A stretch of DNA of 35,667 bases from Chloroflexota bacterium. GTDB lineage: Bacteria; Chloroflexota; Dehalococcoidia; Lucifugimonadales; HRBIN23. The notes below the pieces were generated by a model that searched no databases, was not told the origin of the DNA, and saw only the letters and a list, made by a program, of their open reading frames with translations. Position numbers and translations under genes: made by a program. The stretch lies in the NCBI GenBank assembly GCA_016210325.1, contig JACQUK010000050.1:1-35667 (forward strand), read 5' to 3'. Positions 1-35,667 of this stretch are shown piece after piece. Numbering within the stretch: the first letter of the stretch is position 1; each line of letters starts with the position of its first letter.

Positions 1-130
1 GGGTGGGAAAGGGACCTACTTTGCCCGGGTACGCGACGGCAAGATCGTCGAGTTCAATTCCTATCCCGACCTGGCGGGCCTGATGATGGAGTTGGGGCTG
101 ATGCCGGGAGTTGGCGAGCGGGCTGCGTAG
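1..130 (+). CDS. SnoaL-like / NTF2-fold protein, C-terminal fragment
   Basis: The window opens inside this gene; only the last 42 or so codons are visible, read from base 2 and ending in TAG at 128-130. The visible end contains YFARVRDGKIVEF followed by a short helix rich in Leu and Met (LAGLMMELGLMP). This is the usual last strand and C-terminal helix of SnoaL-like or ester-cyclase-like NTF2-fold proteins, where the phrase 'v.dGkIve...y.D...l..qlGl.p' recurs. That family includes small hydrolases, cyclases and many unassigned proteins, so no substrate can be given. A strong hairpin starts 19 bases after the stop. The family call rests on a short piece and is moderate. Confidence 0.6.
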   Translation, partial: GGKGTYFARVRDGKIVEFNSYPDLAGLMMELGLMPGVGERAA

Positions 131-148
131 CGTCGTCCTGGCAGTTGA

Positions 149-182
149 CACAGGGGGTGCGGGCTTCGCCCGCCCCCCTGTG
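149..182 (+). terminator. Strong stem-loop after the SnoaL-like gene
   Basis: CACAGGGGG, a bulged T, then GCGGGC-TTC-GCCCGC and CCCCCTGTG form a 15-bp stem with one bulge and a 3-nt loop. It lies 19 bases after the stop of the upstream gene. No T-run follows, so it is either a non-canonical terminator or an RNA-stabilising hairpin. From here to about 415 no gene is evident; the sequence has GT-rich simple stretches (gtcgtggtggtggcggtg) only. Confidence 0.6.
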
Positions 183-415
183 ATTACACCGTGGCCCGCA
201 GAATCCACCCAGCGGAAAAGCAGCCGGCCGCTCCCGCGACGTCCTGTTCTTCGGCTTCTCAAACTACTCGGACGTCGTGGTCGTGGTGGTGGCGGTGTGG
301 ATGTGGGAGTGCTGGGTCGCGGCCGGGCATTCTTGGCTCCTGAACGGGTGGACGCGAAGAGTAGGTGCGGGAGCAGACAAGGCAGAATACTTGCCTGGGA
401 AGCAGCGTCCATGGT

Positions 416-640
416 CTACTGTGATTGACGGACTGCAAGTTTCCGACCGTCCGAAAGGACAAGCCATTTGGGGTCGGGTTTGCCGCTGCCACCAAGAGTT
501 CCATCAGGCCTTCTGTATTGGTGGACAAGGGCTACCGGCTGCCCGTCACGAGTTGAGTAGAGCACCATCTGGCTTCTGGTACACCTGGGTTCTCGGTTCT
601 TCTGGCGCTGATGCCGATTGAGATGAGTGTTATACTGCAT
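416..640 (-). CDS. Small hypothetical protein (74 aa)
   Basis: I do not recognise the family with certainty. The last 50 residues read like a genuine compact domain: MVLYSTRDGQPVALVHQY, then RRPDGTLGGSGKPDPKWL, with alternating strands and a Gly/Pro/Asp-rich turn. The ORF track starts much further upstream, but the part before Met at 640 is low-complexity and looks untranslated; I chose the ATG at 638-640. Another in-frame Met would give about 50 residues. No clear Shine-Dalgarno is visible. It lies alone between two plus-strand genes. It could be a mobile or horizontally spread small protein. Being coding at all is likely but not certain. Confidence 0.45.
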   Translation of the reverse strand: MQYNTHLNRHQRQKNREPRCTRSQMVLYSTRDGQPVALVHQYRRPDGTLGGSGKPDPKWLVLSDGRKLAVRQSQ

Positions 641-767
641 TACTCGTCGGCTCAAGTTCAAGTCGCCTCGAGTTGCTCGCTCAGCGAACGAGCCATGATT
701 GAAAACTTCGCGGATGACCTCCGGTGTGACCCACTCGGGCTCCGTCCCGGGACCAGGAGGCGAGGAC

Positions 768-1139
768 ATGAACACCTCCATTGAGCTACTGCGAACCCTT
801 GACGACTATCTCAAGAGGCGCATCACCCTTCAGGAACTGGAGTCCTGGGTTGTGCCGAGGCTCCCGATCTTGCTGGACGCGCCTGACAGCTCTGTAGCCC
901 AACTGGCAGCAGCGGTCGAACTCTACCTGGCAGAATTCCATTCGGGCATAAGAACCGAACGAAGTGTCCGGGTCGCACTGTCGCGTTGCTTGGCTCTGGA
1001 ACGAAAAGAATGGTTTCTCTATCCCAGCGAGCAGGAGCGAAGCGTGACGTCATCCGCTAGCACGGTGCCTATAGAACTTCCCGTGTTGCTGAGCCAGCTA
1101 CGAGTCTGGCGTAGCGAACCTGTAGAGGGACTTGGGTGA
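768..1139 (+). CDS. Hypothetical helical protein (123 aa)
   Basis: The start was moved to the internal ATG at 768 because a good ribosome site (AGGAGGCGAGGAC) sits just before it; the upstream in-frame part of the ORF is weak. The N-terminal half reads LLRTLDDYLKRRITLQELESWV, then a helix LAAAVELYLAEF. This matches a pattern often seen in small Chloroflexota proteins: 'YL.g.isL.eLe.W', followed by a helical segment with '...ELylaE...G.rtE'. Their role is unknown. The protein appears soluble and all-alpha. Its last 23 codons overlap the 3' end of the convergent gene on the opposite strand, so the C-terminal sequence is constrained by two frames, or one of the two ends is wrong. Confidence 0.6.
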   Translation: MNTSIELLRTLDDYLKRRITLQELESWVVPRLPILLDAPDSSVAQLAAAVELYLAEFHSGIRTERSVRVALSRCLALERKEWFLYPSEQERSVTSSASTVPIELPVLLSQLRVWRSEPVEGLG

Positions 1140-1542
1140 GGAGTTCGCCGTCAAAGCGGATCTTGAACCAGTACAGACCCTCAAGCGTGTAAGGGACGTC
1201 AAGTTGGGAAGCGATGGTGGCCCCTTTTCCTTCTCCCTCCATCTGAACCGAGACCGAGTGTGTTGGCAAGGTTTCTCCAGAAGGCAGCTCGGGCGTAATA
1301 CCAATCTCGTGACGTCCCTTTGCACGCCCAGATTTCAGTGTCAGGATAAGCGTCAAAGGGTAACGTACCGGAGGCATGTCTGTAGGTGGGTTTGGACCAC
1401 GCTCGGTGTGTGTAATGACGTCAACAATGCGGATGAGTGATACCACACCGTCAGCTTCACGAAGAACACGTTCGCAAAGTGCAGCCACCTGGACGTATGG
1501 TCCTTGCTCGAAGGGATGCTGGTATTGCTTGGTCATCGTCAT
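1069..1542 (-). CDS. DUF6941-like conserved protein
   Basis: This protein of about 157 aa fits the DUF6941 pattern. Its N-terminal strand reads VQVAALCERVLREADGVVSLIRIVD, followed by a beta-rich middle (PLTLILTLKSGRAKGRHEIGI, then PSGETLPTHSVSVQMEGEGKG). It ends in GLYWFKIRFDGELLTQVPLQV. The fold is likely a beta-sandwich and no enzymatic residues stand out. The family has no assigned function; in many bacteria it is an isolated gene. Starts at 1554, 1542 and 1536 are possible; 1542 has AAAGG four bases upstream. A TATAAT on this strand lies at 1620-1625. Its 3' end overlaps the convergent 768-1139 gene by 71 bases. Confidence 0.7.
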   Translation of the reverse strand: MTMTKQYQHPFEQGPYVQVAALCERVLREADGVVSLIRIVDVITHTERGPNPPTDMPPVRYPLTLILTLKSGRAKGRHEIGITPELPSGETLPTHSVSVQMEGEGKGATIASQLDVPYTLEGLYWFKIRFDGELLTQVPLQVRYARLVAGSATREVL

Positions 1543-1619
1543 CTGACCTTTCATGTCGCTCTGGCTTGGCTATCACAGTAGCGTGTGCCTCTGGTGACCG
1601 GCCTCCAACTCCCGGGGGC

Positions 1620-1646
1620 ATTATACAGTTTTTGTGTCCACCACAA
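1620..1646 (-). promoter_or_regulatory. Probable promoter of the DUF6941-like gene
   Basis: On the minus strand a perfect TATAAT lies at 1620-1625 with TTGTGG at 1641-1646. The spacer is only 15 bases, shorter than ideal. It would give a leader of about 70 bases before the DUF6941-like start. The rest of 1555-1762 shows no gene. Confidence 0.45.
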
Positions 1647-1762
1647 CGTGGAAATCCAAGCATCGCTCCTGCCGGCAGTAACCTACCCCTACCTTTCCGC
1701 CCTCAAACCCTGCATAATACCCCACAGCGCTCTACGTGCACCCTCCCATCTCAGGAGGCGTC

Positions 1763-2737
1763 ATGAACGTGCTGGTCCTGGGCGGCAGCAACATGATCGG
1801 GCGGCACCTGGTCCAGGAGCTAGTTGCCTACGGGCACCAGGTCACCGTCCTCAACCGCGGCCAGACCCCCGTGGAGTTCCCCAAGGGCGTCCAGCGCCTC
1901 TACGCCGACCGCGACGCCGCCGCAGCCATGCGCCAGGCCCTGGCAGGCAAGAGCTACGATTGGAGCTTCGACGTATCGGGCATGACGCGCCAGCAGGTGC
2001 AGAACGCCGCCGAGTCGCTGAAGGGCAGCGTGGGCCGCTACCTCTTCACCTCCACCACCTCGGCTTACGAGCGCCGCTCTCGCATCCCCTGCACCGAGGA
2101 GTCCCCCCTGTTGACCCCTGACTCGCCACCGTCGCCTTCCAAGGAGTATGGCCTGAACAAGGTGGCCTGTGAGCACTACCTGGCGGAGCTGTGGGCCAAG
2201 GAGCGGTTCCCCTACACGGTGCTGCGTCCAGCCGCTGTCTACGGGCCCCACAACTACATGCGCGGGCGCGAGTTCGCCATGTTCGCCCGCCTGCGCCGGG
2301 GCCGCAAGCTGCTGGTCCCGGGCAACGGCATGACGGTCACCCACTTTGTCCACGTGGACGACCTGGTGCGGGCCTACCACCTGGCACCCCAGGTCGCTGC
2401 CTCCCTGGCCCAGGCCTACACCCTGGCGGGGACTGAGGCTGCCACGGTGACGGGGCTCTTCCAGCTCCTGGGTGAGATTGTGGGCGCGTCGCCCCAGATG
2501 GTCTTTGTGCCCTGGGAGAAGGTCACTGGCACCCGCCCGTCCTGGTACCCCTACGAGTGGGAGCGGATAGCTTTCTACAGTATTGAGAAGGCCAAGGCCC
2601 ACCTGGGCTGGGTGCCCAACTACAACCTGCGTCAGGGCATGGAGCAGACCTATGGGTGGTACCTGGAGTCGGGCATGGACAACGAGCCGTGGGACTTCTC
2701 GGGGGAGGACAAGCTGCTGGCGGAGCTAGGAACGTGA
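1763..2737 (+). CDS. NAD-dependent epimerase/dehydratase, extended SDR (paralog 1)
   Basis: A 324-aa extended short-chain dehydrogenase/reductase. The Rossmann start is VLVLGGSNMIGRHLVQEL (GxxGxxG type, residues 3-20), followed by the second strand ending VTVLNRGQ. The active-site Tyr and Lys are in EYGLNKVAC (YxxxK), with the usual Ser/Thr stretch FTSTTSAY before it and LRPAAVYGPHN after it. This arrangement is close to the NAD-dependent epimerases of the CSP41/nucleotide-sugar epimerase group. The substrate is unknown. ATG at 1763 was chosen because AGGAGG lies just upstream; the ORF track start is nine codons earlier. The next plus-strand gene is a close paralog, so this is a tandem duplication. 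Confidence 0.85.
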   Translation: MNVLVLGGSNMIGRHLVQELVAYGHQVTVLNRGQTPVEFPKGVQRLYADRDAAAAMRQALAGKSYDWSFDVSGMTRQQVQNAAESLKGSVGRYLFTSTTSAYERRSRIPCTEESPLLTPDSPPSPSKEYGLNKVACEHYLAELWAKERFPYTVLRPAAVYGPHNYMRGREFAMFARLRRGRKLLVPGNGMTVTHFVHVDDLVRAYHLAPQVAASLAQAYTLAGTEAATVTGLFQLLGEIVGASPQMVFVPWEKVTGTRPSWYPYEWERIAFYSIEKAKAHLGWVPNYNLRQGMEQTYGWYLESGMDNEPWDFSGEDKLLAELGT

Positions 2738-2776
2738 GACGAGCAGCGCAGGGGCCCTGACCGACCAATCCTGCAT

Positions 2777-2846
2777 AGAAGCTGTCCGGCAAGTTGTTTC
2801 GACACCACCCCCTTCAGGGTGGGGTCGAAACTCCAGTTTCCGGATA
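2777..2846. repeat. Dispersed inverted repeat, family A, compact copy
   Basis: GTTTCGACACCACCC and GGGTGGGGTCGAAAC form a 15-bp hairpin with one mismatch, extended outward by imperfect GTCCGG and CCGGAT arms. Read on the minus strand, TCCGGAAACTGGAGTTTCGA followed by CCCCACCC recurs at 14632 as TCCGGAAACTGGGCTTTCGA plus CCCCACCC. The outer AGAAGCTGTCCGG recurs in inverse at 14870-14884. It sits between the two epimerase genes, where it may act as a terminator or processing site. Confidence 0.65.
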
Positions 2847-2871
2847 GGCTCATAGCGCAAAGGAGGACCTG

Positions 2872-3858
2872 ATGAAAACCCTGGTCCTGGGCGGCAGCCG
2901 CTTCATTGGCCTGCACCTGGTGCGAGAGTTGGCATCCTACGATCATCAGGTCACGGTCCTCAACCGCGGCCAGACCAAGGTTGAGTTGCCCCGCGGCGTC
3001 CAGCGTATCTACGCCGACCGCCAGGATGTGGCAGCCATGAAGAAGGCCCTGGGGGGCACTGCCTTCGACTGGGTCTTCGATGTGTCTGCCTACACGCCCC
3101 AGGAGATCCAGACTGCCGTAGACCTGCTCGATGGCCGCGTGGGGCGGTACGTTTTCACCTCCACCACCTCGGTCTTCTCTATCTTCTCCATCCTGCCAGC
3201 CACCGAGGAGTTCCCTATGGTGGACCAGCCAGGAGCGCTGCTCCCACCCCAGCCCAACACCCGAGAGTACGCCGTGAACAAGACAGCCTGCGAGCGGTTG
3301 TTGGCGGACCGTTGGCAGAAGGACCGCTTCCCCTACACGGTGCTGCGGCCCCCGGCGGTGTACGGCCCCGACAACTACTCCATAAACCGGGAGTTCGGCA
3401 CCTTCGCGCGCCTGCGGCGCGGCCGCAAGCTCCTGGTGCCGGGCAACGGCCTCACCACCATCCAGTTCACCCACGTGGATGACATGGTCCGTGCCTACCA
3501 CCTGGCACCCCAGACTGGCGCCTCCCTGGCCCAGACCTATACCCTGGCCGCCCACGAGGCTATTACCTACGTGGGTTACTATCGCTTGCTGGCGGAGATC
3601 GTGGGAGTCGAGCCACAGCTCGTGTTCGTGCCCTACGAGCGCATCAAGGGGACGCGCCCCTCCTGGTGCCCCTTCGAGTGGGAGCGCCTGCACCTGGAGA
3701 GCGGCGAGAAGGCCTACAGCCAACTGGGGTGGTCGCCCTTCTACAACCTCCGCCAGGGCATGGGGATGACCTACCAGTGGTACCTGCGCTCCGGCCTAGA
3801 CGACGGCCCCTGGGACTTCTCGGACGAGGACAAGCTGCTGGCAGAGCTGCGGGCGTAG
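2872..3858 (+). CDS. NAD-dependent epimerase/dehydratase, extended SDR (paralog 2)
   Basis: 328 aa and colinear over its whole length with the upstream gene; by eye well over half of the positions match. The nucleotide-binding start is LVLGGSRFIGLHLVREL, the catalytic pair is in EYAVNKTAC, and both proteins share FPYTVLRP, GRKLLVPGNG and a C-terminal PWDFS-EDKLLAEL. The start is fixed by AAAGGAGG eight bases upstream of the ATG. Differences concentrate in the 'TSTTSxx' loop and in the segment before YxxxK (SIFSILPATEEFP against ERRSRIPCTEESP), which line the substrate pocket in extended SDRs. The two copies may therefore differ in substrate. The actual sugar or alcohol is unknown. Confidence 0.85.
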   Translation: MKTLVLGGSRFIGLHLVRELASYDHQVTVLNRGQTKVELPRGVQRIYADRQDVAAMKKALGGTAFDWVFDVSAYTPQEIQTAVDLLDGRVGRYVFTSTTSVFSIFSILPATEEFPMVDQPGALLPPQPNTREYAVNKTACERLLADRWQKDRFPYTVLRPPAVYGPDNYSINREFGTFARLRRGRKLLVPGNGLTTIQFTHVDDMVRAYHLAPQTGASLAQTYTLAAHEAITYVGYYRLLAEIVGVEPQLVFVPYERIKGTRPSWCPFEWERLHLESGEKAYSQLGWSPFYNLRQGMGMTYQWYLRSGLDDGPWDFSDEDKLLAELRA

Positions 3859-3900
3859 GGAAGTAGGCAGGGTGCAGTGAACGTCGGAAACCGCCCGTTT

Positions 3901-3929
3901 TTGACAGCTACGCGAGGGGATGGTACTAT
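3901..3929 (+). promoter_or_regulatory. Consensus promoter of the CNNM/CorC gene
   Basis: TTGACA at 3901-3906, a 17-base spacer and TACTAT at 3924-3929. This is a near-perfect housekeeping promoter, with transcription expected to start near 3936. It leaves a leader of about 120 bases before the start at 4058. Confidence 0.75.
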
Positions 3930-3935
3930 CACCTG

Positions 3936-4057
3936 TGAGGTGCTCCGGTGAAATTGGGTGAACAACCATCCCCAGACCCCTGGCGTAGACCCTGCCTTTC
4001 CAAGCTGTCCGGGCAGCGGAGCCCTGCTGGGCTGGCAGCAAGGCAGGGGGCCTGACC
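3936..4057 (+). promoter_or_regulatory. Possible structured 5' leader
   Basis: The leader starts with a small hairpin (CACCT-GTG-AGGTG). It later holds a long-range pairing between CCCTGCCTT (3989-3997) and AAGGCAGGG (4040-4048) that encloses a GC-rich sub-hairpin. The second arm falls close to the ribosome site of the downstream transporter, so folding could affect translation. I could not match it to the M-box, yybP-ykoY, cobalamin or c-di-GMP riboswitch patterns. Confidence 0.25.
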
Positions 4058-5350
4058 ATGCCCCAAGGTGTGAGTATCGTCTATCTCGCCCTGTTGTTCC
4101 TGTGTCTGCTGTTGTCGGCCTTCTTCTCGGGCTCAGAGGCGGCCTTCCTCTCGATTCAGCGTCTGCGGCTGCGCCATCTCGTGGACAAGCGGGTGCCCAG
4201 GGCGCAGCGGGTCGCCAGGTTGGCCGAGCACCCTGAGCAGTTCCTCCCCACGGTGCTGCTGGGGAATACCCTGGTGAACACCGCCATCGCTACCCTTGGG
4301 GCCGCGGTTACCATCTCATTCATCCGCTCGCAGCAGACGGCCTTGCTGGTGGCCACGGTAGGGGTATCAGCCCTGGTGCTGGTGTTCGGCGAGATGTTGC
4401 CCAAGACCATCGCCACCAGGCACGCGGAAGGGACTGCCTTCCTGGTGGTGCGCTTCCTGGACTGGTTCCGCTTTCTGCTGTTCCCGCTGACTGTCCTGCT
4501 CCACTGGACCAGTCACCTGGTGGTCCGTTCCTTCGGCGGCAGCGGCGGTCTGCGCACCATCACCGAGGAAGAGGTCAAGAGTGTCATCCTCATGGGACAC
4601 GAGGCTGGCGCGGTTGAGCACGAAGAGGCCAGGATTATGGCCAATGTGCTCCGCCTGGGAGAGCGCGAGGTCCGCGAGGTGATGACCCCACGCCCGGACA
4701 TCGTCTGGGTGGAGCAGGGGACCCCGCTGGGCGAGTTCCTGGCCCTGTACGCCCATACCCCCCACTCCCGCTACCCGGTGTACGCTAGAAGTGTGGACAA
4801 CATCGTGGGCATTCTGTGGATCAGGGATGTGCTAGGGGCGATGGCCGAAGGGCGCCTCCACGACGGGGGCGATGTCACTGCCCTGGCCCGTCGGCCCTTC
4901 TTCACTCCGGAGACCAAGAAGATCGGCCCGCTGTTCCAGGAGATGCGGAAAACGGGCGAGTCCCTGGCAGTCGCTGTCGACGAGTTCGGTGGCGTCGCCG
5001 GTATTGTCAGCATCACCCAGCTCCTGGAGGAGTTGGTGGGCCCGTTGCCAGAGGAAGGTGGCCATGTGGAGCAGGAGGTGGTGGAACTGGGTGCCGGCGC
5101 CTACGAGGTGGACGCCGGTATGAGGGTTGAAGAGGCCAACCAGCAGTTGGGGTTGCTCATCCCCGAGGGGGAGTACGAGACGCTGGCGGGGTTTGTGTTG
5201 AGCGTGCTGGGGCGGGTGCCGCGTCCCGGTGAATCCTTGCTGCACGAGGGTGTCCGCTTTGTAATTGCCAGCATGGATGGCGTCAAGATCGAGAAGCTAC
5301 GCATCACCAAGGTAGTACGAGCGCAGCAGCAGCGGCAGGCAGCCCTGTGA
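4058..5350 (+). CDS. CNNM/CorC-family transporter (DUF21-CBS-CorC_HlyC)
   Basis: A 430-aa membrane protein with the full 'hemolysin C/CorC' architecture. A DUF21/CNNM transmembrane domain fills about residues 1-185: an N-terminal helix with FFSGSEAAFLS, then NTLVNTAIATLGAAV and a FGEMLPKTIA motif. A CBS pair follows at about 205-325 (VMTPRPDIVWV and FGGVAGIVSITQLLEELVG), then a C-terminal CorC_HlyC domain. CNNM/CorC proteins export or regulate Mg2+ and similar divalent ions; the older name hemolysin is misleading. Start ATG follows a GGGGG ribosome site. It is preceded by a consensus promoter and ends in a 4-base GTGA overlap with the phosphatase gene, so the two are translationally coupled. 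Confidence 0.85.
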   Translation: MPQGVSIVYLALLFLCLLLSAFFSGSEAAFLSIQRLRLRHLVDKRVPRAQRVARLAEHPEQFLPTVLLGNTLVNTAIATLGAAVTISFIRSQQTALLVATVGVSALVLVFGEMLPKTIATRHAEGTAFLVVRFLDWFRFLLFPLTVLLHWTSHLVVRSFGGSGGLRTITEEEVKSVILMGHEAGAVEHEEARIMANVLRLGEREVREVMTPRPDIVWVEQGTPLGEFLALYAHTPHSRYPVYARSVDNIVGILWIRDVLGAMAEGRLHDGGDVTALARRPFFTPETKKIGPLFQEMRKTGESLAVAVDEFGGVAGIVSITQLLEELVGPLPEEGGHVEQEVVELGAGAYEVDAGMRVEEANQQLGLLIPEGEYETLAGFVLSVLGRVPRPGESLLHEGVRFVIASMDGVKIEKLRITKVVRAQQQRQAAL

Positions 5351-6018
5351 CCCCCAGGGCATCTGGCCATCCTCGCGCTGGCCGCCGCGCCCTGCGCTTG
5401 ATATTGGTACGCCACGGCGAAACGCTCTACAACCGGGAGGGCCGGGTGCAGGGCCAGAGCCAGGAGCCGCTGACCGAACTGGGGCGGCAGCAAGCTGGAG
5501 CCGTTGCCCATGTCCTGGCCCAAGAGCGCCTGGCTGCGGTCTACTCGAGCCCGTTGCCCAGGGCAGCCGAGACGGCGACTGCCATCGCTGAACAGCACCA
5601 TCTCCCAGTCCTCTTCCTGGATGGCCTGAAGGAGTTGGACATGGGGGAGCTGGACGGGCTGACCATCCAGGAGATGCGGCAGCGCTACCCAACGTTCCTG
5701 GCCGCCTGGACAAAAGAAGCCGGCACCGTAACCATACCTGGCGGTGAAACCCTGGGCGCCCTCCAGGAGCGCGCGTGGTCGGCTGTCCAGGGCGTCCTGG
5801 GGCGCCACTCTGGCCAGACGGTGGTGGCTGTGAGCCACAACTTCACCATTTTTGTCCTTGCGCTCACTGCCCTGGGGCTATCCCTCCCCCTCTTTCGCCG
5901 CCTGCGCATGGACCTGGGCGGGTACACCATCTTGCAACTCTGGGCAGGCCGTCCCGGTGTGATTGAGGTCTTCAACGAGGTCTGCCACCTGCGAGAGCTT
6001 GGCGCCGTCGCCAAGTAG
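5347..6018 (+). CDS. Histidine phosphatase (phosphoglycerate mutase family)
   Basis: 223 aa. The catalytic motif LILVRHGETLYNREGRVQG has the phospho-accepting His in RHGE. The second half shows the acid region KELDMGELDGLT and the second conserved His in VVAVSHNF. This is the cofactor-dependent mutase-like branch that also contains alpha-ribazole phosphatase (CobC) and broad phosphatases; the substrate cannot be told. The start is a GTG overlapping the TGA of the CNNM gene (GTGA). An alternative inner start would remove a basic N-terminal extension of about 17 residues that precedes the first strand. Being in one operon with a divalent-ion transporter is a physical link only; no shared pathway is evident. 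Confidence 0.85.
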   Translation: MTPRASGHPRAGRRALRLILVRHGETLYNREGRVQGQSQEPLTELGRQQAGAVAHVLAQERLAAVYSSPLPRAAETATAIAEQHHLPVLFLDGLKELDMGELDGLTIQEMRQRYPTFLAAWTKEAGTVTIPGGETLGALQERAWSAVQGVLGRHSGQTVVAVSHNFTIFVLALTALGLSLPLFRRLRMDLGGYTILQLWAGRPGVIEVFNEVCHLRELGAVAK

Positions 6019-6069
6019 CCAGGGCGCACCCGCCACCTTTGCAGAAGGTTGGACCCTGCCCACGCTTGC

Positions 6070-6909
6070 CTAAGCGCCTTGTCCCCTGAGCAGTCCGGGG
6101 AATAGCCGGAGCCGGGCTTCAATCTGGTCTGGCCAGGGAACACCCTCCAACCCCACCTTCTCTACACAGAGGCTGGCCGCGCAACTGGCGAAGTAGGCCG
6201 CCTGAAGGGCGTCACCGGTCCGGTGGTAGTGCACCAGGAAGGCAGCGGCAAAGACATCACCGGCGCCGGTGGGGTCCACCTCCCCGGCAGGGAAAGCCAG
6301 GACTGAATGCCATTGGCCCCGCCAGTGGAGCCGTGCACCGCGCCGTCCCTGGGTCACGGCCAGCACCGGGACCAGCCGCGCCCATTCCTCCAGGACGGCC
6401 ATGCTGGTCACGTCGCGCTCCGAGACTACCGCCAGCGAGGCCCTGGGCAACACCTGGGAGGCCTCGGGCCACTCCTGGGGGTGGATGCGCCCCTGGGCAT
6501 CCCACCCGCGCAACCAGCCCTGGAGCGAGAGGCCCAGCAGGGAGCTACTGAAAAGCGAGGCCACCTCGGACTGGACCTCGCCAACCAGGGGCGCCAGCAG
6601 GACGGTGGTCGCCTTGCGCCAGCGTGTGGGGATGTGCTGGGTGCCCAAGGGCACGGCCCGGGCCAGGAGCCTCTGGCGACGCTCTCCCTCCTGGTAGAGG
6701 TTCTCCATGGTGGTGGTCTGTGGTGAGGGAATGCACCGGACGGTAACGCCGGGGAGCAGAGGGGCCTCTTGGGCGGCGGTGACCACAGCAACCTTGAGCC
6801 CCAGGCGCGCTGCTGTGAGGGTAGCATAGCTGGCGGTGCCGCCCAAGGCCGGGCCCCAGGGCGTCAGGTCCTGGCTAACGTGGCCCACCACCAGAAGGTC
6901 TGGGGGCAT
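6070..6909 (-). CDS. PfkB-family carbohydrate kinase
   Basis: About 279 aa. It starts LLVVGHVSQDLTP, with GGTASYATLTAARLG (PfkB signature 1 region), and ends with DPTGAGDVFAAAFLVHY, the PfkB signature 2. The Asp in GAGD is the catalytic base and Gly-Ala-Gly forms the anion hole. Family members phosphorylate ribose, fructose, nucleosides or 2-keto-3-deoxygluconate; this one could be any sugar or nucleoside kinase. I chose the Met at 6909 because the strand-turn-strand fold begins right after it; the ORF track adds 12 basic residues. It is convergent with the phosphatase (51-base gap) and codirectional with jag, which ends 60 bases upstream of the ORF-track start. Confidence 0.8.
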   Translation of the reverse strand: MPPDLLVVGHVSQDLTPWGPALGGTASYATLTAARLGLKVAVVTAAQEAPLLPGVTVRCIPSPQTTTMENLYQEGERRQRLLARAVPLGTQHIPTRWRKATTVLLAPLVGEVQSEVASLFSSSLLGLSLQGWLRGWDAQGRIHPQEWPEASQVLPRASLAVVSERDVTSMAVLEEWARLVPVLAVTQGRRGARLHWRGQWHSVLAFPAGEVDPTGAGDVFAAAFLVHYHRTGDALQAAYFASCAASLCVEKVGLEGVPWPDQIEARLRLFPGLLRGQGA

Positions 6910-6968
6910 AGAAGGAAGGGTCCTCCTCCGCGGCTGCGGACCCACACAGGCGAGCGCTGGCCCACCAC

Positions 6969-7661
6969 CTAGACGGTTTCCCCAGTCTCGCCTTCCGTCC
7001 TGACGGGCCTTGGCCCGTTGGAAGGGCGGCGGGGCAGGATAGTCACCTTCCGGTTCTCCCCCTCGCCGATGCTCTGGGTGCTTACCCTGGGGTGATTGGC
7101 CAGGGCCAGGTGGATGATGCGTCGCTCGTTAGCAGGCATGGGCTCCAGGGTCATGGCGCGGTTGGTCTGGCTCACCCGGTCGGCGATGCGCTGGGCCATG
7201 CTGCGCAGGTTGGCGTAGCGGCGCTCCTTGTAGTGCTCCACGTCCACCATCACCAGGCTCCGCTGGCCTGTCTGCTTGGACACCAGCAGGTTCACGATGA
7301 ACTGGAACGCCCGAAGCGTTTCACCCCGCCTTCCGATGAGGAGCCCGGAGTCCTCCCCCTCAACTTCAATGAAGACTGCGTCGGAGGCATCCGACGGCGC
7401 CTTTCCGATGGTGGCCACTGCGGAGACCTTCATGGTGGCCAGGAGCTGGTCTACCACCTCTTTGGTGGTGCGGCGGAGTTGGTCCTCGGCTGGCAAGCGG
7501 CGGACACGCACCTTGGCCTGCTCGGCGCCGAAGCCCAGGAAGCCCCCCTTGCCCGGGTTCAGGACTTCTACCTCGACCTCTTCGCGCCTAGTGCCCAGCT
7601 CTTTGAGAGCCAGTTCGACGGCCTCTTCCACCGTCTTTGCCGCTATTTCGACGACGTCCAT
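6969..7661 (-). CDS. khpB: Jag/KhpB RNA-binding protein
   Basis: 230 aa with the three-part Jag (SpoIIIJ-associated, KhpB/EloR) layout. The Jag_N domain is at about residues 1-52 (AAKTVEEAVELALKELG and VLNPGKGGFLGFGAEQAKV). A KH domain is at about 75-145 (GLLIGRRGETLRAFQFIVN) and an R3H domain at about 150-215 (PMPANERRIIHLALANHPRVST). The protein binds RNA and in Firmicutes affects cell-wall elongation and sporulation. Its place next to yidC is one of the most conserved pairs near bacterial origins. The start at 7661 lies 74 bases inside the yidC ORF. As the Jag_N domain begins at this Met, the overlap seems real unless yidC has a frameshift near its end. Confidence 0.9.
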   Translation of the reverse strand: MDVVEIAAKTVEEAVELALKELGTRREEVEVEVLNPGKGGFLGFGAEQAKVRVRRLPAEDQLRRTTKEVVDQLLATMKVSAVATIGKAPSDASDAVFIEVEGEDSGLLIGRRGETLRAFQFIVNLLVSKQTGQRSLVMVDVEHYKERRYANLRSMAQRIADRVSQTNRAMTLEPMPANERRIIHLALANHPRVSTQSIGEGENRKVTILPRRPSNGPRPVRTEGETGETV

Positions 7662-8445
7662 CTTGTCCTGACTCCTCAGCCGGCTGGGGCTCGGTGGCCG
7701 GTGCCTGGGACTTTCGTTGCGGAAGGAGGGTGCCCCAGCCAGTTACGAAATACTGGATCACGATGCCGACAATGTTGGATACGACCCAATAGAGTGCCAA
7801 CCCGCTGGGGAACTGGAACGTGAAGAAGGTGAACATCAGAGGCATCATCCAGAGCATCATCTGGTTGGTCTGCTGTTGGCGCGGGTCGGAACTGGGGAAC
7901 GTGGTCATCTTTTGCATGACCCACATGGAGATTCCAGTGAGCAGCGGCAGAACAGGCGTCCGGTCAGGCACCGCCAGGTCCAGCCACAAGAAATGGCTGC
8001 TCACCGGGACCGCTCCGTGGACCACGCCGAGCCAGGAGTACAGTCGCTGGGACAGGGCCATCAGGGACTCGGGCGTCGAGGGCAAGGTGTTGACCAATGC
8101 CTGGTACAGTCCTATCCAGATGGGGAACTGGATCAGCAGGGGACCCAGACACCCCACCGGGTTTACTCCGTGCTCCCGGTACAGCCGCATGGTCTCCTGG
8201 GAGAGCCGCTGGCGGTCCTTGGCGTACTTTTGCTGGACCTCCTTGAGCTTGGGCTGAAGGTCTGACATGGCCTTGGTCTGTCGCAGTTGCCGCACCATCA
8301 GGGGGATGGTGACCAGGCGCACGAAGATCGTGAAGATGATGATGCTGAGGCCGAAGTTGTGGAAAAGGAAGGTGTAGAGCAGCACCAGGCTGTTGGTCAT
8401 GGGCCTCAGGATAATCTCAGACCACAGGAGGCCAAGGAACTCCAC
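7588..8445 (-). CDS. yidC: YidC/Oxa1 membrane insertase
   Basis: 285 aa of the short Gram-positive-like type without the large periplasmic domain. It has a first helix LVLLYTFLFHNFGLSIIIFTI, a cytosolic hairpin with KAMSDLQPKLKEVQQKYAKD, and the core helices CLGPLLIQFPIWIGLYQALV and GLALYWVVSNIVGIVIQYF. YidC inserts membrane proteins alone or with Sec. Start is GTG at 8445 with AAAGGTG upstream. The last 40 or so residues are very basic and Gly/Arg-rich, as in ribosome-binding tails of some YidC proteins, but this tail overlaps the jag reading frame by 74 bases. No cleavable lipoprotein signal is evident, unlike SpoIIIJ-type YidC. Confidence 0.9.
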   Translation of the reverse strand: MEFLGLLWSEIILRPMTNSLVLLYTFLFHNFGLSIIIFTIFVRLVTIPLMVRQLRQTKAMSDLQPKLKEVQQKYAKDRQRLSQETMRLYREHGVNPVGCLGPLLIQFPIWIGLYQALVNTLPSTPESLMALSQRLYSWLGVVHGAVPVSSHFLWLDLAVPDRTPVLPLLTGISMWVMQKMTTFPSSDPRQQQTNQMMLWMMPLMFTFFTFQFPSGLALYWVVSNIVGIVIQYFVTGWGTLLPQRKSQAPATEPQPAEESGQDGRRRNSGKDGGRGRRTGSQRAGH

Positions 8446-8530
8446 GTCTACACCTTTCGTTGTTGTGGTCCCGTAGCGCGGCTGGGCACCGCCTGCTCAT
8501 AGGGCCCCAACTTCGCCACCTACAGGACTG

Positions 8531-8551
8531 CCATCCCCCAATGGGGGATGG
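8531..8551 (-). terminator. Perfect hairpin after the PQQ lipoprotein gene
   Basis: CCATCCCCC-AAT-GGGGGATGG is a 9-bp perfect stem with a 3-nt loop, six bases beyond the stop codon. No clear T-tract follows on the minus strand. It separates the beta-propeller gene from yidC and may act as a partial terminator or RNA stabiliser. Confidence 0.5.
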
Positions 8552-8557
8552 CCACCG

Positions 8558-9631
8558 CTACTGGTTCAGGTTCAGGCTCCAGGTTGCTGTGCCACGCTGG
8601 GCGTTGAGGGCGCGGAGGGTATCGTCCATGGCACTGACGTAGAACATGTTGTCTTGGCCCGCCAGGTACGCGCGCACTGGCGCCCCCACATTGTACAGCC
8701 ATTCCTCCTGGCCATCGGCCAGCCGCAGCACATGGACGCGGGAAGCATCGGTAGCCACCACAAGACGGTCCGCTACCAGCAGCGGTGGGGCCACCACAGC
8801 GCCGCTAACCTTGGCCTCCCAGCGCTGCCGCCCCGTTTGCGGGTCCAGGGCCACCACCCTGCCATCCATCGAGGCCGCGTAAATTGACTGCGCATCGGCT
8901 ACCGCTGGTGCCCAGAACCAGTTCCCGGCGGGGTACTTCCACTGTGGCTTGCCAGTGGCAGCGTCCAGCGCGGACAAGGTACGGTCAAACGATCCCACCA
9001 CTACAGCCTTGTCTACCACCAGCGGCTGGGCCACCACCGCACCGCCCGTTGACTCGCGCCAGACCTCCCTGCCTGCGGACAGGTCCACGGCGTACACGTG
9101 GTGGTCCAGTGAGCCAAAGTAGACCGTCCCGTCAGCAATGACGGGGGTGGACCACACCTTGCCCTGGGTGGGGAACTTCCACCGTAGGCTCCCATCCGAC
9201 GCGTCGAGGGCGTGCAGGCCGCCCTCGGTAGGCACAACCACCACCCCCTGGGCCACGGCAATCCCGCCGATGATGGGGCCCAGGCTTTCGGTGCCGCGGG
9301 GGTATTGCCATACCTGGGTGCCATCGCTGGACTTCAGGGCGTACACTTTCCCGTTCCAGCCACCCTGGTACACCATCTCCTCAGTGGCCGCCGGGGGACC
9401 GTACATGGCACCTGGGTCCTCGGTGCTGTTGGCGGGCGGGAAGCGCCACCGCTCTTTGCCGTCTACCACCTCCACCGCCAGCACCACACCCTTGCCGGTT
9501 GCCACGTAGAGAATGTCGCCTTGCAGGGTAGCCCCGGACCAGCCTCGAGGGCGGATGCGACCAGGGGCGCACGCGGAAAGAAGGAGCAGGGCCAGCACAA
9601 GCAGGAGAGGCCCAAGGGCGGTTTGCTTCAA
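8558..9631 (-). CDS. PQQ-like beta-propeller lipoprotein (BamB-like)
   Basis: 357 aa. The N-terminus has a lipoprotein signal (LLLVLALLLLSAC; Cys is the predicted lipid anchor at about residue 21). The rest is a chain of PQQ-like blades with 'VYALD..tG...W.f' phrases: VYALKSSDGTQVWQY, LHALDASDGSLRWKFP, VYAVDLSAGREVWRE, LSALDAATGKPQWKYP, VVALDPQTGRQRWEA, and a final DTLRALNAQRGTATW. This implies a seven- or eight-bladed propeller. BamB uses this fold in outer-membrane assembly; in Chloroflexota it may be a surface scaffold. I chose the TTG at 9629-9631 because AAAGGAGGT is in place upstream and it opens the signal peptide; the ORF-track start is 105 codons further. It lies between yidD and yidC. 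Confidence 0.75.
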   Translation of the reverse strand: MKQTALGPLLLVLALLLLSACAPGRIRPRGWSGATLQGDILYVATGKGVVLAVEVVDGKERWRFPPANSTEDPGAMYGPPAATEEMVYQGGWNGKVYALKSSDGTQVWQYPRGTESLGPIIGGIAVAQGVVVVPTEGGLHALDASDGSLRWKFPTQGKVWSTPVIADGTVYFGSLDHHVYAVDLSAGREVWRESTGGAVVAQPLVVDKAVVVGSFDRTLSALDAATGKPQWKYPAGNWFWAPAVADAQSIYAASMDGRVVALDPQTGRQRWEAKVSGAVVAPPLLVADRLVVATDASRVHVLRLADGQEEWLYNVGAPVRAYLAGQDNMFYVSAMDDTLRALNAQRGTATWSLNLNQ

Positions 9632-9729
9632 GAAGCCGAGACCTCCTTTGCATAGCAGCCCGGGTTGGGCATGTGAGACAAGCCGACTCTGGTGCCAGGA
9701 TTGCGCGGTTGTCGAATGGCAGAGACCAC

Positions 9730-9939
9730 CTACGGCACCGGGTCGTAACCATGGGTCCCCAGCGGGTGGCAGCGGCCCAGGCGTCGCAATGTCAGCCACA
9801 GTCCCCTTGCCAGACCGTGCCGCTGGACGGCCTCGTACGAGTACTGAGAGCAGGAGGGGACGTAGCGGCAGCGGCCGCCCAGGTACGGGGACAGCGCCAC
9901 CTGGTAGAGGCGAATGGTCCCCAACGCCAGCCCTCTCAC
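9730..9939 (-). CDS. yidD: YidD membrane protein insertion efficiency factor
   Basis: 69 aa, read from a GTG at 9939 that overlaps the rnpA stop as GTGA. The 213-aa ORF in the track is a shadow of rnpA except for this end. It carries the YidD signature: [23 protein letters not shown], with two Cys, then [10 protein letters not shown] and RLGRCHPLG. YidD is a small amphipathic membrane-associated protein that helps Sec/YidC-dependent insertion. The order rnpA-yidD-yidC is typical, although here a propeller lipoprotein gene stands between yidD and yidC. Confidence 0.88.
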
Positions 9940-10361
9940 TCCACACCTCTCAGCTTGTCCGCCGTGGCTGGTAAGAGCAGCCCGGCACGCCTCAGCAGTA
10001 AGTCTACTGACCCTCGCAACTGCTGCCAAGTCGCCCGGGCGGCTGGAGGCCGCGCGGTGACCACCACATCCCAGCCAGGGCGCAGCGGGGCCGGCCTCAG
10101 CAGCTCTCGCAGGCGCCGCTTCACCCGGTTCCGCACCACTGCCTTGCCGATCCTCTTGCTCACCACCAGCCCAATGCGGCTCTGCGCAGTCCCGTTTGGG
10201 TGGGCCTTCAGAACAAGCAAAGAGTTGGCCCAGGAACGACCCTGCTGCTGTACGATGAGGAAATCCTGGCGACGACGCAGGCGCTGTAGGCTCCATAGCT
10301 GCCGGGGGGCTGGGGTGGCTGCCACATCGTTCTGCAATACGCCCTGGTGACCTTGTCCCAT
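9936..10361 (-). CDS. rnpA: Ribonuclease P protein component
   Basis: Up to 141 aa. The RnpA core is plain: [20 protein letters not shown], then the central [28 protein letters not shown], the RNR motif region that contacts RNase P RNA. The protein binds the M1-type RNA and helps mature tRNA 5' ends. Starts at ATG 10361, TTG (codon 9) and GTG (codon 13) are all possible; the residues before LQRLRRR do not resemble the family, so a later start is plausible. It lies downstream of rpmH, separated by 142 bases. The 3' end overlaps yidD by four bases. Confidence 0.88.
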
Positions 10362-10503
10362 CTACCGTCAAGGGAGCCGGGCTGGCTTGCCCTTGTTAAC
10401 TTCACGACCTTGCTGCTGGGCCCTCCCACCGTCGTCTGCGGTCGCTGCTCTGTGCTCTGGCGCCTACTGTGGCCTGGCATTCCGAGTGCTCCCCGTGACG
10501 GAG

Positions 10504-10641
10504 CTACACCGCCAGGACCTTCCTGCCTTTGAGGCGGCGCCGTTTCAGGACCCGCCGCCCATCCTTGGTGCTCATCCGCTCGAGAAAACCGTGGACCTGT
10601 TGGCGGTGTCGCTTCCTGGGTTGGTATGTTCTCTTGGTCAT
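10504..10641 (-). CDS. rpmH: 50S ribosomal protein L34
   Basis: This 45-aa gene is missing from the ORF track because it is too short. Reading the minus strand from the ATG at 10641 gives [19 protein letters not shown], continuing [20 protein letters not shown] and ending RKVLAV with TAG at 10504-10506. This is L34, with TYQP, the basic helix and the RRRLKGRK end. L34 sits in the large subunit. It is first in the block rpmH-rnpA-yidD, with a perfect promoter just upstream. Its length is that of the family (44-46 aa). Confidence 0.95.
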
Positions 10642-10661
10642 GCTTCAATAACCTCTAGGGC

Positions 10662-10690
10662 ATTATAGGCGGGGTTCCCAAAGGTGTCAA
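10662..10690 (-). promoter_or_regulatory. Consensus promoter of the rpmH block
   Basis: On the minus strand TTGACA (10685-10690), exactly 17 bases, then TATAAT (10662-10667). Both hexamers are perfect. Transcription should start near 10655, giving a leader of about 14 bases before rpmH. A strong constitutive promoter fits ribosomal protein expression. Confidence 0.9.
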
Positions 10691-10787
10691 CAAATACGGG
10701 GGTGCCGCGTTTTACGCGCCCACCGGTGGGAGCCGGTCCATCGTACCTCCATGCGACTCCTGCCAGGGTGGCTCAGTTGACTTCCTA

Positions 10788-10848
10788 CCGCACCCTGAAG
10801 GGCGCGGCATCGGTGCCGGAGGGGTATGCCGTAGCCTTCAGGCTGCGG
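10788..10848. repeat. Long imperfect inverted repeat in the rpmH-usp intergenic region
   Basis: Arms CCGCACCCTGAAGG (10788-10801) and CCTTCAGGCTGCGG (10835-10848) pair with one mismatch. The inner CGGCAT and ATGCCG pair after a 3-base internal loop. The whole gap 10642-11133 has no supported gene. It also holds the palindrome CCCACCGGTGGG (10719-10730), TGTCAACAA twice (10685, 10859) and TGCCAGGGT as a direct repeat on either side of the hairpin. I saw no TTATCCACA-like DnaA boxes, so an origin cannot be claimed. Confidence 0.5.
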
Positions 10849-11133
10849 TGGTGGGGATGTCAACAAAGCCTGCCAGGGTCTAGTTTGCCAAGACGCACCA
10901 AAGAGGTGACCGCGGTGTGTGCAGCGATGCGGCGGCTATGATATGCTTCTTTCGTCGCTACTGTACGGTTTTCGCAGAACGAGGGGAGGGCTGCGCTGGC
11001 CTTTCCCTCGCGGGCAGCCTCCAGCGGCTTCGGCAAGGCCTGCGAGGCCACGGCACACTGCCGTGGGTGACGTGGTGCCCCCAACTGTCAGCTTTGATGG
11101 CTGGGACAGTCAGTCGCAGGCCAAGGAGGACGC

Positions 11134-12048
11134 ATGTTCGAGAAGTTGTTGGTGGCCCTGGACGGCTCGCCTGTGGCCGAGCAGGTGCTCCCCTACGTGG
11201 AGCCCCTGGCCAGAGACCTCAAGGCGCCGGTAACCCTGCTGCACGTGCTGGAGCCACTGCCCGAGGAGGTCCGCGCCGCCTACCTTCGCCTTTCCCTGCC
11301 GCTGGAAGAGCTCATCAACGTCACCAAGGCCCAGGAGTACCTGGCGTTACACGCCAGGAGGCTGCGGGAAGCCGGCCTCGCCGTTGAAATCCAGACCATT
11401 ACCGGCCATCCTGCTGAAGCGATCGTGGAGCACGCCCAGCAGCGGGGATTCGGTCTCATTGCCATGACCACCCACGGGCGCAGCGGTGTGCGCCGTTGGA
11501 CGCTGGGCAGCGTGGCTGAGCATGTGGTGCGGGCTTCCCACACGCCGGTCTTCCTGGTGCGGGCCACAGAAAAGCTGCACCGGGTCACCGCAATGCAGCG
11601 TCTCGTGGTGCCGCTGGACGGCTCCCCCCTGGCGGAGGGCATTCTGCCGGCGGCGCAGGAGCTAGCTACTAGGCTGTCCCTGCCGGTGCTTCTGGTACGA
11701 GTGGTCACCTTCCCCGTTACTATTGCCGCCTGGCCGGAGGGCCAGTCCTACATTGGGGAACTTATGGACCAGATGCAAAGGGAAGCGGAGAGCTACGTGG
11801 AGGCCCTGACACAGCGCCTCCAGAAGTCAGGGCTCCAGGTCGCCAGCCATGTGGTCCAGGGAGAACCTGCTGGGGAGATCGCCCGGGTTGCGCGGGGGAA
11901 GCCGGGAAGTCTGGTCGCCATCTCGACCCATGCCCGCTCCGGCCTTCAGCGGTGGATCCTGGGCAGCGTCACCGACAAGCTGATCCGCAACTATGGGGGG
12001 CCGCTGGTGGTGTTCCACCCCCCTGCCGAAAGGCCGGCCGGCCCCTGA
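11134..12048 (+). CDS. Universal stress protein, tandem Usp domains
   Basis: 304 aa with two UspA domains. Domain 1 (about 1-148) starts FEKLLVALDGSPVAEQVLPY and ends with the nucleotide-binding stretch TTHGRSGVRRWTLGSVAEHVVR (G-x2-G-x(n)-GS). Domain 2 (about 152-300) starts QRLVVPLDGSPLAEGILPAA and ends STHARSGLQRWILGSVTDKLIR, where the first Gly of the motif is replaced by Ala. Domain 1 is thus likely to bind ATP and domain 2 may be weaker. Usp proteins help in stress survival, but their biochemical role is often unknown. The start follows a good CAAGGAGGACGC site. It heads a codirectional group with GNAT, Usp and CBS genes. Confidence 0.88.
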   Translation: MFEKLLVALDGSPVAEQVLPYVEPLARDLKAPVTLLHVLEPLPEEVRAAYLRLSLPLEELINVTKAQEYLALHARRLREAGLAVEIQTITGHPAEAIVEHAQQRGFGLIAMTTHGRSGVRRWTLGSVAEHVVRASHTPVFLVRATEKLHRVTAMQRLVVPLDGSPLAEGILPAAQELATRLSLPVLLVRVVTFPVTIAAWPEGQSYIGELMDQMQREAESYVEALTQRLQKSGLQVASHVVQGEPAGEIARVARGKPGSLVAISTHARSGLQRWILGSVTDKLIRNYGGPLVVFHPPAERPAGP

Positions 12049-12099
12049 TCCGGTCTCACGGACGGTAGACATCGTAAGGTTGCAACTGGTTGTTGACGG

Positions 12100-12202
12100 C
12101 CTGAAAACAGCGATTGACTCTGTAGGGCAGGTTTCCTAACCTGCCCTGGCGCTATGGTCGGGTTGGGAAATCAGACCGACAAATTGAATCGCTGTTTTTG
12201 GG
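12100..12202. repeat. MITE-like inverted-repeat element, family B, copy 1
   Basis: Ends are CCTGAAAACAGCGATTGA and, inverted, CCCAAAAACAGCGATTCAA, a terminal inverted repeat of about 17 bases. Inside are a perfect hairpin GGGCAGGTT-TCCT-AACCTGCCC (12125-12146) and GGTCGGGTTGGGAAA. A second copy lies at 26023-26136 with the same ends and the GGTCGGGTTGGGAAA segment. No coding capacity, so it would be mobilised in trans. It lies between the tandem-Usp gene and the GNAT gene. Confidence 0.75.
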
Positions 12203-12252
12203 TGATGGTTTCAGCGCAGGCGCAACGCCGCCAAAGAGAGGGAGGCTGGGCC

Positions 12253-12831
12253 ATGCCAGTCTACCAACTGACCCGCTATCCCAAGGAAGTTGTGCTGCGA
12301 GACGGGGCACGTGTGGTGGCGCGCCCCATGGTCCGCGAGGATATGCAGCGTTTGCTGGCGTTCTTCATCCGAGTGGACGAGGCGGACCGCCACTACCTCA
12401 AGGAGGACGTGACGTCGCCCAAGGTCGCGCAGCAGTGGTCCGAGGGGCTGGACTACGACCGGTCCCTGCCGCTGCTGGCGCTGGCGGATGGGCGAGTGGT
12501 GGCTGACGCCACCCTGCACCGGCGTCGTGCGGGTGCCCGCTGCCATGTGGGCGAGGTACGGGTAGTGGTGGACCCCGAGTATCGAAACCGGGGGCTGGGC
12601 ACGGCCCTCATCTCGGAGCTGGCAGCCATTGCCTACGAAGCCGGACTGGAGCGCCTGACCTACGAGGTGGCGGCCCGTGCCCAGACCACTGCCCTCCAGA
12701 CGGCAGAGCGGCTGGGGTTTGTGCGCCTGGCTACCTTGCCGGGCTATATCAAGGACGTGAAGGGCAGCCCTGATGACCTGGTCATTATGGACCTGCCCTT
12801 GGGACGCTGGTACGAATGGTGGCAGTTCTAG
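12253..12831 (+). CDS. GNAT-family N-acetyltransferase
   Basis: 192 aa when read from the ATG at 12253, which follows a GGGAGG site; the ORF track start lies inside the family-B repeat and is rejected. The central VGEVRVVVDPEYRNRGLGTALISELAAIA holds motif A of GNAT enzymes (R-x-x-G-x-G/A pyrophosphate loop), followed by a typical strand-helix EAGLERLTYEV, then TALQTAERLGFVRLATLPGYIKD. GNAT enzymes transfer acetyl from acetyl-CoA to an amine, for instance a protein lysine; the target is unknown. The N-terminal 'YPKEVVLRDGARVVARPMVREDM' resembles GNAT proteins often located with Usp and CBS proteins, as here. Confidence 0.82.
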   Translation: MPVYQLTRYPKEVVLRDGARVVARPMVREDMQRLLAFFIRVDEADRHYLKEDVTSPKVAQQWSEGLDYDRSLPLLALADGRVVADATLHRRRAGARCHVGEVRVVVDPEYRNRGLGTALISELAAIAYEAGLERLTYEVAARAQTTALQTAERLGFVRLATLPGYIKDVKGSPDDLVIMDLPLGRWYEWWQF

Positions 12832-12864
12832 GGCTCCCTTGGGCAGAATAGAGGAGGTTCTACT

Positions 12865-13317
12865 GTGGAAGAGACCCGCTACGAGCATATCCTGGTCCCA
12901 CTGGATGGTTCCGAGGTGGCTGCCGCTGCCATCCCTCACGCCGCTGCCCTGGCGCGGGCCTTCTCCGCCACAATTACCCTTTTCCACGTTGTCCCTGGGG
13001 CCGGCGTCGTCCCCAGGCCCTTGACCCCGCAGGAGAAGCAGGCCGCTGCCCAGATTGATAGCTACCTCCAGAAGGTCAAGGGGGAGTTGGAAACCCAGCA
13101 GATCGAGGTCCACTGGGCCGTGACCGTGGGTCGCCCGGCCCAGGAGATCGTCCGCTACGCCCACGAGCACGGGGTTGATATGGTGGTCATCTCCAGCCAC
13201 GGCAAGAGCGCCGCGTACCAACGGTTCTTCGGCAGCGTCGCCAACGAGGTCCTGGGCGCCCTGGACATCCCCGTGGTCATCCTGCGGCCCTCCGCCGCCA
13301 AGCGCCAGGAGCGTTGA
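12865..13317 (+). CDS. Universal stress protein, single domain
   Basis: 150 aa. It begins YEHILVPLDGSEVAAAAIPHAAALA and ends SSHGKSAAYQRFFGSVANEVLGALDIPVVIL, the usual UspA start and ATP-loop end. The loop reads G-K-S-A, so the second Gly of the G-x2-G motif is Ala; ATP binding is uncertain. Start is GTG at 12865, with GAGGAGG upstream. The stop overlaps the next CBS gene start (TTGA), so Usp and CBS proteins are translationally coupled. Residues 45-90 carry a charged stretch (KQAAAQIDSYLQKVKGELETQ). Confidence 0.88.
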   Translation: MEETRYEHILVPLDGSEVAAAAIPHAAALARAFSATITLFHVVPGAGVVPRPLTPQEKQAAAQIDSYLQKVKGELETQQIEVHWAVTVGRPAQEIVRYAHEHGVDMVVISSHGKSAAYQRFFGSVANEVLGALDIPVVILRPSAAKRQER

Positions 13318-13835
13318 GGGTGGGTAGCCCAGCAGCACCGGCCCCGTCGGGCGGGCCCACGCTGACGGCCAGAGACATCATGTCGGCGCCGCCCATCTCC
13401 ATCGGCCCAGAGGCCACGGTGGAGAAGGCAGCCCGCCTGATGCTGGACCGCGACATCGGCTGCCTTCCGGTGGTGGATGCCCAGGGCCGGGTGGTGGGGA
13501 TCATCACCGAGACCAACCTGGTGCCAGCCGCAGTCCCGCTTCCGGAAGCGGAGCACAAGGTCTTCTCGCTCTTGGGAATGTGGGTGTCTGCCAGCGAGGA
13601 GGTGCTGGAGGCCTATCAGCGCGCCCGCACGTTGCCCGTGAAGCAGGTCATGTCCCACGAGGTCGTTGCGGTGACCCGTGACACTCCCATCCCGAAGCTG
13701 GCCAGCCTGATGCTGGAGAAGGGCGTCCGCCACCTGGTAGTGGTTGACGGCGGCAAGTTGGTGGGCATTGTGGCCCGCCGTGACCTTCTGAAGTGCCTTG
13801 CGCCGCCCCCAGAGGGCCACCAGCCTCCCGCGTGA
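13314..13835 (+). CDS. CBS-pair protein
   Basis: 173 aa with two CBS motifs making one Bateman module and no other domain. CBS1 (about 20-70) reads ARDIMSAPPISIGPEATVEKA and GCLPVVDAQGRVVGIITETNL. CBS2 (about 108-165) reads VKQVMSHEVVAVTRDTPIPKL and HLVVVDGGKLVGIVARRDLLK. Such modules sense adenine nucleotides or SAM. The partner protein is unknown; the neighbouring Usp proteins may bind nucleotides too. Start could be the TTG at 13314 (overlapping the previous stop) or GTG at 13320. It is convergent with the acVLRF1-like gene, which ends 10 bases downstream. Confidence 0.88.
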   Translation: MRVGSPAAPAPSGGPTLTARDIMSAPPISIGPEATVEKAARLMLDRDIGCLPVVDAQGRVVGIITETNLVPAAVPLPEAEHKVFSLLGMWVSASEEVLEAYQRARTLPVKQVMSHEVVAVTRDTPIPKLASLMLEKGVRHLVVVDGGKLVGIVARRDLLKCLAPPPEGHQPPA

Positions 13836-13845
13836 GCCTTCCGAC

Positions 13846-14589
13846 TCAACTGCTGCGCTCCGGTACTTCCTCGGCAGGGACCATCACCACCGTGCTGCTC
13901 CAGGCCTGGTGTAGCGCCTGGGCCAGCACTGCCTGGCGGGGCTCCGGTACGTTCAGGACCCGATGGGCCGTCTTCGCCGCCAGCCGGGCCAGCAAGGGGC
14001 AGCCCTGCTGGAGCCGGCGCAAGGCCAGCCAATCGCCCCCCAGGAAAACCCGCTCGATGGTCGCCTCATGGGGCGAAAGCTTCTCCTGGGCCTCCTGGCA
14101 GGCCTCCTTCAGCAGCTCGTGTACCTGCTTGGCCCTGCGCCGTGCGAACCGCGGCGCTGAAGAGCCTCCGGCCCGCTGACGTCCTTGCACATAGCGGGTT
14201 CCGGTCTTGGACGCGATGAGGGCTTCGCCCTGAAAAAGGCCGATGGCATAGCCACCGCGGCGCAGCAGCACCAGGGCCACCTGGCGGGGCAACTCGAGCA
14301 TGGCCCGCAAGGGGCTAGCTTCCCACCGATGGTAGCAACTCGCCTCTGGGACTGGGAAGGGAGGCAACACAACGACCTGCCCGGCGGGGCTCCAGAAGAC
14401 TGCGGCCCCAGTCTCGGAGGACCCCAGGAGCCGGGCCAGGGTTGGACGGCCAGCGGCCCACGCCGCCACCTGAGAATCGCACGCGGCCAGGGTCTCCAAA
14501 GAGACCGGGGGCCGAAGGTAGGCCGTGATGCCGTCTGTTTCCCGGAGGGGTAGCTCGGCCAGGAAGCTCAGAAGCTGCTGCTTGGACAT
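13846..14589 (-). CDS. acVLRF1-like peptidyl-tRNA hydrolase (Vms1/eRF1-like)
   Basis: About 247 aa. It contains GYAIGLFQGEALIASKTGTRYVQGR followed by AGGSSAPRFARRRAKQVHELL, close to the 'GTRYVQGR...AGGxSxxRFARRR' phrase of the Vms1-like release factor 1 (VLRF1) group, which has an eRF1 domain-2 fold. A helical end follows (KEACQEAQEKL, then AHRVLNVPEPRQAVLAQAL). These enzymes are thought to release nascent chains from peptidyl-tRNA during ribosome quality control. The Gln that follows Gly-Gly in many relatives, by analogy with GGQ, is not obvious here (GGSSAPRF). I chose Met at 14589 because the ORF-track start lies inside a repeat. Family call from memory, moderate. Confidence 0.65.
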   Translation of the reverse strand: MSKQQLLSFLAELPLRETDGITAYLRPPVSLETLAACDSQVAAWAAGRPTLARLLGSSETGAAVFWSPAGQVVVLPPFPVPEASCYHRWEASPLRAMLELPRQVALVLLRRGGYAIGLFQGEALIASKTGTRYVQGRQRAGGSSAPRFARRRAKQVHELLKEACQEAQEKLSPHEATIERVFLGGDWLALRRLQQGCPLLARLAAKTAHRVLNVPEPRQAVLAQALHQAWSSTVVMVPAEEVPERSS

Positions 14590-14631
14590 CTGCTGGACCT
14601 GCAACGGGTCGGCGCTCCTTCTTGGAGTCCG

Positions 14632-14886
14632 TCCGGAAACTGGGCTTTCGACCCCACCCACCAGGGTGGGGCATCATGCCGCCCCCCATTATGGTCTTTG
14701 ACAAAAAGGATAGCAGTTTTCCTGTCATTCTGAGGGAGTCCCGACCGTATCGGGACGACCGAAGAATCTCAGGCTGTTCTGAGACTCTTCGCTTCGCTCA
14801 GAGTGACAAATAAAGCGGCCCAGCCCTGTCACTGCATTTACTCAATGACTATCAGGCGGTGGCTGAGCGAGTTTCCGGACAGCTTC
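14632..14886. repeat. Dispersed inverted-repeat element, family A, long copy
   Basis: Left end GTCCGTCCGGAAACTGG and right end CGAGTTTCCGGACAGCTTCT are inverted (shared core GTCCGGAAACT). The left part carries CCCCACCC-ACCA-GGGTGGGG, matching the compact copy at 2777-2846 in inverse orientation. The right end matches that copy's other end (AGAAGCTGTCCGG). A second repeat of different sequence is nested inside (14723-14808). About 255 bases, no coding capacity. It fills the gap between the acVLRF1-like gene and the protease terminator. Confidence 0.65.
14723..14808. repeat. Nested short palindromic element, family C
   Basis: Ends TGTCATTCTGAG and CTCAGAGTGACA are inverted with one mismatch. 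Inner stems GTCCCGA-CCGTA-TCGGGAC and GAAGAATCTCAG/CTGAGACTCTTC add symmetry. This 'TCATTCTGAGgga...CGAAGAATCTC' type is one I associate with intergenic repeats in Dehalococcoidia and other Chloroflexota genomes. 86 bp, non-coding. Confidence 0.65.
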
Positions 14887-14940
14887 TGGGCCGGCTCTCT
14901 ATGGCCGCCCGTCCACGGCCCTATCCTACAGCAGCCCGGC

Positions 14941-14977
14941 AAAAGAAGAAGGGCCACATCGGCGGTGGCCCTTCTTC
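14941..14977 (-). terminator. Rho-independent terminator of the protease gene
   Basis: On the minus strand GAAGAAGGGCCAC-CGCCGAT-GTGGCCCTTCTTC is a perfect 13-bp stem followed by TTTT. It lies 28 bases after the subtilase stop. Good classical terminator. Confidence 0.85.
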
Positions 14978-15005
14978 GACCCGTGCTTCTCAGAGAAGAC
15001 TGGAG

Positions 15006-16274
15006 CTACAGTGGCTGGACGCCAGTCGTAGCCTCCTGGGCGTCCACCAGGCCGTACCCGTACAGGTTGTCGCGCCCCGCTGCGCCCAGGTCGTCGGCAC
15101 TACCCTGAAGGGCGGCCCTGACCTCAGCAGCGCTGTACTGGCCGTCTCCGTTCAGGTCATACTGCGGCAGCACCGGTGCAGCCAGCACCAGGGCTGCGGA
15201 CCCAGCCACATGCGGCGACGCCATGGAGGTGCCACTGATGGTGCTGTACACGGTCCCCTTCCAGGTGGAGAGGATGCTGACGCCGGGGGCAGCCAGCTCC
15301 ACGGCCGGCCCGGTGCTGGACCACGAGGGCCGGGTGTTGCTGCTGTTGGTGGCCGCCACGGCGATGACAGAAGCGTACTTGGCGGGGTAAATGACGGTGT
15401 CGCCGCTGCCGTCGGCAGTGCCGGAGTTGCCTGCCGCCGCCACCACCACGATGCCGGCGGCGTAGGCTGCGTTGACCGCCTGCTCCAGAGAGCCGGTGGG
15501 GCAGTTGCAGCCCAGGCTCATGTTGATGACCTGCATGTTGTTGTTGATGGACCACCAGATGCCGTCTACCACATTGCTGAGGGAGCCTGAGCCGTTCCTG
15601 TCCAACACCTTGACGGCATACAGGCTGGCTTGCGACGCAACGCCAATGACGCCAATGTCGTTGTCTGCTGCGGCAACGGTGCCCGCCACATGGGAGCCGT
15701 GGCCGTTGTCGTCGTCCCACTTGCTGGGGTCAACCCTGCCTCTGATCGCAACAAAGTTCGTGCCCCCCTTGATGTTGGGAGCAAGGTCCGGGTGGCTCTT
15801 GCTGATGCCCGTGTCAATGATAGCGACCTTCACCCCGGTCCCCTTGCTGGTGGACCAGGCCAGGTCGGCATCAATCTGGTTGACGCCCCAGGGCAGGACC
15901 TCCGCCGGTTGAGAGATCGGACCTGGCTTCTTGGGCCCCAGGGCAGCCGCTTCTCCCGGCAGGAGCTGGACCGCCACGTCTCGCTCTACTCTGGCCACAC
16001 CGCGGGCCTGGCCCAGGGCTGGGATGGCCTCCTCTGGCAACAGAACCACGAAGGCTGTGAATGGCGTGTTCTGCAACTGCTGCTGCACCACCGCGCCGCG
16101 GGCCAGCAAGGTGCCCTCGGCTGCTACGTTGGCCACACCGTCCTGGAAGGCCACCAGGACACGCACTGGCCCGCCCAGGGCTGGCCTGCCCGGGCCTGCC
16201 GTGGTCAGGAAAACCAGGATGCCTACTATGGCTATAAGGAGTGCTTGCCCGGCTCGCTTTGCTTCGTGACGCAT
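15006..16274 (-). CDS. Secreted subtilisin-like serine protease (S8)
   Basis: 422 aa. A signal peptide (ALLIAIVGILVFLTTAGPGRPALG) is followed by an inhibitor-I9-like propeptide (about 35-100: VRVLVAFQDG, FTAFVVLLPEEAI, VARVERDVAV). The S8 domain has the triad Asp in VAIIDTGISKSHPDL, His in NGHGSHVAGT and Ser in GTSMASPHVAG, plus the oxyanion Asn in AAAGNSGT. After the catalytic Ser there is a canonical EF-hand-like loop DLNGDGQYSAAE, which would bind Ca2+. It should act outside the cell in protein degradation. The start has GGGGAAGTGAGCT upstream. A strong terminator follows the gene. Confidence 0.9.
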   Translation of the reverse strand: MRHEAKRAGQALLIAIVGILVFLTTAGPGRPALGGPVRVLVAFQDGVANVAAEGTLLARGAVVQQQLQNTPFTAFVVLLPEEAIPALGQARGVARVERDVAVQLLPGEAAALGPKKPGPISQPAEVLPWGVNQIDADLAWSTSKGTGVKVAIIDTGISKSHPDLAPNIKGGTNFVAIRGRVDPSKWDDDNGHGSHVAGTVAAADNDIGVIGVASQASLYAVKVLDRNGSGSLSNVVDGIWWSINNNMQVINMSLGCNCPTGSLEQAVNAAYAAGIVVVAAAGNSGTADGSGDTVIYPAKYASVIAVAATNSSNTRPSWSSTGPAVELAAPGVSILSTWKGTVYSTISGTSMASPHVAGSAALVLAAPVLPQYDLNGDGQYSAAEVRAALQGSADDLGAAGRDNLYGYGLVDAQEATTGVQPL

Positions 16275-16343
16275 AGCTCACTTCCCCCTTTCTCCACCCG
16301 GCCGCGGCACAAGAATGGCCCCGCCGCAGTCACATTAGCATAG

Positions 16344-16374
16344 ATTGTAGACCCGCCCATTTCGGGGATGTCAA
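16344..16374 (-). promoter_or_regulatory. Possible promoter of the protease gene
   Basis: On the minus strand TTGACA (16369-16374) is followed after 19 bases by TACAAT (16344-16349); TCTACA gives a 17-base spacer instead. Position fits a leader of about 60 bases before the protease start. Spacing is not ideal. Confidence 0.4.
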
Positions 16375-16455
16375 GATGCCGAATGGCCTAGAAAAGGTTA
16401 CTGAACGGGGTATCATTGCCTCGGAAAGCGGGGTACCAACAGGAGGAGGCACAAC

Positions 16456-16481
16456 CCGCACCCTTCCCGGGATGGGTGCGG
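16456..16481 (-). terminator. Hairpin after the iron operon
   Basis: CCGCACCC (16456-16463) and GGGTGCGG (16474-16481) form a perfect 8-bp stem with a 10-base loop. On the minus strand it starts six bases after the ATPase stop. The T-tract is poor (GTTGTG), so it may be only a partial terminator. Confidence 0.45.
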
Positions 16482-16486
16482 AACGC

Positions 16487-17560
16487 TCAGCGCTCCCACG
16501 GACTCAGCCCGGCTCCCGGCGGCAAGGAGCTGCCGTTGACGAAGCACAGCGGCAGGTGGGCCGGGTTCAGTCGGACCTGGACCCGGAGGCCCACGGGGTA
16601 GTCCACGGTGTGGGGCTGGAGGCAGTGCACCACCAGGCCGGAATCCAGGGCTACCTGGTACAGGTAGAAGGCACCCTGGAACACACGGCCGACGATCTGG
16701 CCCTGTCCTTCCTCGGCGGGGCGGAACAGCAGGTCGTCCGGGCGCACCATGACCTCCACGGTATCGCCCGGCCCGACTGCCGAGAGGGGGGGAAGAGGTC
16801 CCACTTCGGTGAGCAGGGCCCCATCTGAAGGGTGCGCGGGCAGGAAGTCTGCCATGCCCATGATGCGGGCCACGAAAGGCGTCTGTGGCGCGTGGAAGGC
16901 CCGCTCCGGGGTGTCCACCTGCTCCAGCCTCCCCTGGTTCATCACCGCAATCATGTCCCCCATGAACAGGGCTTCTTCCTGGTCGTGGGTTACGAAAATG
17001 ACCGTGACCTCGCTGGCCTTCAGAATCCTCTTGATGTCCTCCCTCACCTGGGCGCGGAAGCGGGCGTCCAGGTTGGAGAAGGGCTCGTCCAGCAGCAAGA
17101 CCTTCGGGTCAGGGGCCAGGGCCCGGGCCAGGGCCACCCGCTGTTGTTGGCCTCCTGAGAGCTCGTGGGGCAGACGCCCCTCCATGCCAGTAAGGCCCAC
17201 CAGGGCCAGCACGTCCCGCACGCGGTCGCTCCGCCCCCTGGGCAGGCCGAAAGCCACGTTCTCTCGTACGGTCAGGTGCGGGAACAGGGCGTAGTCCTGG
17301 AACACCATGCCCACGCGGCGCTTCTCAGGGGGCACAAAGGCGCCAGGCCCCACCACCAACTGGCCACCCACCTCAACCGCGCCAGAGTCAGGGGCCTCAA
17401 ACCCGGCGATGAGCCGCAAGACGGTAGTCTTGCCGCACCCGCTGGGGCCCAGCAACACCAGGACCCGCCCATGCTCCAGATCCAGGTCCAGCCGGTCCAC
17501 GGCCACCACGGGGCCAAAGGCCTTGCCCAGGCCGCGACAGCGTACCACGACTCCACTCAC
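16487..17560 (-). CDS. fbpC: Ferric iron ABC transporter ATP-binding protein
   Basis: 357 aa. The Walker A is LLGPSGCGKTTVLRLIAGFE, the Q-loop MVFQDYALFPHL, the ABC signature LSGGQQQRVALARAL, the Walker B LLLDEPFSNLDA, and the H-loop FVTHDQEEALFM. The C-terminus holds a TOBE-like domain (VEVMVRPDDLLFRPA). This is the FbpC/CysA/PotA type; iron specificity is inferred from the operon. Start is GTG at 17560, overlapping the permease stop (GTGA), so the two are coupled. The 723-aa ORF in the track is a fusion of this gene with a shadow of the permease and is not real. Confidence 0.88.
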   Translation of the reverse strand: MSGVVVRCRGLGKAFGPVVAVDRLDLDLEHGRVLVLLGPSGCGKTTVLRLIAGFEAPDSGAVEVGGQLVVGPGAFVPPEKRRVGMVFQDYALFPHLTVRENVAFGLPRGRSDRVRDVLALVGLTGMEGRLPHELSGGQQQRVALARALAPDPKVLLLDEPFSNLDARFRAQVREDIKRILKASEVTVIFVTHDQEEALFMGDMIAVMNQGRLEQVDTPERAFHAPQTPFVARIMGMADFLPAHPSDGALLTEVGPLPPLSAVGPGDTVEVMVRPDDLLFRPAEEGQGQIVGRVFQGAFYLYQVALDSGLVVHCLQPHTVDYPVGLRVQVRLNPAHLPLCFVNGSSLPPGAGLSPWER

Positions 17561-19191
17561 CGTTGTCGCTCTCCCTCTCCCAGCATTAGCAGAGCGGTGG
17601 GGACAGCAGCCACCAGGAGCAGCAGCAGCGCAGGCGCCGCCGCCCGTGCAAAGAAGGCTGCCTCGGCGGCTGACCAGATGGAGGTGGCCAGGGTCTTGAA
17701 CCCGATGGGGCTTAGTAACAGCGTGGCCGGCAGCTCTTTCATGGTGGTCAGGAACACCAGGGCAGCGCCGGCCAGAATCCCCGGGCGCACCAGCGGGACC
17801 ACCACGGTGGCCAGCACCCTGGTCGGCGAGTGCCCGAGGGAGCGAGCGGCCTCCTCCAGGCTTGGGTTGACCTGGAGCAGCGATGCCCGTGCTGCGCCCA
17901 CGGCCTGGGGCAGGAAACGCACGACGTAGGCGAGCACGAGGAGCCCCAGAGTCTGGTACAGGAACGGGGCGAAGTTGGCCCCGAAGAATACCAGCGCCAG
18001 GGCGATAACGATGCCCGGCAGGGCAAAGCCCACGTAGGTGGCCCGCTCCACCAGGGCGCTGACGCGGCCGGGGTAGCGGACCAGCAGGACGGTCACTGGT
18101 AGCGCCGCTGCCACCGTGGCCAGCGCCGCCAGGGCCGACACGTAGAGGGAGTTGGCCGCCGCCTGCCACACCAGCCGGAGGGGCTCCCCCGCCGCCAGGC
18201 CACGTGCCAGCCAGTAGGCGAGGACAGCCACGGGCATAAGAAGGGCGGCGCTTACCAGCAGTGCGCAAAACCCCAGGGCGGGCCAGCGCCAGTGCCCCAG
18301 GGCTACCGTCCGCGGCGGACGGAGGACTCCCACGGTGCTGCGGTGGTAGCGGGCCTTCCCCCGGGTCCGGGCCTCCAGCACCAGGAGGGCGGCGGCCAGG
18401 GCCACCAGCACCAGAGAGAAGACGGCGGCCAGCGTCCGGTCGAAAGAGGACTGGTACTGGAGGTAGATAACCCGGGTGAAGGAGTCGAAGCGCAGCAGGG
18501 ACACGGCGCCAAAGTCGCTCAGGGTGTAGAGGGCCACCAGCAGCGCGCCGGCCACGATGGCGGGCCGCAGGTGAGGCAGCACCACCCGCCGGAAGGTGTG
18601 CCAGGGGCCCTGTCCCAGGTTGCGGGATGCCTCCTCCAGGGCCGGGTCCAGGCCCCACAGCGCCGCCCGGACACTGAGAAGCACGTAAGGGTAGGTGAGC
18701 AGGGTCAACACCAGTGCAGCGCCAAAGAAGCCGTAGATCTCCGGCAGCCGCTCCACCCCAAAAGGACGCTCCAGAAGCTGCTGAAGCATCCCGCGTGGGC
18801 CCAGGGCGGCCACCGCTGCCAGGCCCCCGACGAAGCTGGGGATGCCCAATGGGAGCACCGTAGCCACCGCCCAGAGCCGGCGCCCAGGCAGGTCGCTACG
18901 CACGGTCAGCCATGCCACCGGCACCGCAATGGTCACGGCGCCGAAGCTCACCGTGGCGGCCAGCAGCAGGGTACGGCCCAGGACCTCCAGGGTGCGTGGC
19001 TGCCACAGGAGTTCCAGCGCCTCGCCGCCGGCGGATACGGTCCGCACCATCAGGTAGGCCAACGGCAACACCATGGCCGCTGCCACCAGGATGGCGGGCG
19101 CCAGCACCGCCCAAGGCGGCCTGGGCACCCGCAATCCCCGCCGCTGCGTTGGGACCACCCCCTGTGCGGCGGTCCGTTCAATGATTGCCAC
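17557..19191 (-). CDS. fbpB: Ferric iron ABC transporter permease, two-domain
   Basis: 544 aa with two BPD_transp_1 units in one chain, as in FbpB/SfuB. The two EAA loops are EEASRNLGQGPWHTFRRVVLPHLRPAI in the first half and EEAARSLGHSPTRVLATVVVPLVRPGI in the second. About 12 hydrophobic helices. It moves Fe(III) given by the binding protein, energised by the ATPase. Start is a GTG; AGGAGG lies about 12 bases upstream, rather far. A gap of 133 bases separates it from the FTR1 fusion upstream, with no clear promoter or terminator seen. It probably belongs to the same transcript. Confidence 0.88.
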   Translation of the reverse strand: MAIIERTAAQGVVPTQRRGLRVPRPPWAVLAPAILVAAAMVLPLAYLMVRTVSAGGEALELLWQPRTLEVLGRTLLLAATVSFGAVTIAVPVAWLTVRSDLPGRRLWAVATVLPLGIPSFVGGLAAVAALGPRGMLQQLLERPFGVERLPEIYGFFGAALVLTLLTYPYVLLSVRAALWGLDPALEEASRNLGQGPWHTFRRVVLPHLRPAIVAGALLVALYTLSDFGAVSLLRFDSFTRVIYLQYQSSFDRTLAAVFSLVLVALAAALLVLEARTRGKARYHRSTVGVLRPPRTVALGHWRWPALGFCALLVSAALLMPVAVLAYWLARGLAAGEPLRLVWQAAANSLYVSALAALATVAAALPVTVLLVRYPGRVSALVERATYVGFALPGIVIALALVFFGANFAPFLYQTLGLLVLAYVVRFLPQAVGAARASLLQVNPSLEEAARSLGHSPTRVLATVVVPLVRPGILAGAALVFLTTMKELPATLLLSPIGFKTLATSIWSAAEAAFFARAAAPALLLLLVAAVPTALLMLGEGERQR

Positions 19192-19324
19192 GAGGCGCCA
19201 TGTCCTCCTCTTTGCCTGGTGCAGAGCATTGTACCTTAGAGCGTGCTGACAAAGGTGACCATGCCCAACTCATTGTCCCCGTCGTTGCCTGTGCGGTTGC
19301 ACCACGCTCCTTCTTGGGCTTCAG

Positions 19325-21445
19325 CTACGTCAGGTCAATCACCGTGCCCGAGGCGTACCACTGGAGCCAGATGAACAGGATGGTGACCAGGGTCAGGCCC
19401 AGGGGCACCCCGCTGGCTATCGCTCGGAGCGGGCCCCGGCTCTGGTTGCGCAAGATAGAGACGCCCAGGATGACGCTCCAGATGAAGCCGATGGCCAACA
19501 AGACGGCGGCCGCGGGTTGGACAATGCCAAAGAACTCCAGGGCGTCGTCGCCAAACGCGATGACCGCCGCGCTGAACTCTACGGGCAGGAAGATGTAGCC
19601 AAACACCGTCAACGCTTTGCGGAAGGAGATACCCGCCAGCGGCGCGCTGACGGCGCAGATGGCCACGTAGGCTATGGTGGTAAGCGCTATCATGCCGAAG
19701 AACAGCAGAGGCCAGGGGAGCCCCGCCAGCGCCACGGAGCGGTGCCCTGTAGCCATGTACATGCCCAGCAAGCTGGCAACAAAGAGGGACTCCCAGAGGT
19801 CCGGGGCGTAGGGCTTCAGCAGCTCGGCCCCGGGGAAACGCCAACCCAGCTTGAGGGAGGCTCTCTCCGGCGGACAGTTGGTGGCGCAGGCCCAGCACTT
19901 GAGGCAGTAGCGGTTGGACTCCAGCCGAGAGGGGTTGAGATAGGCCGGACAGCGGCCAGCCAGGGCAGTCCCTCTCAGACAGGGCTTGTCATGGCAGGAG
20001 GCGCAGACCGCCAGGTCAGCTCGAAGGGCCAGGGGGCTGAGGCGGGTTATCCGGGCCAGCCAGCCTCCCACTGGGCAGATGTAACGGCACCAGGTGCCCC
20101 GGCGGAAAAGAAAGCCCACGGCGACGGCCAGAGCCAAGATGACCAGGAACATGATGGCCCCGTAGCGAGCAACGGTCTGGACCGGCCACCACTTGACGAA
20201 GAAGGTGATGAGGATAAAGGCGACGGGAAGGAGCCAGCCGATGCGCATGTACGGCTGGATGGGCGAGCCCTTCCGGGTGAGCCTCTCCACCGGGACCCTG
20301 GCCCAGTCAGTGACCAGGCGCAGCGGGCAGAGGTTGCCGCACCAGAGTCGCCCCAGGAGCACCGTCCCCAGCGAGAGCAGGGGTAGCCAGGCAATCCACA
20401 TGACGAAGTTGAACAGGTTGTTCTCGTTCTCTTCACCCAGGAAGGGGCCCCATCGTAGCATTCCCTGATTGTTGAAGGGGCCGACATCTATTCCAAAGAG
20501 GGCCACAGCCAGCAGAAGCACCAGCGTAAGGCCCATGAGGGCTGGCACCAGGGTTGTGAGGCGGGGCCAACGCAGGACACGGTACAGGATGTGCTGGTAG
20601 CCCGACCCAATGGGCGAGAACGGCTCCTCATACCTTCCCTCCCTGGGCCTGCCTCCCAGGTCCACGTATAGCGCCACCACCAGGGCCACGTACCCTAGCC
20701 AGAAGATGACCTGGAGCAGAGACGGCGTTGCGGTGTAGCCCACCAGGACCCCCAGCACGGCACCCACACCCACGGTCTCTGACAACAGGTGGGAGGTGTC
20801 CCAGACCGCTATGGTGCCGGGGAAGATGCCTGCCGCCTGGAAGGCCAGGGTGGCCTTTCCCACAAGGCCAGCGGCGAACACCAGCAAGATGATGGTGGTG
20901 ACCCTGAAGAAAACGCGGAGGTCCAGGTAGCGGCTGCCCCCCTTGTAGACCACGTACCCCGCCAGGGCGGCAATACCGAACCCTGTAGCCGCCCCAGTAA
21001 TCACCCCCGGCCCACCGCTGCTGCTGGCGATAGCGGATAGGTACAGGACCGTCTCAGCCCCCTCCCGGAACACGGCGAGAAAGGCCAGAGTGGTAATCGC
21101 CAGGGTGGAACCTTTCCCCAGGGCGGCCCTGGCCTCTCCCTGTAGCGACTTGGCCATGTTGCGGCCCTGCTTACCCATCCACCAGAGGACATAGGTGAGG
21201 ACCCCAGCGGCAGCCCACATGACCACACCCTCGAAGACCTCCTCTGGCCGTCCCGCAAGGCCTCCGATGGTGAGGAACAGGGCCGTTCCCAGCAGCCCAC
21301 TGGCGGCCACCGCCAGCCCAACGCCAAGCCACACGCTGGGGAAATAGTGGCGGTTCTTGGTCTGGGCCAGGTAGGCCAGCAGGATGCCAATCACCAGACT
21401 GGCTTCCAGAGTCTCCCGCGCCGTGACCAGCAACGAAGCGCCCAT
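19325..21445 (-). CDS. FTR1 iron permease fused to a 4Fe-4S polyferredoxin (FtrC-FtrD-like)
   Basis: 706 aa, a fusion. Residues 1-250 are an FTR1-type permease with two R-E-x-x-E iron motifs (RETLE near residue 10 and REGAE near 127) and about seven helices. Residues 330-600 are a NosR/CcoG/FtrD-like membrane ferredoxin: WCGNLCP, WCRYICP, then cysteines in CASCHDKPC and CLKCWACATNCP, enough for two [4Fe-4S] clusters. About six more helices surround them. In FtrABCD systems of other bacteria, FtrC (FTR1) and FtrD (polyferredoxin) are separate proteins. Fusion suggests that electrons are moved to or from iron during transport. The start is one base after the stop of the binding-protein gene (TAGCATG), so they are coupled. 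Length is far above a typical FTR1 protein. Confidence 0.88.
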   Translation of the reverse strand: MGASLLVTARETLEASLVIGILLAYLAQTKNRHYFPSVWLGVGLAVAASGLLGTALFLTIGGLAGRPEEVFEGVVMWAAAGVLTYVLWWMGKQGRNMAKSLQGEARAALGKGSTLAITTLAFLAVFREGAETVLYLSAIASSSGGPGVITGAATGFGIAALAGYVVYKGGSRYLDLRVFFRVTTIILLVFAAGLVGKATLAFQAAGIFPGTIAVWDTSHLLSETVGVGAVLGVLVGYTATPSLLQVIFWLGYVALVVALYVDLGGRPREGRYEEPFSPIGSGYQHILYRVLRWPRLTTLVPALMGLTLVLLLAVALFGIDVGPFNNQGMLRWGPFLGEENENNLFNFVMWIAWLPLLSLGTVLLGRLWCGNLCPLRLVTDWARVPVERLTRKGSPIQPYMRIGWLLPVAFILITFFVKWWPVQTVARYGAIMFLVILALAVAVGFLFRRGTWCRYICPVGGWLARITRLSPLALRADLAVCASCHDKPCLRGTALAGRCPAYLNPSRLESNRYCLKCWACATNCPPERASLKLGWRFPGAELLKPYAPDLWESLFVASLLGMYMATGHRSVALAGLPWPLLFFGMIALTTIAYVAICAVSAPLAGISFRKALTVFGYIFLPVEFSAAVIAFGDDALEFFGIVQPAAAVLLAIGFIWSVILGVSILRNQSRGPLRAIASGVPLGLTLVTILFIWLQWYASGTVIDLT

Positions 21446-21446
21446 G

Positions 21447-22517
21447 CTAGCTCACCACGCCAACATCCCGGAGTAGCCGCAGCGTCCCTTGCAGGTCATC
21501 CAGGTTGCTCAGGTCAATGTTTGGTGTTTTGATCTGGGAGAGCGAGGGCAGGTCTGGGTGGGTGGGGACGCCCGCCACGAGCGGGTACTCGAAGGCGTCG
21601 TCCGGGGTATCCCCCGCAAAGTACTTCTGGGCTTCATTGGAGAGCAGGTACTCCAGAAAACGGAGGGCCTCTTGCCGATGCTTCGAGGTACCCAGGACAC
21701 CCACCCCAGCCACGTTGATCATGGCGCCGGCATCGCCGGCCCTGGGCGAGTAGTTGCGGACGGGGAACGAGAGGCCTTGCTCCTTGAGGAAGGTGTACAG
21801 GTAGTAGTGGTTGACAAAGCCCACATCCACCTCGCCGGTAGCCACGGCCCGTACAATGGCGCTGTTGTTGCCATAGGTCTTGGCACCGTTGGCCTTGACG
21901 CCCTCCAGCCATTGGCGTGCCTTGGCATCACCCTCAGCAATGCGCAGGGCAGTGACGAAGGCCTGGAACGAGCCATTGGTGGGCGCCCACCCGATGCGCC
22001 CCTTCCATTGGGGGTCAGTGAAGCCGCTGATGGAGTCCGGCAGGTCTGCCTCAGTCACATTCTTCGTGTTGTACGCAACCACACGCGCGCGCCCCGTTAC
22101 CCCCACCCATTCACCCTTTGGGGAACGGAAGCGCCCTTCCACCTTGTTGAGGACTGAGTCCGGAAGCTTCGCCAGCTTCCCGCCCTTGGAAAGCGCGCCC
22201 AGGGCACCGGCGTCCTGGGCCCAGTAGACGTCCGCCGGGCTGTTCTGCCCCTCTTCCAGGATGGTGGCGGCCAGCTCGGCGGTGCCGCCGTAGCGGACCT
22301 GCACGTCAATGCCGGTGGTCTTACGGAACTGCTCGATGATGGGGCCCACCAGCTCCTCGCTGCGGCCGGAGTAGACGGTGAGGGTGGCGGGCTCGCCTCG
22401 ACAGGCCGCAAGCCCCAGTGCCAACACGAGCAGGAGGGGAAGGGCTACCAGAAGCCGGGAGCGGGACAGCCCCTTGAGAAGCGGCAGATAGGAGAGCCGG
22501 CGTGGCTGGAGCCGCAC
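21447..22517 (-). CDS. fbpA: Fe(III) ABC transporter substrate-binding lipoprotein
   Basis: About 356 aa. A lipoprotein signal (ALPLLLVLALGLAAC) anchors it. The mature part starts LTVYSGRSEELVGPIIEQF, the classic FbpA/FutA start, then GIDVQVRYGG and DVYWAQDAGAL. The iron-binding double tyrosine is present in FVNHYYLYTF. It should carry Fe(III) outside the membrane to the permease. GTG at 22517 was chosen because AAGGAGG lies eight bases upstream; the ORF-track GTG at 22526 overlaps that site. It heads the operon after an operator-like palindrome. Confidence 0.88.
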   Translation of the reverse strand: MRLQPRRLSYLPLLKGLSRSRLLVALPLLLVLALGLAACRGEPATLTVYSGRSEELVGPIIEQFRKTTGIDVQVRYGGTAELAATILEEGQNSPADVYWAQDAGALGALSKGGKLAKLPDSVLNKVEGRFRSPKGEWVGVTGRARVVAYNTKNVTEADLPDSISGFTDPQWKGRIGWAPTNGSFQAFVTALRIAEGDAKARQWLEGVKANGAKTYGNNSAIVRAVATGEVDVGFVNHYYLYTFLKEQGLSFPVRNYSPRAGDAGAMINVAGVGVLGTSKHRQEALRFLEYLLSNEAQKYFAGDTPDDAFEYPLVAGVPTHPDLPSLSQIKTPNIDLSNLDDLQGTLRLLRDVGVVS

Positions 22518-22592
22518 GAGTTGCACCTCCTTACAACAGTGTACTCATCACTGACATCACCACCGGTTGCCCACACAAAGTCTTGGGGTTTG

Positions 22593-22630
22593 TGCACACT
22601 AATCGTGTGCATTTGCATACCCTCTGTCAA
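22593..22630 (-). promoter_or_regulatory. Promoter with overlapping 19-bp operator of the iron operon
   Basis: On the minus strand TTGACA (22625-22630), 17 bases, then a weak -10 CACGAT (22602-22607). TGCACAC-GATTA-GTGTGCA (22593-22611), a perfect 7-bp inverted repeat with a 5-base centre, covers the -10. A repressor bound here would block the polymerase. Length and place fit an iron regulator of the Fur or DtxR kind, but the sequence does not match the classic Fur box. 22631-22789 holds no gene I can support. Confidence 0.55.
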
Positions 22631-22789
22631 GGGACGAATGGCCCATCCCCGGCCGAGCCAAACGGCCTGGGGACACCCTGCGCCAAGCTTGGTGGGATGA
22701 CACCCTTGCGTACGCGAGGTGGACTGCTATTAGCTGAGGAGAGGGGTGGACACTGGGGATGGGAGGATGTCAACAAGGCCACGCCTTAC

Positions 22790-24040
22790 CTAGGCGTTCC
22801 ACTCCCAGGCGGAGCGTGGCGTGGGTTGGACCCCGTGGGCGAAGCGGGCAGGCAAGAAGGGGCCCAGGGGCATCGAGGGGGTACGGCCTTGCACCAACTC
22901 GGCGGCCACGCGGCCCAGCAGGGGACCCAGCAAGATGCCCCGCCGTCCGCCGCCGGTGGCCACCACCAGCCCCTCGATGCCCGGCACGGGCCCCAGGACC
23001 GGTAGCCCGTCGGCGCTCAGGGGGCGCAGACACGCGGTCTGGCGGACGAGCTGGGCCTCAGCCAGGGCCGGGGCCATCTGCACCAAGTCGTGGAGAATGG
23101 CATTGCGCGCTGCTACCGTCGGCTGCTCATCGTACCCGACCTCCTCCTCCGTCGAGCCGGCCCACACCAGGCCGTCCTCCTTGGTGGCGGCATAGCTGGC
23201 GTGCCAGCTCACGTAGCAGGTCAGCGGTTTCCCGGGCAGCCTCAGGCGGAGGATCTGCCCCTTCAGCGGGCCGACGGGGATAGGGGACCCCAGCCATCCG
23301 TTGGCCTCCTCGCTCCAGGGACCCAGGGCCAGCACCACCCGGGGCGCGGATAGTGTGCCATGGCGCAGCGTGACGCCAGTGACCCGGCCACCCTGCCGCT
23401 CCAGGCCGGCCACCTCACCGTGCCGGACCTGCACCCCTCGCTTCTCCGCTGCCTGGGCCACGGCCAGCACCAGGCGGTAGGGCTCTACGACAGCCGTCTC
23501 CGGACTGACCATCGCCCCTAGCAGGGCAGGGGACAGCAGAGGCTCCCGCGCTGTAGCCTCCTGAGGCTCCAGCCAGTCCACGGCAAACCCAAGCTGGCGG
23601 TAGTGGCTGATGATGCCGCAGAGGTCATCCCGGTCCTGGGGGCTAAGGGCTATCCACAGCCCGTCCCTCTGCTGGAAGCTGGTAGCCACCCCGGTCTCGT
23701 TTTTGAGCTCCTCGGCCAGGGTGGCATGGAGGCGGAACGCCTCCCGCGTCCACGCCAGGTACTCGGGGGGCTTGTTGTGTCCGGGGAAGGGGGTAAGCCC
23801 GCCCAGGGCAAAGCCGGAGGCATGGCTCCCCAGGGAGTCCCGCTCCACCAGGGTCACCCGGGCCCCCTGGCGTGCCAGGAAGTACGCAGCCGCGCACCCA
23901 ACGATGCCACCACCCACCACGATGACATCAGCCGTTCCTTCGGTAGCCAGCGCTGCCCTCCTTGTAGGCCGCGGTGCGTTCACGGCCGTGGCTGGCCGCG
24001 GCCTCGACATCTCGGCCTCATTGGTCTGCCTAGCCTTCAA
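22790..24040 (-). CDS. FAD-dependent glycine/D-amino-acid oxidase (ThiO/DadA-like)
   Basis: 416 aa. The FAD-binding start is ADVIVVGGGIVGCAAAYFLARQGARVTLVERD (GGGIVG, Asp/Glu end of strand 2), at about residues 37-68. The C-terminal FAD loop is LVVATGGGRRGILLGPLLGR; in ThiO-type oxidases this is usually 'ATGHxRNGILLxP', so a His-to-Gly change is present. The phrases LRPLSADGLPVLGPVPGIEGL and CYVSWHASYAATKEDGLVWAG also match glycine oxidase/sarcosine oxidase-like DAO proteins. It would oxidise a small amine to an imine with H2O2. No thiamine genes are near. The 35 residues before the FAD fold are not conserved; the true start may be Met at 24010 or later. Confidence 0.82.
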   Translation of the reverse strand: MKARQTNEAEMSRPRPATAVNAPRPTRRAALATEGTADVIVVGGGIVGCAAAYFLARQGARVTLVERDSLGSHASGFALGGLTPFPGHNKPPEYLAWTREAFRLHATLAEELKNETGVATSFQQRDGLWIALSPQDRDDLCGIISHYRQLGFAVDWLEPQEATAREPLLSPALLGAMVSPETAVVEPYRLVLAVAQAAEKRGVQVRHGEVAGLERQGGRVTGVTLRHGTLSAPRVVLALGPWSEEANGWLGSPIPVGPLKGQILRLRLPGKPLTCYVSWHASYAATKEDGLVWAGSTEEEVGYDEQPTVAARNAILHDLVQMAPALAEAQLVRQTACLRPLSADGLPVLGPVPGIEGLVVATGGGRRGILLGPLLGRVAAELVQGRTPSMPLGPFLPARFAHGVQPTPRSAWEWNA

Positions 24041-24203
24041 CCTATTCTATCCGAAACTGCCGTGGGCGGCCGCCTCTGCTGGGGACAGTTGTGCCACAAT
24101 GCGAGAAGCGCTAACCTAGGCAACGGCCCAGCCGTTCTCTAGGTGGGGTGGAGCATTTGCCTGGGTCCGGCCCTCAACGAGGGCAGCCCAGATGGGAGAC
24201 GCC

Positions 24204-25118
24204 ATGACGCTCAAGAAAGGCATTCTGCTAGGGTTACCCCTGTCCCTGCTGCTCCTGGCACTGCTAGCAACCGCCTGCGGTGGAGGAGGCAGGGAGTCCG
24301 TTGGTTCTCCAGGCGCTCCGGGACCCACTCGCCCGCCGGCGTCCACACCAACGCCTGCGCCCTTCGCTTTCGGGAAGGATGCCGCCCTTAGCTTCTCGGA
24401 CAGCCGGTCCGCTGCCCAGCCGCAGGCCCGCATGGTGGTGCGAACGGTGAACATGATGGCCATCATCCAGGATGTGCCTCGGGCCGTGGAGGACATCTCC
24501 GCCATGGTGGGCCAGATGGGGGGATTCGTCGTCTCCACCTCCCTCCGGGGGCAGGAGGAGCAGGACACCATCGCCAGCATCAGCTTCCGCGTGCCGTCGG
24601 AGAAGGCGGAGGAGGCGCTGGCCCGGGTGCGGGGGATGGCCTCCCGCGTGCCAGCCGAGCAGAACAGCGGCCAGGACGTCACCGAGGAGTATGTGGACCT
24701 CAAGGCACGCCTGGACAACCTGGAGGCCAGCGAGAAGCAGCTCCGGGGGGTCATGGACAGGGCCCAGACCGTGGAGGACATTCTGAAGGTGCAGGCCCAG
24801 CTCACGCAGGTGCGTGGCGACATCGAAAGCTTCAAGGCCCGCACCCTCTACCTGGAGCGCACCTCGGCCACCGTGCTGATCAACGTGGAGCTGCTGCCCT
24901 TAGCCAGCACCAAGCCCCTGGTAAGCCCTGGCTGGAGTGCCAGGGAGACGGCCAAGAGCGCGGTGCGGACGCTATCGGGTGGTGGGCAGAACCTGGCGGA
25001 CTTTGCCATCCGCGCCGCTGTCCTGAGCCCCCTGTGGCTGCCCGAGGTGCTGGTGCTGGCCGCCCTGCTGGCCTGGCTGGTGCGTCGGCTGGCCGCGGCC
25101 AGGGCGCACAAGGCGTAG
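24204..25118 (+). CDS. DUF4349 lipoprotein
   Basis: About 304 aa. A lipoprotein signal (LSLLLLALLATAC) is followed by a Gly/Ser/Pro-rich linker to about residue 60. The DUF4349 domain (about 75-235) shows RMVVRTVNMMAIIQDV, EDISAMVGQMGGFVVST, SFRVPSEKAEEAL and a coiled-coil KARLDNLEASEKQLRGVMDRA. A C-terminal helix LSPLWLPEVLVLAALLAWLV probably crosses the membrane, as usual in the family. The role is not known; some members are called lipoproteins of the cell surface. Start ATG at 24204 was chosen over 24192 because GGGAG is well spaced from it. It diverges from the DAO gene. Confidence 0.82.
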   Translation: MTLKKGILLGLPLSLLLLALLATACGGGGRESVGSPGAPGPTRPPASTPTPAPFAFGKDAALSFSDSRSAAQPQARMVVRTVNMMAIIQDVPRAVEDISAMVGQMGGFVVSTSLRGQEEQDTIASISFRVPSEKAEEALARVRGMASRVPAEQNSGQDVTEEYVDLKARLDNLEASEKQLRGVMDRAQTVEDILKVQAQLTQVRGDIESFKARTLYLERTSATVLINVELLPLASTKPLVSPGWSARETAKSAVRTLSGGGQNLADFAIRAAVLSPLWLPEVLVLAALLAWLVRRLAAARAHKA

Positions 25119-25167
25119 GTACTTCGAGTAGCCACAACTGCCTCTAGCAGCGGAGCAGCCCCGCCCC

Positions 25168-25196
25168 CTGCAAAACCCGTGGGCACCGGCTATAAT
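25168..25196 (+). promoter_or_regulatory. Promoter of the CoA-transferase operon
   Basis: A perfect TATAAT at 25191-25196; 17 bases upstream lies CTGCAA (25168-25173), a poor -35. Transcription would start near 25203, leaving about 23 bases before the GTG start of subunit A with its AAGGGGGGG site. Confidence 0.5.
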
Positions 25197-25225
25197 CCAG
25201 TGAACACTCTGCGCAAGGGGGGGCT

Positions 25226-26002
25226 GTGCCGCTAGACAAGGTCGTTCCTGACTTCCGCCAGGCGGTGGCGGACGTCTTCGACGGGGCCAGCATCTTCGTG
25301 GACGGCTTTGGTGGGCCTGGCGGCATGGCCCAGTTCCTCCTGCTTACCCTCTGGGAGCGGGGGGTCAAGGGCCTCACCCTCATCTCCAACACCGCTGGCA
25401 TTGGCATGACGGCTGGCTTTGGCGTCCCCGGCGGTAGGGCATACATTGACCACTCCATCCTCATCGAGAACGGGCGGGTGAAGAAGATCATCGCCTCCTT
25501 CCCCGTCGCCGGCAACCCATCCCGCGTCACGCCCTTCGAGCGCGCCTTCCGCCAGGGCAAGATCGAGTTGGAGGTGGTGCCCCAGGGCACCCTGGCCGAG
25601 CGCATCCGAGCAGGCGGCGCCGGCATCGGGGCCTTCTACACGCCAACCGGCGCGGGCACCCTGGTGGCCCAGGGCAAGGAGACGCGGGCCATCAACGGAC
25701 GGGAGCACGTGCTAGAGTACGCCCTGACAGCGGACTTCGCCTTCGTCCGCGCTGCCAGGGCTGACCGCGCCGGGAACCTGGTGTACAAAGGTTCATCGCG
25801 CAACTTCAACGCTGTCATGGCCACGGCGGCCAGGGTCACCATTGTGGAGGCCGACGAGATTGTGGAGGTGGGGGGCCTGGACCCGGAGTGCATCATCACA
25901 CCCTGCATCTACGTGGACCGCGTGGTGCCGCGCCCCAAAGACGACACGCCGGTCCTGGCCGAGACCTACTATGCCAGGGTCGGCGCCAGGGCCAAGCCGT
26001 GA
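25226..26002 (+). CDS. CoA-transferase subunit A
   Basis: 258 aa. It matches AtoD/ScoA-like subunits: GASIFVDGFGGPGGMAQFLL, then GLTLISNTAG, a 'VKKIIASFPVAGNP' region, EVVPQGTLAERIRAGGAGIGAFYTPTG and RNFNAVMATAARVTIVEADEIVE. Subunit A binds CoA and makes the heterotetramer with subunit B. Substrate may be a 3-oxoacid, butyrate or glutaconate. Start is GTG at 25226 with a long G-run ribosome site. The neighbour downstream is a repeat element, then subunit B. Confidence 0.88.
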   Translation: MPLDKVVPDFRQAVADVFDGASIFVDGFGGPGGMAQFLLLTLWERGVKGLTLISNTAGIGMTAGFGVPGGRAYIDHSILIENGRVKKIIASFPVAGNPSRVTPFERAFRQGKIELEVVPQGTLAERIRAGGAGIGAFYTPTGAGTLVAQGKETRAINGREHVLEYALTADFAFVRAARADRAGNLVYKGSSRNFNAVMATAARVTIVEADEIVEVGGLDPECIITPCIYVDRVVPRPKDDTPVLAETYYARVGARAKP

Positions 26003-26022
26003 ATCCGAAAAGGCCCGCAACA

Positions 26023-26136
26023 GCCCGAAAACAGCGATAGACCCCCGTAGGGCATCCCGACATGTCGGGACAAACCTGCCCGCGGCGGACGGTCGGGTTG
26101 GGAAACCCGACCTACAGCTTGAATCGCTATTCTTGG
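26023..26136. repeat. MITE-like inverted-repeat element, family B, copy 2
   Basis: Left GCCCGAAAACAGCGATAGAC and right GAATCGCTATTCTTGG are inverted and equal those of the 12100 element. The inner GGTCGGGTTGGGAAA is shared. Here the internal hairpin holds TCCCGACATGTCGGGA, a perfect 16-bp palindrome not seen in copy 1. It lies between the two CoA-transferase subunit genes. Confidence 0.75.
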
Positions 26137-26174
26137 AAACAACGTAGTCCTTGTTGCCAAACAGGAGGCGGACA

Positions 26175-26861
26175 GTGGCAGACATGGCAAGCCTCTTAGA
26201 GAAGCCGCGCCTGGACCGGGACACCCTTGCCATGCGGGCGGCACTGGAGATGCCCGACGGGGCCGTGGTCAACCTGGGCATCGGCATCCCGACGCTGGTG
26301 TCCCAGTACGTACCAGAGGGGCGGCAGCTCCTGTACCACTCGGAGAGCGGAGTGCTGGGCTACGGACCGATGGCTGACCCAGGCCAGGAGGACATGGACC
26401 TCATCAACGCCGGAGGCCAGTTCCTGAAGTGGGTGCCGGGCATGGCCTTCTTCCATTCCGCCGACGCCTTCGCCATGATGCGCGGCGGCCACGTTGATAT
26501 CTCCGTGCTGGGCGCCCTCCAGGTCTCCGAGAAGGGTGACTTGGCCAACTGGATGCTGCCGGAGCGGGGCATTGGCAACATCGGCGGCGCCATGGACCTG
26601 GCAGCGGGGGCCAAGCGTATCATTGTGACCATGGAGCACGTTGACAAGAAGGGCCACCCCAAGGTCGTTCGTGAGTGCAGCTACCCCTTGACCGTCCGGG
26701 GGCGCGTCAGCCTCGTTGTCACCGACATTGCGGTGCTCGCCATGACCCCTCAGGGGCTGCTCCTGAAGGAGGTGGCCCCGGGTTGGACCGCCGACGAGGT
26801 CCAGGCGCTGACGGAGCCACGCCTTCTGGTGGCACCCGACCTGCATGAGATCACCCTGTAG
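26175..26861 (+). CDS. CoA-transferase subunit B
   Basis: 228 aa. AtoA/ScoB-like: VNLGIGIPTLVSQYVPEG, then HSESGVLGYGP, the catalytic Glu motif (SENG in many relatives, SESG here with Glu kept), INAGGQFLKWVPGMAFFHSADAFAMMRGGH, LANWMLP and VTMEHVDKKGHPKVVREC. The Glu becomes the CoA thioester in the ping-pong reaction. Start was set at GTG 26175 because AGGAGG lies six bases before it; ATG at 26184 is also possible. The gene is 172 bases from subunit A owing to the repeat. It likely works with the crotonase next to it in acyl-CoA breakdown. Confidence 0.88.
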   Translation: MADMASLLEKPRLDRDTLAMRAALEMPDGAVVNLGIGIPTLVSQYVPEGRQLLYHSESGVLGYGPMADPGQEDMDLINAGGQFLKWVPGMAFFHSADAFAMMRGGHVDISVLGALQVSEKGDLANWMLPERGIGNIGGAMDLAAGAKRIIVTMEHVDKKGHPKVVRECSYPLTVRGRVSLVVTDIAVLAMTPQGLLLKEVAPGWTADEVQALTEPRLLVAPDLHEITL

Positions 26862-26925
26862 GCATGGCCATGCATATGATGTTGCCAGCACCCAGGTGAC
26901 GCAGGGCAACAGAGAAAGGGGCATC

Positions 26926-27729
26926 ATGTCCTATGAGACTCTGCTCTACCAAGTGGCCGATGGCGTGGCCACCATCACCCTGAACCGTCCCGCGGCCTTC
27001 AACTCCCTCTCTCCGGCGGCAGAGCAAGAGCTATCGCAGGCGCTGGGGGAGTGCCGCGCCCCTGCGGTGAGGGCAGTGGTGCTGACCGGCTCGGGGCGCG
27101 CCTTCTGCGCTGGCGCCGATGTGAAGGAGTTCTCTCAGGCCCAGGGGACCCAGGGCAAGCTGGAATTCGCCGCCTACGTGCGAGAGTACGCCCACCGGCT
27201 GCACCGCGACATCGTGCTTCCCCTGGCCGCTCTTGCCAAGCCCACCGTTGCGGCGGTGAACGGCGTTGCGGCTGGGGCGGGGATTGGCCTGGCCCTGGCC
27301 TGCGACCTGCGCATCGCGGCGGAGGACGCTCGCTTTGTCATGGCCTACAGCAACATCGGCGCCACTGGGGATGCCTCCACCACCTACCTGCTGCCGCGGC
27401 TCATTGGCCAGGGGCGGACGATGGAGCTGTACCTGCTGAACGAGCCCCTGGACGCGCCGAAAGCGCTGCGGTGGGGGCTGGTCAACCAGGTGGTGGCCCC
27501 GGCCGAACTGGTAAAGCGGGCCCAGGAGGTGGCGGCGAAGCTGGCCCAGGGCCCCACGGCCGCCTACGGCCGCATGAGGGCGCTGCTGAGCGCAAGCTGG
27601 CAAAGCTCTCTAGAGACCCACCTGGGCAGCGAGGCCCACGCCATTGGCGATATGGCAGCCACCCATGATTTCGAGGAGGGTATTCGGGCCTTCGCCGAGA
27701 AGCGGGCGCCGCGCTTCACGGGAGATTAG
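26926..27729 (+). CDS. Crotonase-family enzyme (enoyl-CoA hydratase/isomerase, PaaG-like)
   Basis: 267 aa. The crotonase core is clear: GVATITLNRPAAFNSL, VLTGSGRAFCAGADVKEF (first oxyanion site) and KPTVAAVNGVAAGAGIGLALACDLRIAAEDARF. The first catalytic Glu position of hydratases (usually PEI..G) reads MAYSNIGATGDAS; the second Glu (TMELYLL) is kept. This pattern, with DAS in the loop, is more like PaaG/isomerase-type members than hydratase. The enzyme acts on an acyl-CoA. Start ATG follows an AGAAAGGGG site. Its C-terminus ends AFAEKRAPRF, the usual family end. Confidence 0.82.
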   Translation: MSYETLLYQVADGVATITLNRPAAFNSLSPAAEQELSQALGECRAPAVRAVVLTGSGRAFCAGADVKEFSQAQGTQGKLEFAAYVREYAHRLHRDIVLPLAALAKPTVAAVNGVAAGAGIGLALACDLRIAAEDARFVMAYSNIGATGDASTTYLLPRLIGQGRTMELYLLNEPLDAPKALRWGLVNQVVAPAELVKRAQEVAAKLAQGPTAAYGRMRALLSASWQSSLETHLGSEAHAIGDMAATHDFEEGIRAFAEKRAPRFTGD

Positions 27730-27835
27730 CTCGTCTGCACCCATGTAGGCCATTGGATGACCTGCTCCGTGCGACATAGTTGTCCGAGCTATCCCTGCAA
27801 GTGTTGTACTGAAACCCACTCAACCGGAGGCATCA

Positions 27836-28633
27836 GTGGCGGACTTTACGGACATCATCTACGAGAAGCGCGAGGGCGTTGCCTTCGTCCGCATCAATCG
27901 GCCCAAGGTCCTGAACGCCTTTCGGCCCCGCACCATTGACGAGATGCGGCAGGCCTTCCAGGATGCCTGGTACGACCAGGAGGTGGGCGTCGCGGTGCTG
28001 ACGGGCACGGAAGGCAATTTCAGCGTCGGCGGCGATGTGAAGGTGCGCGGCGGGGGCGGGTACCGCGACCAGGACGGCAGCCTGCGCCTCCAGGTGACCC
28101 ACCTGCACCGGCTCATCCGCGAGGTCCCCAAGCCGGTCATCGCCATGGTGGACGGCTATGCCATCGGCGGAGGCCACGTGCTCCACGTCCTGTGCGACCT
28201 CACCATTGCGTCGTCCCGGGCAATGTTCGGTCAGATTGGGACCAAGTACGGCAGCTTCGATGGCGGCTTCGGCGCCATCTACCTGGCCCGCGTCGTGGGC
28301 GAGAAGAAGGCCAGGGAGATCTGGTACCTCTGCCGCCGCTACACGGCCCAGGAAGCCCTGGAGATGGGCCTGGTCAACGCGATAGTGCCGCCGGAGCGGC
28401 TGGAGGCTGAGGTGATGGCCTGGGGGAAGGAGCTGTTGCAGCGCAGCCCCACGGCGCTGCGCTTCCTGAAGCACGCCTTCAACGCCGATACCGACCACGT
28501 CTACGGCATCCAGAACCTGGCCCACGGCGCCACCGCCCTCTACTACGCCACCGAGGAGGGCCAAGAGGGCACCAAGGCGTTCCTGGAGAAGCGCCCTCCA
28601 AACTACGAGCGTTTCCGCAGGCACCCATGGTAG
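27836..28633 (+). CDS. menB: 1,4-Dihydroxy-2-naphthoyl-CoA synthase
   Basis: 265 aa. Close to MenB throughout: [119 protein letters not shown] and [16 protein letters not shown]. The Gly in FGQ-x-G marks the bicarbonate-dependent type I MenB; type II has Asp there. It closes the second ring in menaquinone synthesis from o-succinylbenzoyl-CoA. Start is GTG at 27836 with CCGGAGG upstream. menA and menG follow, supporting the role over a BadI-like hydrolase. Confidence 0.88.
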
Positions 28634-28705
28634 CTCGCACCGAAAGCAGTGGGCGCCCTTGCCGCGGAGCCCTCGCGTCTTCCGTGCACCGGGAGGTAAG
28701 CGAAC

Positions 28706-29650
28706 GTGGCTGTTGACGCGCCAACGCAAGCACCGTCCTTTTGGGCCAGGACAGGTCACTACGTCAAAGCTTGGTACTGGGCATCCCGCCCCTTCAGCCT
28801 CACCACCGCAGTGGTGCCCGTGTTGGCTGCCTCGGCCCTGGCCTTCCAGGAGCGCCGCGCCAGCCTGCCCCTGTTCTTTCTGGTGCTGCTGGGCTCGCTG
28901 CTGGTCCTGGTGGGCACCAACCTGGCAGATGAGTATGCCGACCACGACCGGCCGGAGGGGCGCCAGAAGCTTATGGCCCCGTACAAGGTCATAGCCCTGG
29001 GGCTGCTTTCCAGCCGCGCCGTCAGGAGCGGGACGCTGGTCTCCTTCTCCCTCGCCACCCTGATCGGCATCTACCTGGTCGTCATCACAGGGTGGCCCCT
29101 GCTAGCCCTCTGCCTCGCCAGCGTGGCCGTGGCGTATGGGTATGCGGCCCGCCCGCGGCCAGTAGCAAAGCTGGTGTTGGGCCAGCCGCTGGTGTTCCTC
29201 TTTATGGGCCCTGTGATGGTGGTGGGGACCTACTATGTGTATACCCGGGAGGTCACCCTGGCGGCCCTTTGGCTCTCCCTGCCGGTGGCCTGCCTGGTAA
29301 CGGCTATCCTGGTGGCCAACGACCTGCGCGACCTGGAGGAGGACCGCGCTGCCGGGAAAGTGACGCTGATGACGCTGCTGGGGCACCCCTTTGGCCGCTG
29401 GACCTGGACGGCCCTGGTGGCTGCGGCCTTCGCCTCGGTCAGCCTACAAGCGGCGGTGGGAAGCCAAGGGCTGATGCTGTTGTTGCCGTGGCTGGCGCTG
29501 CCCCGGGCCATCAGGGCACTGCGGTGCGTTTGGCTGGCCCAGGACCGCCCCGCCATGTCCCTGGCGATGCGGCAGTCTGCCGGCCTCCACTGGTGGTTTG
29601 GCCTGCTGCTAGCGGCTGGTGTGGGCCTCGGGAGGATGGTCAGCGCCTGA
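28706..29650 (+). CDS. menA: 1,4-Dihydroxy-2-naphthoate polyprenyltransferase (UbiA family)
   Basis: 314 aa, about eight or nine helices. The two Asp-rich motifs of UbiA enzymes are seen: NLADEYADHDRPEG (near residue 72) and NDLRDLEEDRAAGKVTL (near 208), which bind Mg2+ and the prenyl diphosphate. The N-terminal ASRPFSLTTAVVPVLAAS is typical of MenA. It prenylates DHNA in the membrane. Start is GTG at 28706 with GGGAGG upstream. It stands between menB and menG, which agrees with a menaquinone role. Confidence 0.9.
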   Translation: MAVDAPTQAPSFWARTGHYVKAWYWASRPFSLTTAVVPVLAASALAFQERRASLPLFFLVLLGSLLVLVGTNLADEYADHDRPEGRQKLMAPYKVIALGLLSSRAVRSGTLVSFSLATLIGIYLVVITGWPLLALCLASVAVAYGYAARPRPVAKLVLGQPLVFLFMGPVMVVGTYYVYTREVTLAALWLSLPVACLVTAILVANDLRDLEEDRAAGKVTLMTLLGHPFGRWTWTALVAAAFASVSLQAAVGSQGLMLLLPWLALPRAIRALRCVWLAQDRPAMSLAMRQSAGLHWWFGLLLAAGVGLGRMVSA

Positions 29651-29711
29651 GCGGCCTAAAAGGGGAGAGGTCAACATGGGTGCTGAGACGGGAGACTAGG
29701 GGGTGGAAGGC

Positions 29712-29933
29712 ATGGGCAAGGATGGGCAGCGCCCCCTGGACGAACGGATAGGCCGTCTCCTTATCCTGGCCGGCGTGGCCGTGTGGCCCGCCTACGTCGT
29801 GCTCCGCTGGCTGGTGGGGCTGGACCTTGACGCGAAGGAGGTCTTGCCCTTTCACCTTGCCGGCGTGATCCCTGGGGCCATCCTCGCCCGCTGGCGCTGG
29901 CTCCGCGGTCTCGTGAGGCGGCAGCGGCCCTGA
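29712..29933 (+). CDS. Small membrane protein between menA and menG
   Basis: About 73 aa with two hydrophobic segments: LLILAGVAVWPAYVVLRWLVG and VLPFHLAGVIPGAILARWRW, ending in a basic tail (RGLVRRQRP). Both termini are likely cytosolic by the positive-inside rule. I do not recognise it. GTG at 29703 and ATG at 29712 are both possible; the latter has GGAAGG close by. The place inside a menaquinone gene group suggests a membrane helper for MenA or MenG, but that is inference. Confidence 0.6.
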   Translation: MGKDGQRPLDERIGRLLILAGVAVWPAYVVLRWLVGLDLDAKEVLPFHLAGVIPGAILARWRWLRGLVRRQRP

Positions 29934-29979
29934 GGGGCCTCCACCTCTGGGTGAGCGCAAGGTAGGCAGGAGGACTGCG

Positions 29980-30702
29980 GTGGCCCGGCTGCAAGGCCAG
30001 GAGAAGGCCCGCTACGTAGCAGCCATGTTCGCCCGCGTTGCCCGCCGCTATGACTTCATGAACACCATCATAACGGCGGGGATGCACGGGCGCTGGCGGC
30101 GCCTGGCCGCTCGCCTGGGCGCCGAAGGAGTTGCCCCTGGCCCGGCCCTGGACGTGGCCACGGGGACCGGCGACCTGGCCTTCGCCCTGGGCGGCCGCCG
30201 GGAGGTGCAGCGTGTGGTGGGGCTGGACTTCGTGCCGGAGATGCTGGTCCTGGCGCGGGCCAAGGCAGACCACCGCAGTGGTCAAGCAGCGGTGGCGTGG
30301 GTCCGGGGCGATGCCCTGGCCCTGCCTTTCCCGGACAACACCTTCATGTGTGCCACCTCCGGCTTCAGCATGCGCAACGTCCAGGACGTGCGCCACGCCC
30401 TGGCCGAGATGGTCCGGGTCGTGCGGCCCCAGGGTCGCGTGGCCGTACTGGAGATCACCCCGATCACGCGACGCAGCCTGCCCTCGTCCTTGCTGCGCTT
30501 CTATTTCCGACGGGTCGTCCCCCTCCTGGGGCAAGGGCTGGCCGGTAACCGCGAGGCCTACACCTACCTGCCCTCGTCCGTGGAGGCATTCCCCCCGGCA
30601 AAGGAGTTCGCGCGGCTGATGGAAGAGGTGGGATTACAGCAGGTCCGGTACCGGCGGGTGGGGCTCGGGATGGTGGCCCTCCACGTGGGGACCAAGAGAT
30701 AG
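29980..30702 (+). CDS. menG: Demethylmenaquinone methyltransferase
   Basis: 240 aa, UbiE/MenG type (COQ5). The family start VAAMFARVARRYDFMNTIITAGMHGRWR is present, then the SAM motif ALDVATGTGDLAFALGG (motif I), GLDFVPEMLVLARAKA and the FSMRNVQDVRHALAEMVRVVRPQGRVAVLEI stretch. It puts the last methyl on the naphthoquinone ring. Start is GTG at 29980 with CAGGAGG upstream. As menB-menA-(small membrane protein)-menG lie in order, this is a partial menaquinone operon; menF, menD, menC and menE are not in the window. Confidence 0.88.
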   Translation: MARLQGQEKARYVAAMFARVARRYDFMNTIITAGMHGRWRRLAARLGAEGVAPGPALDVATGTGDLAFALGGRREVQRVVGLDFVPEMLVLARAKADHRSGQAAVAWVRGDALALPFPDNTFMCATSGFSMRNVQDVRHALAEMVRVVRPQGRVAVLEITPITRRSLPSSLLRFYFRRVVPLLGQGLAGNREAYTYLPSSVEAFPPAKEFARLMEEVGLQQVRYRRVGLGMVALHVGTKR

Positions 30703-30800
30703 ACGTGTGACCATGGACGTGGACCACCGGCGCCGGTACACTGCTGCAAAGTCCCCTGTCGGCCAGCGCCGAGCGCCCAGTCTCATCCCAGGAGAAGAGT

Positions 30801-31469
30801 ATGAGGAGAGTGGCCTCCAAAGGGAAGTGTTCCCTGTGCGGAGGGGAGTTCACGGTAAGCGTGATGACGCGCCACGTCCAGGCCTGTCGGAAGGCCCACC
30901 CAGGGCCCTTGCCAGGGAAGGGGCCGGAGCGCGTGACGCGGCTGTTCCACCTGGTAGTGCGGGGAAGCGACGCGCCAGGATACTGGCTTCACCTCGAGGC
31001 CCCCGCCGACGCGACGCTGCAAAGCCTGGACAGGGTCCTGCGGGACATCTGGCTGGAGTGCTGCGGCCATCTGAGCGCCTTCGTTATTGAAGAGACGACG
31101 TACTTCGTCGAGGCCATTGAGCCGGACGACAGGGACATGAGGGTGGCCCTGGGGGAAACGCTCGACGTTGGGACGGCATTCTCGCACCAATACGACTTTG
31201 GTACGGCCACCAACCTGAGGCTGCGGGTGGTTGCAGAGCGGGAAGGGGTCGTCCGGGGCAAGTCCATCGGGGTCCTGGCGCGGAACGAGCCGCTCCCGCT
31301 GATATGTCAGGGGTGCGGCAAGGCTGCTACGCAAGTATGCAGCACCTGCGTCTGGGAGGACAACGGTCTCCTCTGCAACGTTTGCGCCGCCGACCACGAG
31401 TGTGGTGAAGAGATGCTTCTGCCGGTGGTCAACTCGCCCCGCATCGGGATGTGCGCCTATGCGGGCTAG
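30801..31469 (+). CDS. Zinc-finger protein with PRiA4_ORF3-like domain
   Basis: 222 aa. An N-terminal C-x2-C-x11-H-x3-C finger (CSLCGGEFTVSVMTRHVQAC) precedes a domain with TRLFHLVVRGSDAPGYWLHLEAPADATL, LDRVLRDIWLECCGHLSAFVIEE and AFSHQYDFGTATNLRLRVV, the pattern of plasmid pRiA4b ORF-3-like proteins. The C-terminus is a Cys-rich block: CQGCGKAATQVCSTC, then CNVCAADHEC, enough for two zinc sites. The PRiA4_ORF3 domain often occurs near mobile elements and its role is unknown. The combination with metal knuckles on both sides points to nucleic-acid or protein binding. Start ATG follows AGGAGAAGAGT. A weak hairpin (TTCCCGC-GCAA-GCGGGGA, 31483-31500) follows. Confidence 0.72.
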   Translation: MRRVASKGKCSLCGGEFTVSVMTRHVQACRKAHPGPLPGKGPERVTRLFHLVVRGSDAPGYWLHLEAPADATLQSLDRVLRDIWLECCGHLSAFVIEETTYFVEAIEPDDRDMRVALGETLDVGTAFSHQYDFGTATNLRLRVVAEREGVVRGKSIGVLARNEPLPLICQGCGKAATQVCSTCVWEDNGLLCNVCAADHECGEEMLLPVVNSPRIGMCAYAG

Positions 31470-31552
31470 GGGGACGGCAACGTTCCCGCGCAAGCGGGGA
31501 CCCGGAGGAGCGGACCGCTCCCGCCCTCGGGGTGAGTCGGAGGAGGGGGCAG

Positions 31553-31843
31553 CTACCGGTACCTGGTCATGCGCATGGTGCTGTAGCCCTGCCCTATGCG
31601 TTGGTTGAAGTCGTCCATCACCTGCTGGTGGCGGGGCGAGTGCTCCCAGGCCTTGAAGTCGGCCTCGCTCTCCCACTCACTGAGGACCACATACGTTGTG
31701 GCCTCGTTGAGAGGACGGAGCACCTCCACCTTGATGAAGCCCTTCTGTCCGCGGGCCAGACGCGTTAGCTCATCCATCTCCTGCTGGAACTGCTTCAGGA
31801 ACTCTTGCTTTGGGGTGAGCTTCAGATAGCTGACAACGGACAT
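31553..31843 (-). CDS. Antibiotic-biosynthesis monooxygenase (ABM) domain protein
   Basis: 96 aa. MSVVSYLKLTPKQEFLKQF, LARGQKGFIKVEVLRPLNE, TYVVLSEWESEADFKAWEHS and HQQVMDDF match the small dimeric ferredoxin-like ABM fold (heme-degrading or quinone-type monooxygenases). The motif WESEADFKAW is typical. Heme-degrading IsdG-type enzymes share the fold, but no clear catalytic set can be named. It is coupled with the upstream glycosylase-like gene (16-base gap). The longer ORF in the track is a shadow extension; the start here is the ATG at 31843. Confidence 0.82.
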   Translation of the reverse strand: MSVVSYLKLTPKQEFLKQFQQEMDELTRLARGQKGFIKVEVLRPLNEATTYVVLSEWESEADFKAWEHSPRHQQVMDDFNQRIGQGYSTMRMTRYR

Positions 31844-31859
31844 AATGTCTTCTTTCAGC

Positions 31860-32312
31860 TCACTTGTTGCGCTCCGCCCAGGAGGGCACCAGTTCACTGA
31901 CGCTGTAGAGGAACACGAAGACGCCCGTGGGGCCCAGGTTCTTGAACTGGGCTGCCAGGGCCTGGCGCTTGCGGGGGTAAGGAAGCCCGTCCAGCGACCG
32001 CAGGTAGTTGCGGAAGGAGCTGTGTTCCTTGACCAACCGCTGCACAATCCTGGCGTTCTCGACGGTGGCAACGATCTTGCGGCCGTTGCGCACGATGCCA
32101 GGGGTGTTCAGCAGCCGCACGATGTCGTCATCGCCGTAGGCGGCTACGGCGTCCACGCCAAAGCTGTCGAAGGCCTCTACGAAGTTTGGCCACTTCTCGC
32201 GGACCACCGACCAGCTAAAGCCGGCGCGGAAGATAGCCTTGGTCAACTGCTCCAGGTACTCGTTGTCGTCTTTCGGTTGTACCCGTGGTGGGATTTCGTG
32301 GCCCAGGCGCAT
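31860..32312 (-). CDS. DNA-3-methyladenine glycosylase I-like protein, divergent
   Basis: 150 aa. FRAGFSWSVVREKWPNFVEAFDSF, VAAYGDDDIVRLLNTPGIVRNGRKIVATVENARI matches the middle of Tag. The N-terminal block of Tag (C-x-W...YHD.EWG.P) is absent, and the acidic residue that precedes 'AGLSW' in E. coli Tag (Glu38) is replaced here (TKAIFRAGFSW). Tag removes 3-methyladenine from DNA; this copy may have lost that activity or use another substrate. The zinc-binding residues of Tag are also not visible. The gene precedes the ABM gene in one transcript. Start at 32312 has AGGAGGACAG about 8-12 bases upstream. Confidence 0.7.
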   Translation of the reverse strand: MRLGHEIPPRVQPKDDNEYLEQLTKAIFRAGFSWSVVREKWPNFVEAFDSFGVDAVAAYGDDDIVRLLNTPGIVRNGRKIVATVENARIVQRLVKEHSSFRNYLRSLDGLPYPRKRQALAAQFKNLGPTGVFVFLYSVSELVPSWAERNK

Positions 32313-32442
32313 ACGTTCGTCTGTCCTCCTTATCCCGTTCTGCGGCGTCTGACAAGCATCGCACCAACATCAATCATGCGCCTCCCACGCTCCTCACCAC
32401 AACAAGTCAGCCCTTAGTCCTTCACCACCCAGTTCCCAACAA

Positions 32443-32534
32443 CAGGACCACTCGGTCCTGGTCACCCCCCAGTGTTTCTTCCGCTCGTGGTTCGGTCCCG
32501 ACAAGTCCCGAAAGTCGGGACTCACCACGAGCGG
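32443..32534. repeat. Compound inverted repeats downstream of sbcC-like gene (family D)
   Basis: CCGCTCGTGGT (32481-32491) and ACCACGAGCGG (32524-32534) are perfect 11-bp arms. Inside, AGTCCCGA-AAG-TCGGGACT (32504-32522) is a perfect 8-bp hairpin. A competing arm GTCCCGAC (32495-32502) can pair with GTCGGGAC (32514-32521). A further hairpin CAGGACC-ACTC-GGTCCTG lies at 32443-32460. The block follows the sbcC-like stop and precedes the glycosylase gene on the minus strand; 32313-32593 shows no gene. Confidence 0.65.
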
Positions 32535-32593
32535 TTTGCTTCAAGCCGACCATCAGGCAGGAGCAGGATGGTATCACCAGGGCCCGGCTGCCT

Positions 32594-34726
32594 CTAGCCC
32601 AACACCGTCTGGAAGGTGGAGCCGAGAGGGCCTTTGGTGACCTCGATGCGTGTGGGGAAGACCTCCTTGAGCTCCTCGATGTGGGTGATGACCACGATCA
32701 GGTCGAAGTCGTTCTGGATGGCCTGGACGGCCTCCACCAAGCGCCCGCGCCCCGCGGCATCCTGGGTACCGAAGCCCTCGTCAACAAACAGCGTGCGCAG
32801 GGGTGCGCCAGCGCGGGCGGCCAGCAGGCCGGCCAGCGCCACCCGCAGGGCGAAGTTGACGCGGAAGGCCTCCCCGCCACTGAACATCTCGTAGCTCCGA
32901 GTCCCCAGCTCGTCGGCCACCTTGATGTCAAGGGTCTCTACCACCTTGCCCTGGCGCGTCTGCCGCTGGGTGCTGAGGGCCACCGTCATACGGCCGTCGC
33001 TGAGGCGGTGGAGCAGCTCGTTGGCCCGCTGCTCCAACTCCGGCAACGCCGCGTCCAGGAGCATAGCCTGGACCCCCCTTCGGCCAAAGGCCTCGGCCAG
33101 CAGGTCGTGGGTGGCTTGCTCCCTCAGGACGGCTTCTCGTCTGGCTGCCTGCTGCCCGCGCTGTGTCTCCATCTCCGCCAGTTGCGCCAGCCTTTGTCCG
33201 GCCGCTTCCTGGTGGGCCAGCAACCTTCGCTGCCTCTCCTCCAGTCCTCGATAGACCACTTCGGCTTCGCCTGTCTGGCGGCGTAGCTGCGGAAGCTCGA
33301 CCAGCTCACGGGCCAGGGTCTCCCTGCGGCCCTGGCTTTCGGCCACCTCTGCACGGTGCCGTGCAGCCAGGGCACGGAGGCCGTCCATCTCCTCCTGTTC
33401 ATGGGGCAGACGCTTCTGGGCCTCCTGGACCCGCGCCCGCCGGGCCTCGGTCTCTGCCCGCTGCCGCCTCAGGTCGGCCTCCAGCGCCCGGAGGGCACCA
33501 GCGGCCCTGGTCTCCTGGGCACGGAGGGAGGCCAGCGCCGCGGCGGTCTCGTCCAGTTGACGGCGTGTCTCCTTACCCTGGGACTCGATCTCCTGCTCCA
33601 GATGCTGCCGCCCTTCCTGCCCCAGAAGGGTGCCACAGAGGGGGCAGCGGGGGTCCTGGGACACCTTCAGCATCTCATACCGCTGGAGGAGGTCTTTGCG
33701 CTCCTTTTCCAGACGCTTGCCCTCCGCCTCGCGATGGCCTATTCCGGCGTGCAGTGCCTGGAGCGCCCCTCGTTCTTCCTCTACCTGGTGCTCAAGCCGT
33801 TCGATGGCGCTTTCCGACGCTTCTACCTCTGCCCCCCTGCGGGCCTGCCCTGTGAGCTCGGCGATGCGGGCCTCCTTGGCCGCTATCTGGCGCTCCAGGC
33901 CCTGGAGTCCCTGGAGGCGGTCGCCAATGGCCTTGTCAAGCTGCTGGAGGTCAGCCTCACGCCGTTCCAGAGTGCCCAGGCGCACCCGCAGGTCCAGGAT
34001 GCCCTGGTGGGCAGCCTCCACCTGCGGTGCCAGGCTGACCAGCTCCTGGCGGGCAGCGTCCAGGGCCTGCTGGTGCTCACTCCGGTGCGAGAGGGCCTCG
34101 TCGGCGCGGGCCAGCTCCGCCTCCAGCAGCCTGGCCTCCTGCTCCCCCTGGCGCGCCTGCTGGCGTGCCCGCTCCGCCAGTCGCTCGTAAAGCCCCAGGT
34201 CCAGGATGCGGGCCAGGACCTCCTTACGCTCGGCAGGCTCGGCCTTGGTGAACTCGTCGGCGCGGCCCTGAAGAAGGAAGGCGCTGTTGATAAAGGTCTT
34301 GTAGTCCATGCCCAGCAGCCGTCCGACCTTCTCCTCCGTCTCTTGGACTGAGTTCCCCGCGATGGAGCGGTAGCTAATGCCGGTAGAGACCTGGAGGTCA
34401 AGGATGGTGGCGCCAGAGCGCCCCCCGCTGCGTCGGGTGTGGCGTCGAAGGGCCAGGTAGCGGTTCCCGCCCGCCTGGAACTCAAGCTCTACGCTCATCT
34501 CCACCTGGCCTTGGTGGACCAGCTCCTCCAGTGGGTGCTGGGCCGTGCCGAAGCGGATGCCGCGGGCGCAGCCCCACAAGGCCCAGGTCATGGCGTCCAG
34601 CAGGGCCGACTTGCCGTGGCCATTGTCGCCGCAGAGACAGACCACACCAAGGCCCTGGAGGTCCAGCTCCGGGACGTTGTCGCGGTAGCAGAGAAAGTTC
34701 TTGATGCGCAGTTTCAGCGGGACCAC
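32594..34726 (-). CDS. SbcC/Rad50-like ATPase
   Basis: About 710 aa, shorter than typical SbcC (roughly 1000) or Rad50. It starts VPLKLRIKNFLCYRDN with Walker A GDNGHGKSALLDAMTWALWG. The coiled coil is long and rich in Glu/Arg/Ala. A zinc hook CPLCG lies near residue 360. The ABC signature is MFSGGEAFRVNFALRVAL and the Walker B RTLFVDEGFGTQD. It should work with an SbcD/Mre11 nuclease in DNA end processing. I chose GTG at 34726 because M-V-P-L-K-L-R-I-K-N-F agrees with the family start. No sbcD gene lies next to it. Confidence 0.85.
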   Translation of the reverse strand: MVPLKLRIKNFLCYRDNVPELDLQGLGVVCLCGDNGHGKSALLDAMTWALWGCARGIRFGTAQHPLEELVHQGQVEMSVELEFQAGGNRYLALRRHTRRSGGRSGATILDLQVSTGISYRSIAGNSVQETEEKVGRLLGMDYKTFINSAFLLQGRADEFTKAEPAERKEVLARILDLGLYERLAERARQQARQGEQEARLLEAELARADEALSHRSEHQQALDAARQELVSLAPQVEAAHQGILDLRVRLGTLERREADLQQLDKAIGDRLQGLQGLERQIAAKEARIAELTGQARRGAEVEASESAIERLEHQVEEERGALQALHAGIGHREAEGKRLEKERKDLLQRYEMLKVSQDPRCPLCGTLLGQEGRQHLEQEIESQGKETRRQLDETAAALASLRAQETRAAGALRALEADLRRQRAETEARRARVQEAQKRLPHEQEEMDGLRALAARHRAEVAESQGRRETLARELVELPQLRRQTGEAEVVYRGLEERQRRLLAHQEAAGQRLAQLAEMETQRGQQAARREAVLREQATHDLLAEAFGRRGVQAMLLDAALPELEQRANELLHRLSDGRMTVALSTQRQTRQGKVVETLDIKVADELGTRSYEMFSGGEAFRVNFALRVALAGLLAARAGAPLRTLFVDEGFGTQDAAGRGRLVEAVQAIQNDFDLIVVITHIEELKEVFPTRIEVTKGPLGSTFQTVLG

Positions 34727-34741
34727 GGCATGGCCTTCCAC

Positions 34742-34999
34742 TGAGATCCGGTTAGCAGCATGCTAGCATCGCTTTATCATAAGACCTGGCTGTGCATCCG
34801 CTCATAGTCCAACGCGCCCAGGACAAACACTCGCCACCTGCTGTCTCGGCACGCCAGGGGCTCCAGGCGAGCAGCGGGCCTGCTCCCGCCACTGCTTCGG
34901 CGTAACGCCGGGATGATGCCACAGAGCAGGGAGGTCGCGCAAGAAGGCTGCGGCCCGGGCTGTGGGTCAATTAGAATCCAAGGTGGCAAGAACATCAAA
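34742..34999. other. Intergenic region, no supported gene
   Basis: This stretch lies upstream of the sbcC-like gene. A small palindrome ATGCTAGCAT (34760-34769) and AT-rich TTTATCATAAG lie close to the sbcC start; TATGAT on the minus strand could be a -10. The minus ORFs 34752-34970 and 34777-35043 look like shadows. No LexA or other known box could be matched. Confidence 0.4.
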
Positions 35000-35041
35000 G
35001 ACTCGGCCCGCACCCCCTGATCAGAGGATGCGGGCCGAGTC
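35000..35041 (-). terminator. Terminator of the DUF5666 gene
   Basis: GACTCGGCCCGCA (35000-35012) and TGCGGGCCGAGTC (35029-35041) form a perfect 13-bp stem with a 16-base loop. On the minus strand CTTTGATGTTCTT follows. It is about 130 bases after the stop of the DUF5666 gene; the gap 35042-35169 shows no gene. Confidence 0.7.
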
Positions 35042-35169
35042 ATGGGTCCTATTCCGTGCTGTGCCTACCACGAGGCGGGTGGTTGTCTCACTCCTGGGCC
35101 TTCGTGGCGGCCGCTGTCCCCACTGTTGTCTGACTCCTGCTCTCTACGAGTCCTCGCCTCGTTCTCATC

Positions 35170-35667
35170 CTACCCAGGGCCGGAGCTGCCAGAGCCGGAG
35201 TTGCCGCGGTGCCCATCATCTTCCAGTTCCAACTCCACCCCATGCTCAACCTCGTTCTCAACCCCGTGCTCAATCTCGACCTCACCATCACCCGAGACGC
35301 CGGTCTCGATCTCGGTGGCCAGCATCGAGCCATCGGCCTGTGCGATGAACTCTACCCGGACTACCACCCCGACGCCCAGTCCGTTGTCCAGCATGGTGGT
35401 GCCATCCACCTTGAAGGTCTTGCCGCCGATGACGACGGAGCCATCGCCCATGGACTCGATCGTCCCGCTGAAGCCGGCGTCCTCACCAACCTCGACGGCT
35501 CCTGGGGCCATTGCATCGTCCGCAGCGTCGGTCTCGATCTCGGTGGCCAGCATCGAGCCATCGGCCTGTGCGATGAACTCTACCCGGGCTACCACCCCGA
35601 CGCCCAGTCCGTTGTCCAGCATGGTGGTGCCATCCACCTTGAAGGTCTTGCCGCCGATGACGACGGA
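35170..35667 (-). CDS. DUF5666 repeat protein, N-terminus cut by window end
   Basis: The gene is open to the edge; about 165 codons are visible. Repeated DUF5666 units read SVVIGGKTFKVDGTTMLDNGL, then VRVEFIAQADGSMLATEIET and FSGTIESMGDG: small beta-barrel modules often found in secreted proteins. The stop at 35170 follows an acidic/Gly/Ser tail (EIEHGVENEVEHGVELELEDDG, SGSGSSGPG) that may be a flexible surface end. Two neighbouring units are almost identical at the DNA level (period 228 bp), so the number of units may vary between strains. The function is not known. Confidence 0.75.
   Translation of the reverse strand, partial: SVVIGGKTFKVDGTTMLDNGLGVGVVARVEFIAQADGSMLATEIETDAADDAMAPGAVEVGEDAGFSGTIESMGDGSVVIGGKTFKVDGTTMLDNGLGVGVVVRVEFIAQADGSMLATEIETGVSGDGEVEIEHGVENEVEHGVELELEDDGHRGNSGSGSSGPG
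35301..35667 (-). repeat. Near-identical tandem repeat in the DUF5666 gene (period 228 bp)
   Basis: 35301-35439 and 35529-35667 are the same over 139 bp except for one base (CCGGACTACC against CCGGGCTACC). The period of 228 bp (76 codons) keeps the frame. The second copy runs off the window, so the array may be longer. Confidence 0.85.

Follow-up and report, generated by a model that had tools for sequence, protein, structure and literature searches.

An FTR1 permease fused to a membrane polyferredoxin in a ferric-iron operon of a Chloroflexota bacterium

One gene in the window, that is, the whole stretch of 35,667 nucleotides analyzed (contig JACQUK010000050.1 of assembly GCA_016210325.1), encodes both an FTR1 iron permease and a polyferredoxin. 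Why these two modules are carried by a single chain, and where each of them came from, is the question that this locus raises. A natural fusion says that FTR1 and polyferredoxin work together, possibly on the same iron. It also offers a one-gene construct for probing electron flow between clusters and transported iron, and would show how an FTR1 permease can serve bacteria that have neither FeoB nor a dedicated ferroxidase. The preferred reading, with a probability of about 50%, is that the protein is an iron permease that carries an electron-transfer arm in the same chain.

The gene (19325..21445, minus strand) is a single open frame of 706 codons that starts with ATG and ends with TAG. Residues 1-265 (20651..21445, minus strand) form the FTR1 permease domain, and residues ~296-706 (19328..20560, minus strand) form a NapH/FtrD-like membrane polyferredoxin domain, which was assigned from PF12801, the NCBIfam NapH model, cysteine comparison and hydropathy. 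The Pfam FTR1 profile PF03239 matches residues 4-259 (E = 2e-37; 129 bits vs a cut-off of 25.3; profile positions 4-270 of 284), and the Fer4_5 profile PF12801 matches two stretches from residue 348 onwards (E = 4e-10; 39.9 bits vs a cut-off of 22). An earlier note, made from the letters, had described an FTR1 with two R-E-x-x-E motifs and a polyferredoxin in one 706-residue chain; Pfam, NCBIfam and the motifs agree with it, and both profiles that it named score above their Pfam cut-offs. The NCBIfam model for EfeU (NF041756) matches residues 6-261 (E = 2e-59) with 201.5 bits, below its equivalog cut-off of 255. In the polyferredoxin half, the NapH/MauN model matches residues 354-526 (E = 3e-13) below its cut-off, the NapH equivalog cut-offs are not reached (49.9 bits vs 213; 30 vs 234), and the CcoG match is weak (E = 3e-4) and far below its cut-off.

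Direct reading places the FTR1 motifs RETLE at residues 10-14 and REGAE at residues 127-131, and both positions are invariant across 72 aligned rows of fusions and other FTR1s. The polyferredoxin half contains two CX3CP motifs, CGNLCP (369-374) and CRYICP (453-458), additional hydrophobic helices, and two ferredoxin-type cysteine sets, C481-x2-C484-x4-C489-x9-C499-P and C514-x2-C517-x2-C520-x3-C524-P. These cysteines would suffice for two [4Fe-4S] clusters. A full alignment of four intact fusions shows no change in either R-E-x-x-E motif or in any of the 12 motif cysteines. The hydropathy of the chain is compatible with seven helices, then four more ahead of the ferredoxin part and about five that follow it. 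No solved structure resembling either half by sequence was found, and an AlphaFold model of the whole chain on four rows (mean pLDDT 35) was set aside.

The same two-domain protein is encoded in five other Dehalococcoidia MAGs, with 54-77% identity to the window fusion: G851/L002 (77%), G870/L003 (75%, with a run of N in the tail of L003), G382 (65%), G037 (56%, from another order) and G038 (54%, L071:5713-7829). The G038 copy is broken by a frameshift into two overlapping frames, which reflects either a sequencing error or real decay. Between the window gene and L002 and L003, dN is ~0.14-0.20 and dS is ~0.7-1.1 in both halves, and synonymous change exceeds non-synonymous change ~4-8-fold in both halves (vs L002, L003 and L069). 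Purifying selection thus acts on both halves and is stronger on the polyferredoxin half, which has 72% identity to L069 vs 56% for the FTR1 half. A frameshift or an assembly join in the window gene, which the earlier note had raised as a possible undoing of the fusion, was ruled out by the recurrence of the same junction in independent assemblies; together with the selection on both halves, this indicates a real, selected gene.

The fusion is rare in the order of the window and its distribution is patchy, because it occurs in 4 of the order's 250 genomes searched, because a draw of 393 genomes from the class and one of 400 from the phylum found only the known holders, and because two genomes of the window's own family are without it. 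The genome search was centered on Chloroflexota, and the contig search used six exact peptides, which limits its reach to close relatives. A scan of viral contigs found no relatives of the fusion. Among plasmid records no match covered 80% of the query, and only separate FtrC and FtrD or EfeU were found. A literature search, with most subscription journals outside it, found no paper describing an FTR1-polyferredoxin fusion.

The gene order in the window is fbpA, fusion, fbpB and fbpC, all on the minus strand, so that genes of an FbpABC-type ferric ABC importer, a partner absent from the earlier note, flank the fusion. The upstream gene (21447..22517) encodes an FbpA-like ferric-iron-binding lipoprotein with a LAAC lipobox and the tyrosine pair motif NHYYLY; a GTG start at 22517 is preferred, with GGAGG upstream. 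Its TAG stop is followed by one base and then the ATG of the fusion, a gap of 1 nt. The protein matched 30 solved structures (best match 7w3w, E = 5e-91), nearly all of them named iron-binding and FbpA and HitA among them, and it is accordingly placed, by similarity, in the ferric-binding family of substrate-binding proteins. An FbpB-like ABC permease with two BPD_transp_1 domains (17557..19191, profile match) follows 133 nt after the fusion, and an FbpC-like ABC ATPase with a TOBE_2 domain (16487..17557, start approximate) was identified by Pfam and NCBIfam. As judged from these neighbors, the fusion gene sits in an iron-uptake operon. An inverted-repeat scan for DtxR boxes upstream gave nothing consistent, and a scan for promoters and terminators gave results at chance level.

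Other genes of the window have no obvious link to iron; they encode a subtilase (S8) (15006-16274, minus strand), a FAD-dependent DAO oxidoreductase (22790-24040, minus strand), a DUF4349 protein (24192-25118, plus strand) and a SbcC/RecF-like ATPase (32594-34741, minus strand). Elsewhere in the same genome (G000, contig C44, L073:6628-10498), genes for a redoxin, an unfused Fer4_5 polyferredoxin that carries the HxxHN motif, a PCYCGC protein and a multihaem cytochrome stand in a row that looks like an extracytoplasmic electron-transfer cluster.

Operons with fbpA-fbpB-fbpC and no fusion were found in G853, G852 and G293, and also in G382, away from its own fusion. In three of these four the gap between fbpA and fbpB is 2-7 nt; the operons of G853 and G852 have a DtxR-type repressor next to them. 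Because the nearest fbp operons of the order have this arrangement, an existing ferric operon in the lineage of the window probably acquired the fusion gene, at a site between fbpA and fbpB. The other loci differ. In G037 a standalone FTR1 and the fusion both lie behind fbpABC, and in L002 the fusion, together with a standalone FTR1, adjoins a divergent iron-dependent repressor. In L003/L072 genes for a PhnD-like binding protein, an ATPase and a permease precede the fusion, with a DtxR-type repressor nearby, and in G382 the fusion stands alone. The repressors beside the fusion in L002 and L072 have DtxR and FeoA domains. DtxR-type repressors with a C-terminal FeoA domain occur near FTR1 or fbp genes at L072:8042-8584, L002:3041-3856 and L111:1251-2102, with FeoB absent. 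In three Dehalococcoidia genomes, PhnD-like substrate-binding proteins are encoded beside an FTR1 gene, whether standalone or part of a fusion (L014:374-1318, L016:1-370 and L072:6364-7353); they may bind an iron compound rather than phosphonate.

Partner proteins of known iron systems were sought in the six fusion genomes, which are fragmented draft assemblies, five of them below 95% complete, so that gene absences are provisional. P19/FtrA (PF10634), FeoB and M75/EfeO were found in none of the six, each with a working control, and no P19/FtrA lies beside the fusion. The lack of FeoB was rejected as a mark of fusion genomes: FeoB was undetected in 246 of the 247 genomes of the order (found in one), and its lack is therefore a feature of the order. 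FbpA was found in 209 of the 247, and ferric ABC import seems to be the standard iron route of the order. Three of the six fusion genomes, namely G851 (97% complete), G870 (92%) and G038 (87%), gave no FbpA match; the idea that the fusion is a fixed part of FbpABC was therefore rejected, and the Fbp link is not obligatory. The earlier note had also suggested that the chain perhaps works without a periplasmic multicopper oxidase or cupredoxin. No cupredoxin is adjacent to the fusion in the loci read, and P19/FtrA and EfeO are missing as described, but cupredoxin-domain proteins are encoded elsewhere in all six genomes. The idea of a chain with no dedicated ferroxidase partner is therefore partly supported; the lack of a cupredoxin holds for the locus, and less surely for the cell, where a distant cupredoxin may act.

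A second architecture that joins FTR1 to an Fe-S domain was found in six Chloroflexota genomes (G776, G365, G047, G045, G024 and G018), in which FTR1 carries a C-terminal PF10080 domain. PF10080 is named 'FtrD-like' in Pfam and is taken here to be the former DUF2318; it is present in P0001 and gave no match in the window fusion. The genes are located at L113:6330-7601 (G776), L011:126-1397, L116:208-1476, L122:602-1870, L118:900-1991 and L120:651-1769. As in the window fusion, an FTR1 permease and an Fe-S domain share one chain, and the G776 copy lies directly behind fbpABC; in contrast, the added domain is short (~100 aa), belongs to an unrelated Pfam family and contains no CX3CP polyferredoxin. 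The FTR1 half of these proteins lies far from that of the window fusion in the tree. FTR1 has thus become joined to an Fe-S module within a ferric operon at least twice, with unrelated modules, which supports a redox role and makes the window protein less novel. Such fusions are present in the order and the class of the window, so that the joining of FTR1 to an Fe-S domain is not unique.

Most simply, the clusters and the iron in FTR1 would exchange electrons, and it is probable that the two halves are redox-coupled, whatever the direction. Among the points counted for an electron-transfer arm are the retention of the 12 cysteines and of R-E-x-x-E, the selection on both halves and their joint inheritance, the iron context, the parallel fusion behind fbpABC in G776, and the lack of P19, FeoB and EfeO in the six genomes. 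In the FTR1/EfeU topology the N-terminus is outside and the C-terminus is inside after seven helices, and in NapH the CX3CP and cluster motifs are inside. By these topologies, both CX3CP motifs and both [4Fe-4S] sets of the fusion would face the cytoplasm, where FTR1 releases iron. In the least certain part of this reading, electrons from menaquinol or a cytoplasmic donor would pass through the clusters, which would reduce Fe(III) leaving the FTR1 path, and its release as Fe(II) would drive uptake without copper or oxygen. The Fe(III) would be delivered by the FbpA lipoprotein in the window and by other carriers elsewhere. Reduction at the exit is favored because the neighbor is a ferric carrier and because CcoG, a membrane polyferredoxin, is a cytoplasm-facing cupric reductase (PMC8267372). 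Counted against it are the ability of FbpABC to import Fe(III) by itself and the FtrABCD model, which runs the opposite way (PMC11966278): Fe(II) is oxidized outside and Fe(III) is then passed by FtrC. Reduction of Fe(III) at the inner face is plausible at somewhat less than even odds. More tentative is the complete scheme of a copper- and oxygen-independent importer, in which one polypeptide would pass Fe(III) and reduce it at the exit via its own [4Fe-4S] clusters, with the redox step pulling transport, and which would have been added to FbpABC and may have taken its place in some lineages.

The reverse direction is rather unlikely. Fe(II) would be oxidized outside, the polyferredoxin, in place of Fet3p or FtrB, would hand the electron inward to quinone or to an acceptor in the cytoplasm, and Fe(III) would pass through FTR1. 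The family members FtrC and Ftr1p are modeled as carriers of Fe(III) that depend on a ferroxidase, and Fe(II) is the only iron form used by FtrABCD (PMC11966278). The missing P19/FtrA and EfeO also fit this route, and a conserved stretch between helices 8 and 9, GPFxNxGMxxWGPFxxxENEN, is a candidate outer loop. However, all cysteine sets are expected to be cytoplasmic, which would leave a ferroxidase site at the outer face in need of a different cofactor. The neighboring FbpA carries ferric iron, and the cupredoxins encoded elsewhere could oxidize iron.

It is less probable still that the polyferredoxin senses, gates or serves a separate redox partner (e.g., in Fe-S assembly), with the fusion fixing stoichiometry. 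Co-assembly alone can explain the fusion of neighbors, and the faster evolution of the FTR1 half means that the halves are unequally constrained; yet the 12 motif cysteines and the two R-E-x-x-E motifs have all been retained, and the separate fusions of FTR1 with an unrelated Fe-S domain favor a direct redox role.

The fusion also has to be placed by descent. A quick tree, some of whose branches are long, unites the FTR1 halves of the six fusions in a single clade (SH-aLRT 97) that is nested in a large group comprising EfeU and Chloroflexota FTR1s (SH-aLRT 94), apart from FtrC. The polyferredoxin halves are united in a clade of their own (100/100), on a long stem and outside FtrD, and a branch of 97/90, among long branches, parts FtrD and the fusion clade from all other polyferredoxins. 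Since each half forms one clade, the two domains were inherited together. The first motif, CGxxCP (a CX3CP), is common to the fusion and FtrD, both of which are without the HxxHN of most other polyferredoxins; two full ferredoxin cysteine sets are present in the fusion and most other polyferredoxins and absent from the five FtrDs compared. On this evidence the protein is a mosaic of a Chloroflexota FTR1 and a polyferredoxin whose relation to FtrD may be that of a distant sister at best. Descent as a true FtrC-FtrD fusion from an ftrABCD operon that had lost ftrA and ftrB is very improbable, since the overlap of the ftrC and ftrD genes in the order of the fused domains, the 97/90 split and the shared motif pattern are outweighed by the position of the FTR1 half, the two cysteine sets missing in FtrD and the length of the branches. 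The name 'FtrC-FtrD fusion' given in the earlier note thus fits the order of functions, as an analogy, and not the ancestry.

An H-E-x-x-E motif near the end of helix 6 is common in standalone FTR1s (H in 44/62, first E in 49/62 and second E in 53/62), whereas it is lost in the fusions (0/6); it is mostly absent from FtrC too. The topology of EfeU implies that this stretch faces outward. If it does, the fusions would have lost a likely entrance or docking site for iron, and the loss is perhaps linked to iron arriving differently.

Among known systems, EfeU of EfeUOB belongs to the same FTR1 family and is the nearest NCBIfam model to the FTR1 half; it has no fused domain, the fusion scores below its cut-off, and the fusion genomes are without EfeO. 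NapH, NosR and CcoG share the CX3CP pairs and the ferredoxin cysteines following membrane helices, but none is fused to a permease, and the fusion is far below the NapH and CcoG cut-offs. FbpABC/FutABC ferric ABC importers are the operon partner of the fusion in the window and in G037; they form a separate, ATP-driven system, and the fusion also occurs in genomes with no FbpA match. The P19 cluster of Campylobacter contains FTR1, P19, a DUF2318 membrane protein, ABC parts and thioredoxins (PMC6083913). In FtrABCD of Bordetella and Brucella, FtrC and FtrD are two proteins, accompanied by the P19-like FtrA and the cupredoxin FtrB; the available part of the published account gives roles to FtrA, FtrB and FtrC and none to FtrD. 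In agreement with the earlier note, ftrC and ftrD were read as separate genes, with a 4-nt overlap, in ftrABCD operons on plasmids of Azospirillum and Sinorhizobium. The ferredoxin cysteines of FtrD are fewer than those of the fusion, and the FTR1 half of the fusion is not of the FtrC clade. What the two systems share is an FTR1 permease followed, in the same order, by a CX3CP membrane polyferredoxin in an iron-uptake context.
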